Source: Candidatus Gastranaerophilales bacterium
Lineage (GTDB): Bacteria > Cyanobacteriota > Vampirovibrionia > Gastranaerophilales > Gastranaerophilaceae
Assembly (NCBI GenBank): GCA_944324055.1
Contig: CALUUV010000002.1
Coordinates: forward strand, 1-56,643
Direction of reading: 5' to 3'
Length of the DNA: 56,643 nt
Shown here: piece by piece, positions 1-56,643 of the stretch
Numbering within the stretch: the stretch's first letter is position 1
Layout: each line of letters starts with the position of its first letter
Program-made: the position numbers and the translations under genes
Notes under the pieces: model-generated
The model's input: the letters and a program-made list of their open reading frames with translations, nothing else
What the model was told of the DNA's origin: nothing
The model's database searches: none

Positions 1-572
1 ACCGGTGGCTTATCTGGTTTCACCGGTGGTTTTTCATCGGGTTTAACCGGTGGTTTTTCATCCGGTTTCACCGGTGGCTTTTCGTCAGGTTTAACATCGG
101 GTTTAGTGTTCGGTTTGGTTTCTTTATTTACCCCTACCCCTTCATTTACCCCTTTGTTTAAAACTTCTTCAAAGCTTTCATCGGCGTTCTTGATTAGCTC
201 TTCTCTTATATGGTTTTTTAATCTTTCATGGCGCTCTTTGTTTTGGTCATAATAGTGCTCTGTTAAAGCATCTGCAACAGAATCTTCGTTTTGTAACTGC
301 ATCAAAAGTTCCGGTAATGTGTTAGGAAGATTCATTACCTTTTTGACATAACTTGAACGCTCCATACTCGCTAAATAATTCATCTTTAGCTGTTTGGGGT
401 TCAACATTTCTGAACGCATTTGATTTACTAAACTCTCTGCTTGCTTAGTGACATTTGATTCTGTCGTTTGGCTAACATCTACAGATGGGGCTTTTTCTGT
501 TTTTTGTGTTTCAATCTTTTCTTGTTTCAGCTGTCGTTGTATTAAAAGCTTTCTTAAATACAAAGGGTCCAT
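1..572 (-). CDS. Proline-rich repeat protein, 3' end outside window
   Basis: An open frame runs on the minus strand from an ATG at 570-572 off the left edge without a stop; about 190 residues are visible. The first 130 residues are charged and probably helical, with no membrane segment or signal peptide. They are followed by a low-complexity tail in which a Lys-Pro-Pro-Val-Lys-Pro-Asp-Glu unit is repeated at least three times (bases 1-90). Between the two parts, bases 124-152 carry the ATTTACCCC repeat found throughout the window, translated here as GVNEGVGVN. I do not recognise the family. The Pro/Lys tail looks like a flexible linker or surface spacer. The reading frame was checked by hand codon by codon over most of its length. 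Confidence 0.75.
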   Translation of the reverse strand, partial: MDPLYLRKLLIQRQLKQEKIETQKTEKAPSVDVSQTTESNVTKQAESLVNQMRSEMLNPKQLKMNYLASMERSSYVKKVMNLPNTLPELLMQLQNEDSVADALTEHYYDQNKERHERLKNHIREELIKNADESFEEVLNKGVNEGVGVNKETKPNTKPDVKPDEKPPVKPDEKPPVKPDEKPPVKPDKPP

Positions 573-687
573 AATACTATTATTACTGTATTTTTTCAAT
601 AATGCAACTAATTTTTGAATAATTCGTCTAAATTATATAGAAAGATGTTTGTTTATTATTTTTTGTAAAGTGTGAGGAGATTTAACG

Positions 688-1587
688 ATGAGTACTAATC
701 CTATTTTGAATTATGAAAATGAGAATATCAAAACATTTAATTCTATTGCGATTGATGATGATATCTTACAAATGTATTTAAAAGATGTAGGCAAAACTAA
801 AATGATTAACCATAGAGAAGAACTTAGACTTGCTAAACTTATTGCAGAAGGAACTCCAGTCGAATCAGAAAATGCGAAGAAAAAATTGGTTAATGCAAAT
901 TTGCGTTTAGTCATAAGTATCGCTAAAAGATACATTGGGCAAGGTGTACTTTTTATGGATCTTGTTCAGGAAGGTTCTTTAGGACTTATAAAAGCAGCTG
1001 AAAAATTTGATTATACAAAGAATTTCAGGTTTTCTACTTATGCAACTTGGTGGATTCGCCAAACTATTACAAGGGCTATCGCTAATAATTCTAAAACAAT
1101 TCGTATACCTGTTCATATGATTGATAAAATTAGGACTTATAAAAAAGAGTTTTCTCGTCTTAATTTTGAACTAGGTCGAGAACCAACCGATTATGAGATG
1201 ATGAAACTATTAAAACTTACTAAAAAGAAACTCCAGTCTATTAAAAAAGCTATTATGTCTGAACCTATAAGCCTTGAAACACCTGTTACTGATGATTTGA
1301 CGATTCAAGATTATATAATCGATGAAACTTATAAAACACCTGAAAAATATACCGAGAAAATATCTATGAGCAAAGATATCGAAGAATTATTAGAGTATCT
1401 CGACGAAAGAGAAAAAAATATTATAATCAAACGGTTTGGAATAAACCAGCAAGAATGTGAAACATTAGAACAGTTAGGAAAATCGATGGGGTTTTCTAAA
1501 GAAAGAATTAGACAGCTGGAAGGTGAAGCGTTAAGGAAATTAAGGAGAAACGAAAATATCCAAGAAAATAAAGAATATTTGGTTTAA
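688..1587 (+). CDS. RNA polymerase sigma-70 family factor (RpoD/SigA type)
   Basis: A 299-residue sigma factor that directs core RNA polymerase to promoters. Region 1.2 is near residues 24-56. Region 2 follows, with the [18 protein letters not shown] promoter-melting and -10 recognition helix at about 114-131. Region 3 is near 140-215. Region 4 (228-287) contains a helix-turn-helix, [20 protein letters not shown], for -35 recognition. There is no region 1.1 or long non-conserved insert, so it is as short as a group 2 sigma or a minimal primary sigma. Group cannot be decided without seeing the rest of the genome. The start has a good AGGAG ribosome site 8 bases upstream. It stands alone, followed by a strong hairpin terminator. 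Confidence 0.93.
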
Positions 1588-1596
1588 TTAAAAATT

Positions 1597-1633
1597 TAAT
1601 ACTCCTCAATTGTATTGGGGAGTATTAAAAAAT
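1597..1633. terminator. Intrinsic terminator after the sigma factor gene
   Basis: A 12-bp stem, AATACTCCTCAA against TTGGGGAGTATT with one G-U pair and a 5-base loop, is followed by an A/T-rich run. The A-rich left side would also let it end the convergent small gene on the minus strand. Confidence 0.8.
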
Positions 1634-1857
1634 TATTTGGGGAGATTTTTGTATATCGCATTTACAAAATTATGATAATGAGAATGAAAATTGTTTATTT
1701 TATTAGATATTGTGATTATAAGATGTATAATTTTCTGATTTTCTTTGTCTAATTCTGTTATAGATAAGTCGTACAATATTTCTTCAAGACTTTTGATGAT
1801 ATTTAATTTTGCTTCTAAATTATCAGCTTCTTCTCTAATGTAATCTAATTTATTCAA
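1633..1857 (-). CDS. Small helical protein divergent from an XRE regulator
   Basis: Unrecognised protein of 74 residues (82 if the upstream ATG at 1881 is used). I prefer a TTG start at 1857: an AAGGAG ribosome site lies 8 bases before it, inside the longer frame, and the upstream ATG overlaps the operator palindrome at 1874-1889. The sequence is almost entirely helical, with heptad-like leucines and isoleucines (LDYIREEADNLEAKLNIIKS) and a His-rich end, and has no membrane segment. It is divergent from the XRE gene at 1924 and shares the control region with it. A similar pairing (small helical protein beside a divergent HTH gene) occurs at 4905-5437. Possible roles include a partner or antagonist of the regulator; nothing in the sequence decides this. 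Confidence 0.6.
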   Translation of the reverse strand: MNKLDYIREEADNLEAKLNIIKSLEEILYDLSITELDKENQKIIHLIITISNKINNFHSHYHNFVNAIYKNLPK

Positions 1858-1873
1858 GATATTTTCTCCTTCT

Positions 1874-1922
1874 ATTACCATTTGGTAATGATTTAATTAC
1901 ATTATATATGATATATTACCAA
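1874..1922. promoter_or_regulatory. Operator for the divergent XRE/small-protein pair
   Basis: A perfect 7-2-7 inverted repeat, ATTACCA-TT-TGGTAAT, at 1874-1889, with a further half-site ATTACCAA at 1915-1922. Between them is AT-rich DNA with TATATATGATATATT, suited to overlapping divergent -10 elements. The repeated half-site and its place between an HTH gene and its divergent partner suggest autoregulation by the XRE protein. Confidence 0.6.
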
Positions 1923-1923
1923 T

Positions 1924-2157
1924 ATGCAATACTTAAAATATTTAGCTGAATTCTTGAAACAAAAGCGTATATCAACTAATAAAACATTAAATTCTTTTGC
2001 AAATTATGCAGATATTGAACCTGCAACATTATCTCGTTATGAAAACTCTCAAAGAAAAATTAGTCTGGAGTCTTTTGTAAAAATTTCTAAGGGATTAGGT
2101 TTAACACCTGCAGAGTTGTTTGATGAATACGATAGTTATATTAAGAATAAAATATAA
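1924..2157 (+). CDS. XRE-family helix-turn-helix regulator
   Basis: A 77-residue protein that is essentially one lambda-Cro-type HTH domain (about residues 6-68). The signature is recognisable: LNSFANYADIEPATLSRYEN is the helix-turn-helix, followed by ISLESFVKISKGLGLTPAEL. There is no effector or dimerisation domain. No ribosome site precedes the ATG and the TATATT-like -10 is only about a dozen bases upstream, so the transcript may be leaderless. It probably binds the ATTACCA sites in the divergent promoter at 1874-1922 and controls itself and the small gene at 1633-1857. Confidence 0.85.
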   Translation: MQYLKYLAEFLKQKRISTNKTLNSFANYADIEPATLSRYENSQRKISLESFVKISKGLGLTPAELFDEYDSYIKNKI

Positions 2158-2180
2158 ATAATTTTATTAGGTAAAACAAA

Positions 2181-2208
2181 AAGGACGATATTTAAATCGT
2201 CCTTTTTT
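2181..2208 (+). terminator. Terminator after the XRE gene
   Basis: AAGGACGAT-atttaa-ATCGTCCTT stem followed by a T run; it ends the plus-strand XRE transcript. Confidence 0.85.
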
Positions 2209-2211
2209 CAT

Positions 2212-2238
2212 AAAAAAAAGGGGGTTGAATTAACCCCC
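2212..2238 (-). terminator. Terminator of the rpmG-rplA operon
   Basis: On the minus strand GGGGGTTAATTCAACCCCC is followed directly by eight T, a few bases after the rplA stop. It ends the ribosomal operon here, so rplJL and rpoBC are not joined to it. Confidence 0.85.
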
Positions 2239-2244
2239 AAAGTA

Positions 2245-2970
2245 TCAACCAACAATTTCTTTAACTTCTGAAGCCAAGTTTTTAGAATCAATCTTAATAC
2301 TTGGTCCCATTGTAGTTGTTACGTATACAGACTTAACATAAGTACCTTTTGCTGCTGATGGTTTAGCTTTTAAAATAGCTTCAGCTAATGTAGCAAAGTT
2401 TTTCTTTAAGTCGTCTGCATTGAATTGAATTTTTCCAACAGGGCAGTGAATCATACCTTGCTTGTCAGCACGGAATTCAACTTTACCTGCTTTTGCTGCT
2501 TTAACCGCTTGTGCAACATCTAATGTTACTGTACCAGTTTTAGGGTTTGGCATTAAACCTTTTGGACCTAATACTCTACCTAATTTACCTAACATACCCA
2601 TACAATCAGGTGTTGCGATTAATGTATCAAATTCAAACCAGCCATCTGAAATTTTGTCGATGATGTCTTCTGTACCAGCAAAATCTGCGCCAGCTTCTTT
2701 TGCTTCAGTAACTTTTGCACCTTTTGCGATAACACAAACACGAACTTCTTTTCCTAATCCAGCTGGTAATACAACTGTTGAACGGATTTGTTGGTCTGCG
2801 TGTTTAACATCAATACCTAATCTCATGTGGCATTCTACTGTTTCGTTGAATTTAGAAATTTCTTTTGAAACTTCTTGTAATTTGTCTATCGCAGCAGAAA
2901 TACTAGCTGGTTGTTCAAAACCTGCAAGTAATTCTTTTGTTTTTTGTTGTTTTTTTGTTAATTTTGCCAT
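2245..2970 (-). CDS. rplA: 50S ribosomal protein L1
   Basis: 241 residues, the usual length. L1 forms the mobile stalk of the large subunit and helps release deacylated tRNA from the E site. Family hallmarks include [19 protein letters not shown] in the middle and [11 protein letters not shown] at the C-terminus. It has a clear AAGGAA ribosome site. It is the last gene of the operon, 61 bases after rplK, and that gap holds a hairpin motif resembling the L1 binding site (2986-3016), so L1 probably represses its own translation as in other bacteria. Confidence 0.97.
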
Positions 2971-2985
2971 TTTTTTATTCCTTTC

Positions 2986-3016
2986 ATGGTCATAGCGGAC
3001 AATATTGTCCTTCCAT
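2986..3016 (-). promoter_or_regulatory. L1-binding-like RNA motif between rplK and rplA
   Basis: Read on the minus strand, an AUGG/CCAU closing helix encloses AA, then a perfect GGACAAU-AUUGUCC hairpin, then GCUAUGA. The GGAAG side facing AUGACC resembles the conserved L1 binding site of 23S helices 76-77 and of L1 autoregulatory leaders. It sits immediately upstream of the rplA ribosome site. The match is from memory of the motif, not a covariance search. Confidence 0.55.
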
Positions 3017-3031
3017 TTTTAAGTCACTAAA

Positions 3032-3457
3032 CTAATCTACTACTTTAACGCCCATTGATCTTGCTGAACCTTTAATCATCTTAACTGCTGCTTCCATAGA
3101 AGTTGCATTTAAGTCGTCCATTTTAATCTTAGCGATTTCTTCTAACTGAGCCATTGTGATTTCTCCAACAACTTCTTTTTTAGTATTAGAAGCACCTTTA
3201 GATACGTTTAATGCTTTTTTGATTAAAATAGTTGCAGGTGGTGATTTTGTTATGAATGAGAAACTTCTGTCTTCATAAACATCAATTACAACAGGGATTA
3301 CATAACCAGCTTGTGATTCTGTTTTCGCGTTGAATTGTTTACAGAAATCCATGATGTTAACACCGTGTTGACCTAACGCTGGACCAACTGGTGGTGATGG
3401 ATTTGCTTTACCTGCTTGAATTTGTAGTTTAATTTTACCTACTACTTTTTTTGCCAT
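3032..3457 (-). CDS. rplK: 50S ribosomal protein L11
   Basis: 141 residues, the standard length. L11 builds the GTPase-associated centre with 23S rRNA and is needed for stringent-factor activation. The N-terminal domain shows [25 protein letters not shown] (the proline-rich switch); the C-terminal rRNA-binding domain carries [12 protein letters not shown]-type and [10 protein letters not shown] motifs. A GGAGAC ribosome site precedes it. It lies 64 bases after nusG, and that gap carries a second L1-binding-like hairpin. Confidence 0.97.
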
Positions 3458-3471
3458 TTTTGTCTCCTTTC

Positions 3472-3501
3472 GTGGTAATAACGGGGGGCGGCCCCTTCCA
3501 C
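3472..3501 (-). promoter_or_regulatory. Second L1-binding-like RNA motif, upstream of rplK
   Basis: On the minus strand GUGG/CCAC closes an internal loop (AA against UUAUUA-like) over a GGGGC-CGC-CCCCC stem, just before the rplK ribosome site. GUGGAAGG matches the 5' half of the L1 consensus; the 3' half is less like the consensus than in the rplA copy. It is the GC-richest stretch of the neighbourhood, which argues for structure. Confidence 0.5.
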
Positions 3502-3521
3502 ATTGCTATTTATAAAATAAA

Positions 3522-4133
3522 TTATATCTTTTGTATTTGTTTGTATTCTAATTCAACCGGAGTTTCACGACCAAAGATTGATACGTTTGCTCTTAATTTT
3601 GCCTTATCAGGATATACTTCTGTAATTTCTCCGATAAATTCTGCAAATGGTCCTGAAATAATTCTAACTTTATCACCAACTTTAACATCAAGTTCGATTT
3701 TTTGTGTTTGTGATGATGAACGGTTGATAATCTTTTTGATTTCACTGTCTTTTGCAGGGATAGGTTTTTTTGCTGAACCAACAAATTTTGTTACACCTGC
3801 TGTATGTCTTACTACGTACCAGCTATCTTCATCCATTATCATTTCAACAAGTACATAGCCTGGGAAAATCTTTTCGTCTTTTTCTTGTTTCTTTCCACCT
3901 TTGATTTGGGTTACTGTTTTTTGTGGAACTTCTACACGGAAAATTCTATCTGACATATTCATGTATTCAATACGTTTTTCTAAGTTGCTTTTAACTTTGT
4001 TTTCGTATCCTGAATATGTGTGTACAATGTACCAACGTTTTTCAGCTTTTTTTGCCTTTTTTTCAGGTTCTTGAGATGCAGTTTCTTTTTCTGCTTCCAT
4101 TTCTTCTAAGATATTTTCTTCGTTTTCAGCCAT
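3522..4133 (-). CDS. nusG: Transcription termination/antitermination factor NusG
   Basis: 203 residues. An acidic, lysine-rich N-terminal extension of about 30 residues is followed by the NGN domain (about 32-135, starting RWYIVHTYSGYENKVKSNLEKRI, with FPGYVLVEM). The KOW domain is near 150-203 (GDKVRIISGPFAEFIGEITEV). NusG binds the clamp of RNA polymerase and couples it to Rho or the ribosome. It lies 9 bases after secE in the same operon. The extension is longer than in most bacteria but the two functional domains are intact. Confidence 0.97.
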   Translation of the reverse strand: MAENEENILEEMEAEKETASQEPEKKAKKAEKRWYIVHTYSGYENKVKSNLEKRIEYMNMSDRIFRVEVPQKTVTQIKGGKKQEKDEKIFPGYVLVEMIMDEDSWYVVRHTAGVTKFVGSAKKPIPAKDSEIKKIINRSSSQTQKIELDVKVGDKVRIISGPFAEFIGEITEVYPDKAKLRANVSIFGRETPVELEYKQIQKI

Positions 4134-4142
4134 CTTTTCACC

Positions 4143-4340
4143 CTATCTGGTTGGAATTAATCCCAACACTGCTTTAAATATTATATCCAATAAATAAACT
4201 GATACTGTGAACGCAAATACTATAATTACTACAAAAACTGTTTCTGCAATTACCTGTCTTCTTTCTGGCCAGTTAATCTTTGACCATTCTAAACGGACTG
4301 CTTTTAAGTATGCAATTATATTATTTAATGTATCGTTCAT
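4143..4340 (-). CDS. secE: Preprotein translocase subunit SecE
   Basis: 65 residues with the single-membrane-helix architecture of short SecE. A cytoplasmic amphipathic N-terminus carries the family motif VRLEWSKINWPERRQVIAET, followed by one transmembrane helix (about residues 33-55). It clamps SecY in the plasma membrane. The frame is open far upstream through the tRNA-Trp gene, but those codons are tRNA sequence; the ATG at 4338-4340 has an AAGGAA ribosome site and gives the normal length. It is followed directly by nusG. Confidence 0.95.
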   Translation of the reverse strand: MNDTLNNIIAYLKAVRLEWSKINWPERRQVIAETVFVVIIVFAFTVSVYLLDIIFKAVLGLIPTR

Positions 4341-4362
4341 TGTTTTTCCTTTTGTATAAAAT

Positions 4363-4435
4363 CGCGCCCTGAAGGACTCGAACCCTCGACATCCGGTTTT
4401 GGAGACCGACGTTCTACCAACTGAACTAAGGACGC
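4363..4435 (-). tRNA. tRNA-Trp (anticodon CCA)
   Basis: 73 bases on the minus strand. The acceptor GCGTCCT pairs with AGGGCGC (one G-U). There is a D-arm TTAGTTCAGTTGG, the anticodon stem-loop reads CGGT-CTCCAAA-ACCG, and the T-arm has GGTTCGAGTCC. The discriminator is G, typical for Trp, and no CCA is encoded. It lies between rpmG and secE, as in many bacteria, so it is probably processed from the operon transcript. Confidence 0.97.
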
Positions 4436-4570
4436 AGGTAGAGGTCTTTTTACTCAACCTCTGTATTAATTTTTCAATGTATTAGTCCTTAGTCTTTATT
4501 ATTTTTCTACAAACTTGATATATAAATCAACTACCGTAGTGACCTAGGACAATCTACTTATGAAACTAAA

Positions 4571-4738
4571 CTATTTTGTTTCCTTGTGTACAGTTTTCTT
4601 TTGACATTTTGGACAATATTTGTTTAATTCCATTCTTTCTTTGTTTGTCTTTTTGTTTTTTGTTGTTGTGTAGTTTCTTTCTTTACATTCTTCGCAAGCT
4701 AAAACTACCATTTTATCGTTTTTACCTTTGATTCCCAT
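4571..4738 (-). CDS. rpmG: 50S ribosomal protein L33, zinc-binding form
   Basis: 55 residues, the normal length. Two Cys pairs (CEECKERN and [10 protein letters not shown]) mark the zinc-ribbon form, and [23 protein letters not shown] is diagnostic. The ATG at 4738 has an AAGGAA-like site and gives the usual short N-terminus; the longer frame to 4795 would run through the leader hairpin. It is the first gene of the rpmG-tRNA-Trp-secE-nusG-rplK-rplA unit. The 135 bases between it and the tRNA contain an AGAGGT/ACCTCT inverted repeat (4440-4463) that could aid processing. Confidence 0.95.
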
Positions 4739-4772
4739 TTGTCTTTTCCTTTTTCTAGTTTGTTTCCTATTT

Positions 4773-4806
4773 AAAAAAGAATGTGCTATTGTCACATTCT
4801 TTTTAT
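4773..4806 (-). promoter_or_regulatory. Terminator-like hairpin in the rpmG leader
   Basis: An 8-bp stem AGAATGTG/CACATTCT with a 7-base loop. On the minus strand it is followed by TTTTTT, 30-60 bases before the rpmG start. An AT-rich promoter-like stretch with the palindrome AAACATGTTT (4830-4839) lies further upstream. It is either a leader attenuator of the ribosomal operon or a bidirectional terminator; the sequence does not decide. Confidence 0.45.
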
Positions 4807-4904
4807 TATCGGCTATATAATCGTATATTAAACATGTTTAAATTGCAAATAATTTGTTACTAAATCTTAAGTTATTACATGGTTTCAAGGGGTTTTGTTA
4901 ATTT

Positions 4905-5120
4905 TTATTGGTTTTTCTTTTTGATTTCTAATTCATATCCTAAAAAGTCAAGAACATCTTGTACTAATTCAAATTTTATTGTCTTCTCTTTCAACATTCT
5001 TGAGAAACTTGCAATTTGTACATTAGTTAGTTCTAATTCTTGCATTCTTTTAATTAATTTTCGCATTGATAGCCCATTACGAACAATCAAAACTTGTATT
5101 TCTTTTTTAATATCTAACAT
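4905..5120 (-). CDS. Small HTH-like phage-repressor-type protein
   Basis: 71 residues from the ATG at 5118-5120; a TTG 12 codons upstream extends the frame but adds nothing family-like. The layout (DIKKEIQVLIVRNGLSMRKLIKRMQELELTNVQIASFSRMLKEKTIKFELVQDVLDFLGYELEI) resembles small Cro/repressor-like proteins, in which a helix-turn-helix is followed by a helix ending in a short strand. I recall it from unnamed bacterial families and cannot name it. It is divergent from the small helical gene at 5234, sharing a 113-base control region. No strong ribosome site is seen before the chosen start. Confidence 0.65.
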   Translation of the reverse strand: MLDIKKEIQVLIVRNGLSMRKLIKRMQELELTNVQIASFSRMLKEKTIKFELVQDVLDFLGYELEIKKKNQ

Positions 5121-5149
5121 ATTATAAATAGTAACTTTAGATATTTTTG

Positions 5150-5190
5150 TTGACAATTAGAATATATTTGTATATTTTAATGTATACAAT
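5150..5190 (+). promoter_or_regulatory. Promoter-like region for the small gene at 5234
   Basis: A perfect TTGACA at 5150-5155 is followed by TATATT at 5171-5176 (spacing 15) and by a TGTATACA palindrome at 5181-5188. The spacing is short of the ideal 17, so the exact -10 is uncertain. The region lies between the divergent genes and could hold the operator of the HTH protein. Confidence 0.4.
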
Positions 5191-5233
5191 GTAATTATAA
5201 ATATAAACAAATATTAAAAAGATGTAGTTGTTT

Positions 5234-5437
5234 ATGGAAAATTTTAAATCAATTAATGAATTAAAAATAAAAATTAGTGATAATTCAGATAAAATTAAAT
5301 ATTTATTAAATCACGTATTAGATAAATTAGATAATGATAAAGAATCTTTTATGTTTGTTACTATGGCTATTGATTTTGCGATTGCTATTAAATATTATTC
5401 ACAAGATATTGAGAATTTTCTTGAAGATAAAAAATAA
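5234..5437 (+). CDS. Small helical protein of unknown function
   Basis: 67 residues from the ATG at 5234 (an in-frame TTG lies two codons earlier). The protein is all-helical, acidic and lysine-rich, with alternating charged and hydrophobic residues (INELKIKISDNSDKIKYLLNHVLDKLDND) and a mildly hydrophobic second half (FMFVTMAIDFAIAIKYY), not clearly a membrane helix. I do not recognise it. Its position, divergent from a small HTH gene and followed by its own terminator, mirrors the 1633-2157 pair, suggesting two copies of one kind of regulatory module. Confidence 0.6.
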   Translation: MENFKSINELKIKISDNSDKIKYLLNHVLDKLDNDKESFMFVTMAIDFAIAIKYYSQDIENFLEDKK

Positions 5438-5448
5438 AATTTTTATAA

Positions 5449-5482
5449 AAAAAGAACGGTATTTTTGTACCGTTCCTTCTTT
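5449..5482 (+). terminator. Terminator after the small gene at 5234
   Basis: GAACGGTA-tttttg-TACCGTTC stem followed by a T-rich stretch, about 15 bases after the stop codon. Confidence 0.8.
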
Positions 5483-5525
5483 GTTATTGTTTTAGTAAAT
5501 AAATTTATTCTTTATTTACCACTTT

Positions 5526-5728
5526 CATTTACCCCTCGGGCTCACATCCGTTGGGTTTATTTTATTTACCCCTAGCTCCTGTGAAATCAAAGATTTCTAC
5601 GTCGCTCTCGTCCAGTGTCGCCCTGTACGCCTCCACCTTCGTGTAGCCGTTTCGGGCTCACATCCGTTGGGTTCATTCGAAAATTTTTATAAAAAACAAA
5701 TTTTATTAAAAATTTTCTTCATTTACCG
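5526..5728. repeat. Composite GC-rich dispersed repeat, copy 1
   Basis: The stretch from 5438 to 5728 has no gene apart from the terminator. It holds ATTTACCCCT units (5527, 5563) and two kinds of block shared with 38345-38533. One is a GC-rich block (5578-5672) running from CCTGTGAAATCAAAG to CACATCCGTTGGG. The other is a 75-base AT-rich block (5652-5727), apparently identical to bases 38355-38429. In this copy the order is GC-rich then AT-rich; in the other copy it is reversed. The GC-rich block contains a GAAATC-ttt-GATTTC hairpin and is far above the local GC level. It may be a non-autonomous repeat or a structured RNA element. Confidence 0.7.
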
Positions 5729-5974
5729 CTATCTTAAGCTGATAGAAATGCTTCTTGCTTTTTGGTTGTATAAAATTTTGTCTTCTCTTGATAACCAACC
5801 TAAGCCCATTTCTGCAAAGTTACCGCTTAAGTCTAAATCTTTTTTCATTTTAGACATTGAAACTTCACCTTTTTCTGCTAAGTAATTGTAAATTTGACCT
5901 GCTGCATTGATGATTTCTTGTTGCATGTCTAAAACTTGTGTTGATTTTTTTGATGTTGATTTTTTTAACAACAT
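5729..5974 (-). CDS. DUF2582-like winged helix protein
   Basis: 81 residues. A basic, Ser/Lys-rich N-terminus is followed by a compact winged-helix-like domain (about residues 15-80) with INAAGQIYNYLAEKGEVSMSKMKKDLDL and MGLGWLSREDKI. This pattern matches the small DUF2582 winged-helix family: an Ala-Gly-x-Ile-Trp/Tyr start, then a GWL-RE-KI turn. The start at 5972-5974 is set by a strong AAGGAGAAGG site; the longer frame has none. It is probably DNA-binding and of unknown target. It is monocistronic; the composite repeat lies just beyond its 3' end. Confidence 0.75.
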   Translation of the reverse strand: MLLKKSTSKKSTQVLDMQQEIINAAGQIYNYLAEKGEVSMSKMKKDLDLSGNFAEMGLGWLSREDKILYNQKARSISISLR

Positions 5975-6151
5975 AATTTCCTTCTCCTTAAATCTTTTTA
6001 AAAAGTTCCACAATAACCCTTTGCCTGCTCAAAAATAAAATGTTAAATTTTTATTTTTTGAACCTTCATAGTGTATAATTATACTAGTAAAATTTTTGAT
6101 TTTTTGCAAGTAGTCTATACGCTTTTATGACAAAGTATTACAAAGGTCTAT

Positions 6152-9100
6152 ATGTTAATCAAAGGAGATATAAAATCAAATAAGTTTAACCTACTCGTTG
6201 AAAAGTTTATTCAACTTGTTCAAAGTGGTGTCAAAACCAATAATATACTTGTTATTCTCCAAACTCCGAATGATAAAAATAGGTTTATTAATAACATCCT
6301 AGAAAAAATTGATATTCCTGTTATTGAAAAACTTAATATCCATACTTTTCACGGACTTATTTATAATACTATCTGTGATAACTGGCCTATTCTTGAATCA
6401 ATTGTTCCGACTAAAAAACACTCTATCCTTCCAAACCTTGTTGGATTAGAAGTTTCTCAATTGATACTAAAAGATATCCTAAAAGATATTCAAGTTAAAG
6501 GGTACAATTCTAAAAAATCACTCCTACACCAAATTTTTAGAAGATATTCGCTAATCTTACAAAATAATCTTACGGAATCTGAAATCGCTGAAAAATCTGA
6601 AATTCTCAAAGAAACTTTTGCTGATGATGCGCATAAGATTATTAAAACGCTTATGGCTAGAACTCTTACTTTTAGAAGTTTTGATTATTTAAGACAAATG
6701 CCGTTATTCAAATATATTTTTCAAAATACAGATTATTTTAAAAATATTGAATATCTTATAATTGATGATGCAGATGAACTTACTCCTGCTGCGTTCGCGT
6801 TTTTAGAACAATTAAAAATAAAAGATAAATTTATTGGGTTTGATTCTCCAGGTAATTCAAGAGTCGGTTATCTTGGTGCAGAACCTGAATTTGAAACAAT
6901 TTTATACAACTTATACAAAGAACTACCCCAAACTCTTGAATCTAATTCAAATCCGGATGCTAATAAACTTTATTTCAATATTTTAGAAGATAAAGAAAAT
7001 ATCTTAGAAAATTTATCGTATGTTTCATATTCCAAAAGACCTGAAATGATTGATAATGGAGTGAATAAATTAAAAGAACTTCTTAACCAAGGAATAAAAC
7101 CTACTGATATAGCTATCGTTTCGCCTGTCATAGATGATGTTCTTAAATTTTCGCTTGCTCAAAAGCTTTCTACATACGATTTACAGTTTATTTCAGGTAG
7201 TGAAAAACTTATTGATAACAGTTTAATAAAATGTGTAATAAATATTTTAAAATTAGGTATAAATCTACCTATTAATCAGTTTGAATTAAGAAGTATTTTA
7301 TCTGATTTTCTTGATATTCCTATAAAAAATTCTAAAGATATTCTTAAGGGTTATAAGACTAAAGGTGTTTTACCAACAGGGATTCAGAATGAAAAATATT
7401 CAAGATTGTTAGAAGTTATTCAGTATCTTAAAACTGCTGAAATACCTCTATCAGAAAAAATATTCTACATATACCAAACTCTTATTGATAGGATTTCGGC
7501 TGAAAAAGTTAGAAAATTTAATTTCTTCTTAAAACAAATCCAAGATTTTGAAAAAGTATTTTCTCAAAAAGAACTAGAGAATAGAGTCGATGATATCATT
7601 ATACAGTTAGAAAATTCTATTGTATCTGAAAATCCTTATTCTGTTTTAACAGTTGGCGAAAATGACATTATTATATCGACACCTCAAAAAATAATTGATA
7701 ATAAAATTCAAACAAAATATCAAATTTGGCTTGATGTTTCATCTTCTGAATGGACAAAATCTGATACAGGACCTTTGTATAATTCTTGGGTATTCCAAAA
7801 AAGCTGGGATAAGGGAGAATATACAATCGAAGATGATATTAAACTTTCAAGAGAAAAAACTGCTAAAATTATTAGAAAACTAGCTTTATGCACTGAATAT
7901 GTTTATGCGTTTTCATCTCTTTTTGATTCTCAAGGGGTTGAAAATTTTGGTGGAATAGAAAAATTTCTAATCATTGATCATAAAGAAACAACAACTGAAA
8001 CTAAGTTTCATATAATCCCTCGTGATGATCAAAAACCTGTTCTTGATTATGAAAAAGGTCAAATGGCTATTTCTGCTGTCCCAGGGGCTGGAAAAACAAC
8101 AATTCTTTTAGCGCTCGTGTTAAAACTTATGGAAAAAGGGATTCAGCCTGACAATATTTATGTTTTAACTTATATGGAATCAGCAGCAAGGAATTTTAAA
8201 GACAGGATAAAAAATATTAATCCTGAAAATACAAAGCTCCCTAATATTACAACAATTCACGGGCTTGCTTTAAGAATCATAAAAGAAAATTCTAACTACG
8301 AAAGATTAGGACTTGATGCTGATTTTGATATCTGTGATGATTCTCTAAAAGGTAGAATTTTAGGTTCTATCTCAGGGAACATTGATAAATCAGATATAGA
8401 AGATTTTACTCGAGCAATATCTGTTTTAAAATTTAGCAACTTGTCTAAAACTAGGTTCGAAGAAATTTTTTCTAGCCCTAATAAACTTCATCCTAAAGTT
8501 AATCGTTTTTTAAGGTTCTTTAGGGAATATCAGCAAAAACTTTCTGAAAATAATCTTATAGATTATGATGATATCCTTGTATCTGCTGTAAAACTTTTGG
8601 AAGAAAATCCTGATATACTAGAATATTATCAAGCTCAATGTCAATATATTATTGAAGATGAGGCTCAGGATTCTTCTGCTATTCAGCAACGATTATTGAA
8701 CCTTTTATCAGAAAAATACAAAAATCTTATCCGTTGTGGTGATATTAACCAAGCAATTACTACAACATTTACAAATGCTGATGTTGAAGGGTTTTATAAA
8801 TTTATTAATGAATCTCAGAATGTTTCAATGAACCGTTCTCAAAGATGTACGGAAGATGTTTGGAAGCTTGCGAATGAACTTGTTAAAATGGGTGAAGATA
8901 TCCTAAAAGGTGCGTTTTATCCTATGATGATGAACCCTGTCGAGGGTAAAAATCCTGTTCAGAAAAATGCGTTATTCTCAAAAGTTTTTGAAACAGGACA
9001 AGATGAAAAAAATTATATTCTGTTAGAAATAAAAAAACTTTTATCCGAAAACCCTGATTCTACTATCGGAATTCTTTTGAGAAATAATTTCCAAGTTGCA

Positions 9101-9961
9101 GAATGGGAAAGTTTTATTAATAATGCAGGGTTCAAGGTTATTACAAGAAGTGAATCTTTGGGCAAAAAAGCTATTTTTAAAACAATTTTTGCAATATTAA
9201 AAGCTGTTGAAAACCCATTCAGCAATACAAATTTGGCTGACACATACCAAACTCTTTATGAACAAGGATTTTATAAAAAGAATTCGTCATCAAAAATTGA
9301 ATCCTGTGAGGCTGATTTTATAACAATAAATCCTGATGATGCAGGTGATTTGTCTGAATTTCTTTGGGATATGAATTATTGGTTATTATGCTCAACTCTG
9401 CCTTTGCAAGAATTAGTTTCAAAAATCGGGCTTTGTTATTACAAAACTGATTTAGAAATCTCTAATGTTTATTTGATTTCTACTCTTGTTGCAAGATTGA
9501 ATGTGAAAAATGATTTAACATTGTTGGTTGAAAAATTGTCAGAACTTGCTAAAAAGCCATCTTTAAGCGGGTTTAAATTCTTCTCAGAAGAAGATACGTC
9601 TGAAAAACAATCAGGTAAAATTCAGATAATGACACTTCATAAATCAAAAGGTGATGAGTTTGATTATGTATTTATTCCAGAACTTACGGAAAAGAATTTG
9701 GCATTAGATATTTCTAAAATGAAACTGAAATCATCATCAACATTTATGGAAAATGTTAAGGGTTTGGATTTGAACTACAAACCAAAATCAGATGATGAAT
9801 TAAAAGAGTTCAATATTGCAGAGAATTTGCGACTTCTTTATGTCGCAATCACAAGAGCAAAAAGAAAACTTTATATCACAGCATCAGAAAAATCAAAATC
9901 ATTTGGTCGTATGCAAGATAACGAATTGAATATGATTTTTGATAGATTGTTGATGGGGTAA
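6152..9961 (+). CDS. Tandem UvrD/PcrA-type SF1 helicase, N-half degenerate
   Basis: 1269 residues with two helicase-like halves. The C-terminal half is intact: Walker A AVPGAGKTT (642-650), motif Ia-like TYMESAARNF, TTIHGLALRII, Walker B EDEAQD (835-840), GDINQAI (motif III), a QIMTLHKSKGDEFDYVF motif V and LRLLYVAITRAKRKL (motif VI, about 1226-1240). The N-terminal half looks like the same fold (FHGLIYNTI and LIIDDADELTPAAFAFLEQL as Walker B-like) but has no Walker A at the expected start. No C-terminal nuclease motif is visible. The layout recalls AddA/AddB, where one subunit has a dead helicase, here in one chain and without nuclease. Role inferred: DNA repair or recombination. The gene stands alone. 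Confidence 0.85.
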   Translation: MLIKGDIKSNKFNLLVEKFIQLVQSGVKTNNILVILQTPNDKNRFINNILEKIDIPVIEKLNIHTFHGLIYNTICDNWPILESIVPTKKHSILPNLVGLEVSQLILKDILKDIQVKGYNSKKSLLHQIFRRYSLILQNNLTESEIAEKSEILKETFADDAHKIIKTLMARTLTFRSFDYLRQMPLFKYIFQNTDYFKNIEYLIIDDADELTPAAFAFLEQLKIKDKFIGFDSPGNSRVGYLGAEPEFETILYNLYKELPQTLESNSNPDANKLYFNILEDKENILENLSYVSYSKRPEMIDNGVNKLKELLNQGIKPTDIAIVSPVIDDVLKFSLAQKLSTYDLQFISGSEKLIDNSLIKCVINILKLGINLPINQFELRSILSDFLDIPIKNSKDILKGYKTKGVLPTGIQNEKYSRLLEVIQYLKTAEIPLSEKIFYIYQTLIDRISAEKVRKFNFFLKQIQDFEKVFSQKELENRVDDIIIQLENSIVSENPYSVLTVGENDIIISTPQKIIDNKIQTKYQIWLDVSSSEWTKSDTGPLYNSWVFQKSWDKGEYTIEDDIKLSREKTAKIIRKLALCTEYVYAFSSLFDSQGVENFGGIEKFLIIDHKETTTETKFHIIPRDDQKPVLDYEKGQMAISAVPGAGKTTILLALVLKLMEKGIQPDNIYVLTYMESAARNFKDRIKNINPENTKLPNITTIHGLALRIIKENSNYERLGLDADFDICDDSLKGRILGSISGNIDKSDIEDFTRAISVLKFSNLSKTRFEEIFSSPNKLHPKVNRFLRFFREYQQKLSENNLIDYDDILVSAVKLLEENPDILEYYQAQCQYIIEDEAQDSSAIQQRLLNLLSEKYKNLIRCGDINQAITTTFTNADVEGFYKFINESQNVSMNRSQRCTEDVWKLANELVKMGEDILKGAFYPMMMNPVEGKNPVQKNALFSKVFETGQDEKNYILLEIKKLLSENPDSTIGILLRNNFQVAEWESFINNAGFKVITRSESLGKKAIFKTIFAILKAVENPFSNTNLADTYQTLYEQGFYKKNSSSKIESCEADFITINPDDAGDLSEFLWDMNYWLLCSTLPLQELVSKIGLCYYKTDLEISNVYLISTLVARLNVKNDLTLLVEKLSELAKKPSLSGFKFFSEEDTSEKQSGKIQIMTLHKSKGDEFDYVFIPELTEKNLALDISKMKLKSSSTFMENVKGLDLNYKPKSDDELKEFNIAENLRLLYVAITRAKRKLYITASEKSKSFGRMQDNELNMIFDRLLMG

Positions 9962-9994
9962 ATGTATTATTGCTTTAAGTTGAAGTAGTTGTTT

Positions 9995-10327
9995 TTAGTC
10001 TTTTGATTTTAGGATTTTGATGAAATAATCAATTTGTTTAAGCTCTTTAAGGTTACAATTATCAATAGATGTTTTAATTTGGGTAGTTAGTTCTTGTTGT
10101 GGTTTTTCTGCAAGAATTTCAAAGAAATCATTAATATTACATTTGAAAACATCTGCAAGCTTAATCATAGTAGAAAGCATAGGAAAGGATTTGCCTGTTT
10201 CTATAAGTGCAACTTGTCTTTGGTTAATTCCTATAATATCTCCTAAGGCTTGTTGAGTGAGCTTTAGCGATTTTCTATAATCTTTTATCTTATTTCCAAC
10301 TTTTAGCTTAATTTCTTGTTCGTTCAT
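9995..10327 (-). CDS. XRE-family helix-turn-helix regulator
   Basis: 110 residues. An HTH_3 domain covers about residues 7-63 (GNKIKDYRKSLKLTQQALGDIIGINQRQVALIETGKSFP), followed by a short helical tail ending DYFIKILKSKD that may dimerise. It converges with the helicase gene (33-base gap) and lies just beyond the last gene of the polysaccharide operon. No operator or strong ribosome site is obvious upstream. Its target cannot be read from the sequence; it might act on itself or on the neighbouring operon. Confidence 0.85.
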   Translation of the reverse strand: MNEQEIKLKVGNKIKDYRKSLKLTQQALGDIIGINQRQVALIETGKSFPMLSTMIKLADVFKCNINDFFEILAEKPQQELTTQIKTSIDNCNLKELKQIDYFIKILKSKD

Positions 10328-10440
10328 TTGATTTCTTTCTAGTTTTGTCAGTGTCTAAGTTATTGATATATTAGGCGACTATGAATTTTTTATCATTCCT
10401 ATTTTTTCGTTCTTGTGTTCAAATTGTATTTTGTAAAATT

Positions 10441-11034
10441 TTAATTTAACCAAATATATTGATTATAAAATTTTGAACATATTGCATCAAACTTAATATT
10501 GTTTTTTTCTATGTATTGTTTGTATTCATGTATTTTTTCTTGCTGTCCTTGTAATTCTGGTGATACAAGGCAAAGTTTAAAACCTGCTTCTTTTAAAATC
10601 TTATAAATTTCAATATTAATTGGTAATTTTGAAAAACAATCTATCCAAACCCATTTTGTATGATTTTTCATTGAGAGTGCCAATTCAATAGGTTCAATTT
10701 CTGAAAATCTTACAGCAGAATTCTTATTGCCATTTTTTGATAATAAATAAATCATTGGAATTGAACTATCAAGAAAAAAATACTCCTTAATATTATATTT
10801 TTCCAAGAGTTCGATGCACTTATATTCAATTCTTTCTGATTTAATATTAACTATCATTGTTCCATGTTGATATTTTTTTAAATAATCTTCAAAATCATCT
10901 CCATCAGAAAATGGGTCGTGTGAAAGGAATAATGAACCATCTTTTTTGTCTCTTAAATCTATTTCAACTCCATATTCTCTTGGAAGTTTTTCTAAATCTT
11001 CTATCGAATTTACTCTATGTGCAATAAATTCCAT
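10441..11034 (-). CDS. Glycerophosphodiester phosphodiesterase-like protein
   Basis: 197 residues. It shows PLC/GDPD-type barrel signatures: HR (6-7), GVEIDLR (22-28, Glu and Asp metal ligands) and LFLSHDP (35-41, catalytic His). It is shorter than a full GDPD (about 230-250), and the later barrel strands are divergent. Proteins of this type occur in polysaccharide clusters and may act on phospho-linked polyols. It is the last gene of the distal polysaccharide operon, 2 bases after the glycosyltransferase. Substrate unknown. Confidence 0.7.
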   Translation of the reverse strand: MEFIAHRVNSIEDLEKLPREYGVEIDLRDKKDGSLFLSHDPFSDGDDFEDYLKKYQHGTMIVNIKSERIEYKCIELLEKYNIKEYFFLDSSIPMIYLLSKNGNKNSAVRFSEIEPIELALSMKNHTKWVWIDCFSKLPINIEIYKILKEAGFKLCLVSPELQGQQEKIHEYKQYIEKNNIKFDAICSKFYNQYIWLN

Positions 11035-11036
11035 TA

Positions 11037-11747
11037 TTATTCACCTTTCTTCAATTTTTTTGTAAGTTTAAAACTAAAATCAATTGTACGTTTAATAAAT
11101 TTCCATTTTGCAACTATTCCTGTATTCCAGTGTGATTTACCATAAATTCTTGGTGGGAAAACAACAGGGAAACGAATAATTTTATAACCTTTTTTCTTTG
11201 CTTCATATAATGCAAATAAATCTAATGCAAAATCATATGGTGCATTTTGCCAATTATCAAATAATTCTCTTGAAAATATATTTGGCTGAGCATTGATATC
11301 CCATAAAAAAGTTCTTAATAATAATGTTTCAAAACACCCCATTCCAAACGTGAAAAACACATCAAAAATAGGGCGCCCTTTTCTTGTGCCTTTTACAAAA
11401 ATTTTTGATTCATTAGATTGTTCAATTATACTCAAAGCTTTTATTACATCTGATGGATCAGTTTGCATGTCTGCATGTGTCCACCCTATATATTCTCCAT
11501 TTGCATCTTTTAAACCAGATAAAATACCAAATCCATATCCTTGATTAATTTCAACTTTTACAGTTCTTGCAAAACTAAATTTAGGTAGCAATTCTCTTAA
11601 AACTTCACTGCTATTATCAGTCGAACCATTATCAACAAGAATGACTTCAATATCATCTCTTGATATAACACTATTAAATTTTTCTAATATAAGTGGTATA
11701 TTCTTTGCTTCGTTATAACATGGAATTATTATTGATAATTTTTTCAT
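11037..11747 (-). CDS. Family 2 glycosyltransferase, polyprenyl-phosphate type
   Basis: 236 residues. A GT-A fold begins LSIIIPCYNEAKNIPLILEKF. The nucleotide-binding DNGSTDNSSEVL is at about 38-49 and HADMQTDP is the DxD-like metal site near 94-101. The sequence most resembles dolichyl/undecaprenyl-phosphate sugar transferases (DPM1/ArnC N-domain); there is no C-terminal membrane pair. The adjacent GtrA-like flippase and YfhO-like membrane glycosyltransferase fit a route in which a sugar is loaded on undecaprenyl phosphate, flipped, and used outside. A good AGGAG site sets the start. Confidence 0.9.
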   Translation of the reverse strand: MKKLSIIIPCYNEAKNIPLILEKFNSVISRDDIEVILVDNGSTDNSSEVLRELLPKFSFARTVKVEINQGYGFGILSGLKDANGEYIGWTHADMQTDPSDVIKALSIIEQSNESKIFVKGTRKGRPIFDVFFTFGMGCFETLLLRTFLWDINAQPNIFSRELFDNWQNAPYDFALDLFALYEAKKKGYKIIRFPVVFPPRIYGKSHWNTGIVAKWKFIKRTIDFSFKLTKKLKKGE

Positions 11748-11757
11748 TTTCTTACTC

Positions 11758-12159
11758 CTATTTTTTAAATACCCAATATTTTTGTCCGATAAAATTTATT
11801 ATTGTGCTTGTCCCTGTTGCAAATAAAAACGAAAACAATTTAATAATTTGAAAACTGCTTACACAATTTGGAAGTATAAGAAGTGAAATTTTATTAACTA
11901 AAATATTTGCCCACAATGACGTTAAATAAAGTACAATAAATTTGATAACTTCAACAGAAGATTTTTTATTAACTTCAAATGTATAATATTTATTAATAAG
12001 GTAGGCGACTATTGTACCTAACATAAAAGAAATACCTTTCGCTATAGATAAATCTACAAATTGGGATAATAGATAGTAACATAGGCAATCCGTACCAACT
12101 GCACAAAATCCTGCAAAAATAAATTTAATTAATTGTTTTTTTGTTTCTGTTTGTTCCAT
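11758..12159 (-). CDS. GtrA-like membrane protein
   Basis: 133 residues with four predicted membrane helices. It carries the GtrA signature: FIFAGFCAVGTDCLCYYLLSQF at the start, an internal YLINKYYTFEV, and a C-terminal IINFIGQKYWVFK. GtrA proteins are thought to flip undecaprenyl-phosphate sugars. The start overlaps the end of the preceding membrane gene by 31 bases, with an internal GGAG ribosome site, indicating translational coupling. Confidence 0.92.
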   Translation of the reverse strand: MEQTETKKQLIKFIFAGFCAVGTDCLCYYLLSQFVDLSIAKGISFMLGTIVAYLINKYYTFEVNKKSSVEVIKFIVLYLTSLWANILVNKISLLILPNCVSSFQIIKLFSFLFATGTSTIINFIGQKYWVFKK

Positions 12160-14630
12160 ATTTTCTCCAATAAAAATGTACTAATTCCAAATAAAATAAA
12201 CCCTATAATAGCTAATAATATCCCTTTCTCCCAAGGACTATGATATTTAATAACCAAAGCCTTGGCAGGTTTTTTTATTTCAATAACCATTCTGTTATAG
12301 TTGTCAGGTATTATTTCCACTTCAATTCCATCAACAAAAGCCTTGTAATATTTTCTTTTAATCATATTAACAGTAACTTTCTGAGGAGTTGAAACATTTG
12401 TCAAATCAACAATTGCCCCTTGAGTATTAAATTCTATCGGAATTGATTTAATTTTTTTATCAAAAGCTAGTGGCTTAGGATTAGGTATTTGATAAAATTT
12501 TATTTTATTTTTATAATTATATACAAGTGGAAAATTATTTTTCACATAATTCATAATTAATTTATTTTGTTTTTTATCCAACATATTATATTCTGGCCAA
12601 TAATCATATTTTTCTATATCCATATAAATAAAGTATTTTACGCCATATTCATTAAAATATCTTAAAAAATTTGTATCTAAATAAACCTCGCTAGGGAAAA
12701 CACTATTTTTTAAATGTATTTTTTTATATAAAAATAAACTATCTTTTAAAAGAATTTCCAAACGATCATTATATGCATCGATACTATGAATTAAATTTAC
12801 TGTAGGTATATTCATAGAAAAAGCCAAAGAATATTCTTTATCGAGTGTTCGCTTAGGAGAATATGAATAAATACGGAAATTTTTAATGTCTTTAATATTA
12901 TCAATATTCATATACTTAATTGAAGGATAAACATAAAATGCTGATATCGCATATTTTATATGAAACAACATTAAAATAATAATTAATGTTGTTATTATTT
13001 TAGAAAATTTATTAATTCTAGATAAAACAATAACACCTCCTAAATTAAAAAATAAATTTATGAAAATAATAAATTTTTGAGGATTAATGAATTTATTGAA
13101 TATGGGGAAAGAATGCAATAAAGTCCATACCCCCCCCATATAACCAAGACTAAGTATTAATGCAAATCCCCCTATAAATAAATATAAATTTTTTTCTAAT
13201 AAAATTTGTTTGCGATTATTATTGTTAAAAATATAAAATATAATACATGATAGTAACACAAAAAATGCAGTGGTAAAAAATATTGAGCCTGAATAAAATC
13301 CATTACCCATAAATTTCCAAAATAGAGGATTAACCATATTCAACATTTTAAGCAGATATGTTGGAATAAAAAATGTTATAAAATCCACATATGTACTAGA
13401 TGATAGTTGCCAAGGAACTCTATTTATATCTTTCATTAAATCAAGTGTGACATATATCTGAGGAAAAGCTAATAAGCCTCCTATTATTACCGGGTATAAG
13501 CTTTTAATAAATTTTTTTTCATTAATTGAATGTATATAAAAAAGAATTAATAATCCTAGTATGTAAAACATACTAGCATACATAAACATTTGTATATTAC
13601 CAGCATATATAAGCAATGCTGTAATAATTGAACCAATTATTATAAATTTAGCATTTATAATTTGATTCTTTACAAATTCTAAACCTATAACAATCATTGG
13701 TGCAAATGCTGTAATTGGAGCCATATAATACCAACTTCTAATGCCAATTAAACTATAACCAGATAAAGAATAACAAATTGCAAATAAAGTTGATAATGTA
13801 GAATTAACTTTGCAATATTTTGCAGCCTTGTAAGATAGAATATATGCAGTAATTATATGTATCCAAGCAAAAACATCTATAGTATAAAATTCATCTCTTA
13901 ATACAAATTTGGAAATCCAGTATGAAAAATACATAATAGGATAAGTTAAAGCATATACACTAGCAGAAGTTGTAGGTAAACCTGTAAATTGATACGGATT
14001 AATTTCAGGAAAGAATCCGTTTCCAAAAAAATCCCTCATTGCACCTAAAATTACAGGGAAAAATTGGCTATAATTATCATCTTGAATAAAATAATATTGC
14101 TGTATAAAAATTTCAAGATAAAATAAAGCGCAAATAACAAATATTAAACCTAAAATGAATGGTAAAATGGAACTTTTTTGTTTTGTTTTTTCAGGATTAC
14201 TATTGATTAAATTAAAAAATTTTAATTCTAACTTTTTTAATTTTATTATATTAATTTTATAATTTTTTAAAACTAATTCTAATATTAATAACAAGATAAA
14301 ACCAATTAATAACCTAATAAACAAACCACTCCAAGAATGATGATGAATAATATTAAAATATCCTAGCGAACATAAAGCAAATAATATATTATATTTATGT
14401 AAATTTAAAAATAATTTAGAATTTATTGTTAAATTATAATATTTTTTTTCTTCGTTAATACTTGTTTGTAAAAAACTTGAAATAGGCATAAAGAAAAAAT
14501 ATATTATAGAGAAAAAAATAGAGTCTAAAAATAATTTTGAAATTTTTAAATTTATTGAATATCCTATTATTATTGAAATACAAAATAATATTAACCAAAT
14601 TAATAAATATCTTTTTTTTATTATATTCAT
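12129..14630 (-). CDS. YfhO-like multi-pass membrane glycosyltransferase
   Basis: 833 residues with roughly a dozen membrane helices, then a soluble C-terminal part (about 560-790), and a last helix. The loop after the first helices, QDDNYSQFFPVILGAMRDFFGNGFFPEINPYQFTGLPTT, is typical of YfhO/GT-C proteins, where acidic residues face the lipid-linked donor outside the membrane. It probably adds a sugar to a surface glycan or lipid using the undecaprenyl-phosphate sugar made by the downstream genes. The stop of the previous gene abuts the ATG. Very AT-rich, as is the whole cluster. Confidence 0.82.
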   Translation of the reverse strand: MNIIKKRYLLIWLILFCISIIIGYSINLKISKLFLDSIFFSIIYFFFMPISSFLQTSINEEKKYYNLTINSKLFLNLHKYNILFALCSLGYFNIIHHHSWSGLFIRLLIGFILLLILELVLKNYKINIIKLKKLELKFFNLINSNPEKTKQKSSILPFILGLIFVICALFYLEIFIQQYYFIQDDNYSQFFPVILGAMRDFFGNGFFPEINPYQFTGLPTTSASVYALTYPIMYFSYWISKFVLRDEFYTIDVFAWIHIITAYILSYKAAKYCKVNSTLSTLFAICYSLSGYSLIGIRSWYYMAPITAFAPMIVIGLEFVKNQIINAKFIIIGSIITALLIYAGNIQMFMYASMFYILGLLILFYIHSINEKKFIKSLYPVIIGGLLAFPQIYVTLDLMKDINRVPWQLSSSTYVDFITFFIPTYLLKMLNMVNPLFWKFMGNGFYSGSIFFTTAFFVLLSCIIFYIFNNNNRKQILLEKNLYLFIGGFALILSLGYMGGVWTLLHSFPIFNKFINPQKFIIFINLFFNLGGVIVLSRINKFSKIITTLIIILMLFHIKYAISAFYVYPSIKYMNIDNIKDIKNFRIYSYSPKRTLDKEYSLAFSMNIPTVNLIHSIDAYNDRLEILLKDSLFLYKKIHLKNSVFPSEVYLDTNFLRYFNEYGVKYFIYMDIEKYDYWPEYNMLDKKQNKLIMNYVKNNFPLVYNYKNKIKFYQIPNPKPLAFDKKIKSIPIEFNTQGAIVDLTNVSTPQKVTVNMIKRKYYKAFVDGIEVEIIPDNYNRMVIEIKKPAKALVIKYHSPWEKGILLAIIGFILFGISTFLLEKIWNKQKQKNN

Positions 14631-16268
14631 TTAAATATTCTCCTGATGGAAATTTCTGTATTTTTCATTTAATTCTTTAATTTTATCTTTATTACAATTT
14701 GTATCTTTATCTAATGAATACGGATGGTAATTTAATTTATGAAATAAACTTTGATAAGCTTCAAATGTTTTAAAATCATCAGGTGTTCCCCAACAAATAT
14801 ATTTTTCAACCTCAAAAGGCTTAACCTTGTAACCAAGTTTAACACCAGCCGAAATGCAACTGTCAACATAAAACTCGTTATTAACTCTAATATTGTTTTT
14901 GTAAAGATAATTTAGACAGTTTAAAAATATCTTTCCAGATCTAAAATAAAAAGCACCCACTATTGCATGATCCTTTTTGGGAGTATCTGAAATCGGAACT
15001 TTTACACTAACATCTTCAACAAATCCCTTTTCATCTAATTTTAACCAGCCATACGATTCTGGTTTTTTTTCGCTCGCTACATTGTTTCTGAATGAAAAAG
15101 CTAAAATATCTGCACCATTCATTTCTTCATCAAGTTTTTCAAAATCTAAAATCATAGAATTATCACAGGCACCTATAAATAAAGGTAAGTCTAAATCTTC
15201 ATTATTTAGTCCAATTTCACATGTACAAGCTTGTCCTTCTGTAACTTTATCCAACGAAATTACTTTTGCATTTGGGTAAACATCATTTATCTCTTTTTCC
15301 AAAGGATAGTTTTCAAGATGTTCTTTTAAACATACAAAAATGTTCTTACTACAATCAGGTAATGCATTACTTGCTTGTAGTATCATTGGTTTACCACTTA
15401 CTTCAATAAGTGGTTTAGGATTATCATACCCTTCATCTTTAAATCTTTGACCTCTTCCTGCAAGAGGAATTAATTTTATAGCATTATATGATTTTTTATT
15501 TAAAGGTTTATTTATCAAGGATTTAAAATATTCTGACCATTCAACATATTCTTCTAATTCACCTGGTGTCCCCCATTGTTGCATATGCTGAATTTCATAT
15601 ATTGAAACTTTTAATCCATCCTGCACCATCAAGTTGTAAATCATACTTACATAATATTCACCATTTAAGTTTATATTTTCATCCATTAATTGTTTAAAGT
15701 ATTTTTTAACATAACTTCCTTTTTTAAAATAATATGTACCATTAGATGCATATTCATTCATTCTATTAGCAGTAAATGGTTGCTTTTCTCTAATTTCTAA
15801 CATCCATTGTTTATCATCTCTCATAAAAGCATAGTTAATTTTTCCTAACATATGTGGATGAAATCCTTTATAAGCAGGAATTGCACCATCGGCATTGCGA
15901 TTTCTTGTATGTTTTAAAAAATCCTCATAGTCCCAATATGTGCCAAAATCACAATAATTTACAATAACTTCTTCTTCGTCATCAATCATATCTCTTAGTT
16001 GATACACTGCATAAACAGGACCTTTTTTATGTGGAGCAATTTCTACTATTTTCCCTTGAGGTGCAATTCTATTTAAAACATCACGCATATTAGTTTCTTT
16101 TAAATGCGCTGTATTGCAAATAAAAATTATATCTTTTTCGTTTGGGAATAAATTTACAACATGCTCAATTATTGGTTTACCATCAACTTCTATTAATGGT
16201 TTTGGTGTGGTGTATCCAGCATCAATAAAACGTTTTCCTATTCCTGTCATTGGTATTATAATTTTCAT
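14631..16268 (-). CDS. Tandem sugar-phosphate nucleotidyltransferase (two domains)
   Basis: 545 residues made of two complete NTP-transferase domains. The first (1-250) has IIIPMTGIGKRFIDAGYTTPKPLIEVDGKPII and NYCDFG. The second (264-520) has IKLIPLAGRGQRFKDEGYDNPKPLIEVSGKPMI and GACDNSM. Both keep the G-x-R-F...KPL nucleotide-binding loop and an acidic metal site. Each ends in a matching IQHMQQWGTPGEL or VEKYICWGTPDDF motif, so the halves look like an internal duplication. They would activate sugar or polyol phosphates, possibly two different ones, for the polysaccharide. An AGGAG site precedes the ATG. Confidence 0.85.
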   Translation of the reverse strand: MKIIIPMTGIGKRFIDAGYTTPKPLIEVDGKPIIEHVVNLFPNEKDIIFICNTAHLKETNMRDVLNRIAPQGKIVEIAPHKKGPVYAVYQLRDMIDDEEEVIVNYCDFGTYWDYEDFLKHTRNRNADGAIPAYKGFHPHMLGKINYAFMRDDKQWMLEIREKQPFTANRMNEYASNGTYYFKKGSYVKKYFKQLMDENINLNGEYYVSMIYNLMVQDGLKVSIYEIQHMQQWGTPGELEEYVEWSEYFKSLINKPLNKKSYNAIKLIPLAGRGQRFKDEGYDNPKPLIEVSGKPMILQASNALPDCSKNIFVCLKEHLENYPLEKEINDVYPNAKVISLDKVTEGQACTCEIGLNNEDLDLPLFIGACDNSMILDFEKLDEEMNGADILAFSFRNNVASEKKPESYGWLKLDEKGFVEDVSVKVPISDTPKKDHAIVGAFYFRSGKIFLNCLNYLYKNNIRVNNEFYVDSCISAGVKLGYKVKPFEVEKYICWGTPDDFKTFEAYQSLFHKLNYHPYSLDKDTNCNKDKIKELNEKYRNFHQENI

Positions 16269-16279
16269 AATATTCTCCT

Positions 16280-17338
16280 CTATATTTTTTGTCGATATTT
16301 CTCAGCTTCCCAATTTCCAATATATGTTATTTCTTCATCGGATAAATAATTAATCTCTCCAATTTGAGGTATAATTGACATTGTATGAAACTTAAATACA
16401 TCCATGATTTCTTTTGCCTTTTTTATATTTTTAGCAATGAAAAATAAATGATTTTTGTAAGTAACTACTTTGGGATATTCAAAAAAGTTTTCTTTATAAA
16501 GTTCCAATTCTTTGTTATTGTCAAGATCACAAACTTTTACCCCGCAATAAACCATTTTATCTGGGCAAAAAGGTTTAGTCATATATAAGTGAGGATTAGT
16601 TTTATACATTACCTCTAAATATTCATCTTCACATATTAGTGATATTAAATTTGTTTGAAAAGTATCGTTAATTTTTTTTGAAACTTTATTTGTTAATTTA
16701 TATTTCTTTAAGTTTATATTTATATAATTTTCTAATGCATCAAGGACAAACTCTTGCAATCGTTCCAGTTCTTTAATAGTATCAGCAGTAACAATCAAAC
16801 CGTGATTTTGCAAAAATACAATATCAGGAATTGTATTGCATATTGTTTGTTTTAGTTCAACTGCTAACTCTATACCTGGCGTTTTATAGTTAACAAATGC
16901 AATATTATAATTACCAAAATCTATTTTTCTTAAAATTTCTTTCCAATTTTTCCTACAACATACAATATTAACTGCAATAGGATGAGTATGTGCAGTATAT
17001 TTTTTCATCATTGAATGTAATAATGTTTCAATAGAAGGTCTGAATTCTTTTAATTTATTGGATTCATTAACAATCTTTGAACAAATTGCATCTTTTTTTC
17101 TTTTATGTATTTCTTTTTTTAATTCAACATTTTCAAATATTGATAAAACCTTATCATTTTCAACTTGCGCATAACCATAATTCTCTTCTATATCAGATAA
17201 ATATACCCCTGAAGCTTTTATTAACATTGTTCCATTGGATAGTTTTACAGAAGTATTACCTCCTCCAGCTTGAACAATATCAAAGCGTTCTCCCAAATAT
17301 TTAGACATTTTTATGAAGTCTTTTAATTCTTGTTTCAT
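16280..17338 (-). CDS. Class II aldolase/adducin family protein
   Basis: 352 residues. The N-terminal two-thirds is a class II aldolase/adducin domain: FDIVQAGGGNTSVKLSNGTMLIKASGVYLSDI is the phosphate-binding part. YTAHTHPIAVNIVCCR gives the HxH zinc ligands and FLQNHGLIVTADT the third His. A C-terminal extension of about 120 residues is not familiar. Members cleave or build fuculose/rhamnulose phosphates or act as dehydratases/epimerases. With the HAD phosphatases and nucleotidyltransferases beside it, a role in making an unusual activated sugar is likely. The start overlaps the HAD stop in an ATGA. Confidence 0.85.
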   Translation of the reverse strand: MKQELKDFIKMSKYLGERFDIVQAGGGNTSVKLSNGTMLIKASGVYLSDIEENYGYAQVENDKVLSIFENVELKKEIHKRKKDAICSKIVNESNKLKEFRPSIETLLHSMMKKYTAHTHPIAVNIVCCRKNWKEILRKIDFGNYNIAFVNYKTPGIELAVELKQTICNTIPDIVFLQNHGLIVTADTIKELERLQEFVLDALENYININLKKYKLTNKVSKKINDTFQTNLISLICEDEYLEVMYKTNPHLYMTKPFCPDKMVYCGVKVCDLDNNKELELYKENFFEYPKVVTYKNHLFFIAKNIKKAKEIMDVFKFHTMSIIPQIGEINYLSDEEITYIGNWEAEKYRQKI

Positions 17339-17997
17339 AATTTAATTCCCATCAATTCATTAAAATTATTAAAAGTAATTACATCTTTATCTTTGCATAA
17401 TTGTTCTGTCTTCCAGTAAGCTTTAATCTTTAATGCTTGAGCTCCTTGTATATCTCTTGAATAAGAATCACCTATCATACAAACTTCTGATGCGTTTAAA
17501 TTTATTTTTTCTAATGCCATTTGAAACATTTTTTTATTAGGTTTTTCAATTCCTACCTCTTCACTTGTTACAATATATTTAATATATTTTTGTAAACCTA
17601 ATTTTTCAATTTTACAATATTGAATATATGCTGTTAAATCAGTAACCAAACATATTTGTTTATCACTATTTGATGCCAAAAATTCTATTACACCATCAAA
17701 TAATTTCATTTTCTTTAATGATTCTGACCAATATATTTCATATAATGTCTTTACTAATAACAAATCTTTAATATTTAATAGCTCTAATGCTTTTTGAAAA
17801 TACAAAATTCTATTATGCGAAGAGGCAGTATTTTTTAGATTTTCATGTATATATTTTTTTGCTTCTTCGTAATGATATAAAAAATCTTTTTTTGTAAATG
17901 TTTTTGCAAATTTACATACACAATTTATTGCATAGTTATGAACTATATTATAGTCATATAATGTGTTATCTAAATCAATTAATATCCCTTGAACCAT
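17335..17997 (-). CDS. HAD-family hydrolase (subfamily I)
   Basis: 220 residues. Motif I is GILIDLDNTLYDYN (7-18, nucleophile and acid Asp), motif II VTDLTAY, motif III lysine in IEKPNKKMF, and motif IV MIGDSYSRDIQGA. A helical cap lies between motifs I and II. It is probably a sugar- or nucleotide-phosphate phosphatase for the activated-sugar route of the operon. It overlaps the end of the preceding gene by 23 bases and is coupled by ATGA to the aldolase gene. Confidence 0.9.
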   Translation of the reverse strand: MVQGILIDLDNTLYDYNIVHNYAINCVCKFAKTFTKKDFLYHYEEAKKYIHENLKNTASSHNRILYFQKALELLNIKDLLLVKTLYEIYWSESLKKMKLFDGVIEFLASNSDKQICLVTDLTAYIQYCKIEKLGLQKYIKYIVTSEEVGIEKPNKKMFQMALEKINLNASEVCMIGDSYSRDIQGAQALKIKAYWKTEQLCKDKDVITFNNFNELMGIKL

Positions 17998-20047
17998 ACT
18001 TATCCTTCATCTTTTCACTTAATAAATGTAAAATTATATAAAAAACTATACTATTTAAACCTGATGGTAATGAAAATTCTTCTGATACAATTTCATCAAT
18101 ATTTGCAACTGTTTCATATAAAATTTCCGTACAATTAAAATTATTATCGACCTGAGATATTATTTCCAAATATTGAAAATTCAAATTATTTGTATAATCC
18201 CAATTAAAATCAATTTTTTCAGCCTTTAAATAATTTATTAATTTTTCAATATTAATATTTGATGACAAGTCTAATCTTAATTTATAAACAGGTTTTTGAT
18301 CTAAATTAGTAAAATCAAAATCATCATCTGTAAAAAATTTAATTATTAAATCCGCAAAATTTTTCTGAGGTTTTATATATTGTAAAGAATCTTTAGTTCT
18401 ATTTTCAATTGAACTTAAGACTTGTTCTACTGAATAATTCCGTTCATTAACATCTCTTTTAATCTTCCAAAATTTATATAATCTTTCATCAGGATCTAAA
18501 TAAATTTTTAAATCTACAAGTTTTCTCATTGCAGGAAGATAAAAAGTATGTAGTCCAGAAAGGATAATAAAAGGTTTAGGTTTTATTATTTTAGGTTCTT
18601 CAAATTTACCTGAAGAATGATTATATTCTCTATATGTTATAGTCTCTAATTTTTTTAACTTTTTTATTTTATCTACTTGTTCATATAAATAATTTGCTTT
18701 AGGATTTAAATGTGTAAATTTAGTCCAGTTATCATCTCCTCTTTCCCATTTATGAGTTCCATCTCCTTCAAGTGTAATTAAATTAGTATTAAAAATATTT
18801 TTTAATCCTTGTAATAAAGATGATTTACCTGTACCACTATCTCCACTTATTCCTATTATTGCACTTTGGTTATCTCTGTATACTGCGTTACTTTTAACAC
18901 CAATTTTATAGTGTAAATATACAGCAAAAAGTAATGCTGTTTCAAGCAGTGTAAATATTGTGTTTCTTATTAACTCATTATTTATTTTTAAATTAATTGT
19001 ATTACTTATTATAGATAAATCGTTTAAATCTCCAATATGGCAAAATACAAAATATAATAAATAAAATATATTTAAAAAAATAAAAGAATTTCTAATAGGT
19101 GTTTTGTCTGAATATTTTATAATATAACTTATGTAAAATGGAACTAACCAAATATACCAAGCAGAACTTGTTGGAGGAATAAATAATAAAAATAATGATA
19201 ATGTCAATACTATAAATGAATCAAACAAATCATTATTAATTTTACGAAAAATTAAAAATCTAAAATAAATCAATGATGCAACAAACAATGAAATTACTAA
19301 TTTAACATTTCCTATTGGTATTGAAAGGAGAAAAAATAAATTTTGTTTATCATTCATTAATACCATATTTTGAAATCCGTTAGAAAATACATATGGTAAA
19401 ATAAAAAATAGATATAGTGCAGCTGAAATAATTACAAATTTTATAATTGATTGATATTTCTTATTTTTAAATAAATATATAATTATAATAGGTAATATTA
19501 ATAATGCATTAAGTTTTGTACTAAGAGCTAATCCATAAAAAAAAGCACTTTTTAATATTTTTTGTTTTTTTAACGCATATACTGATAGAAATAATAAAGC
19601 TACAGGAAGTAGGTCTAATTGAGAATGCATAAAACCTGAATAAATTATAATTGGAGATAAAAAATATCCTAGTATAATTAAGTGTTTCTTACTTTTATAC
19701 ATTTTACATAAGGTAAAAAAGATTGTAATATCTGCAATCAAAGTTGGAAGTTTAAATATAATATTTGTTAAAAATATATTACTTAAATGAAAAATATTAA
19801 TGAAAAATATTCCAATAGAATATACATATAACATTATTGGATGATAAGGGAATTCTAAATTTAAATGATTTGTATATACATATTCCCAAGGATTATTAAA
19901 CTTAAAACAATTAATAAAAGGTATAAATAATAAATTTTGATAATCAGATGAAAATAAACCCATTATAATAATTTTTAAAATAATTATTATAAATGTAATT
20001 AATAAAAATTGTTTTTTTTTGAATTTTAATTTCAATATATTAAACAT
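17975..20047 (-). CDS. Fusion of membrane glycosyltransferase and uridine kinase-like domain
   Basis: 690 residues from the ATG at 20045-20047, chosen because AAAGAGG lies just before it and the start overlaps the upstream stop as TAATG; a longer frame reaches 20074. Residues up to about 395 form a multi-helix GT-C-like membrane domain (LTLSLFLLFIPPTSSAWYIWLVPFY and similar helices). The remainder is soluble. It holds a Walker A, GISGDSGTGKSS (about 396-407), an EGDGTHKWERGDD loop and ILSGLHTFYLP, which match the uridine kinase/phosphoribulokinase family. Such a fusion is unusual. It may couple phosphorylation of a sugar or polyol to lipid-linked transfer; the acceptor is unknown. Confidence 0.8.
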   Translation of the reverse strand: MFNILKLKFKKKQFLLITFIIIILKIIIMGLFSSDYQNLLFIPFINCFKFNNPWEYVYTNHLNLEFPYHPIMLYVYSIGIFFINIFHLSNIFLTNIIFKLPTLIADITIFFTLCKMYKSKKHLIILGYFLSPIIIYSGFMHSQLDLLPVALLFLSVYALKKQKILKSAFFYGLALSTKLNALLILPIIIIYLFKNKKYQSIIKFVIISAALYLFFILPYVFSNGFQNMVLMNDKQNLFFLLSIPIGNVKLVISLFVASLIYFRFLIFRKINNDLFDSFIVLTLSLFLLFIPPTSSAWYIWLVPFYISYIIKYSDKTPIRNSFIFLNIFYLLYFVFCHIGDLNDLSIISNTINLKINNELIRNTIFTLLETALLFAVYLHYKIGVKSNAVYRDNQSAIIGISGDSGTGKSSLLQGLKNIFNTNLITLEGDGTHKWERGDDNWTKFTHLNPKANYLYEQVDKIKKLKKLETITYREYNHSSGKFEEPKIIKPKPFIILSGLHTFYLPAMRKLVDLKIYLDPDERLYKFWKIKRDVNERNYSVEQVLSSIENRTKDSLQYIKPQKNFADLIIKFFTDDDFDFTNLDQKPVYKLRLDLSSNINIEKLINYLKAEKIDFNWDYTNNLNFQYLEIISQVDNNFNCTEILYETVANIDEIVSEEFSLPSGLNSIVFYIILHLLSEKMKDKYGSRDIN

Positions 20048-20048
20048 A

Positions 20049-21194
20049 TTAGCCTCTTTTATTATCAAATTCACAAATTTTATATTCAGTTACAAATGAA
20101 TATTCTTTAATTGAGAATCCTTCAATCATTTCTTCTGTTGATAATGGATTAAATGAATCTCTATTTTTTGCTTTGGTATATATAACTTTCATTGGTGTGT
20201 TTGTTAATACCAACAAATCCAATAATCCACTACGCAAGCCTATCAATTCTTTTGCGTGTTTTGTTAATTCAAATATTTCACCTAAGCTCAAATCACATTG
20301 TTTGAAATCTTTGAATTTTTCTTTATTATCTTTTTTCATCACATTACAAAATACATCTGTTCCTTGCGATTCGTATTTTGTTTTCAGATCTTGCCAAAAT
20401 TCAAATTCACAATCTTCACAAGTATTTGCCTCAGGGGTGAAAATAACAAAATTATCCAAATTTAATCCTATTTTGTTAATCTTAGATTTTAATGATTTTT
20501 TTATCTTATCTGATATATTTATTTCATTTAATTCAAAATCTGAATTTTTTAGTCCCATATAATTCAATACATGGTCTTTAAAATGTATTGTTGGATTTTC
20601 TTTGTCTCTAATATTATCTTCAACACTATCAAAATGTCGTTTGGAAAACATTAATCTAAATGTTTTCTTTTGTTCTGCAACAAATTCATCCATATACAAA
20701 GAAACTTTTATTCGTTTGATTATTACAATAGGGGTGTCAGGGCATAATAGTTCAACCAAATCTTTATGATAATTTTGTAAGCCAATCAATAAAGGTTTTT
20801 TAGAACCATTTTTTTCAAAATAAGCTTTTGCTAATCTTAAAAAGAATACACTTTCTCCAATATTTGCATGCATTATATATATATCATCATATTTATCAAA
20901 AAGTTTTTTATATTTTTTATAAAAAACATTGCCTAAATTATACTCATTATATTTATGGTTAAAGAAAGAATATGTTCTTAAATTTCCAATTTGTGTAAAT
21001 TGTCTAACAGGTAAACCTAAAACTTTTATTTCTTTTGCAACACAACCCTCTGCAAATGTTTTGTGAGCTGTTACAATTCCTCCTAAAAATTTTTGCACTT
21101 TAGATGTTTTCTGTTTTTCTACTTGATAAACAGGGATTCCCAAAACAGATAAAGTTCGTATATTATTTATTTTTTGGTTTTTTATTATTCCCAA
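20049..21194 (-). CDS. Probable GT-B-like glycosyltransferase of unknown family
   Basis: 381 residues with no signal peptide or membrane helix. The N-terminus (NNIRTLSVLGIPVYQVEKQKT) resembles the leader found on many cluster glycosyltransferases. A Rossmann-like segment starts VIFTPEANTCEDCEFEFWQDL, and the C-terminal ELIGLRSGLLDLLVLTNTPMKVIY resembles the nucleotide-sugar site of heptosyltransferase-like (GT9-like) enzymes. The start is a TTG at 21192-21194, preceded by an AAGGGAAG ribosome site at the end of the upstream gene. Classification is by fold-level pattern only. Confidence 0.6.
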   Translation of the reverse strand: MGIIKNQKINNIRTLSVLGIPVYQVEKQKTSKVQKFLGGIVTAHKTFAEGCVAKEIKVLGLPVRQFTQIGNLRTYSFFNHKYNEYNLGNVFYKKYKKLFDKYDDIYIMHANIGESVFFLRLAKAYFEKNGSKKPLLIGLQNYHKDLVELLCPDTPIVIIKRIKVSLYMDEFVAEQKKTFRLMFSKRHFDSVEDNIRDKENPTIHFKDHVLNYMGLKNSDFELNEINISDKIKKSLKSKINKIGLNLDNFVIFTPEANTCEDCEFEFWQDLKTKYESQGTDVFCNVMKKDNKEKFKDFKQCDLSLGEIFELTKHAKELIGLRSGLLDLLVLTNTPMKVIYTKAKNRDSFNPLSTEEMIEGFSIKEYSFVTEYKICEFDNKRG

Positions 21195-21195
21195 T

Positions 21196-21561
21196 TTATA
21201 AATCTTCCCTTAATTCAAAATCTAACTTAAATTCACTATCTCTTTCTTTGCATACTGCATAAGCACATTTTAGTCCTGATGGTTTATCATCATTAATCAA
21301 AATTCTTTCACCCATTGGCATATCTGTTAGCAAATAGTCATATCTCAATTCATTTTCTGCCAAGAATTTTTTTAAATCTTCAAGATATTCTTCTTTTCTT
21401 GCAGTCATAAGTACAACTTTATCCTCAGAAGATATTTTTGAATAAAATTCCTTTACCCCATCGAGTAAAGTGTCATAACCATCAATTTTGTAACCGTTAT
21501 GTTTTACTAATGTTCCATCTACATCAAGTATCCAAGTTTTTGCAAGTGTTGATAATTCCAT
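21196..21561 (-). CDS. Small HAD-like phosphatase of polysaccharide type
   Basis: 121 residues. Motif I is WILDVDGTLVKHNG (11-24), followed by VVLMTARKEEYLEDL (motif II) and ILINDDKPSG (motif IV-like). It is much shorter than a standard HAD and lacks a cap, as in the capsule-biosynthesis phosphatase group. It may remove a phosphate from the sugar or polyol that the neighbouring kinase/nucleotidyltransferase handles. Its ATG abuts the upstream stop (TAAATG). Confidence 0.85.
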   Translation of the reverse strand: MELSTLAKTWILDVDGTLVKHNGYKIDGYDTLLDGVKEFYSKISSEDKVVLMTARKEEYLEDLKKFLAENELRYDYLLTDMPMGERILINDDKPSGLKCAYAVCKERDSEFKLDFELREDL

Positions 21562-23079
21562 TTACATTATCTCCCCTGCTTGGATTACTCCGTTATAGAA
21601 TGCTCCACATATACTGTCATAATCTTCCCAAGCATAAGTTGTTAAACTTAGCCAAATTACAGCATGTAAAGCTTTGATTTTATTTTTATTTACATCTGGA
21701 ACATTATCAAAGAAAAATTCTTCCATATCTTCCCAATTATTTGGTTTTATAGCAAGTTCTACTTCGTTTTCTTTAATATCAAGTGTAAATTTCTTACGAT
21801 TAAATTGGTCATAGTTTCCTTTTATTGAATAATAAAGTTTTGCCCAATCATAATCTACATCACCAAATAATTTTGTTTTACCAAAATATCCTCTTGGATC
21901 AATAAGAATAGTTTTCATATTAAATGTATCAAACATTAAATTAGAAAAAGTACAATCTCCATGAATTAATCTAAACTCATTAGGTATCATACTTGTTAAG
22001 ATTTTAGTAAACTTTTCTTTATCAAAGAAAATGTTTTTGTAATATTGACCATTTATTTTAATAAATTCTTTATCTGCAAAAGGAACAAGGTGTTCAATTT
22101 TAGATAATCTATCAAAAGTTTTAGTAATATAATTTTCAATACAATCTTCTTTATTAACTGGTTGTGCAGGTAATAGATTGTGTAATTTTTCTAATGCTTC
22201 AATGATATTTTTAAGAATATCTTCTTTTTGGCTCTTTGTTAAACAATCATATTCATAAATATTCTTCCCTTGAACGCGTTTCATTTTTAATGGTTCATAT
22301 TCATAAATCTCTGGGATGAATTCATAACCAAGTTCTTTAATATGTTTGTACCAATTAATTTCGTCAACAGCGATTTTCTTGCCTTGTTCGTTAATCCCGC
22401 GTTTGATAATAATATCTCCATCAAATTCCATACTATTAAATGGTCTGCAACGAGGAGTTGAATCATTGTTATCAGAATAAGACAATAATGTTCCAATCTC
22501 TTTTGAACCATATAAATCTAATCTATTAAATTTGATATCTTGTTGAGATAACCAACCTACTAATGCTCCTTCTTCTGAGATTCCTTCAAGATATGATTTG
22601 TTTTCAAATATAAATAAGCCTGCAATCCCATTTTCTTTAGAAGGTTCTTTAACAAACTTGCCATCAATGTATGACCAACGACATTCAAAATCTTTAGAAA
22701 TTCCGATATAATTCCCTTTTACTTCATTATTTACCCCAACTGGAATTTGAAATCCTTCTGATAATATCAAATCACACCACATAATCATAAAAGGTTCATT
22801 AGAATCAAAAGGAGAAATAGCTTCTTTTATCCCTGAAATAGTTCCTTTTTTAGTAGCCTTAATTACACGATAATTATATTTATTTCCAAATGCAGCAAGA
22901 TATTTTTCTAAAACATCTGTTTTATAATCTGCAATAATAGTAAACTCTGCTTGTGGGAACTTTTGAAACGCATAAAAAATAATTGGAAGATTATTAACAG
23001 GTACCAAACACTTAGGCTTATTTCTTGTTAAACCCTCTAATCTTGTCCCTTTACCACCAGCTTGAATAACTATCTTCAT
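21562..23079 (-). CDS. Nucleotidyltransferase-kinase fusion, first gene of switched operon
   Basis: 505 residues. The N-terminal NTP-transferase domain starts VIQAGGKGTRLEGLTRNKPKCLVPV. The C-terminal half is an aminoglycoside/choline-kinase-like domain with the catalytic HGDCTFSN (373-380) and metal-binding ILIDPRG (391-397). This domain pair is reminiscent of LicC plus LicA fused, so it may phosphorylate and activate an alcohol or sugar. Residues near 114-119 read PVGVNN, arising from an ATTTACCCC repeat at 22728-22736. There is no clear ribosome site; the start codon overlaps the outer edge of the inversion site at 23078-23101, so expression is expected to depend on the orientation of the adjacent promoter segment. 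Confidence 0.85.
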   Translation of the reverse strand: MKIVIQAGGKGTRLEGLTRNKPKCLVPVNNLPIIFYAFQKFPQAEFTIIADYKTDVLEKYLAAFGNKYNYRVIKATKKGTISGIKEAISPFDSNEPFMIMWCDLILSEGFQIPVGVNNEVKGNYIGISKDFECRWSYIDGKFVKEPSKENGIAGLFIFENKSYLEGISEEGALVGWLSQQDIKFNRLDLYGSKEIGTLLSYSDNNDSTPRCRPFNSMEFDGDIIIKRGINEQGKKIAVDEINWYKHIKELGYEFIPEIYEYEPLKMKRVQGKNIYEYDCLTKSQKEDILKNIIEALEKLHNLLPAQPVNKEDCIENYITKTFDRLSKIEHLVPFADKEFIKINGQYYKNIFFDKEKFTKILTSMIPNEFRLIHGDCTFSNLMFDTFNMKTILIDPRGYFGKTKLFGDVDYDWAKLYYSIKGNYDQFNRKKFTLDIKENEVELAIKPNNWEDMEEFFFDNVPDVNKNKIKALHAVIWLSLTTYAWEDYDSICGAFYNGVIQAGEIM

Positions 23080-23101
23080 AACAAACTATCCATTGTGTTA
23101 T
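23078..23101 (-). repeat. Inverted recombination site, gene-proximal
   Basis: 24 bases: outer arm ATAACAAAC, 6-bp core TATCCA, inner arm TTGTGTTAT, a tyrosine-recombinase-type layout. It matches 23240-23263 in inverted orientation at 22 of 24 positions, with the core and inner arm identical. The outer arm overlaps the start codon of the gene ending at 23079. Confidence 0.8.
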
Positions 23102-23239
23102 ATACCTAAAACTTATGTGTATTATGATATCATAACCATTTTTTAATACAAGTATAATGTAACAAATTATGTTGTAAAATTTGGAAATATATTTAAAAAA
23201 TGTATATACGTTAAAAAAAATCAAAAAATTATTATTTTC
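23102..23239 (-). promoter_or_regulatory. Putative invertible promoter segment
   Basis: 138 AT-rich bases between the two inverted sites. In the present orientation the segment reads toward the operon starting at 23079. Elements shared with 35402-35540 (upstream of the second polysaccharide operon, same relative orientation) include CTTGTATTAA, TATGAT and a CATAAT near the gene. Farther upstream is a conserved block of about 55 bases around ACAAATTATGT and ATATACGTTAAAAA (plus-strand reading). Which hexamers are the true -35/-10 is not settled. If inverted, it would read toward and antisense to the recombinase gene. Confidence 0.65.
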
Positions 23240-23263
23240 ATAACACAATGGATATTATGTTAT
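23240..23263 (+). repeat. Inverted recombination site, recombinase-proximal
   Basis: Inner arm ATAACACAA, core TGGATA, outer arm TTATGTTAT; the inverted partner of 23078-23101. A further ATGTTATA lies just outside at 23268-23275 and may be an accessory binding half-site. It ends 24 bases from the stop codon of the recombinase gene. Confidence 0.8.
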
Positions 23264-23287
23264 ATTTTATGTTATAAGAAATCATAT

Positions 23288-23830
23288 TTATAAAATAAAG
23301 TTTCGGTAGCTTTCAAATATCTCGTCTTCTTCTATTCCTATATATCTCAATGTTATGCTTGGGGATGAATGGTTGAATATCTTCTGTAAAATGACTACAT
23401 CTTTAAACTTCTGATAATGATGATATCCAAAAGTTTTTCTTAAAGTGTGTGTTCCTACTTTATATTTTATCCCTGCCTCTCTGCAGGCTGAATTGATTAT
23501 TAAATAAGCGTTACAGCGTTCAAGTCTATTAGAAAATTTTGTCATAAATAATGGTTCATCATCTGAACGATTCTTTATATATTTATTTATTAGTTGTTCA
23601 AGTTTTGAATTTATTGGAAACTTTTTTCGTTTACCTGTTTTCTGTTCTTCTAGTTCTATAAAATCTTTATTCCTTACATCCCCTACATCTAAACCCAAAA
23701 TGTCAGATATTCTTAACCCACTATTTGTTCCCAAAACAAAAAATAATAAATCTCGTTGATTCTTTCTTGCTAAGATTGATTCAACTTTTTTAATTGTCTC
23801 AATATCCCTTATTGGTTCTACTATTTTCAT
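23288..23830 (-). CDS. Small tyrosine recombinase, probable promoter invertase
   Basis: 180 residues, consisting only of the catalytic domain of a lambda-integrase-type tyrosine recombinase. The active site is complete: R40 in GLRISDIL, K64 (or K67) in the beta turn, H128 and R131 in HTLRKT, H154 in FNHSS, and Y163 in LRYIG as nucleophile. It lacks the N-terminal core-binding SAM-like domain, like the FimB/FimE invertases of comparable size. Its 3' end is 24 bases from the inverted sites at 23078-23263, so the obvious role is switching the 138-bp promoter segment. It lies between msbA (122-base gap) and the switched operon, on the same strand, with a GGAG-like ribosome site. Confidence 0.92.
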   Translation of the reverse strand: MKIVEPIRDIETIKKVESILARKNQRDLLFFVLGTNSGLRISDILGLDVGDVRNKDFIELEEQKTGKRKKFPINSKLEQLINKYIKNRSDDEPLFMTKFSNRLERCNAYLIINSACREAGIKYKVGTHTLRKTFGYHHYQKFKDVVILQKIFNHSSPSITLRYIGIEEDEIFESYRNFIL

Positions 23831-23930
23831 ATATTATGCTCCTTCTTAATTCCAAATTAAGAATAGTATTTATATAAAATAATTTCTAACCAATAATGAG
23901 TATGATTTTATGTTAGTTTGTAAAATATAA

Positions 23931-23969
23931 TTTTACCCCTATACATTTACACCTATGCATTTACCCCCG
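23931..23969. repeat. ATTTACCCC repeat array at the end of the msbA-like gene
   Basis: TTTTACCCCT, CATTTACACC and CATTTACCCCC in tandem. The last unit lies inside the msbA-like gene on the minus strand and encodes its final Ala-Gly-Val-Asn-Ala residues before the TAG stop. Confidence 0.7.
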
Positions 23970-25737
23970 CTTCTTGTTTATGTTTGAATTGCATTTCGTA
24001 TAGAGCCTTGTATTGACCGTTTTCAATTTGCATTAATTCATCGTGAGATCCAAGTTCTACAAGATGTCCTTGATTGATTACTGCAATTCTGCTTGCGTTT
24101 TGGATTGTAGAAAGTCGGTGAGCAATTACAAATACTGTTTTATCTTTCATTAAGTTACCAATTGCTTTTTGAACAATTGCTTCTGATTTGTTATCAAGAG
24201 CAGATGTTGCCTCATCAAGGATAACAATTGGAGCATCTTTGATGAACGCACGAGCGATAGCGACACGCTGTTTTTGTCCACCTGATAATAAAATTCCGCG
24301 TTCTCCGATTTGCGTATCAAGTCCGTCTTTAAGAGTTGCGACAAACTCATCTAAGTATGCCATTTGAATAGCGTTTTGGATTTCTTCTTCTGTTGCGTTT
24401 TCTTTTCCTAGAAGAATATTTTCTCTTATTGTTCCTGAGAATAAGAAATTATCTTGGAATACAACAGCTATATTTTGTCTAAGAGATTTTAATGAATAAT
24501 CTCTGATATCAATTCCATCAATTTTAATAGAACCTGATTTAATATCATAGAAACGAGGTATAAGACTAACAATTGTAGATTTACCACCGCCTGAGTTTCC
24601 AACAAGTGCTATTGTTTCACCTTTTTTGACCGATAGGCTAAGATTATTTAATACAGGAACATTAGGAACATATTCAAAACATACATCTTCAAATTGGATT
24701 TGATTATGTTCTTTTTCCATTACGATTGGGTTCTCTTTATCTCTGATTTCAGGGACAGAATCTAATACTTCAAATATTCTTTCAATTGAGAAGAAAGAGA
24801 ATTGAACTGCATTCAAATTATTACCTATATTTTTAACAGGAGTGTATAACAAGATTAAAGCAGTAATAAATGAAACAAAGTTTCCTGCTGTAATTTGATT
24901 AGTCATAATAAGATGAGATCCATAACCGATGGCAGCGGCAATCCCAACAGATACAATAACGTGCATCATTGGAGAAAGCCATTGAGTCTTTTGGACCATT
25001 TTTATTCTTAGATTAAATATATTTTTAAGAATCCAAGAGAATTTATTTGTTTCATATTCAGACAAATTGTATGAAGTAATTGTTTTGTTTCCGGCAAAAA
25101 CTTCGTTATATTCAGTAATAATAGCAGCATCTGCAACAACAGTTTTGTCCATAACTGATTTGATCCTTTTTTGTAGTTTTGCAACAGGAGCAAAAGCACA
25201 ACCAAGAACTAAAACAGCGATTAAAGCTAATTGCCAAGAGTTATAGAATAGTACACATACTAAAGATATTGATGAAAAAATTCTTTGAGTAAAAACACTT
25301 AAGTTATCTAGAAGCCCTGCACAAGCAATATCTGCTTGGTTGTTGAACTGAAAAACAATATCCCCAGAATTTCTTTTATCAAAGAAGGACGTTGGCAAAG
25401 TAAGTAATTTTTTAAACATATCATACTTAAGTCCATTGGTAATTTTGCCCCCAACCCAAGTTGAAAGGTATGAAGAAAGATACTTAAGCCCACCTTGCAC
25501 AGAGGTGAAAGCAACAATCCCTAAGGGAATATACCAAGGTGATTGAATAGATTTTTCCACCATAACTAAATCCATATAAGGTTTAAGAGCAAGCGCAATA
25601 ATTGCATCTAATGACCCTATTGGAATACAAATAAGCATAGAACACAATGCTCTAAACCAAACAGGTCTGACATACGGCCACATACGGTGGTAATTTATAA
25701 AAAATCTATTTTGTTTAATTGCTTCAATTATTTGCAT
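23953..25737 (-). CDS. MsbA-like ABC transporter (permease-ATPase)
   Basis: 594 residues: an N-terminal six-helix exporter domain (about 20-325) fused to an ATPase. It has Walker A GNSGGGKST (380-388), a Q-loop FQDNFLFSGT, signature LSGGQKQR (about 482-489), Walker B IVILDEAT (about 503-510) and the H-loop AHRLST. It is closest in pattern to MsbA and other lipid flippases that move lipid A or lipid-linked glycans across the inner membrane. It sits between the two polysaccharide operons. The last residues (GVNA) come from an intergenic repeat, so the C-terminal end is probably not functional. An AAGGAGAAA ribosome site precedes the ATG. Confidence 0.9.
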   Translation of the reverse strand: MQIIEAIKQNRFFINYHRMWPYVRPVWFRALCSMLICIPIGSLDAIIALALKPYMDLVMVEKSIQSPWYIPLGIVAFTSVQGGLKYLSSYLSTWVGGKITNGLKYDMFKKLLTLPTSFFDKRNSGDIVFQFNNQADIACAGLLDNLSVFTQRIFSSISLVCVLFYNSWQLALIAVLVLGCAFAPVAKLQKRIKSVMDKTVVADAAIITEYNEVFAGNKTITSYNLSEYETNKFSWILKNIFNLRIKMVQKTQWLSPMMHVIVSVGIAAAIGYGSHLIMTNQITAGNFVSFITALILLYTPVKNIGNNLNAVQFSFFSIERIFEVLDSVPEIRDKENPIVMEKEHNQIQFEDVCFEYVPNVPVLNNLSLSVKKGETIALVGNSGGGKSTIVSLIPRFYDIKSGSIKIDGIDIRDYSLKSLRQNIAVVFQDNFLFSGTIRENILLGKENATEEEIQNAIQMAYLDEFVATLKDGLDTQIGERGILLSGGQKQRVAIARAFIKDAPIVILDEATSALDNKSEAIVQKAIGNLMKDKTVFVIAHRLSTIQNASRIAVINQGHLVELGSHDELMQIENGQYKALYEMQFKHKQEAGVNA

Positions 25738-25784
25738 TTATTTCTCCTTGTTAAATTTTTGTGATTATATAATTTAAAATTGTT

Positions 25785-26450
25785 TTACCAACATAAGTTT
25801 TTTGCTCCAGTTTTTAAACAACCATAGTAATAGCCTGAAAATCCAGCTTTTTCCATTAATATGCCTACTTGTTGAATATTATATTCAACTCGAAAAAGTT
25901 TGATATTTTCATTTTCTAATATTGCAAATGCAGCTTTTGGATTTCCATCACGTGGTTGACCTACGGAACCAGGATTACAATATATTTTATTTTCATATTG
26001 TTCTAATCTTTGAACATGCTTATGTCCAGATAAAAATATTTTTCCACTAATTTGTTCAAAATAATCTTTATTGGGTTCTAAATAATCGTCAATAGGATTA
26101 TCCCAACTTCCATGAACCATAGATATATCTCCAATAACACGTATTGGAGGAAAACTTCTTATCCATTCTAAATTTTCTTTCGTAATAATTTCCCGTTGAT
26201 ATCTAAGACAATCATTTGCACTTTTAGAGCGAGGACAAAAAGTATTTGAAGCCATATACCAATCATGATTCCCCATTACACATTTAACATTTCTTTTTCT
26301 TAATTCATCACAGCATTTATTAACTTCACTATAATAACCAACAATGTCTCCAAGACAATATATTTCTTTTATATTCATTTCATCAATGGAATTTAAAACT
26401 GCTTGAAGAGCAACAAAATTGCCATGAATATCAGATATTATTGCTATCAT
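25785..26450 (-). CDS. Metallophosphoesterase (YfcE/MJ0936 type)
   Basis: 221 residues of the calcineurin-like fold. Metal ligands are seen in order: IISDIHGNFVAL (D and H), YCLGDIVGY (D), MGNHDWYM (N and H), SMVHGSWDNP (H) and LSGHKHVQRL (two H). It probably hydrolyses a phosphodiester or phosphomonoester of an intermediate. It is the last gene of the second polysaccharide operon and overlaps the ATP-grasp gene by 20 bases, indicating co-translation. Confidence 0.92.
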   Translation of the reverse strand: MIAIISDIHGNFVALQAVLNSIDEMNIKEIYCLGDIVGYYSEVNKCCDELRKRNVKCVMGNHDWYMASNTFCPRSKSANDCLRYQREIITKENLEWIRSFPPIRVIGDISMVHGSWDNPIDDYLEPNKDYFEQISGKIFLSGHKHVQRLEQYENKIYCNPGSVGQPRDGNPKAAFAILENENIKLFRVEYNIQQVGILMEKAGFSGYYYGCLKTGAKNLCW

Positions 26451-27402
26451 ATATAATAATGTCCTCTGTATATCTTATTGATTTGCCTTTTTTAATTATT
26501 GGTTGAGTAGGAATTATATTATTTAAAAAATAATCTATACTCATTTTACTTTCGTTATAATTGAAAGCTGCTCTAATTGATGTGGCAGATGATATTCTTG
26601 GATTAATTTCTAAAAGTTTTAAATAATTATTATCTTTTCTAAATTGAAAATTTGTTGGTCCAACAGGTTTAAAAATTTCTGCAAGTTCAATTAAAGCAGT
26701 TTTAATTCCATCAATTTCAATAGTTTGAGCAATTTCAGTATAACCTTCTTTAGACAATTTTCTTTTTAAAGACATAAATGCAAGTAACTTACTCTCTTTA
26801 TCAAAAAATGCACTTACTGTATATTCTTCATCAATAGATCCGATAATTGGCTGAACCATATGAGTTGTTCCTATTTTATCAAGATTTTGTTCTAAAGTTT
26901 GTTCATCTTTTATAATAATAATTCCTTGAGAAGCGAATCCTCTTTTAGGTTTGATTAGAAACGGAATTTTTATATCTTCTGGAACAGATAAATAAGTTGG
27001 TATTGCATATTTGGAATTGTTTTTTTCCAATTCCTTATAAAATAGCCACTTATCTTCACATAATTCAATTAATGTTTTATTGTTTAATAAAACATTTGTT
27101 CTCTTTTCTAGTAACTCATGATTTTTATTCCAAGCTATCATATCAATTTCTATTGTCGGAATAATCATATCAACCTGATATTTATCTATAATATTCAACA
27201 GCCAATCAAAATAATTATTAGAATTAGTATTGGGAGCAATTTCAAAAATATCAGAAAAATAATTTGCTGGAGAAGTTTCATAAATACTTGTTCCTATAAG
27301 TTTTAATCCTTCTATTTGTTGTAAAGATTTTAATACTCCGTAGCCAACAATTCCAGATGCTCCAGAAACTAAAATAGTTTTTTTATTATATTTCATTTTC
27401 AA
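26431..27402 (-). CDS. ATP-grasp ligase, carbamoyl-phosphate-synthase-like
   Basis: 323 residues. It has an N-terminal Rossmann-like PreATP-grasp part (TILVSGASGIVGYGVLKSL). The ATP-grasp core contains PFLIKPKRGFASQGIIII (ATP-binding lysine) and a C-terminal FRKDNNYLKLLEINPRISSATSIRAA, the metal-binding Glu/Asn segment. Such proteins in O-antigen clusters ligate an amino acid or acyl group to a sugar amine. It overlaps both neighbours. The aminotransferase of the same operon could supply the amine, but the substrate is not shown by the sequence. Confidence 0.88.
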   Translation of the reverse strand: MKMKYNKKTILVSGASGIVGYGVLKSLQQIEGLKLIGTSIYETSPANYFSDIFEIAPNTNSNNYFDWLLNIIDKYQVDMIIPTIEIDMIAWNKNHELLEKRTNVLLNNKTLIELCEDKWLFYKELEKNNSKYAIPTYLSVPEDIKIPFLIKPKRGFASQGIIIIKDEQTLEQNLDKIGTTHMVQPIIGSIDEEYTVSAFFDKESKLLAFMSLKRKLSKEGYTEIAQTIEIDGIKTALIELAEIFKPVGPTNFQFRKDNNYLKLLEINPRISSATSIRAAFNYNESKMSIDYFLNNIIPTQPIIKKGKSIRYTEDIIIYDSNNI

Positions 27403-29110
27403 TTTCGTCCTTAATTAACATTTGTTCGTTTTTATCTAAAAGCGGATTTTGCTTGTCGATGTAATCTCCTGGTTCCGGAGTATTTTCCATAATGGAAGGT
27501 AAACATACTTCTATAAATCTTGCAGATTTGTTACTTATAAAATCTTTTACCTTGATATACTCTTGTATAGAGTTAATCTTCAAATATGGAATATCATAAG
27601 CATAAGCAATTTTTTCAAAATTTGGAGCTGAATATCCATCAATAGAAACACAATAATTTGCATTATAAAGTTTTTCTTGAGTTTTACGAATCATACCTAA
27701 ACATTTATTATTCAAAACAATTATATTTATTGGTAAATTGTCTCTTTTTATGGTTTGTAATTCTTGTATATTCATTTGCAAACCGCCATCACCATTAATA
27801 GAAACTATCATTGAATTATTATTTGTTACATAACTTGCACCAATTGCAGCAGGCAAAGAAAATCCCATAGAACCATAACCTGCAGAATTAAATAATCTTC
27901 TATTTCCGTCAAGCTTTAATGATTGTGCTACACTCATTTGATTCTGACCGACATCAGCCGTAATTATTGCATCTGACGATAAGTATTCTGAGATTTGATG
28001 CATAAAATTGTTAGCATTTAGATTAATGTCATCATAATTATGAGAAGGATATCTTTTTTGCCATTTTTTAATCAAATTTAGCCATTTAGAATAATCCAAT
28101 TCAGTAAAATCTAATGATAAAAATTTTTCCAAAAAATTTTCCGTACTCGAAAAAATACTGATAGTTTCAGGAATTTTACGACCTAATTCTATTTTATCTA
28201 CATCGACCCTAATGACTTTTGTTTCTTCAGGCAATCTAGTGCGATAACCACCTAGTTGCCTTTCATCAAGTCTTGAACCAAGAATTATTATAGAATCACA
28301 ATTGGCAACTGCTAAATTAGAATATCTATTGCCATAATGTCCAATAAAACCACAGTAACATTCATTATCGTGAGCTAAAACATCTAAACCGCATAATGAA
28401 GCAACTACAGGAATTTGTACTTTTTTTAATAATTCTTTTAGTTTTTCTCTACAAACATTACTTCTTGTTCCTCCTCCTAAAAGAATAATTGGTCTTTTAG
28501 AGTTTTTTAAAATATCTTGAATTTCTTTAAGAGGGATGTTGTCATAGTTAGGTTTTTGAGGTTCTTTAAAGCTTTTGAGTTTTGATACATCATATTCTTC
28601 TCTTGTTATGTTGTATGGTAAGTCTATCAAAACTGGACCTTTTCGTCCCTCATTTGTTATATAAAATGCTTTTTCAAATTCATAACGTATATCTTCTATA
28701 TGTTCGATTTTGATTGCATATTTTGTAATATCAGTTACCATTGATACCATATCAATTTCTTCAAACAGATTTTGCCTAATTTTTTTGTCTTTTCTACATC
28801 CCAAAGAATGAGGGGAGCCAGTGATAAAAATACAAGGATTAGAATCAAAATAGGCATTTGCAATTCCTGCAACAAGATTAACAGAGCTTGGGGCTCCAGA
28901 AGACATTGCAATTGTTGGAGTTTCAGTTATTATTGAATATGGGTTTACTGCAAATGCACTTGCCTGTTCATGATAATTTAAAATAAAGTCAATTCCTTCA
29001 GTCTTATATATAGATTCTACAACATCTGCATTATAACCACCTATATAACCAAAAATATGCTTAACATTGTGTTTTTTTAGTAATTCAACAATATAATCAG
29101 AAATTTTCAC
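27386..29110 (-). CDS. Thiamine-diphosphate enzyme, acetolactate-synthase-like
   Basis: 574 residues with the three domains of the POX/AHAS family. The N-terminal PYR domain carries the catalytic E48 in YHEQASAFA. The central domain includes IILLGGGTRSN. The C-terminal PP domain has the ThDP motif from GDGG (440-443) to NN (467-468). Its place inside a polysaccharide operon, beside a DegT aminotransferase and an ATP-grasp ligase, argues for a sugar-modifying reaction (for example adding a two-carbon acyl unit) rather than branched-chain amino acid synthesis. No small regulatory subunit is adjacent. Confidence 0.88.
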   Translation of the reverse strand: MKISDYIVELLKKHNVKHIFGYIGGYNADVVESIYKTEGIDFILNYHEQASAFAVNPYSIITETPTIAMSSGAPSSVNLVAGIANAYFDSNPCIFITGSPHSLGCRKDKKIRQNLFEEIDMVSMVTDITKYAIKIEHIEDIRYEFEKAFYITNEGRKGPVLIDLPYNITREEYDVSKLKSFKEPQKPNYDNIPLKEIQDILKNSKRPIILLGGGTRSNVCREKLKELLKKVQIPVVASLCGLDVLAHDNECYCGFIGHYGNRYSNLAVANCDSIIILGSRLDERQLGGYRTRLPEETKVIRVDVDKIELGRKIPETISIFSSTENFLEKFLSLDFTELDYSKWLNLIKKWQKRYPSHNYDDINLNANNFMHQISEYLSSDAIITADVGQNQMSVAQSLKLDGNRRLFNSAGYGSMGFSLPAAIGASYVTNNNSMIVSINGDGGLQMNIQELQTIKRDNLPINIIVLNNKCLGMIRKTQEKLYNANYCVSIDGYSAPNFEKIAYAYDIPYLKINSIQEYIKVKDFISNKSARFIEVCLPSIMENTPEPGDYIDKQNPLLDKNEQMLIKDEIENEI

Positions 29111-29154
29111 TTTAAAGCATCCTTTTAATTTATAAACTTAATTAACAATATTCG

Positions 29155-30102
29155 TTAATTATTTTCTAATTCGGCAAAACCAAATCCTTCTTTACCAAAG
29201 TGATTTCCACAATAGAACATTATGTATTTGTTATTTATTTTCGTAACGTGAGGATATTCAATCATTTCTGAGTCCCAACCAGATGATGATATATCTATAC
29301 CAACCATATTATCATTTCTTTCCCAGTTGAATAAGTCTTTTGAAGAAGCATAACCTATTCTGTATGATTTATCTCTATCATTTCTAAAATCTAATCCTTC
29401 TCTATAACAAAATAGCATATGATATAAACCATCTTTTTCAAATATTGATGGAGAAGTTTGGCACTCATTTTTTACTTTTAAAGGTAAAACTTGTTTATTA
29501 TTTCTTTTCCAATTTATGCCATCTTTAGATGTTGCATGTTTTATTATATATTGAGATTCAAGTTTATCACCTTCTTTAATCCATTTTTTACCAGTATGAT
29601 AGAACATATGCCAATCTGTCTCAGATAATTTGTAGACAATCGGTGTAGAATTAAGATAAGGTTCATCCAATGTTGGTCCCATCAAAGGTCCTCTACTAAT
29701 TTTTTTAAATCTTTCTCCGTCTATACTTTTTGCTAAACCTATTTCCCAATCATAATGAACACTAACTCTTCTTTGCCAACCTACATAATAAAGATAATAT
29801 TCTCCGTTATGTTTTACTACAGAACAAGGCATTGAACCGTGTTCATCAAATTCGCCTAAACCTCCTAAATCTATTAACGGCTTATCTGATATTTTTAAAA
29901 TGTTTTTTAGATTCTTTTTATCCAAATCCACAAAACCACCATATGCTCGGACTTGTGTTCCTGTATACTTTTCTCTTGTTGCAAAATATACTCTTATAAA
30001 GTCTCCAAAATCCATAGGAAATGGAATTTGTGCGTGGGAATACATCCAATCATATCTTTCATTTGGGGAAAATATTAATCCCTTTTTATTCCATTTAAAC
30101 AT
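29155..30102 (-). CDS. Glycosidase-like five-bladed propeller protein
   Basis: 315 residues with no signal peptide. Repeated W/Y-rich propeller strands (GEYYLYYVGWQRRVSVHYDWEIGLAKS, DWHMFYHTGKKWI, GLYHMLFCYREG and NKYIMFYCGNHFG) match the GH43/GH130-like beta-propeller. Proteins like this are frequent in surface glycan clusters, where they may be cytoplasmic phosphorylases or glycan-modifying enzymes rather than secreted hydrolases. A TAATG-like junction is not used; a 37-base gap precedes it and an AGGAG ribosome site is present. Confidence 0.8.
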   Translation of the reverse strand: MFKWNKKGLIFSPNERYDWMYSHAQIPFPMDFGDFIRVYFATREKYTGTQVRAYGGFVDLDKKNLKNILKISDKPLIDLGGLGEFDEHGSMPCSVVKHNGEYYLYYVGWQRRVSVHYDWEIGLAKSIDGERFKKISRGPLMGPTLDEPYLNSTPIVYKLSETDWHMFYHTGKKWIKEGDKLESQYIIKHATSKDGINWKRNNKQVLPLKVKNECQTSPSIFEKDGLYHMLFCYREGLDFRNDRDKSYRIGYASSKDLFNWERNDNMVGIDISSSGWDSEMIEYPHVTKINNKYIMFYCGNHFGKEGFGFAELENN

Positions 30103-30139
30103 TAATTTTCTCCTATATATTTATTTTTAATCTTTCGTT

Positions 30140-30853
30140 TTAGACTTCTTTAGTTATTAAGTCATATTGTTCCAATAATTCTGCGATTTCTGCTTTTGAG
30201 TTAAACATTAATATATCTATAAATGATAAATTCGCTACAAAATCATTATTGAATTGTTTGTAATTAATATTTTTCATTTTTATAAATTTCAACTCTATAT
30301 TTTCTTTTTTAAATGATTTTGCATCATATAACTCTAAACCACCTATTGCATTAATGTATATTCCTGCATTCAACTTTTTATTAATTTCTATAATTCTTGC
30401 TTGTGCCTTAAGAGTGTTATCTTTATGGATTTCAGATGATAATAAAATTTCTGTCTTCAAGTTAAGATATTGTTTTACTTTTTCAAAAGAATTTTTCAAA
30501 TATGCTGTTAAATCATCATTATTATAATAGATTATTTCTTCCATAATAGGATAAAAATCTTTAAAATAAGGTGCTTTTTTGTATGCCATACTTATAGTTT
30601 TTAAAAAGTTTTCTTTATCGTGTGTAGAAAAATTTAATTTTGTTTCATTAATTAATTTGTTTTGAGATGGTTTTTTAAGTGGTATAGAAAATTTATGTGC
30701 AGAATGATTTAACAATATAGAATTTCTGTTTATGTATCCTCTCATAATAAAATTAACATCATCTAAGATTACAAATTTGTCTACTGCATTAAACATTTGC
30801 CAGTAACCAATATATGGGAAAAAATATGGTTGCATTATTGCGATTTTTAACAT
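30140..30853 (-). CDS. WbqC-like family protein
   Basis: 237 residues. The N-terminus LKIAIMQPYFFPYIGYWQMFNAVDKFVILDDVNF is the hallmark of the WbqC-like family, common in O-antigen clusters and often next to DegT aminotransferases; a conserved NAIGGLELYD is seen near 178-187. The biochemical role is uncertain; amino-sugar acylation has been proposed for relatives. The start codon overlaps the stop of the upstream glycosyltransferase by one base. Confidence 0.92.
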   Translation of the reverse strand: MLKIAIMQPYFFPYIGYWQMFNAVDKFVILDDVNFIMRGYINRNSILLNHSAHKFSIPLKKPSQNKLINETKLNFSTHDKENFLKTISMAYKKAPYFKDFYPIMEEIIYYNNDDLTAYLKNSFEKVKQYLNLKTEILLSSEIHKDNTLKAQARIIEINKKLNAGIYINAIGGLELYDAKSFKKENIELKFIKMKNINYKQFNNDFVANLSFIDILMFNSKAEIAELLEQYDLITKEV

Positions 30854-32010
30854 TATTTTATACTCCCATCATTCTGTAATAAGTTAAGCTCTTTTTCTAA
30901 TTTAATAATTCTTTCTTTTTTATGATTTAAAGATTCTATTAAATAATTATATATTTGTTTATTAATAGGAATATTGGATGTAATAAATATAATTAAAGAT
31001 GATAATTTTTTTTGTTTATCAATTTTTGTTTCCAATTTTTTCTTTTGAATTTTAAATTTATTAATATCAGTTTCATCTGCGAGTTTTTTTGCTTTTTTTC
31101 TAGAATAAATATAATTAGTATTCATACATTTAAAGCCATAACGTAAAACAAATGTTAAAATAAACCAAATGTACCATCCATATTTCTTACCAAAGAGCTT
31201 TTTGAAAAAGTATAGCTTTTTGTACCTTTTGTCTCCAAGACCATTGGATGTATCATATTTTTTTTGTAAAGCTGTTGTAAATTCATCTAGTTGAAAATTA
31301 AACATTTTAGAAAGTTTAAAAGCAAACATACTGTTTAATTCTTTTATATTTTGATCCCCAGAAGCAAATGTAGACCTTTTACTTATAGTGTATGCAGCCA
31401 TAATTTTGTCATAATAATATATTGGACCTTTTGAAAAATGATAATAATAAAGAAGATAATCAATTGGTAAAATTTTTAAATCTTTATAATTAAAATTTCT
31501 AAAAATTCTTGAAGATGTTAAAAAGAAAGGAGCATCTACTTCAAAATTAACAATCTCTTTTGGTTGCCATTTTATAAGATTATGTATATATGAGAATTCT
31601 GTTCCATTAAATTTGTCAACTTGTAATGTATCATGTGCAAATCCCACAAAATTATCGTGATTTTCTAAAAAATCTAGTGCTATTTCAATTTTATTTTCAT
31701 CACACCAATAATCATCTCCGTCAATTATACAAAAATATTTTGTATCTATGGAGGAAATTGCTTTATATGATTGAAGCTCTAAATCTTTTTTTAAAAATGT
31801 ATTTTCTTTTTGGACTGTTAATTTTATTTTTTCTGGATATTTTTCAGCATATTCTCTACATATATCAGATGTTCCATCAATAGAACAATCATCCCAAATA
31901 GAGATTATGTAAGGATATTTTGTTTTTTGATTTAATATACTCTCAATACATTTTGCTATTGTGTCTTTATGATTATATGTGAAAATAATTGCAGTTAATA
32001 AGTTATTCAT
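30853..32010 (-). CDS. Family 2 glycosyltransferase
   Basis: 385 residues. It has a GT-A domain with LTAIIFTYNHKDTIAKCIESIL at the start, SIWDDCSIDGTSDI as nucleotide site, and YFCIIDGDDYWCDENKIE (about 92-109) as the DxD metal site. The last third is helical and basic with a coiled-coil-like lysine-rich stretch (KKKLETKIDKQKKL). It is a cytoplasmic enzyme adding one sugar to the growing glycan. It is tightly packed between the FkbM and WbqC genes. Confidence 0.9.
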   Translation of the reverse strand: MNNLLTAIIFTYNHKDTIAKCIESILNQKTKYPYIISIWDDCSIDGTSDICREYAEKYPEKIKLTVQKENTFLKKDLELQSYKAISSIDTKYFCIIDGDDYWCDENKIEIALDFLENHDNFVGFAHDTLQVDKFNGTEFSYIHNLIKWQPKEIVNFEVDAPFFLTSSRIFRNFNYKDLKILPIDYLLYYYHFSKGPIYYYDKIMAAYTISKRSTFASGDQNIKELNSMFAFKLSKMFNFQLDEFTTALQKKYDTSNGLGDKRYKKLYFFKKLFGKKYGWYIWFILTFVLRYGFKCMNTNYIYSRKKAKKLADETDINKFKIQKKKLETKIDKQKKLSSLIIFITSNIPINKQIYNYLIESLNHKKERIIKLEKELNLLQNDGSIK

Positions 32011-32013
32011 TTA

Positions 32014-33108
32014 TTATACCTTTGCATAAATTACTGTTTCGTTCCTTGATATTGTATTGTGATCCAAATATAATTTGTATTTTGGGTTGAGTGATTTAAT
32101 AAGTTTTGGTAAAACAATTAAATCATCATCTAAATGATATGCACAAATCGCAAGTTTAGGAGTATATTTTTTGATTGTTTCATAGGCACCTTCCAAGGCT
32201 TTAACTTCAGAACCTTCAATATCCATTTTTATGAAATCAATTTTTTCAATATTATTTTCTTTGACATAGTCATCAATTTTAATAGTTGTAGTATGTTGTA
32301 TATTATTTTGAGGAGTTGGATTTATAATATTTGTTCCTGGTCCATTTTTTTCAAATGTAAGTTTTTGATTAGAAACATCAGATACAGCTTTATCTATTAA
32401 AATAATATTTTTACTTATTTCTGGATTAAGTTCCATATTTTTTTTGAATATATCTATATTTTCATCCATGCATTCAAATGAATAAATTGTACCCTCTCCT
32501 TGATTTTCATGTGCAAAATAAATTGCAGTATCGCCATAACAAGCTCCACAATCTAAAACATTATCTCCTCTTTCAACTTTTACTAAATTATTATATTTGT
32601 ATTGTTCCAAAATAAAATCTATTAGAATTCCTCCAGGAGAAAACCATAATTTTATATCATAACCTATCTTTGCAAGATCATATATTTTTAGATGTATAAT
32701 ATCTTGCCAAAGAACTATCTCTTCTTCGCTTATTTTTAAAGAATCAATAAAACTTAATTGAGAAAATACAGATGAATAAAATAATGGAAATCTTAAAATT
32801 GCAAAATCAAAAAGTCTATATAATACAACTTCTAGGAAAATATCCTTTGAATATTCATCTTCAAACATATTATATGATTCTTCTAATTTTTTTAAATTAT
32901 ATTTATTACAAAGCTTTTTCTTAATAAAATTTTCTCTTTTAATTCTTTTAATTAATGATGTTTCAACTTTTACTTTTTTTGAATAATCAGGAACTTCCTG
33001 ATAAATATTTTCAGGGTAATAGTACATGGCACAAGTTTTAATTAAAGCTTGTAATTTTTGAGCAAAATCAGATTTATTATATTGTAGCGATAATTTTTTT
33101 CTAATCAT
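32014..33108 (-). CDS. FkbM-family SAM methyltransferase
   Basis: 364 residues. An N-terminal helical region of about 150 residues precedes a Rossmann methyltransferase domain. This has the SAM motif VLDCGACYGDTAIYFA (about 184-199), the acidic loop YSFECMDEN, and the FkbM hallmark IDFIKMDIEGSEVKALEGA (290-308). It probably O-methylates a sugar of the polysaccharide. It lies 3 bases upstream of the GT2 gene. Confidence 0.93.
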   Translation of the reverse strand: MIRKKLSLQYNKSDFAQKLQALIKTCAMYYYPENIYQEVPDYSKKVKVETSLIKRIKRENFIKKKLCNKYNLKKLEESYNMFEDEYSKDIFLEVVLYRLFDFAILRFPLFYSSVFSQLSFIDSLKISEEEIVLWQDIIHLKIYDLAKIGYDIKLWFSPGGILIDFILEQYKYNNLVKVERGDNVLDCGACYGDTAIYFAHENQGEGTIYSFECMDENIDIFKKNMELNPEISKNIILIDKAVSDVSNQKLTFEKNGPGTNIINPTPQNNIQHTTTIKIDDYVKENNIEKIDFIKMDIEGSEVKALEGAYETIKKYTPKLAICAYHLDDDLIVLPKLIKSLNPKYKLYLDHNTISRNETVIYAKV

Positions 33109-33131
33109 ATATTAATTCCTTTATTTATTTG

Positions 33132-34286
33132 TTAAAACTTATAATTTCTACTGTAAAATTTTTTTAGATTATTTATAAACTTTTCCTCTGAATACAAAAA
33201 AGAATGCATATTATAAACTTCTTTAATAGTACTTGTATATAGATTTTTATTGTTTATAAGATTTTTCATGTAAGTAGTAATATTTTTTTGCATATCTGTA
33301 TAATTTTTAAATACACTATATAATTGATCCCATTCGATTGAAGGGAAAAATCTTTCGTTATAAATTGAAAAACCAATGGACCCTACATAATATGGCATAG
33401 TAAAATAACCATCCATTCCTTCGCCAAATGTAATAGTAAAATATGCTTTTGATATTAAATCCATATAATCATCAAAAGTCATATTTTGAACAATAATTAG
33501 TTTAAAATCAGGCATTTCAATTTTTAATTTTTCAATAATTTGTTGCTTCATATAATTATCATCTGGTGATAAAACAATAATTTTCTCTTTTTCTTCAAAA
33601 GAATATGATTTATAGCCTTTTAAATCTATATGTACAGATAATAAATGTGTTGGAATACCCCATTTGTTACATACTTCTTGGGTTGCATACCTATCATGAG
33701 CTATTGTCTGAGTGATATTTGTTGTTAGTTCTTTTAATTTATTAATTTTTTTAGGTTCTGGCATCAATTCGATATTCTGGTTTAGAATGTTTATCTGGAA
33801 ACTAGGTATATTTTTTAGAATTTTCTTATCTTTTCTTGTTAAATGTTTATAAAATCTTTCTTTACACATATATTCAGGAATATGTAGAATTAATTCTTGA
33901 ACATTTGATAAATTATTGATAAATTGTTCCCAACGATAGATTTTTTCTTCGTTTTTGAAATAATGATTATGAGTATATGTATATTCCCCTGGTTCTGTAA
34001 TAATTAAACATTCAGCATCCAAACAAATTTCTCTTGAATATTTGCAAATAGAAAATATTGACATAATTCCACCATTAACCATTTCATTTGATGGGATTAT
34101 AAATGCAATTATTTTTTTAGCATTTTTTATATGACTCAAATCATATTTATCTTGTTCTTTTTTGTATTCTCTATTTAATAATTTTCTTTCATAATTAGGA
34201 CAACTAAATTTTATTCCTAAAAACCTGAAATTTAGATGTGTTCTTGTTTTGTTATAAGAAAATATGTTTGAAATATTTAGTTTCAT
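33132..34286 (-). CDS. Putative glycosyltransferase of uncertain family
   Basis: 384 residues. The N-terminal 45 residues (NFRFLGIKFSCPNYERKL) resemble the leaders of cluster glycosyltransferases. A segment near 67-85 (IAFIIPSNEMVNGGIMSIF) and a C-terminal Rossmann-like half suggest a GT-B fold. In that half LIIVQNMTFDDYMDLISKAYFTITFGEGMDGYFTMPYY places an acidic EGMDG loop where a nucleotide-sugar would sit. This pattern recalls WsaF-like rhamnosyltransferases but is not decisive. The start overlaps the stop of the aminotransferase in ATGA. Confidence 0.6.
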   Translation of the reverse strand: MKLNISNIFSYNKTRTHLNFRFLGIKFSCPNYERKLLNREYKKEQDKYDLSHIKNAKKIIAFIIPSNEMVNGGIMSIFSICKYSREICLDAECLIITEPGEYTYTHNHYFKNEEKIYRWEQFINNLSNVQELILHIPEYMCKERFYKHLTRKDKKILKNIPSFQINILNQNIELMPEPKKINKLKELTTNITQTIAHDRYATQEVCNKWGIPTHLLSVHIDLKGYKSYSFEEKEKIIVLSPDDNYMKQQIIEKLKIEMPDFKLIIVQNMTFDDYMDLISKAYFTITFGEGMDGYFTMPYYVGSIGFSIYNERFFPSIEWDQLYSVFKNYTDMQKNITTYMKNLINNKNLYTSTIKEVYNMHSFLYSEEKFINNLKKFYSRNYKF

Positions 34287-35386
34287 CTAACACACTCCCT
34301 TATAGTCTTGCTAATTTTGATTACATCATCATTAGATAATTCATAATATAACGGTAAACAAGCTATTCTTGATGAAATATCTTCTGATATAGGGCAATCA
34401 AACTTATCTTTTAAATATGGTAATTTATTCAAGCTTGGATAGAAATATCGTCTTGGATAAATTCCTTCCTTGTTTAATTCTTCAAATACTTTTAATAATT
34501 CTGTTTCGTTTTTAAACAATACAGGATAATAAGCATAATTGTATTCTAAATTTTCTTGTTGTTTTGGTCGTTGAATATATCCTAAAAGCTCTCTGTCATA
34601 TAATTCTGAGATATATTTTCTTTTTGCAATGATTTCTTCAATATAAGGTAAATTTGAAAGTCCCATTGCTGCATTGAATTCTGATTGTTTTGCATTAATC
34701 CCCAAGCAATAATGTTCATCTCCTTGATGACCAAAACGTTTAATTAATTCTAATTTATCAGAAATAGTTTTGTCTTTTACAATACAAGCACCACCTTCTA
34801 TTGTGTGGAATAGTTTTGTTGAATGGAAACTACAAGTAGAAATATCACCAAAACCTAGTAATGATTTTCCTTTGTATTTTGAACCAAAACAATGAGCTGC
34901 ATCATAAATTACTTTAATATTATATTTATCTGCTATTTTTTGTATCTCATCAATATTACAAGCATATCCAAAAACATGAACAGGCATAATAGCTTTAGTT
35001 TTTTCTGTTATTGCTGATTCAATTTGTTCAACATCTATTGTGAAATTATTTGGTTCTATATCAACAAATACTGGTTTACATCTTTCCCATAATATCGCGG
35101 ATGTAGTTGCAACATAACTGAAAGGTGTGGTTATAATTTCGCCATCTTCAATATCCAATGCTTTTAATGCAATCTGTAGTGCTATTGTTCCATTGGTTAC
35201 ATAATGGAAATTATTAATATCCAAATATTGTGAAAGCTTTGATTCCAATTCTTTCAACAAATTTCCTTGATTAGTTAGTTGGCAGGATTCAAAAATCTGT
35301 TTTACATAGCTTTCATAGATTCTAATATCAGGTAAGAATGATTTAGTGACATATATATTACCTTTATTACTACCAACTAAAACCAT
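34283..35386 (-). CDS. DegT/DnrJ/EryC1/StrS sugar aminotransferase
   Basis: 367 residues, full length. PLP-binding elements are visible: the TNGTIAL loop (64-70), D162 and H165 in YDAAHCFG, the Schiff-base K191 in SFHSTKLFHTIEGGA, and the C-terminal PRRYFYPSLNKLPYL substrate loop. It transfers an amino group to a nucleotide-linked keto-sugar, giving an amino-sugar for the glycan. It is the first gene of the second polysaccharide operon, with a GAGG ribosome site, and is preceded by a promoter region (35402-35540) that is a diverged copy of the invertible segment at 23102-23239. Confidence 0.95.
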   Translation of the reverse strand: MVLVGSNKGNIYVTKSFLPDIRIYESYVKQIFESCQLTNQGNLLKELESKLSQYLDINNFHYVTNGTIALQIALKALDIEDGEIITTPFSYVATTSAILWERCKPVFVDIEPNNFTIDVEQIESAITEKTKAIMPVHVFGYACNIDEIQKIADKYNIKVIYDAAHCFGSKYKGKSLLGFGDISTCSFHSTKLFHTIEGGACIVKDKTISDKLELIKRFGHQGDEHYCLGINAKQSEFNAAMGLSNLPYIEEIIAKRKYISELYDRELLGYIQRPKQQENLEYNYAYYPVLFKNETELLKVFEELNKEGIYPRRYFYPSLNKLPYLKDKFDCPISEDISSRIACLPLYYELSNDDVIKISKTIRECVR

Positions 35387-35401
35387 CTAATTCCTCATGT
35401 T

Positions 35402-35540
35402 AATAATCAATTATGATTTATCGTATCATAAAAAAATATTAAAACAAGGTTTTTATTACAAATTATGTCATATTTTTAGAAAATATATTTAAAAATGGAT
35501 ATACGTTAAAAATTTTTAAAACTAATCTAAATAATTATTA
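35402..35540 (-). promoter_or_regulatory. Fixed copy of the polysaccharide promoter region
   Basis: It aligns with 23102-23239 in the same orientation relative to the downstream gene. Shared features include ACAAATTATGT, AAATATATTTAAAAA, ATATACGTTAAAAA and a CTTGT...TTATGAT stretch. The flanking inverted sites are absent, so this copy should not invert. It lies between the aminotransferase start and the alr 3' end. Confidence 0.6.
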
Positions 35541-35544
35541 TCTC

Positions 35545-36681
35545 CTATCTTATATATACTCTTGGTAAGCGAACTTTTAATCTGCAAGGTAATTCGTAAT
35601 TGATTGTATCAACTATCTTTGCCCAATTATCCAATGATAACTCTCTATCGTTTTCATCCAACAATACGATAATATCTCCCAACTTTGCATCAATGCCTGT
35701 TATATCAAACATCATTTGATCCATTGTGATATTACCAATCTGTTTTACCTTGATTCCATTTATCTTGCCATATATCTTATTTGACAATCCTCTTGGGACT
35801 CCATCTGCATATCCAATTGGAACTGTCGCAACCTTAGTCTCCCTATCTGCTATATATGTATGTCCATAACTAACACCATCATGTACAGGCATGTTGTGGA
35901 TATTTGTTATTCTGCCCTTCAATCCCATTATTGGTTTTAACTTAGGATAAAATCTCAAGCTCTCTGGTAAATCAGGATATAATCCATATAACGATATCCC
36001 TATTCTTACCATATTTGAATGCAAATCATCAGGATTGTATATCATACTACCTGCGGTATTTAATATATGTAAAATTAATCCTTCTCTATTTATCCCAGAA
36101 ATAACTTTATTCCATCTATCAAATTGTGCTTTTGTCTTTTCTGCATTCTCTGCATTTGCCAAATGAGTAAAAATACCTTCCAATTCTATAAAATCACAAT
36201 TCTGAACTCGTTTTATATAATCAATAGCTTTATCAGGTTGTAACCCAATTCTGTTCATGCCTGTATCTAATGTAATATGTGCTTTTACCTTCAATCCAAA
36301 TCGCTCATATACTTTTCTACAAGCTTCAATATGATCATCTGTAAATATTGAAATTGATATATTATTCTTTGCCGCTACATCAAATGACCATACAGGCACT
36401 GCACCTACTACAAGTATTTCACAATCAATATTCTCAGCTCTTAAATCCAAGCCCTCATCAATTGATGCAACGCCCAACATATCAATCCCTGAAGCCAACA
36501 TTGTTGGTACTAACATTGCTGCTCCATGTCCATAAGCGTCCGCTTTTACAATTCCTAATATCTTTTTATCAGCTGGGATATTTTTTCTAAATTCTTCAAC
36601 ATTGTGTGCCAAAGAATCTATATTTACCTCTACCCACGCATCTCTATGAATATTTACTTGTGTCTGTCTTGTATTTTTCAT
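35545..36681 (-). CDS. alr: Alanine racemase
   Basis: 378 residues from the ATG at 36679-36681 (383 if the ATG at 36696 is used). The PLP lysine is in KILGIVKADAYGHGA, the catalytic tyrosine in GVSYGHTYIA, and the family pattern NMVRIGISLYGLYP is present. It converts L-Ala to D-Ala for peptidoglycan. The inner start is preferred because a TATAAT lies 6 bases upstream, pointing to a leaderless transcript, and neither start has a ribosome site; this is a weak choice. An ATTTACCCC-type repeat array lies just upstream. The 3' end is 5 bases from the conserved promoter element. Confidence 0.93.
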   Translation of the reverse strand: MKNTRQTQVNIHRDAWVEVNIDSLAHNVEEFRKNIPADKKILGIVKADAYGHGAAMLVPTMLASGIDMLGVASIDEGLDLRAENIDCEILVVGAVPVWSFDVAAKNNISISIFTDDHIEACRKVYERFGLKVKAHITLDTGMNRIGLQPDKAIDYIKRVQNCDFIELEGIFTHLANAENAEKTKAQFDRWNKVISGINREGLILHILNTAGSMIYNPDDLHSNMVRIGISLYGLYPDLPESLRFYPKLKPIMGLKGRITNIHNMPVHDGVSYGHTYIADRETKVATVPIGYADGVPRGLSNKIYGKINGIKVKQIGNITMDQMMFDITGIDAKLGDIIVLLDENDRELSLDNWAKIVDTINYELPCRLKVRLPRVYIR

Positions 36682-36697
36682 ACGAAAATTATACATC

Positions 36698-36730
36698 GGG
36701 GGTAAATTTATATCTAGGGGTGGGGTAAAT
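36698..36730. repeat. GGGGTAAAT repeat array upstream of alr
   Basis: CGGGGGTAAATTTATATCTAG and TGGGGTAAAT units in tandem on the plus strand, in the spacer between alr and fliE. Confidence 0.7.
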
Positions 36731-36773
36731 TTATTATTAATAATCTAGTCACTTAATCATTTAGTTATTGTTA

Positions 36774-37163
36774 CTATATTTGCATACTATTGATTTCTGT
36801 ATAAGCATTAATCAATCTGTTTCTTATTTGAACTGCCATTTGTAAGCTTAAGTTAGATTTTTCTGCTGCAATCATTACTTCGTGTGCTGATATATCGCCA
36901 CCTGATGCTAAAATCTCTTCTGCTTCTTCTGCTCTTAAGGCATCATTGTTAACTGAATTGATACCGTCTGAAAATGCATTACTTACCTTTGTCATAAAGT
37001 GATCCATATCATTCTTCTCAGGTTTTCTTTGGCTTTCTAATATCTCATCAAATGATTTTTCTGGATCATGGTTTACTGTAAAAGCATTACCATTCTGCAA
37101 TGATGTATTAAAATCTCTTATTGGACTGTAATTAAATTCTGATATGCCGCCTATATATTCCAT
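36774..37163 (-). CDS. fliE: Flagellar hook-basal body complex protein FliE
   Basis: 129 residues. The C-terminal part (from about 50) matches FliE: FSDGINSVNNDALRAEEAEEILASGGDISAHEVMIAAEKSNLSLQMAVQIRNRLINAYTEINSMQI, with the typical QAVQVRNK-like motif and the conserved NxM-type end. It links the MS ring to the rod. The N-terminal 50 residues are variable. It follows flgB and flgC in the usual order. Confidence 0.92.
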   Translation of the reverse strand: MEYIGGISEFNYSPIRDFNTSLQNGNAFTVNHDPEKSFDEILESQRKPEKNDMDHFMTKVSNAFSDGINSVNNDALRAEEAEEILASGGDISAHEVMIAAEKSNLSLQMAVQIRNRLINAYTEINSMQI

Positions 37164-37190
37164 AATACTTACCTTTTTTATTTACCCCTA

Positions 37191-37697
37191 TTATATATTC
37201 ATCGCAGATTGAATCATTGTTTTAACGTTCTCTGCTGATGTTGCATTAGCTTGGTATGCTTTTGATGCTGATACCATCCCTACCATTTCTTCTACAATGT
37301 TTACGTTTGGTAAATCCACATATCCGTTTTCGTCTGCGTCCGGATGTGATGGATCATAAACTGTCTTTATAGGATTTTGTGCTTCATAAATCTCTGAAAC
37401 TTCTACTCCCTTATATTTACGTCCTTCATTTAATGCAATACCTGTATTAATCTCAAAGTTTCCTGTTTCAGGATTGAATCTTCCTGCTGTTCCATTATTA
37501 CTGAAGTTTGATGGACCTCTTGATAATTGGTCTGCAAGTACAGCTCTAAATGCTACATCTTTCTTGATATATACACCTTTTGAACCATCAGGATTTCTTG
37601 TTGTATTTATGTTTGCAATATTACTAGCTATCGTATCCATTTTGATACGTTGTGCTGTCATTCCTGATCCTGCTATGTCAAATGCGCTAAAACTCAT
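37191..37697 (-). CDS. flgC: Flagellar basal-body rod protein FlgC
   Basis: 168 residues. The N-terminal rod signature is FDIAGSGMTAQRIKMDTIASNIANINTTR. The C-terminal signature is VNIVEEMVGMVSASKAYQANATSAENVKTMIQSAMNI, and the two ends form the coiled coil of the proximal rod. The mid-domain is about 60 residues, of normal size. It lies 32 bases after flgB; an ATTTACCCC unit (37179-37188) lies in the 27-base gap to fliE. Confidence 0.96.
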   Translation of the reverse strand: MSFSAFDIAGSGMTAQRIKMDTIASNIANINTTRNPDGSKGVYIKKDVAFRAVLADQLSRGPSNFSNNGTAGRFNPETGNFEINTGIALNEGRKYKGVEVSEIYEAQNPIKTVYDPSHPDADENGYVDLPNVNIVEEMVGMVSASKAYQANATSAENVKTMIQSAMNI

Positions 37698-37729
37698 TGT
37701 CTATACCTCTCTGCCCAAGTTCCTAAAAC

Positions 37730-38224
37730 CTATTGTCCGCCTTTTATTGCCTCTGAAATTTTGGCGTACTCTCTACGTTCTAGGTTTGATAACATGGTGT
37801 ATTGTGTACCTGTTTTTGATAAATCCATTAATTCTTTTTCTAATTCAACATTGTTGCCGTCTTTACTTCCACCATTGAATGTGTCTGCTAATATTTGTGG
37901 TTGAAATCCTGAAAAAGAATTTGAATTTAAATATGCTTTTTGCTCTGGTGTCAGTATGTTATAACCCTCTTTTGTTAATCGCTGTGGACTTACTTCTGTT
38001 ATTGATTGTGGGTTATATTTGATACTATTTAAGCCTTTTACATATTCTTTATTTTTTTGATCTTCCATCATTTCGTAAAGCTGACCTTCAAAGCTTACTT
38101 CTTGTCTTTGGTAACCTGGGGTCATAACATTGGCAATATTAGATGATACTGCCTGTTGTCTTGCAAGCAAGCCGTCCATTCCTAGCTTTAATGTATGCAT
38201 TGTGCTTGATGTTATTAAGTCCAT
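37730..38224 (-). CDS. flgB: Flagellar basal-body rod protein FlgB
   Basis: 164 residues. The N-terminal rod motif is LGMDGLLARQQAVSSNIANVMTPGYQRQEVSFE (residues 14-46). The C-terminal half, VELEKELMDLSKTGTQYTMLSNLERREYAKISEAIKGGQ, is typical of FlgB. It is the first gene of a flgB-flgC-fliE operon. No fliF follows; the unit is cut short at alr. Confidence 0.95.
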   Translation of the reverse strand: MDLITSSTMHTLKLGMDGLLARQQAVSSNIANVMTPGYQRQEVSFEGQLYEMMEDQKNKEYVKGLNSIKYNPQSITEVSPQRLTKEGYNILTPEQKAYLNSNSFSGFQPQILADTFNGGSKDGNNVELEKELMDLSKTGTQYTMLSNLERREYAKISEAIKGGQ

Positions 38225-38344
38225 ACTTACCTCATTTGTTTTGTTTGCTTTTGCAAACTATCTACAATATTTTTTATCATTTATTTTTAGGTGTAATTTT
38301 AATTTATTGAGTAAATTTTTATTTACCTCTTCATTTACCTTTTC

Positions 38345-38533
38345 ATTTACCCCTCGGGCTCACATCCGTTGGGTTCATTCGAAAATTTTTATAAAAAACA
38401 AATTTTATTAAAAATTTTCTTCATTTACCTCTTGCTCCTGTGAAATCAAAGATTTCTACGTCGCTCTCGTCCAGTTTCGCCCTGTACGCCTCCACCTTCG
38501 TGTAGCCGTTTCGGGCTCACATCCGTTAGGTTC
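38345..38533. repeat. Composite GC-rich dispersed repeat, copy 2
   Basis: The 319-base gap between flgB and the histidine kinase gene holds no gene. It has three TTTACC units (38321-38354) and then the two blocks of the copy at 5526-5728 in swapped order. The AT-rich block comes first (38355-38429), then the GC-rich block (38436-38531) with two visible differences (GTG/TTT and TTGGG/TTAGG). On the minus strand short frames end in RGK plus a stop, made by the GGGGTAAA motif. Confidence 0.7.
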
Positions 38534-38543
38534 TTACCATTTA

Positions 38544-39752
38544 TTAAAGACAAAATCTCAGTTCAAATATTGTTGAGTCCTCGTCTGATTTTATTAGATT
38601 AAGTTGTCCGCATTGCTCCTCTGTATTTTGTTTGCATATATATAACCCTAGTCCGCTACCTGTTGATTTTGTTGTCATTCCTTCTTCAAATATCTTTTCA
38701 GGTTCTAGAATCGGTTTTGCATTATTGCTCACTTGGATTATTACGTTGTCATTTTTGATTGATGTTGAAATCTTTATCCAATTATCTTTTGATTCAAAAT
38801 CGTCGAATGCTTCACAAGCATTTTTTACTAAGTTTATAACCGTTGATGTGAATAAAGTTTCATCTACAAATATTTCTTCTTCTATCTTGTTGTCTAATAT
38901 TAGTTCTATGTTTCTGTTTTCAAGATATGCTTTTGATAATTCTGCTGATGTTTCAACTAATTTATTTGTCTTATATAACTTTAGTTCTTTGCTGTTTAAT
39001 GATTTTAATTGTGTAAGTGTATTGCCTGCGATTTTGATTGATTTGCCAATACAATCAAGCGAATGATTTATTGTTTCTTCTTCGATATCATTATTTGAAC
39101 AGTAGCGTTTAATTATTCCTGAATATAAATCACAGATTGATAATTGATTTTTTACTTCGTGTGAAATATATCTTGATTTTTTCGTTAAATAATTAATCTT
39201 GTTTGCTAAATCTTCACTATCAATTACATCATTATTTACAGGTGATGTATTACTTAGCATTGAACCAAGTTTATTAATACAAATACTTACTAAATTATTT
39301 TTTAAATTATCTGTATTATATTTAGTTTTCAAATAAGAGATGTCTTGGTCAGAATTGTCATTAAGTAAGTCAATAATTTTACTTATTTCCGGACTATTTG
39401 TGTAATTACAATATTTAAGTCCTTCATCTGTTAGTTTCCAAGATAAAAATGATATAAAATCGGATGTCATTACTAATAGAAAATCAGTTTCTTCTAATTG
39501 TTCTCTCCCTTTTAAATCATCCCCAAAATCAACATAATTAATATCAGAAAATTCTAATCTTGTTAACAAACCAGTAAACATATCCCGATTAGTAACTTTT
39601 AGAATGACATCCGATTCTACTCCATCTGTGCTTATTTCTAAAACAGGTTCAAGTAAACCACGGAATAGGCTGCTTAGCCCTTGTTCTGTTGTTAGTATTG
39701 AGATTGACTGTTTTAGTAAATATTCATCTAATGAATTAGTTTGTTTAATCAT
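38544..39752 (-). CDS. Soluble sensor histidine kinase
   Basis: 402 residues with no membrane helix. A novel N-terminal region (1-185) precedes the kinase core. The core has an H-box SRYISHEVKNQL with H198, an N-box NLVKNACEAF (307-316) and a G2 box GSGLGLYICK (365-374). It lies 17 bases downstream of the response regulator gene and shares its strand, so the two form an operon. The N-terminal part, which senses the signal, matches no domain I recognise. The flagellar genes lie downstream, but the composite repeat separates them. Confidence 0.9.
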   Translation of the reverse strand: MIKQTNSLDEYLLKQSISILTTEQGLSSLFRGLLEPVLEISTDGVESDVILKVTNRDMFTGLLTRLEFSDINYVDFGDDLKGREQLEETDFLLVMTSDFISFLSWKLTDEGLKYCNYTNSPEISKIIDLLNDNSDQDISYLKTKYNTDNLKNNLVSICINKLGSMLSNTSPVNNDVIDSEDLANKINYLTKKSRYISHEVKNQLSICDLYSGIIKRYCSNNDIEEETINHSLDCIGKSIKIAGNTLTQLKSLNSKELKLYKTNKLVETSAELSKAYLENRNIELILDNKIEEEIFVDETLFTSTVINLVKNACEAFDDFESKDNWIKISTSIKNDNVIIQVSNNAKPILEPEKIFEEGMTTKSTGSGLGLYICKQNTEEQCGQLNLIKSDEDSTIFELRFCL

Positions 39753-39768
39753 TTTTACCTTATAGTTA

Positions 39769-40479
39769 TTAGCCTCTTACAGCAATTTTTGATTTTCTTT
39801 TGTTTAAGAAACCATTATTGATTGCATATAATACAGCTTGAGTTCTATCATTTACTTGAAGTTTTTGGAAAATATTATTAACGTGAGTTTTTACTGTTGT
39901 TTCTGAAATGAATAATTTGCTAGAAACTCCTTTGTATGTGATTCCTTTTGTTAATAAATCTAAAACTTCTTCCTCTCTTTGTGTTAAGTAAGATAGTAAG
40001 TTTTCTCCATTTTCTTCTGTTGAATTTTCTTCCTTAACTGATTTTTGGAAGTATTCGAAGAATCTTAATGATAATGCTGATGGTAAATAAATCTTACCAG
40101 CAATTACTTCTTCTATTGCATAAATTAGTTGAGCTGATGCCATAGTTTTTAGAACATAGCCTCTTGCGCCTAATTTCATTGCTCGGAAAATTAAATCTGC
40201 ATCATCATATGCACTTAGTGCAATTATTTTAACAGGTAAATCTAAACTTTTAATTTCTTGGATAGCTTGTAAACCATCTTTTTCAGGCATATTCATATCC
40301 ATTAATACTACATCTGGTTGGTATTTTTTTACCATATTGATACCAACTGATGCACTTGTAGATGCGTTTACTACATCAAAACTACCTTCTAAGCTTAATA
40401 ACTCCCTTACGCCTACTAGGTGTTCGTAATTGTCGTCAATTAATAAAATTCTTGACTTCTTCTTAAATTCTCTACGCAT
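39769..40479 (-). CDS. NarL/FixJ-type response regulator
   Basis: 236 residues from the ATG at 40477-40479, set by a GGGGGAG ribosome site 8 bases before it; a longer frame to 40527 lacks one. A receiver domain (10-125) has acidic D15-D16, phospho-acceptor D61, T/S in ALSAYD and K111. A linker is followed by a LuxR-type HTH (165-222) with LTQREEEVLDLLTKG and ISETTVKTHVNNIFQKLQVNDRTQA. It is probably phosphorylated by the adjacent kinase and controls other promoters. Confidence 0.94.
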   Translation of the reverse strand: MRREFKKKSRILLIDDNYEHLVGVRELLSLEGSFDVVNASTSASVGINMVKKYQPDVVLMDMNMPEKDGLQAIQEIKSLDLPVKIIALSAYDDADLIFRAMKLGARGYVLKTMASAQLIYAIEEVIAGKIYLPSALSLRFFEYFQKSVKEENSTEENGENLLSYLTQREEEVLDLLTKGITYKGVSSKLFISETTVKTHVNNIFQKLQVNDRTQAVLYAINNGFLNKRKSKIAVRG

Positions 40480-40527
40480 ATCTAATATCTCTCCCCCAGA
40501 TTCTATTTTCCTCTCTCCACCATACAT

Positions 40528-40830
40528 ACTACAACCTTTTAGAGGATAGATTCATCGGCAATAAGGTCTATCTTTAGTACTTTTTGTGGTTATCAATGGA
40601 TCTAGATAACATGGTCTAGAAAATCTATCTAAGCAAATACTGGCATGTGTTTTGGGATATCGTGATATTTGTAACGCTTATGATTTAATACTACAAATAA
40701 ATTACTCCAATTAATCCAGTAAATAATCCAAATTTATTATTTTTATTCAAATTTGTTGTATACTTATAGTTGTTATTGTAGAGCAGGTTGACTAACGGAG
40801 CCGTCTATTTGATAACTTAATAAAAATTAT
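40528..40830. promoter_or_regulatory. Divergent control region between the regulator operon and tRNA-Arg
   Basis: About 300 bases without a gene. The part near the regulator start contains several GGTCTATCT/AGATAGATT-like repeats and a GTTATC-N10-GATAAC palindrome (40591-40612), which could be regulator binding sites. The tRNA-proximal part is AT-rich, with TTGTTG at 40753 and a TATACTTATAG stretch that could serve the tRNA promoter. No small ORF with a ribosome site was seen. Confidence 0.4.
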
Positions 40831-40904
40831 GCGCTCGTAGCTCAGTAGGATAGAGCGACAGTTTCCTAAACTGGTGGTCATGAGTTCGACTCTCATCGGG
40901 CGCA
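40831..40904 (+). tRNA. tRNA-Arg (anticodon CCT)
   Basis: 74 bases. The acceptor GCGCTCG pairs with CGGGCGC (one G-U). The D-arm is GTAGCTCAGTAGGATAGAGC. The anticodon loop TTCCTAA reads CCT and decodes AGG, and the T-arm carries AGTTCGACTCT. The discriminator is A and no CCA is encoded. Part of its 3' half is also open as a spurious frame upstream of the next gene. Confidence 0.96.
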
Positions 40905-40963
40905 AGTTTTTTCTAAAATTATTAGTGGATGATTTTTTATTTATTATCAGTATAATTTATTAT

Positions 40964-41611
40964 ATGAAGAAGTTGTTTGGATTTTTTATTCTTATCTCTT
41001 TAATTGTATTGCCGGCTTGTGCTAAGACGGTCGATAATACTATTGATTCTATGAATATACAATCTCAGAAAGGTTACATTGGAACTTTGCCTGATGTTAC
41101 TGCAAAGTTTAAACCTTCTACTCCGACTGAGGCAACTCCTGTTTTTGAGGCTCAACAAGGTTTTGATGACCCTGATACCTTAAAACCTGTTCCAAAGGAC
41201 AATCCAGCTTTTATTAATATTATGTATAAACAAGATAAACATAATCAATATTTAAAAGATGTAGCAAGAATTATTCCTATTGTTGAACAACTTCTTGATG
41301 GAATAGAAAACGAGATTTCTTCTCAAATTTTTGTTGCAAAAGCTGATTTGCTTTACCTTAATATTGATGCTCTAAGAAGAAAATATGAAGGAAAACCTGA
41401 AAGCTATTATCTTTCTTTTACTAAACTTATGCCATTAGGGACTCATGCAAAATCTATCGCAACTCTTCGCTCTGAAGCTGAAAGATATAATAAATATCTT
41501 GCTTATCAATCTTCTGGTGCTATTTATGCTCCGGATAATGTTAATCAACAACTTGATTATCTTAGACAAGAACTTGAAGATGTCCTTGTTATTTTGAAAC
41601 AAGTAAACTAA
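40964..41611 (+). CDS. Probable secreted lipoprotein of unknown family
   Basis: 215 residues from the ATG at 40964. The N-terminus KKLFGFFILISLIVLPAC is a signal peptide ending in a lipobox-like LPAC; a signal peptidase I site at ACA-K is an alternative. The mature part is soluble, with a Pro/Thr-rich linker and then a helical region (about 95-215). A TATAAT at 40951-40956 lies only 7 bases before the ATG, and no ribosome site is present, so the message is likely leaderless. The frame is open further back through the tRNA, which is not coding. It heads an operon with a small protein, an HlyD-type adaptor, an unknown protein and a BioG-like esterase. Confidence 0.78.
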   Translation: MKKLFGFFILISLIVLPACAKTVDNTIDSMNIQSQKGYIGTLPDVTAKFKPSTPTEATPVFEAQQGFDDPDTLKPVPKDNPAFINIMYKQDKHNQYLKDVARIIPIVEQLLDGIENEISSQIFVAKADLLYLNIDALRRKYEGKPESYYLSFTKLMPLGTHAKSIATLRSEAERYNKYLAYQSSGAIYAPDNVNQQLDYLRQELEDVLVILKQVN

Positions 41612-41647
41612 AATAGAAAAGTAGCTTAGGTCTAAAAAGGGTTTTGT

Positions 41648-42061
41648 ATGGAAGATTTATTATCGCAAAAAGGACATAGAATTGTTGTTAAATGGTTTCA
41701 ACCTTATATGATTCTTGAAGCCGCTAAAAAATATTTTGATATTCACGATTATACTTTTAATGGTATGAATAAGTTTGACTCTATGGATGATTTCTTAAAC
41801 GAAATTAATTCTGCTCAAAAAATTACTATTGGGTTGTATATGAAAAATGTGAATAAGTTTTATGTTCTTGTTCTCAAAGATGAAATTAATGAAGAAAATG
41901 ATATTTCTGCTTTATACAATCTTCTTTTAAACAATCAATTTGATTCTGATGAACATTATGATAATGATGATTGGTGTCAAATTATTCAAGATACTGATAA
42001 AGCATTCAATATGATTGATCTTGGGAAAGCTGAAGCGTCGTTTATTATGAATTTAGGATAA
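41648..42061 (+). CDS. Conserved-looking small acidic protein, unknown
   Basis: 137 residues, acidic, mixed alpha/beta, with no signal peptide or membrane helix. The segment FQPYMILEAAKKYFDIHDYTFNGMNKFDSMDDFLNEIN is regular. The tail DNDDWCQIIQDTDKAFNMIDLGKAEASFIMN is acidic. I do not recognise it. It lies 36 bases after the lipoprotein gene and 4 bases before the adaptor gene, so it belongs to the same operon. An AAGGG site precedes it. Confidence 0.75.
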   Translation: MEDLLSQKGHRIVVKWFQPYMILEAAKKYFDIHDYTFNGMNKFDSMDDFLNEINSAQKITIGLYMKNVNKFYVLVLKDEINEENDISALYNLLLNNQFDSDEHYDNDDWCQIIQDTDKAFNMIDLGKAEASFIMNLG

Positions 42062-42065
42062 AATT

Positions 42066-43250
42066 ATGTCTGTATCAGAAATTAAAACTGTTATTAATGA
42101 TATTATTGATGATTACAATTTAGATATTATTCTTCTTGTTGCAATAGTTTTGTTTGGGATTTATACATTTTTCCTTGTTCCGATTATGTATGTAAAATCG
42201 ACAGAAGCTGTTATTGATGGAAAGTTGGTTAATGTTACATCTAGAGCTAGCGGGCAGATTATCCAATCTTATATTATGAAGGATCAAGAAGTAAAAAAAG
42301 GTGACCTTTTAATGGAAATTGATCCTAGAGATTACGAACAAGAATTAATTAAACTTGAAACTGATTTAGAAATTAACAAAGAAAAACTTAGAATGTTAAC
42401 TCACGCACCTTTGCCTGAAGATTTAGAGGGTAATCAAGCGGATGGCGTAAATATAGGGGCAGGGGTAAATGAAGGTGCTGTTTCTAACCTTCAGAACAAT
42501 CAAATTAATCAAGATAATAATGTTGGAAAACCTCCTGAATATGCAAAAAATGAAACAAATTATACTAATTATTCAAGAACATATATTCCTGAAGATTTAG
42601 CTAAAAAAAATCTTGAAAGAAAGAAAATTGTTTTAGGTGATACTTTGCAGAATATGTCAGATATTAATGCATCTGAACAAAAACCTGTTGAAATTAATAT
42701 CCCTAAACCTAAAATTGATAAAACAAAAATAGATATTTCTAAGGATACTGTTGAATCTGTACAAAAAGAAATTAAAAATATTGAATCTATGGAAGAAGAA
42801 GTTAAATTAAGGTTATCTTCTACCAAAATTTTTGCACCTCAAGATGGAATTATTTCAAGTGTTTCAGTTAATGTTGGGGATGTAGTAAATCCTTCTGATG
42901 TCTTATGTTCAGTTATACCTAAACATGTGTGGGTTATTGCAAGAGTTAATCCACAACAATTGGATAAAGTAAAAATAGGACAATATGTACAAGTGGTTGT
43001 TCCTAATTATAAGCATAGGATTTTTAAAGGGACTGTCGTTTCAGTTGACAAAACTACAAAAGTTTATAAAGTTGATGCTGCGGATCAAGTGACAACTATC
43101 GATGCATCTGGCCAAGTTGTGAAAGATTATGAGCCAGCTTATCAAATTAAAATTAATTTTATCGAAGATTATACTGATTTTAATCTTCCTCCAGATACGC
43201 AAGTAACTGCTAAAATTAAGGTTAAAACTTTTATTAATCAGGAATTTTAA
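42066..43250 (+). CDS. HlyD/EmrA-type membrane fusion (adaptor) protein
   Basis: 394 residues. It has a short cytoplasmic N-terminus, one membrane helix (about 19-40), then biotinyl-lipoyl-like halves: GKLVNVTSRASGQIIQSYIMKDQEVKKGDLLMEIDPRDYEQEL and later IFAPQDGIISSVSVNVGDVVNPSDVLC. Barrel-like and C-terminal domains follow. An unstructured stretch at about 121-145 (DGVNIGAGVNEGAV) comes from GGGGTAAAT repeats at 42443-42470. It probably bridges an inner-membrane pump and an outer-membrane channel; neither partner is next to it in this window. Confidence 0.9.
   Translation: MSVSEIKTVINDIIDDYNLDIILLVAIVLFGIYTFFLVPIMYVKSTEAVIDGKLVNVTSRASGQIIQSYIMKDQEVKKGDLLMEIDPRDYEQELIKLETDLEINKEKLRMLTHAPLPEDLEGNQADGVNIGAGVNEGAVSNLQNNQINQDNNVGKPPEYAKNETNYTNYSRTYIPEDLAKKNLERKKIVLGDTLQNMSDINASEQKPVEINIPKPKIDKTKIDISKDTVESVQKEIKNIESMEEEVKLRLSSTKIFAPQDGIISSVSVNVGDVVNPSDVLCSVIPKHVWVIARVNPQQLDKVKIGQYVQVVVPNYKHRIFKGTVVSVDKTTKVYKVDAADQVTTIDASGQVVKDYEPAYQIKINFIEDYTDFNLPPDTQVTAKIKVKTFINQEF
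42443..42470 (+). repeat. GGGGTAAAT repeat inside the adaptor gene
   Basis: GGCGTAAATATAGGGGCAGG then GGTAAAT units in frame inside the HlyD-type gene, giving GVNIGAGVN in an expected flexible region. Confidence 0.6.
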
Positions 43251-44111
43251 ATGTCAGATATTATTAATAACTTATTTGATTTCATATCTTCTAAAACTTT
43301 AGAAAAAGAGAAAGGTAAAAATGTAGGTTTTACCAAGAAAAAGTATGTTGATTTATCAACAAAGAGCCGTGAAATTGATAAGGTTGCTCCTAGTGAACTT
43401 TTTATTGATATTATGAATTTTTCCGGACAATTTTTGCAGGAAAAAATCCATGGGGCAGAAAAATGTAATTGGTTGAAATCTGAAATGACAAGACCTTCTT
43501 TTGATCACTTTTCAATTGCTTATAAAAACCAAGTATTTTCTATTTTAATTGATATTAGAGATGATGAAGGGAATTCTTTTCTTCCGCCTGAATTTTTGAA
43601 ACGCCAGCTTGGTGAGGCAAAGAAAAATAATCTTATACCTTGTTTATTCCCTGTGGTTATTGAAAATATGGATTCTTCAACTGCCCGTGTAATTGATAAT
43701 AACAATTGGAATTTATTTGATTCTATTTCGGGTGATGCGATTATTCCCGAAAATTTAGTTTCTGATAAAAAAATTGAGATGTCGCCTTGGGAGCTTCATA
43801 ATTTTGCTATTATGCAAACTAGGGTTATGTTGAAACAACAAGAGTTTAAAATTGTTTCTTTCCAAAATGTTATAGGAGTTGATCCTCAGCTATGGTTTCT
43901 TGATGAAAACGGGAAACAAAATTGGGTTGTTGTTAGATATGATGAAATAAAACCTGATGTTTTGATGGAAATTACTAGAAGATGTTTTAAATTTGATGGT
44001 TATTTAGCAAGGTTTGAATTTGTTTCAAATAATAAAAATAAAAAAATATATCGTGGAGATACTATCGGAGTAAACTTCTTGGGGTTTGAAAAAGTACATA
44101 CTTTTGTTTAA
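43251..44111 (+). CDS. Protein of unknown function downstream of the adaptor
   Basis: 286 residues, soluble, with no signal peptide. The ATG directly follows the stop of the adaptor gene. Features: an N-terminal lysine-rich region, a central part (SFDHFSIAYKNQVFSILIDIRDDEGNSFLPPEFLKRQLGEAKKNNLIPCLFPV) resembling a nuclease-like or helicase-associated alpha/beta fold, and a DPQLWFLDENGKQNWVVVRYDEIKPD segment. I cannot assign a family. The operon context suggests a role tied to export or envelope functions, but this is only inference. Confidence 0.75.
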   Translation: MSDIINNLFDFISSKTLEKEKGKNVGFTKKKYVDLSTKSREIDKVAPSELFIDIMNFSGQFLQEKIHGAEKCNWLKSEMTRPSFDHFSIAYKNQVFSILIDIRDDEGNSFLPPEFLKRQLGEAKKNNLIPCLFPVVIENMDSSTARVIDNNNWNLFDSISGDAIIPENLVSDKKIEMSPWELHNFAIMQTRVMLKQQEFKIVSFQNVIGVDPQLWFLDENGKQNWVVVRYDEIKPDVLMEITRRCFKFDGYLARFEFVSNNKNKKIYRGDTIGVNFLGFEKVHTFV

Positions 44112-44120
44112 AATAGCTTT

Positions 44121-44771
44121 GTGAAATTAGAGTTTATTAATAACAAATCAGATAAATTAATTATATTTTTAACAGGTTGGGGATGTGATTCAAGACAGTT
44201 TGAACTCCTTAATTCTGATGGTTTTGATGTATTAATCGGATATGATTATTCTGATTTAGAGTTTGATTTTGATTTTTCTTCTTATAAAGAGATTAATCTT
44301 ATCACTTTTTCTGCTGGGGTTTATGTTGCAGGTCTTATTCAAGATAAACTTCCAAAATTAAAAAGAAAAGTCGCAATCAATGGGAATCCTTATGCTCATG
44401 ATAGTTATTATGGGTTATCTGATGAGGTGAAAAAACAATTTACATCTGTGTCTAAGGATAATATTTTTGATTTTAGAAGAAAATATTTAGTATTTACCGA
44501 TGACGAATTAGAGCTTTTAAACAAATATCAGCCTCATAGATCTTTAGAAAGTTGTATGCAGGAATTAGTAGCCTTGAATAGCTATTATGATAGTGATTAT
44601 AAACCATTGAAATTTGATTTAGCTGTATTATCTGTTGATGACAAAATTTTTAATATCAATAGACAAACTGAATATTATGAAAAAAATAATATTCCAATAA
44701 AAAAAATAGAAAATGCAGGGCATTTCCTATTTTTCAAATATAAATCTTATAAAGAATTACTTTTTGAGTAA
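44121..44771 (+). CDS. DUF452/BioG-like alpha/beta hydrolase
   Basis: 216 residues from a GTG at 44121, 9 bases after the previous stop. The small alpha/beta-hydrolase pattern includes IIFLTGWGCDSRQFELL, the nucleophile-elbow-like LITFSAGVYVAGLI (serine near 75), RKVAINGNPYAHDSYYGL, a late acid in AVLSVDDKIF, and the C-terminal histidine in ENAGHFLFF. This matches DUF452/BioG, which frees pimeloyl from its carrier in biotin synthesis. No other biotin genes are near. The 3' end overlaps the convergent small gene by 15 bases. Confidence 0.85.
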   Translation: MKLEFINNKSDKLIIFLTGWGCDSRQFELLNSDGFDVLIGYDYSDLEFDFDFSSYKEINLITFSAGVYVAGLIQDKLPKLKRKVAINGNPYAHDSYYGLSDEVKKQFTSVSKDNIFDFRRKYLVFTDDELELLNKYQPHRSLESCMQELVALNSYYDSDYKPLKFDLAVLSVDDKIFNINRQTEYYEKNNIPIKKIENAGHFLFFKYKSYKELLFE

Positions 44772-45020
44772 TTTTTTCGCGCCCCAAGCAAGTGCAGTCA
44801 AAAGAGTCATTCCTCCTAGAATTTTTATTCCAATAGGAGTGCTATGCTTGTCTTTTCTGGCATATTTTTTGTTTGCAATAGTTAGTTCATCACAAGCCTG
44901 TCTATGAGTTTGGACTAATCTATCATAATTTTGTGTTGGACTATTTTCTATTTCTAATGCGCCTGGTAAACTTACTCCTGTTACACTTGGCGGCGGAATT
45001 TTCATATTTATTCCTGTCAT
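44757..45020 (-). CDS. Small membrane-anchored protein, unknown
   Basis: 87 residues. A soluble, Pro/Ser-rich N-terminus is followed by a short basic helical stretch (NKKYARKDKHSTPIGIK) and a C-terminal membrane helix (ILGGMTLLTALAWGAKKLLKK). An AAGGAA site supports the start. The stop overlaps the 3' end of the BioG-like gene on the other strand. It lies 9 bases downstream of the GNAT gene and is likely co-transcribed with it. Unrecognised. Confidence 0.7.
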   Translation of the reverse strand: MTGINMKIPPPSVTGVSLPGALEIENSPTQNYDRLVQTHRQACDELTIANKKYARKDKHSTPIGIKILGGMTLLTALAWGAKKLLKK

Positions 45021-45029
45021 ATTGTTCCT

Positions 45030-45668
45030 TTATAATAGCATTCTATACATTAATAATCTTTGAGTATGTTCTTTAGGTAAGTACATCAAACCAGTTATTT
45101 TAGGTGATAAGATATTTTTTTCATCTTTTAACCAGTTTTCCATTATTATATTCTTTGATTTATCAACAAATCTAAAACCAAGTTTATAGAAAAATCCTGA
45201 TGCTGAAGTTTCATTGTCTGTTATCTTAACATCAACAATTATTCGGCCTTCGGTATCTTTATCTGTCATTGATTTCTCAAGCAGATTTCGGACTGCTTTG
45301 GTTCCTTCTCCTTTATGCCTTATTGGAGAAGATATATAATCTATTTGGTAGCAGCTTTTTACATAATAATCGTGGCTCTCATCTGGGATTTTGAATGTTA
45401 CAAGTTTATATTTTGATGTAAGTTGCATTAATTTATCTACATCGGTTTTAGGAACTTTAATATCTGATATATAATCTTGTGGTAATTCGCCTTTTACACG
45501 ATATTTTTCGTGTTTACGTATTTTGTGGTACTTGATTATGCTTTTTGGGATTTCGTGAGCTCTTTCATCTTCTTGCTTTTGCGCAGAATGACGTACTGGG
45601 CTAGAAACACTTATTTGTGATTGTATCCCTGATCCTATCGTTAGAATTTCACCGGATGAAAGTACCAT
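45030..45668 (-). CDS. GNAT-family acetyltransferase
   Basis: 212 residues. A variable N-terminal half is followed by a GNAT core with ISSPIRHKGEGTKAVRNLLEKSM (the acetyl-CoA P-loop Q/R-x-x-G-x-G/A region as RHKGEGTKA) and SASGFFYKLGFRF (motif B, near 158-170). A GAGG site lies 5 bases before the ATG. It probably modifies a small molecule or protein amine; the partner is unknown. It is divergent from prfA with about 135 bases between them. Confidence 0.8.
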   Translation of the reverse strand: MVLSSGEILTIGSGIQSQISVSSPVRHSAQKQEDERAHEIPKSIIKYHKIRKHEKYRVKGELPQDYISDIKVPKTDVDKLMQLTSKYKLVTFKIPDESHDYYVKSCYQIDYISSPIRHKGEGTKAVRNLLEKSMTDKDTEGRIIVDVKITDNETSASGFFYKLGFRFVDKSKNIIMENWLKDEKNILSPKITGLMYLPKEHTQRLLMYRMLL

Positions 45669-45804
45669 TTCAACCTCGATTTTTCCCAGTAACTTATATA
45701 TATATAAAGTTTTTTTTGTAAACTTTTTTGATATTTTGTAAAGTTTTGTAACTTTACGAGGCGTCTGTTTTTGTTATAATACTAACTAATTAGAGGTATT
45801 TATT

Positions 45805-46890
45805 ATGAAAGATATGTTAGATAAAATTCTGCAAATTGAAAAAAATTATATTGAGTTAGGCGAAAAATTGTCTGATCCTGCGGTTATTCAGGATTATAAC
45901 AAGTTTAGAGATTTATCAAAGCAACGTAAATCTATGGAAGAAACAGTTAATCTATATTACAAGTGGAAAGAAGCAACTGATTCTATCGCTGATGCTAAGG
46001 AAATGATTCATTCAGAATCTGATCCTGAAATGAAAGAATTCTTAAAAGCAGAAATGGAAGAAAACCAACAAAAAATTGTAAAGTATGAAGAAGATATGAA
46101 AATTCTTCTACTTCCTCGTGACCCTATGGATGATAAAGATATTATGTTAGAAATCCGTGGTGGTGCTGGTGGTGATGAAGCTAACATTTTTGCCGGCGAT
46201 TTAATGAGAATGTATATTAGATACGCCGACAAACAAGGTTGGCAAACTCAAATTCTTTCTAAAACTGATTGCGAAGCAGGTGGGGTTTCTGAAGTTATTA
46301 TTTCTATGAAAGGTGACAGTATTTATTCTCGTCTTAAATACGAATCAGGAGTTCACCGTGTTCAAAGAGTTCCTCAAACTGAGTCTCAAGGGCGTGTGCA
46401 TACTTCAACTGCAACTGTTGCTGTTATGCCTCAAATTGATGATGTTGAGGTTGAACTTAATATGAATGATGTTGAAATTACAACTGCTCGTTCTGGTGGT
46501 GCTGGTGGACAAAACGTTAACAAAGTTGAAACTGCAGCACGTGTGTTCCACAAACCTACCGGTATCATGATTTTCTGTACTGAAGAACGTTCTCAATTAC
46601 AAAACAAAGAACGTGCTTTAGAAATCTTGAAAGCTAAATTATATGATATGGAACTTCAAAAACAGAATAAAGAAATTACTGACTTAAGACGTTCTCAAGT
46701 TGGTACTGGTGATAGAAGTGAACGTATTAGAACTTATAATTTCCCTCAAGGTCGTTTAACTGACCACAGAATTAACCATAACTTGAATGTTTGGACTGTT
46801 ATTGACGGAGATTTAGATGAACTAATTAATTTGTTGGTTGAATATGACCAAAAATTGAAGTTAGAAAAATTAGCGGAATCCGCTGAATAA
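45805..46890 (+). CDS. prfA: Peptide chain release factor 1
   Basis: 361 residues, full length. Domain 1 is helical. The codon-reading PxT motif is in [20 protein letters not shown] (about 188-207, PQT here), and the catalytic GGQ is in [15 protein letters not shown] (about 230-244). RF1 reads UAA and UAG and releases the nascent chain in the ribosome. An AGAGG site precedes it. It is followed by ylxR and infB, an unusual but coherent translation operon. Confidence 0.98.
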
Positions 46891-46906
46891 TTTCATGAGG
46901 CGCCAG

Positions 46907-47146
46907 ATGAAACTTAGGAAATGCATAGGTTGTGGCGAAATTAAAAATGCCGATGATATGATTAAACTAACCAAAAATTATATTAATGGCGAGGTGATTA
47001 TTAACCCAAATTCAAAAATATTTGGTAGATCGGCATATCTTTGTTATAATAATCAATGTATAGAAAATGCAATGAAAAAAAATAAATTAAATAAGGCCTT
47101 AAAGACCGCTGAAAATCTGAAAGGAATTTTAAATGGACAATATTAG
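46907..47146 (+). CDS. ylxR: YlxR family (RNA-binding, DUF448) protein
   Basis: 79 residues from the ATG at 46907, which has GAGG 6 bases before it; the ATG at 46895 sits on that ribosome site. The motif KLRKCIGCGEIKNADDMIKLTK and the later IFGRSAYLCYN are diagnostic of YlxR. It is a small RNA-binding protein, normally between nusA and infB. Here it lies between prfA and infB and overlaps infB by 14 bases. Confidence 0.93.
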   Translation: MKLRKCIGCGEIKNADDMIKLTKNYINGEVIINPNSKIFGRSAYLCYNNQCIENAMKKNKLNKALKTAENLKGILNGQY

Positions 47147-49604
47147 AGTTAGTGAACTTGCCAAAGAATTAGGCTTAACAAGTAAAGAGGTTATTGAAAA
47201 ATTTGCTCAAATCTCAATAAATGTTAAGTCGCACTCTAATACTGTTACTCCTCTTCAAGTTTCTAAGTTAAAAGACTTTATTGCTGATGGTTCTAAGTTA
47301 CCTAGTAAAAAACCAAAAGCTTTTATTGTTAAAAAGGCTAAGGTTAAAACTGAAGAACCTGTAGTTGAAAAACAAGAAGTTTCCAAGTCTGAGCCAAAAG
47401 AAGAAGTTAAAAAGGTTGAAAAACCTGCTGCTCCAAAACCTGGAATTGAAGTTGTTAAACCTGCTGCTCCGAAAAGCCGATTAGAAATTGTTAAAAAAGC
47501 TCCTATTAAAAGAGTTGAAATAGAAAAAGTTAAAAGACCTCAACAAAATAATGTTGATAAAAAACCGGAAAATGTAGAAAAGAAACCTTTTAATAAAGAT
47601 AAAGGTGATAAAGTTAAAAAACCTATTGAAAGACATATTATTCCACAAGATATTTACGAAAATAAAGGTTTCAGCAAGAAAAAAGGCGATAATAAAAAGA
47701 AAACTAAAGATTTTAATTCTAAAAAAGAAGAACAAGAAAGAATCTCTCTAGAAAAAGCAGCAGCTCAACACCATAAGAAAAAAGTTCAAAAAGAAGAAGA
47801 AGTTGAAAAAGTAACTTCTATTGTAGTTAACAAAGCTATGACTATCAGCGAATTAGCTGATAAAATTAAGAAAACTCCTGCGGAAATTGTTAAATTCCTT
47901 ATGTTCCAAGGAGTTATGGCAACAGTTAACCAATTAATTGATGTTGATGTTATTAAAAAAGTTTGTGCAGAATATGAATTAGAAGTTCTTGATGAAGACT
48001 TAGATGCTTATATTGAAGAAGAACTTCAAAAAGAAGAACAAAAGAAAGTATTAACAGAAGTTGATAAAAAACTTCTTAAACGTAGAGCTCCTGTTGTTAG
48101 TATCATGGGTCACGTTGACCACGGTAAAACAACTTTATTAGACAGTATTAGAGCTTCTAAACATAAAATTGTATCAACTGAGGTTGGTGGTATTACTCAA
48201 TCTATTGGTGCTTATACAGTTTATCTTGATAATAACAAAGAAAAGAAAATTGTATTCGTTGATACTCCTGGTCACGAAGCATTTACTGAAATGCGTGCTA
48301 GAGGTGCTAAAGCTACTGATATCGCTATCTTGGTTGTTGCAGCTGATGACGGTATAATGCCTCAAACAATTGAAGCTATTAACCACGCTAAAGCTGCAGA
48401 TGTTCCTATTATTGTTGCAGTTAACAAAATTGATAAGCCTGGTGCTGATCCTGATAGAGTTCTTCAACAATTAACTGAACACGGTCTTATCCCTGAAGAA
48501 TGGGGCGGTGATACTATTACTGTTAAAGTTTCTGCTCTTCAAGGAACAGGTATTGATGAATTGTTAGAATATATCTGGCTTCTTGCTGATATTAAAGATT
48601 TGAAAGCTAACCCTAAAGCTGAGGCTTCTGGTGTTGTTATTGAAGCTAACTTAGATAAAGGTAAAGGGCCTGTTGCTACATTATTAGTTCAAAATGGTAC
48701 TTTAAGAGCCGGTAACTGTGTAGTTGTTGGTACTGCTTGTGGTAGAATTAGAGCACTTTTATCTGATAGCGGCGAAAGAATTCAAAAAGCTGAACCTTCT
48801 ACACCTGTTGAGATTTTAGGTTTATCTGAAGTTCCTCAAGCTGGTGAATATTTTGAAGTTGTTCAAAATGAAAAAGAAATGAAGAAAATTATTGCAGAAA
48901 GACAAGAAAAAGAACGTGATAAACGTCTTGATGCTATGTTACCTGCTCATATTAGAAAAGAAGCTGTTGCTGGTGATGATAATATTCCTCAACTTAACCT
49001 TATTATCAAAGCTAATACTCACGGTTCTGCAGAAGCTGTTTCTCAAGCAATTGCTCAATTAGAATCTAAAGAAATTTCTACTAAAATTATTCACGTTGGA
49101 GTTGGTGAAATTTCTGAAGCTGACGTTATGTTAGCTTCTGCATCGGGTGCTATTATTCTTGGATTTACTGTTAAAGAAGATTCTAATGCATTAGTTGCGG
49201 CTGATAGAGAAGGTGTTGTTATCAAGAAATATGATATCATTTACCAAATCTTAGAAGATATTGAAAAAACTATGATTTCACTTCTTTCACCAGAATTGAA
49301 AGTTGTTTCTGTTGCTAAAGCAGAAATTCGTCAAGTATTTACTATCGGTAAAACTATCAAAATCGCTGGTTGTTATGTTACTGAAGGTAAGATTAATCGT
49401 TCTAATACTGCTATCATTAGACGTAATGGTAAAGAAATCTTCAAAGGTAATATTGACCAACTTAAACGTTTCAAAGATGATGTTAAAGAAGTTGCTCAAG
49501 GTTTCGAATGCGGTATTTCATTTGTTAAATTTAATGATATTGAAGAAGGAGATATCATCGAATTTACAAAAACTGAAGAAGTTGAACGTTCTGAACTTGG
49601 TTAA
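47133..49604 (+). CDS. infB: Translation initiation factor IF-2
   Basis: 823 residues. The N-terminus DNIRVSELAKELGLTSKEVIEKF is the first IF2-N domain. A long Lys/Pro/Glu-rich linker (about 55-225) precedes a second IF2-N (MTISELADKIKKTPAEIVKFLM). The G domain is intact: GHVDHGKTTLLD (about 326-337), DTPGHEAFTEMRARGA, NKIDKP and SALQGTGIDEL. Domains II to IV follow. It places initiator tRNA on the 30S subunit. The start has an AAAGGA site inside ylxR. Confidence 0.98.
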   Translation: MDNIRVSELAKELGLTSKEVIEKFAQISINVKSHSNTVTPLQVSKLKDFIADGSKLPSKKPKAFIVKKAKVKTEEPVVEKQEVSKSEPKEEVKKVEKPAAPKPGIEVVKPAAPKSRLEIVKKAPIKRVEIEKVKRPQQNNVDKKPENVEKKPFNKDKGDKVKKPIERHIIPQDIYENKGFSKKKGDNKKKTKDFNSKKEEQERISLEKAAAQHHKKKVQKEEEVEKVTSIVVNKAMTISELADKIKKTPAEIVKFLMFQGVMATVNQLIDVDVIKKVCAEYELEVLDEDLDAYIEEELQKEEQKKVLTEVDKKLLKRRAPVVSIMGHVDHGKTTLLDSIRASKHKIVSTEVGGITQSIGAYTVYLDNNKEKKIVFVDTPGHEAFTEMRARGAKATDIAILVVAADDGIMPQTIEAINHAKAADVPIIVAVNKIDKPGADPDRVLQQLTEHGLIPEEWGGDTITVKVSALQGTGIDELLEYIWLLADIKDLKANPKAEASGVVIEANLDKGKGPVATLLVQNGTLRAGNCVVVGTACGRIRALLSDSGERIQKAEPSTPVEILGLSEVPQAGEYFEVVQNEKEMKKIIAERQEKERDKRLDAMLPAHIRKEAVAGDDNIPQLNLIIKANTHGSAEAVSQAIAQLESKEISTKIIHVGVGEISEADVMLASASGAIILGFTVKEDSNALVAADREGVVIKKYDIIYQILEDIEKTMISLLSPELKVVSVAKAEIRQVFTIGKTIKIAGCYVTEGKINRSNTAIIRRNGKEIFKGNIDQLKRFKDDVKEVAQGFECGISFVKFNDIEEGDIIEFTKTEEVERSELG

Positions 49605-49872
49605 TTCTTTTCAAATATTGCGAAATTGTAATTCATGTTGTAACATGATTATAGTTGGGATTTAGGTTTTTTAAGGTCGAGAATTCCTTGCCCTGACTGT
49701 GTTATAAATTGTTTATACCCCTAAAAGCATGTTGTTATAAGGTTTTGCATGTTACAAAATGTTAACAATATGTTTCAAAAAAAGCAATTTTTCTATTTGT
49801 ATATACTTTATATATACATAATAGATAAATAGAATTAGAGAATAGAAAAAATAGAGAAACGGAGTACAGGGT

Positions 49873-50169
49873 ATGGCACCTATAACATTTGGTAGTATGA
49901 CAATGGCTACAAGTGTTCCTAGAGGTCTTAGGGCAACAAATGATGTTGGATTAAATTTCATTAACAGCATCAACACACAATCAATGCAGACTGAAGCTGC
50001 AGGACAAGGCCCTAAAGCAGGAACTATGACAGCCGATGTTGCAAAAGATTTTCAAGGCATTCGTGCAAGTATGACTGAGCAACCACAAAATAGATCATTG
50101 CTTGGTAAAATAGCTGACTTCATCGTAAATGCAAAAATTAATAAAGCCGCTCAGGCTGATCAAGCTTAA
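49873..50169 (+). CDS. Small protein of unknown function
   Basis: 98 residues, from an ATG with a GGAG-acagggt site. The first half is Ser/Thr/Asn-rich (TFGSMTMATSVPRGLRATNDVGLNFINSINTQSMQTEAAGQG). The second half is helical and basic (KDFQGIRASMTEQPQNRSLLGKIADFIVNAKINKAAQADQA). There is no signal peptide or membrane helix. I do not recognise it. It stands alone, between a long AT-rich gap (49605-49872, where I see only a weak CATGTT-g-AACATG hairpin and an ATTTATACCCC-like unit at 49711) and a strong terminator. Confidence 0.7.
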   Translation: MAPITFGSMTMATSVPRGLRATNDVGLNFINSINTQSMQTEAAGQGPKAGTMTADVAKDFQGIRASMTEQPQNRSLLGKIADFIVNAKINKAAQADQA

Positions 50170-50219
50170 TTTCTATATTAGCTTAATATTTGTTTACCGT
50201 TTTTCTATTCTATTATATT

Positions 50220-50246
50220 GGAGCCTCAAAAGGGCTCCTTTTTTAA
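50220..50246 (+). terminator. Terminator after the small gene at 49873
   Basis: GGAGCC-tcaaaag-GGCTCC stem followed by TTTTTT. It marks the boundary between host-like genes and the prophage-like module that begins near 50.4 kb. Confidence 0.88.
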
Positions 50247-50451
50247 TGTTCAGCCTAGTTTACATTTCTTCATATCTTAATTATTCTTCATTAGATGTAA
50301 ATAAATTTTAATATTTCTTCTGTATTTTTTGACACATGGTGTATGATTCTCTTGTACTTGATTAAATCAACAAGGTTTTAAGTAACGGCGTATGATTTTA
50401 TCCCTATAGAGTACAGGCCGTGCTATGCGAATTTTTTGAGGAGGAAGTTTT

Positions 50452-50814
50452 ATGAGGCATTGTTGTTCGTTTAAACCTATGGATATTTGGTTTATTTCTG
50501 ATGATGATAGATTTTCACAAAGAGAATTATCTTTTGGGATTTGTCCTATTTGTAATAAACCTTTGGCCGTATTAATTCAATATGATTCTATTGGGAATTG
50601 TTTTACCTCGATTAAAAAAATTGGGTATGCGGCACAAGAATTTGTTGATTCTTTGAAAGGATTTGTTTATTCTTCTATTTCAAAAATTAATAAGATGAAG
50701 TTTAAACCTTCTACTTATAAGTGGGTGTATGGGGTTAATAAGCAAACTAAGGATAAAACAAAACAATATGCAAAGGATTTTTATGGAAATGTTGTTTTGG
50801 TAAAAGAAATTTAA
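50452..50814 (+). CDS. Small Cys-rich (zinc-binding-like) phage-type protein
   Basis: 120 residues. Cys residues at 4-5 (HCC) and CPICNKPL (about 32-39) can form a zinc knuckle. The rest is helical and basic (KYAKDFYGNVVLVKEI end). An AGGAGG site precedes it. It is the first gene after the terminator at 50220. Its role in the phage module (DNA or protein binding) is not shown. Confidence 0.65.
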   Translation: MRHCCSFKPMDIWFISDDDRFSQRELSFGICPICNKPLAVLIQYDSIGNCFTSIKKIGYAAQEFVDSLKGFVYSSISKINKMKFKPSTYKWVYGVNKQTKDKTKQYAKDFYGNVVLVKEI

Positions 50815-50943
50815 GATTTCATTTTTATTTGGCATATATTTTTTCTTTCCTTTTTCTGATTTTTGCTGTTCTCATTTGGGATTGTCTGTTTATCCTTTCT
50901 CTTTCCTTTGGCAATCCCTTTTTTTTATTATAAGGAGTTTTAT

Positions 50944-51330
50944 ATGAAAGTTATTGTTCCGAGTGATGATGAGTTTGATTTTTATGCTTGTCGAAAACTA
51001 TATTTAAAGAACAAAAAATCAATAGGTGATGACGCATCATTTAATTTTATTATTAAGCATACTTTTTTTTACTCTTTTTACGATGATAAAACTCTTGTGG
51101 GGTGTATTTATCTTTATCAAAAAAGAGAAAAACTTTTCATGAATGGTTTTGCTAAAAGAGGGTTTCATAAGTTTAATATTGAGGCTGTTCAGAAAATATT
51201 AAATTGGTTTAGCTGTGATATCTATGCTGAATCTTTTAGAAAACCTGCTATTCTCGTACTTTTAAGGTGCGGGTTTAAGAGAATAAAAAATTCTCTTTTC
51301 GTTTATTACAATACAAAGAAAGGAAATTAA
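50944..51330 (+). CDS. Small GNAT-like phage protein
   Basis: 128 residues from the ATG at 50944, set by AAGGAG seven bases before it; the longer frame has no site. The pattern YDDKTLVGCIYLYQKREKLFMNGFAKRGFHKFNIEAVQKILNWF and AILVLLRCGFKRIKNSLFVYYN fits a reduced GNAT fold, although the acetyl-CoA loop is not clear. Small acetyltransferase-like genes are common among virion-assembly genes of short-tailed phages. The next gene starts 1 base after its stop. Confidence 0.65.
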   Translation: MKVIVPSDDEFDFYACRKLYLKNKKSIGDDASFNFIIKHTFFYSFYDDKTLVGCIYLYQKREKLFMNGFAKRGFHKFNIEAVQKILNWFSCDIYAESFRKPAILVLLRCGFKRIKNSLFVYYNTKKGN

Positions 51331-51331
51331 C

Positions 51332-51976
51332 ATGGGTGGATCTTCTTCTAAAAATACTACTACTCAAAATACTACATTAGGGAATACTACTACTAATAAC
51401 CCTTATGTAACATCTACTACTAATAATTCCGGTACTAATACTAAATTCCAAGACGGTACTGCATTTAATACTATTTATGACAGTGTTAATAAAAATATGG
51501 GATCTTTGTTAGATCAATATCTTAATCCAACATTAAATTCTACAACTAATCAGGCTAAATTAAATAGTTTTCAGAATACTTTAAATTCTCAAATGAAAAC
51601 TAATACTGAAAATAGTATTGTTAATCCTTTAACTCAAAGAAATATGATTCGTTCTAGCCAAGCGACTGATATGTATAATAATGCTACTAATCAGGCGGCT
51701 CAGCAAACTGCTAATTATGCGAATGAATTGTTAGCTAATTCTCAAACTGATACAGCTAATATGATTAACAATTTATTGAATGCTTATTTACAAGGATACA
51801 ATGTTATCAGTAATAACCAAGCTCAATCTCTTAATACAAGTCAAGCGAATGCTACTCAAACTCAAAATTCTACAACTAACAATAAGGATTCATTACTTTC
51901 TTGGATGAATTTCCTTAATAGTTGGAAGAAAACTGATGCTGATATCTTTTCAAGTTTTCTGGGTAAAGGGAAATAA
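51332..51976 (+). CDS. Asn/Thr-rich virion-type protein
   Basis: 214 residues starting GGSSSKNTTTQNTTLGN, extremely rich in Asn, Thr and Ser. A helical middle (DQYLNPTLNSTTNQAKLNSFQNTLNSQM...) has heptad-like repeats. Small glycine-start, Ser/Thr-rich proteins with this helical body occur in short-tailed phages near the head-tail genes. The ATG lies 1 base after the GNAT stop, indicating translational coupling. Function unknown. Confidence 0.7.
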   Translation: MGGSSSKNTTTQNTTLGNTTTNNPYVTSTTNNSGTNTKFQDGTAFNTIYDSVNKNMGSLLDQYLNPTLNSTTNQAKLNSFQNTLNSQMKTNTENSIVNPLTQRNMIRSSQATDMYNNATNQAAQQTANYANELLANSQTDTANMINNLLNAYLQGYNVISNNQAQSLNTSQANATQTQNSTTNNKDSLLSWMNFLNSWKKTDADIFSSFLGKGK

Positions 51977-51981
51977 ACTAA

Positions 51982-52323
51982 TTAGTTTTTGTATATTGTA
52001 TTTCCAAACTTTTGATACTTTGTTCCATCTGAACAATATGTTGTATTTCCAAACTTTTGGTATCTTTTTCCATCTGATGAATAAGTTGTATTTCCAAATT
52101 TTTGGTAGGTTGTTCCGTCTGATGAATATGTTGTATCCCCGAATTTTTGGTAGGTTGTTCCGTCTGATGAATAAGTTGTATTTCCAAATCTTTGGTAAGT
52201 TGTTCCGTCTGATGAATATGTTGTATTTCCAAATGTTTGGTAGGTTGTTGTTCCATAACTGATTGAACTTGTTATTCCTACAATTAGTGCTGATAAAAAT
52301 AGAACTTGTGATAATTTTTTCAT
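51982..52323 (-). CDS. Secreted repeat protein (prophage cargo)
   Basis: 113 residues on the strand opposite the phage genes. A signal peptide, KKLSQVLFLSALIVGITSSISYG (cleavage near 23-25), is followed by about seven units of the type TYQKFGNTTYSSDG, 14 residues each. The last unit is shorter and ends TIYKN. Such GNTTY-type repeats are known from small secreted proteins of various bacteria and probably form a stacked beta structure. It has its own ribosome site and lies between the virion-type protein and the pre-portal gene, like a lysogenic-conversion (moron) gene. Confidence 0.75.
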   Translation of the reverse strand: MKKLSQVLFLSALIVGITSSISYGTTTYQTFGNTTYSSDGTTYQRFGNTTYSSDGTTYQKFGDTTYSSDGTTYQKFGNTTYSSDGKRYQKFGNTTYCSDGTKYQKFGNTIYKN

Positions 52324-52400
52324 AATTACTCCGTTTCTGTTTTTATTCTAGCATATTTTTTGAAAATTTAATCAGTATGTTTACCCGATGAGAGATTAAT

Positions 52401-52721
52401 ATGAAAAAATCTAAAAAAATAAAAAATATCCAAGATTTTGACAAAACCGAGATTAATTGCAGGCATGTCAATTTGTTTAATATTGCTCTCGATTCTGTTG
52501 AGGTCTTGCTTAATAATTTTCTTGATGAGGTAAAAGATTATAACGAAAATCCTTTGGAGCTATCAAAAAATATGATTGCGACATTGGATTTTCTTATATC
52601 TGCTATTTCTAAAATCCAAAAGGGGCAAAGATTGGCTCTTAATTTGGATAAGGATACACCTCTACAGGATACTGAACCTCAAATTAATGTTATTGAGGGA
52701 ATTGATTATTCGAAAATTTAA
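52401..52721 (+). CDS. Small protein directly upstream of portal
   Basis: 106 residues, helical, basic N-terminus (KKSKKIKNIQDFDK), acidic C-terminus. The stretch ISKIQKGQRLALNLDKDT resembles the end of terminase small-subunit-like phage proteins, but a DNA-binding domain is not evident. Its last base overlaps the upstream ATG of the portal frame. It is either a terminase small subunit or an unrelated structural accessory. Confidence 0.6.
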   Translation: MKKSKKIKNIQDFDKTEINCRHVNLFNIALDSVEVLLNNFLDEVKDYNENPLELSKNMIATLDFLISAISKIQKGQRLALNLDKDTPLQDTEPQINVIEGIDYSKI

Positions 52722-52735
52722 TGAAAGGACTTGTT

Positions 52736-54607
52736 ATGTCATTTGAATATTTAATTGATAAAGATAGTAATGTTAAAACTCTTTCTAAAGATAACGAAAA
52801 TAGTCTTGTCAAAATGATTTCTGAAAATTTCAAAACTTATAACGATAAGCGTTCATCAAATATTGATAAGGCAAATGCTCTTATTGATGAGATATTTTTC
52901 AAAAAGAGTTTTACTAATAAATCGTCTGATAAAAATACTAATTGGAAGTCTAAAATTAAAATGTGTAAAGTGTTTATGCTTTATCAAACACTAAAGGCTT
53001 TTATATGGCGAAATGTGTATTCTAATGTGAATTCGATGTTTGATGTTTCTGGCGAAAATCAAGATAGCGATAATTCTTCTAATAAACAAAAAGCTATGCT
53101 TGTTGATATTTTAGAGAAAATGAATTATCAAAAAACTTGTGATACGGTTATCGATAATGCTCTGTTATATGGAGAATTGATTTCTTTTACTGCTTGGAAA
53201 AAGAAGTATGAAGAATATAGAAGACCGATTGAGTTTTTTAAGGATTTATTCTCAACTGATTTTGAAAAACTCCCAAGAATTATTGATGCTATATCAAAGG
53301 GAAAAAATTATTGGACTGATGAAAGACAAATTTATGATAACCCTTTTGTCTATCCTGTAAACCCTGCAAATTTAGTGTTTGATCCTTCGCAAAAAGATAA
53401 CTGGGACGAATGCCCTAAAATTTATCGTTCGTTTAAAACTCCACAAGAAATTATTAGCAATCAATTATATAAAATTGATAAAATGACGGCTGATAATATC
53501 AGAAATATTGTGAAAACATCAGGTGATACAAACATTGCGAACAAAGATGTAAAAAGAATGTTTGATGAAGTAACTGATGGAGAAACAGTTGAGGTATTAG
53601 AGCATTGGGGAGATTTAAAACTTCCTGATGGGAATATTCTTAAAAACTGGCATGCAGTTGTTGTTGCAAGAAAATTTCTTGTAAGATTCAATAAAAATGA
53701 AAGTATTATTAATCCGTTTACTTATGGTGCTTTTCTTACTGATCCGGAAACAAAAAGAGGTATAAGCCCATTGTATTCAATTCTTTCTATCGCTCATTCT
53801 CAAGAAGATTTGTTTAATAGAACATTGAATATGCAGGCATTATCTGAAAATCCACCTCTTCTTGCTCCTGAAGGGTTTTTCTCTCAAGAAGAAATTAACC
53901 TATACCCTGGGAAAATTATTGAATACGGTGATAATCTTTCTCCAACGGCTGCGTTTAAACAGTTGCAGTTTGAGCATACTGTATTCTTGAACGATATTAC
54001 GTTCTTAGATAGTTTGATGTCTGAAGTTTCAGGCATATATCCAAGTATGATTGGAACAGATGAATCTTCAACTAAAACTGCGACAGAAATTACTACAAAA
54101 ACTCAAGGTCAAATGACCAGATTGTCTATGCTTTTGGATATTATTAATCAATATTTGATTATTCCTGATGTGAAAAATGTTGCCAAACTTTGTGCTGATT
54201 TTAAATCAGGGGTAGAAACACTATTTATTAATAAAAACAACCAAAAGGAGATTGTTGAAGTTGATGATTCAGTTCGTCAGGCTGATTATAAATATACTTA
54301 TTCTGATAGAACTATGATTAATGAAAAATCTTCTAAGGCTGATTTGTTAATCCAAGCAATAGATAGATTCTCGCAAAAAATTGAACTTGATTTGCCTGAA
54401 ATATTTATTTGGTACTTCGAACAAAAAGGCGTTGAAAATCCTGAGAGATTTTTGGGGCAACAAATGAATCCTGTTATGCAACAAGTTCCTAATAATCCAG
54501 CTCAACAGCCACAAGCCATTGCTGATGTAATGGCTCAACAGCAGGCTGTAACACCTAATCAGGAGCCTAATCCTGATGTTCAAGAAGTATCACAACAAGA
54601 GCAGTAA
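52736..54607 (+). CDS. Phage portal (head-tail connector) protein
   Basis: 623 residues from the ATG at 52736, which has AAAGGA seven bases upstream; the frame starts at 52721 on that site. The portal-like layout has an N-terminal helical part, YPVNPANLVFDPSQKDNWDECPKIYRSFKTPQEI in the wing, then GAFLTDPETKRGISPLYSILSIAHSQEDLFNRTLNMQ and SKTATEITTKTQGQMTRLSMLLDIINQ, the long stem helices. The C-terminal 40 residues are Gln/Pro-rich. The protein forms the dodecameric DNA channel in the capsid of tailed phages. Family assignment is by pattern; it is most like podovirus-type portals. Confidence 0.82.
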   Translation: MSFEYLIDKDSNVKTLSKDNENSLVKMISENFKTYNDKRSSNIDKANALIDEIFFKKSFTNKSSDKNTNWKSKIKMCKVFMLYQTLKAFIWRNVYSNVNSMFDVSGENQDSDNSSNKQKAMLVDILEKMNYQKTCDTVIDNALLYGELISFTAWKKKYEEYRRPIEFFKDLFSTDFEKLPRIIDAISKGKNYWTDERQIYDNPFVYPVNPANLVFDPSQKDNWDECPKIYRSFKTPQEIISNQLYKIDKMTADNIRNIVKTSGDTNIANKDVKRMFDEVTDGETVEVLEHWGDLKLPDGNILKNWHAVVVARKFLVRFNKNESIINPFTYGAFLTDPETKRGISPLYSILSIAHSQEDLFNRTLNMQALSENPPLLAPEGFFSQEEINLYPGKIIEYGDNLSPTAAFKQLQFEHTVFLNDITFLDSLMSEVSGIYPSMIGTDESSTKTATEITTKTQGQMTRLSMLLDIINQYLIIPDVKNVAKLCADFKSGVETLFINKNNQKEIVEVDDSVRQADYKYTYSDRTMINEKSSKADLLIQAIDRFSQKIELDLPEIFIWYFEQKGVENPERFLGQQMNPVMQQVPNNPAQQPQAIADVMAQQQAVTPNQEPNPDVQEVSQQEQ

Positions 54608-54616
54608 TTACTGCTC
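54599..54616 (+). terminator. Palindrome at the end of the portal gene
   Basis: GAGCAGTAATTACTGCTC is a perfect 18-bp palindrome that includes the portal stop codon. It is not followed by a T run, so it could be a processing or transcript-stability hairpin rather than a true terminator. Confidence 0.5.
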
Positions 54617-54618
54617 TT

Positions 54619-54765
54619 GGGGGTAAATTGGGGGGAAGGGGTAAATAGAGGTAGGGGTAAAGGGAAGAACTCTACAAGAATGATTGAGTATCATTCGAAG
54701 TAGAGGCAGGTTCGCAGAACAAGTTACCTGCCTCTACCCCTTTACATTTACCCCTACCCCTAGTT
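54619..54765. repeat. Inverted GGGGTAAA arrays around two hairpins
   Basis: A plus-strand array of GGGGTAAAT units (54619-54664) is followed by two hairpins: GAATGAT/ATCATTC (54678-54696) and GTAGAGGCAGGT/ACCTGCCTCTAC (54700-54737). Then comes a reverse array, CTTTACATTTACCCCTACCC (54738-54762). The two arrays are complementary, so the whole stretch could fold into one long structure in RNA. It lies between portal and the next phage gene. Confidence 0.7.
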
Positions 54766-54793
54766 GTTATTTATAATCGAAAGGAGGTCATTT

Positions 54794-55660
54794 ATGACTA
54801 CAAAAAATTGTGCAGGGACTTATAAAGTTTCTGGTTATAAACGTGAGGATGGTACGAAGGTTGATTCTTATTGGAGAACCTGTGGTGCGAAACATGAAAA
54901 TAGTGATAACTCTACATCTTCTCACCCAACATCTAAATCAAAAGATGGTGTTATGACAGGTGCTGCTGCTGAGATAAATGGATATGATGAAAATTTTATA
55001 ATAAATTCATATTTAAATGGATATATTAAAGAAGATTTTAAATCTAGTAATATGGATTATTCTACATCTTCTTCGAATTTACAAGAATATATTACTAAAA
55101 ATTTTAACGTTAATTCTTCTTTTATGAGATATTATCAATTATCTTTAGATTTTAATAATAAGAAATCTTTTAATAAAGATAATTCATATACAAAAGTAAA
55201 GGATTTAAGTAATAGTAATTTAAAATGGTATATTAAAGATAAATATCTAGTCGATGATAAAACTGATGTTGTAATTGTTCATCATGGTTCTCAATTATTT
55301 AATGAAGTTGTATCTTCTACAGAATTTATAAATTTTTTAAAAGATAATTATTTAAAAATCCAAAATGGAGAATTAATAAATAAACCAATTCAATTAAATT
55401 TTCATCAAACACTTAATTTACATTTAACTATTGGGAAATCAATTATATATTCTCCCAAGTTCGATAATAAAGGAAATTTTAGTGCTACTTTAATTGATTA
55501 TTATGATTTTGATAAAATTGAAATACCTGCTAAATCTTCAATAAAAGATAAATTTATCGCATATGTTAATAATAATGCATATCTTCAACAAAAATCAGGT
55601 AAATTAACTAACTTTGTAACTATAATACCTATTGTATTATTTAGAACTGGAATGTATTAA
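54794..55660 (+). CDS. Phage-module protein of unknown function
   Basis: 288 residues from the ATG at 54794, set by AAGGAGG. The start, KNCAGTYKVSGYKREDGTKVDSYWRTCGAKHEN, has a two-Cys pattern typical of a small zinc or disulfide module. A linker and a folded C-terminal domain follow (from about 150) with DVVIVHHGSQLFNEV and LHLTIGKSIIYSPKFDNKGNFSATLIDYYDF. It could be a minor structural or toxin-like protein; I recognise no family. The 3' end overlaps the convergent membrane gene by 20 bases. Confidence 0.65.
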   Translation: MTTKNCAGTYKVSGYKREDGTKVDSYWRTCGAKHENSDNSTSSHPTSKSKDGVMTGAAAEINGYDENFIINSYLNGYIKEDFKSSNMDYSTSSSNLQEYITKNFNVNSSFMRYYQLSLDFNNKKSFNKDNSYTKVKDLSNSNLKWYIKDKYLVDDKTDVVIVHHGSQLFNEVVSSTEFINFLKDNYLKIQNGELINKPIQLNFHQTLNLHLTIGKSIIYSPKFDNKGNFSATLIDYYDFDKIEIPAKSSIKDKFIAYVNNNAYLQQKSGKLTNFVTIIPIVLFRTGMY

Positions 55661-55997
55661 TTTTCGAAATTAATAAAATAGGACAAAAATATAATATTAT
55701 ACCTGATATAAACCCTACTGTCCAAATTATGTCATAAATTTTATTGCATAATATAAAATTGTTAGATATATGATTTTGGCATAGTAGTTCTATTATAAAA
55801 ATTATGAGAAATGGAATAATTGTATAATAAATAATTATGATTAACATAGGGAATAATAATTCTTTATCATTAGGACTTAATAATAAATAATTGCATATTA
55901 TAATTATATTTAACCAACCAATTAGCATTAAATAATGGGACCATATTTGTTTTTTTAATTGTTGGAATCTTATATATATCATTTTAAAATATTCCAT
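55641..55997 (-). CDS. Small membrane protein, tandem paralog A
   Basis: 118 residues from the ATG at 55995-55997 (AAGGAGA site); the longer frame to 56105 overlaps the neighbour without a site. Probably three or four membrane helices, with LKKQIWSHYLMLIGWLNIIII near the start. The same motif (IWSH-x-L-x-L-x-GW) is in the adjacent gene at 56012, so the two look like a tandem duplication. They face the phage genes and are likely cargo. The role is unknown: an immunity, holin-like or pore protein is possible. Confidence 0.65.
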   Translation of the reverse strand: MEYFKMIYIRFQQLKKQIWSHYLMLIGWLNIIIICNYLLLSPNDKELLFPMLIIIIYYTIIPFLIIFIIELLCQNHISNNFILCNKIYDIIWTVGFISGIILYFCPILLISKINTFQF

Positions 55998-56011
55998 TCT
56001 TTCTCCTTGTT

Positions 56012-56380
56012 TTAATATATTGGTATTAAATTGATTATAGATATAATCCAAGTTGATATTGTTTTTATGATTACAATTATTATTAATAATATTCCGATTA
56101 GCCAAATTATATTATATTTGTTATTGTTTAGAAAAAATGAATTTTTAATTTTATAAGTATTTAATATAATTTTTTCACATAGATATAGATAAAAGATTAT
56201 TAATATTAATATCCAAAATATCATTTTTATTTCAAAAAGTCTAAAGTTTATATTTTGTTCATGAATTATAATTAAAATGCTATACCATCCTGTTAATGCT
56301 AAACAATGCGACCAAATATGTTCTTTGGTCTTGATGAGTTTATTATAAAAATTTGATATTCTATCTTTTATCTTTTTCAT
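56012..56380 (-). CDS. Small membrane protein, tandem paralog B
   Basis: 122 residues with about four membrane helices (TGWYSILIIIHEQ, MIFWILILIIFYLYL, NIIWLIGILLIIIVII and ISTWIISIIN). It shares the KEHIWSHCLALTGW motif with the gene at 55641-55997. A basic cytoplasmic N-terminus (KKIKDRISNFYNKLIKTK) precedes the helices. The start has only a weak ribosome site. It is very AT-rich and Asn/Ile-rich, unlike the phage core genes. Confidence 0.65.
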   Translation of the reverse strand: MKKIKDRISNFYNKLIKTKEHIWSHCLALTGWYSILIIIHEQNINFRLFEIKMIFWILILIIFYLYLCEKIILNTYKIKNSFFLNNNKYNIIWLIGILLIIIVIIKTISTWIISIINLIPIY

Positions 56381-56503
56381 AAATTTAATTATATCTTATT
56401 TTTATCTAATATCAATTAATATATTTTACTTTGTTTTGTTATTATCAAAGTTTTATTTTTATATGTTTAATAAGTTATACAAAACTGAAATTGTATGTAT
56501 TAT

Positions 56504-56536
56504 CACGGTTCTCCTAATGAGAACCGTGTTTCTTTT
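56504..56536 (+). terminator. Terminator before the last partial gene
   Basis: CACGGTTCTC-ctaat-GAGAACCGTG, a perfect 10-bp stem followed by TTTCTTTT. It could end plus-strand transcripts entering from the left. Confidence 0.8.
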
Positions 56537-56608
56537 AGAAAGGAGTGGTGGTCAAGTTACTTATATCTAATTTTTTATATCGTTTGTACTTTAGTTAAGG
56601 AGATTTTT

Positions 56609-56643
56609 ATGGAAGAGTTACAACAATCTAACGAAACATCTAA
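56609..56643 (+). CDS. Start of a gene cut by the window edge
   Basis: ATG at 56609 with AAGGAG eight bases upstream; 11 codons are visible (MEELQQSNETS), then the window ends. In the portal context a scaffold or capsid gene would be expected next, but there is too little sequence to say. Confidence 0.55.
   Translation, partial: MEELQQSNETS

Follow-up and report, generated by a model that had tools for sequence, protein, structure and literature searches.

A candidate phase-variable promoter switch beside a minimal tyrosine recombinase in the gut lineage Gastranaerophilales

Introduction

FimB and FimE of Escherichia coli are tyrosine invertases that act on a promoter inverton, fimS. Two further systems are relevant here: RecV of Clostridioides difficile, a tyrosine recombinase working on several promoter switches, some of them in trans, and Mpi of Bacteroides fragilis, a recombinase of the serine type (PMC5903667).

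We analyzed a stretch of 56,643 nucleotides (the window) from a Candidatus Gastranaerophilales genome, in which a sequence-only reading had proposed a promoter switch with the geometry of FimB/FimE- and Mpi-type systems. The Gastranaerophilales are non-photosynthetic gut relatives of the Cyanobacteria. The proposed likeness held for function and failed for family. As in FimB/FimE-fimS, a tyrosine recombinase consisting of the catalytic domain only lies beside a putatively invertible promoter that leads into a surface-structure operon. However, the enzyme shows 23-25% identity to FimB and FimE and falls far below the cut-offs of the NCBIfam invertase models, scoring 42.3 bits against NF007371 (cut-off 222) and 31.3 bits against NF007370 (cut-off 221). 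There is one recombinase here instead of the two at fimS; the sites are near-palindromic, 24 bp long and 162 bp apart, whereas the fimS repeats of strain MG1655 are 9 bp long and 305 bp apart, and one site overlaps a start codon, unlike fimS.

Compared by description, the Gastranaerophilales enzyme differs from RecV in usually lying beside its switch at a fixed spacing, with sites that share arms and differ in their cores. With Mpi it would share the control of surface-polysaccharide operons by invertible promoters in a gut commensal, but catalytic class and site architecture are different; since Mpi is a serine recombinase, this likeness is one of function and not of family. Fold, catalytic hexad and dif-like sites with two arms and a 6-bp centre are shared with XerC, XerD, XerA and XerH. 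In contrast to these, the enzyme has no N-terminal core-binding domain, stays below all Xer cut-offs and is accompanied by paired inverted sites around promoters rather than one dif per chromosome. In function the element is very probably an invertible promoter like fimS or the RecV switches; in family its recombinase belongs neither to FimB/FimE nor to Mpi nor to Xer.

Results

Two inverted sites flank a predicted promoter

The features of the locus are compiled in Table 1. Coordinates of the two sites and their 22 matches in 24 positions were re-derived from the sequence and found exact in the inverted register. The distal site reads ATAACAAAC-TATCCA-TTGTGTTAT and the proximal site ATAACACAA-TGGATA-TTATGTTAT. 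As had been read from the letters, all four 9-bp arms open with ATAACA when read outside-in, the 6-bp cores are oppositely oriented, 138 bp lie between the sites, and the distance from the proximal site to the recombinase stop codon is correct. The overlap with the start codon was also confirmed: the distal site shares two bases with the ATG at 23077-23079 (minus strand) of the 505-aa gene. Each site is nearly palindromic in itself. A match of 22/24 at comparable spacing was reached by none of 400 dinucleotide shuffles of the region. Pattern searches of the 2.07-Mb genome returned exact ATAACA-N12-TGTTAT at just the two switch sites, and the reversed control pattern matched once.

Table 1. Features of the switch locus in the window and of the second inverton in related genomes
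Feature	Position	Strand	Basis or remark
Remaining operon: HAD-like, unknown, PRK-domain, HAD, class II aldolase, double NTP transferase	14631-21561	-	ORFs, Pfam
First operon gene, 505-aa NTP transferase and phosphotransferase-like protein	21562-23079	-	Pfam NTP_transf_3, APH
Distal inverted recombination site	23078-23101	+	Core 23087-23092 TATCCA; overlaps start codon of first operon gene
Invertible promoter segment (proposed), 138 bp	23102-23239	.	82-87% conserved with L034/L036/L037; homologous pairs inverted in relatives
Predicted promoter	23124-23151	-	TTGTAT (23146-23151)-N16-TATCAT (23124-23129), TG extended -10, toward operon
Recombinase-proximal recombination site	23240-23263	+	Core 23249-23254 TGGATA; 24 bp from recombinase stop codon
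180-aa minimal tyrosine recombinase, catalytic domain only, proposed invertase	23288-23830	-	Pfam, hexad, AlphaFold
Static homologue of invertible promoter	35418-35512	-	76% identity over 96 bp; before DegT-like gene 34283-35386
Second inverton of the genus	G001:C17 (L149), G004:C104 (L150), G005:C37 (L151), G007:C13 (L152)		

The proximal site stands at the equivalent place in four related loci (L034, L035, L036 and L037); position and start-codon overlap of the distal site are common to L034 and L036. The gene behind the distal site is a different one in each near relative whose sequence was readable there, encoding an NTP transferase in the window, a Glf-like protein in L034 and a glycosyltransferase-like protein in L036, and the overlap is retained despite these differing genes. 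A mini-ORF of five codons, ATGGATAGTTTGTTATGA (23076-23093, minus strand), lies within the distal site with its stop overlapping the operon ATG; the motif also occurs in L034 and L036. It may serve translational coupling or be a by-product of the site.

The segment between the sites had been taken for the promoter region of the operon. This assignment was supported by a predicted promoter with extended -10, whose transcription start is predicted near 23117, and by copies of the same block that lack the sites, one in the window and others in two relatives. The aligned -35 and extended -10 blocks are retained in three invertible and three static promoter copies; the -10 hexamer is imperfect. Generic promoter scans found no excess of promoter-like sites, and promoter and terminator scans alone were uninformative. 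No recombination sites were found at the static promoter of the window. The static block of the window stands after the alanine racemase gene (alr), and in the window and in genome G005 the block is clearly directed into polysaccharide-type genes. Since the segment promoter likewise reads into the operon, the assembled orientation is most likely ON, with the predicted promoter pointing into the operon. In G001 the recombinase and switch module directly follow alr, at the place where G005 carries the static promoter; apparently, fixed and invertible versions of the promoter interchange in evolution.

The ORFs of the operon are co-directional and tightly packed, neighbours being separated by a few bases or overlapping by as little. 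Their domain content points to a role in surface polysaccharide.

A minimal tyrosine recombinase next to the sites

The 180-aa protein matched Pfam Phage_integrase (1e-25) over residues 15-165. This tyrosine recombinase domain was the only one found; the serine recombinase catalytic domain of the Mpi family was not detected. The active site had been described as complete, and R40, K64, H128, R131, H154 and Y163 are indeed present, all six being invariant in 65 homologues. An AlphaFold model reached a mean pLDDT of 90.6, and the solved folds nearest to it were XerA (PDB 5hxy, the best), XerH and integrase catalytic cores. The scores against the Xer models nevertheless stayed below each cut-off (XerA 92 bits against 220, XerD 65 against 330, XerC 63 against 335).

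Most of the metagenome-assembled genomes (MAGs) that contain relatives at 86-95% identity bear the name Candidatus Gastranaerophilales. In a sample of 117 genomes from across the order, 77 encoded a minimal recombinase of this type, either active or dead. Typical members also occur in L072 and L082, records titled Fusobacterium and Clostridium MAGs; these bins are possibly mislabelled or contaminated.

The module in related genomes

Among 47 loci with enough downstream sequence, 31 carried an inverted 24-mer pair downstream of the recombinase, and of 559 control windows taken within these loci just 1 did; a pair was required to match at ≥20/24 positions, with a start-to-start distance of 100-240 and within 460 bp after the recombinase. 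The usual spacing was 150-178 bp. About a third of the homologous loci showed no recognisable pair beside the recombinase.

Site sequences were clade-specific, with ATAACA, TCAACA, TATACA and GCCCCA types. The core was identical within the pair in 27 of the 31 loci (within-pair core identity 94-100%, a value slightly understated because the automatic 24-mer register was shifted for GCCCCA-type and a few other sites). Between loci, agreement at core positions 11-15 was 31-40%, which is near chance, and 22 distinct cores were counted. Divergence of the arms tracked that of the recombinase (Mantel r 0.62, p 2e-4, near relatives removed), with r 0.33 for the core. Arms that co-diverge with the enzyme and cores that match within each pair are what a tyrosine recombinase needs, as the protein reads the arms and the cores have to match only each other. 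The genes neighbouring the module differ between genomes.

Genomes G002 and G003 encode orthologous recombinases (77-79% identity) without an adjacent pair; thus, adjacency is not obligatory. Both contain many dispersed near-palindromic ATAACA...TGTTAT sites, some paired and others single. Inverted pairs with private cores were seen at G002 C10:40106/40216 and C2:251413/252160 and on C3, C9 and C1 of G003, and each of the contigs G002:C7 and G003:C23 has a site of this type at one of its ends.

Inversion at homologous sites

Natural inversions were observed at homologous pairs. L083 and L084, loci from two MAGs with flanks 98.7% identical over 6.5 kb, differ at the switch by a flip of the segment alone: 107 differences in colinear alignment fell to 0 of 201 positions after in-silico inversion. 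For L085 and L089, 113 differences were reduced to 6 of 198.

A second pair in the genus of the window shares the arms of the window's switch but has the core GTTCTA and lies between a TRAM/uracil-methyltransferase-type gene and the gene for a LysM protein of about 1000 aa. This pair inverts among four relatives that carry the recombinase under study; G001 and G007 have one orientation, G004 and G005 the opposite. Inversion at the core reduced the differences between G001 and G004/G005 from 43 to 0 of 137, and the outer arms, which are unlike between the two sites, stayed in place across orientations. The pair is absent from the genome of the window, in whose 89.7%-complete assembly the methyltransferase gene was present and the LysM partner gene was not found. 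Just a half-site-like TTATGTTAT is left beside the methyltransferase gene; this second switch appears to have decayed there.

The contig of L037, whose recombinase is an 86% orthologue, runs from gene through site, segment and site into a perfect reverse-complemented copy of the gene-side flank (50 bp, 0 mismatches, 21 of these bp belonging to the gene), the segment itself not being self-complementary. Such a contig connects an ON junction to an OFF junction, which means that the reads of that sample contained both. A genuine duplication of the gene tail in inverted orientation might in principle give this topology, but is seen in no orthologue. In sum, both orientations were found for homologous pairs, and the contig topology of L037 indicates them for the orthologous position as well.

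Contig ends accumulated at the switch: in 6 of 57 cases the contig breaks off no more than 60 bp from the 3' end of the recombinase gene (0.23 expected, p about 1e-7), compared with 0 of 57 for the 5' end. In L045, L053, L068 and L081 the break falls on the inner edge of a site, the branch point expected where both orientations coexist. OFF junctions were searched for in other contigs of the window's own genome and none was found.

Proposed mechanism and alternative explanations

These inversions, the two junctions of L037, the contig breaks at sites and the conserved geometry of recombinase and pair support the phase-switch proposal of the sequence-only reading. The element in the window is very probably a phase-variable promoter switch worked by the adjacent 180-aa recombinase. 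The recombinase would bind both inverted sites by their 9-bp arms and 6-bp core and synapse them, and strand exchange within the identical cores would invert the DNA between them. When ON, the promoter would read across the distal site into the operon; when OFF, it would face the recombinase gene from its 3' side, leaving the operon without a promoter. The two sites have identical inner arms and cores, so that inversion would turn the promoter round and leave the start-codon region unchanged. From conserved adjacency and arm co-divergence, we infer that this recombinase is the agent. Transcription of the operon should follow the orientation of the segment, given the predicted promoter. Promoters of this kind occur in either orientation among related genomes, and it is therefore almost certain that these bacteria turn surface-sugar genes on and off by inverting DNA.

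The switch could be real and yet be inverted by another recombinase, chromosomal of Xer type or encoded elsewhere, with the adjacent gene incidental or merely helping. The site pairs of G002 and G003 that lie far from the recombinase gene make action in trans possible, and the window's genome also encodes two longer relatives of Xer size, whose open frames span 289 and 305 aa. These are only about 25% identical to the minimal recombinase, which is the single one of its kind in that genome; moreover, adjacency is kept in most loci and the arms co-diverge with the adjacent enzyme, and we regard this explanation as quite unlikely. Alternatively, the copy in the window might be a locked relic while homologous switches work elsewhere. 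In the window, as in its four nearest orthologues, the main contig shows the ON orientation, and the genus's second switch appears decayed in the same genome. However, identical cores and inner arms are retained, the enzyme is intact, and the L037 contig carries both junctions. A locked state is unlikely; the strain of the window presumably still switches.

The near-palindromic structure of each site, together with isolated palindromic copies in G002 and G003, would also suit non-recombining operators of a transcription regulator. This reading was rejected as extremely improbable: it is contradicted by the exact inversions at homologous pairs, by cores that are pair-identical but variable between loci, and by contigs that break at site edges. 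It is also very unlikely that the recombinase is the integrase of a mobile element and the sites its attachment ends. Its closest relatives in the phage database, from Streptococcus prophages (45-48% identical), are annotated as integrase or site-specific recombinase, and the neighbours of the module vary between genomes. Excision requires direct repeats, but the sites are inverted and enclose just a promoter without cargo, on which grounds the integrase reading was rejected. Three loci of Streptococcus and Geobacillus phage relatives (45-47%) were inspected for comparable flanking inverted pairs, and none at ≥18/20 was found.

Novelty and significance

The sequence-only reading knew of no described example in this lineage, and the open-access literature searched agreed: no paper there links the Gastranaerophilales or Melainabacteria with phase variation by DNA inversion. 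Unreported calls from this order may be contained in the large published surveys of invertons. Within the open-access literature searched, phase variation by DNA inversion is new for this uncultured gut lineage (Melainabacteria/Vampirovibrionia); switching of surface polysaccharide would have arisen or been acquired in yet another deep gut lineage. The switch offers a read-mappable marker of phase state for hard-to-grow organisms. Pair-private cores suggest a way for one enzyme family to serve several switches without scrambling the genome.

Taken across the order, it is rather probable that Gastranaerophilales possess lineage-wide, self-contained modules of a recombinase and an inverton of about 160 bp, insulated by private 6-bp cores and with arms co-evolving with the enzyme, one sub-branch driving a dead paralogue of the recombinase that could feed back.

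Genes behind related switches

This full-length, catalytically dead paralogue is the first gene behind the switch in L039, L042/L187, L066, L087, L190, L191, L192, L193, L195 and L196. It was found in 12 of 117 genomes, in another branch of Gastranaerophilales, and not in the genus of the window. R40 is replaced by D, N, A or K in most copies, K64 is absent and H128 lost, usually together with H154Q and Y163F. Wherever the flank was readable (7 of 7), the gene lay directly downstream of an active recombinase, with an inverted pair matching at 21-24 of 24 positions between the two in six of the seven. Being full length and conserved across genera, the paralogue is not simply decaying. It is possibly a feedback regulator of switching, a design that can be tested.

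An orthologue of the 505-aa first gene is found in G002 (C14:53-333, L155) behind a promoter flanked by inverted sites, one on its left and three on its right, on a different contig from the recombinase of that genome. L155 is possibly a multi-state or bidirectional switch.

The switch found in both orientations in L083 (2751-5981) and L084 fronts a gene for a 1076-aa protein with PLD and SNF2 helicase domains (PADLOC 'HKD+Snf2'), which suggests phase-variable anti-phage defence. In L082 and L085 the switch is followed by genes for a vWA protein and a PP2C phosphatase; L086 and L089 encode a recombinase nearly identical to that of L082/L085, yet have other genes behind the switch. With the PLD/SNF2 helicase and the vWA-PP2C pair behind such promoters, the module seems to switch functions other than sugars as well.

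In L038, L041, L048 and L067 the recombinase comes after a gene of about 150 aa from one common family, and in L067 a serine recombinase-like gene lies downstream of it; these surroundings are perhaps a prophage or mobile context. Eubacterium multiforme (L091) encodes a 185-aa recombinase, 37% identical, followed after about 320 bp by an inverted pair (21/24, 106 bp apart) and then by a serine recombinase-like gene. The design of the module may extend to Firmicutes, as this locus would suggest.
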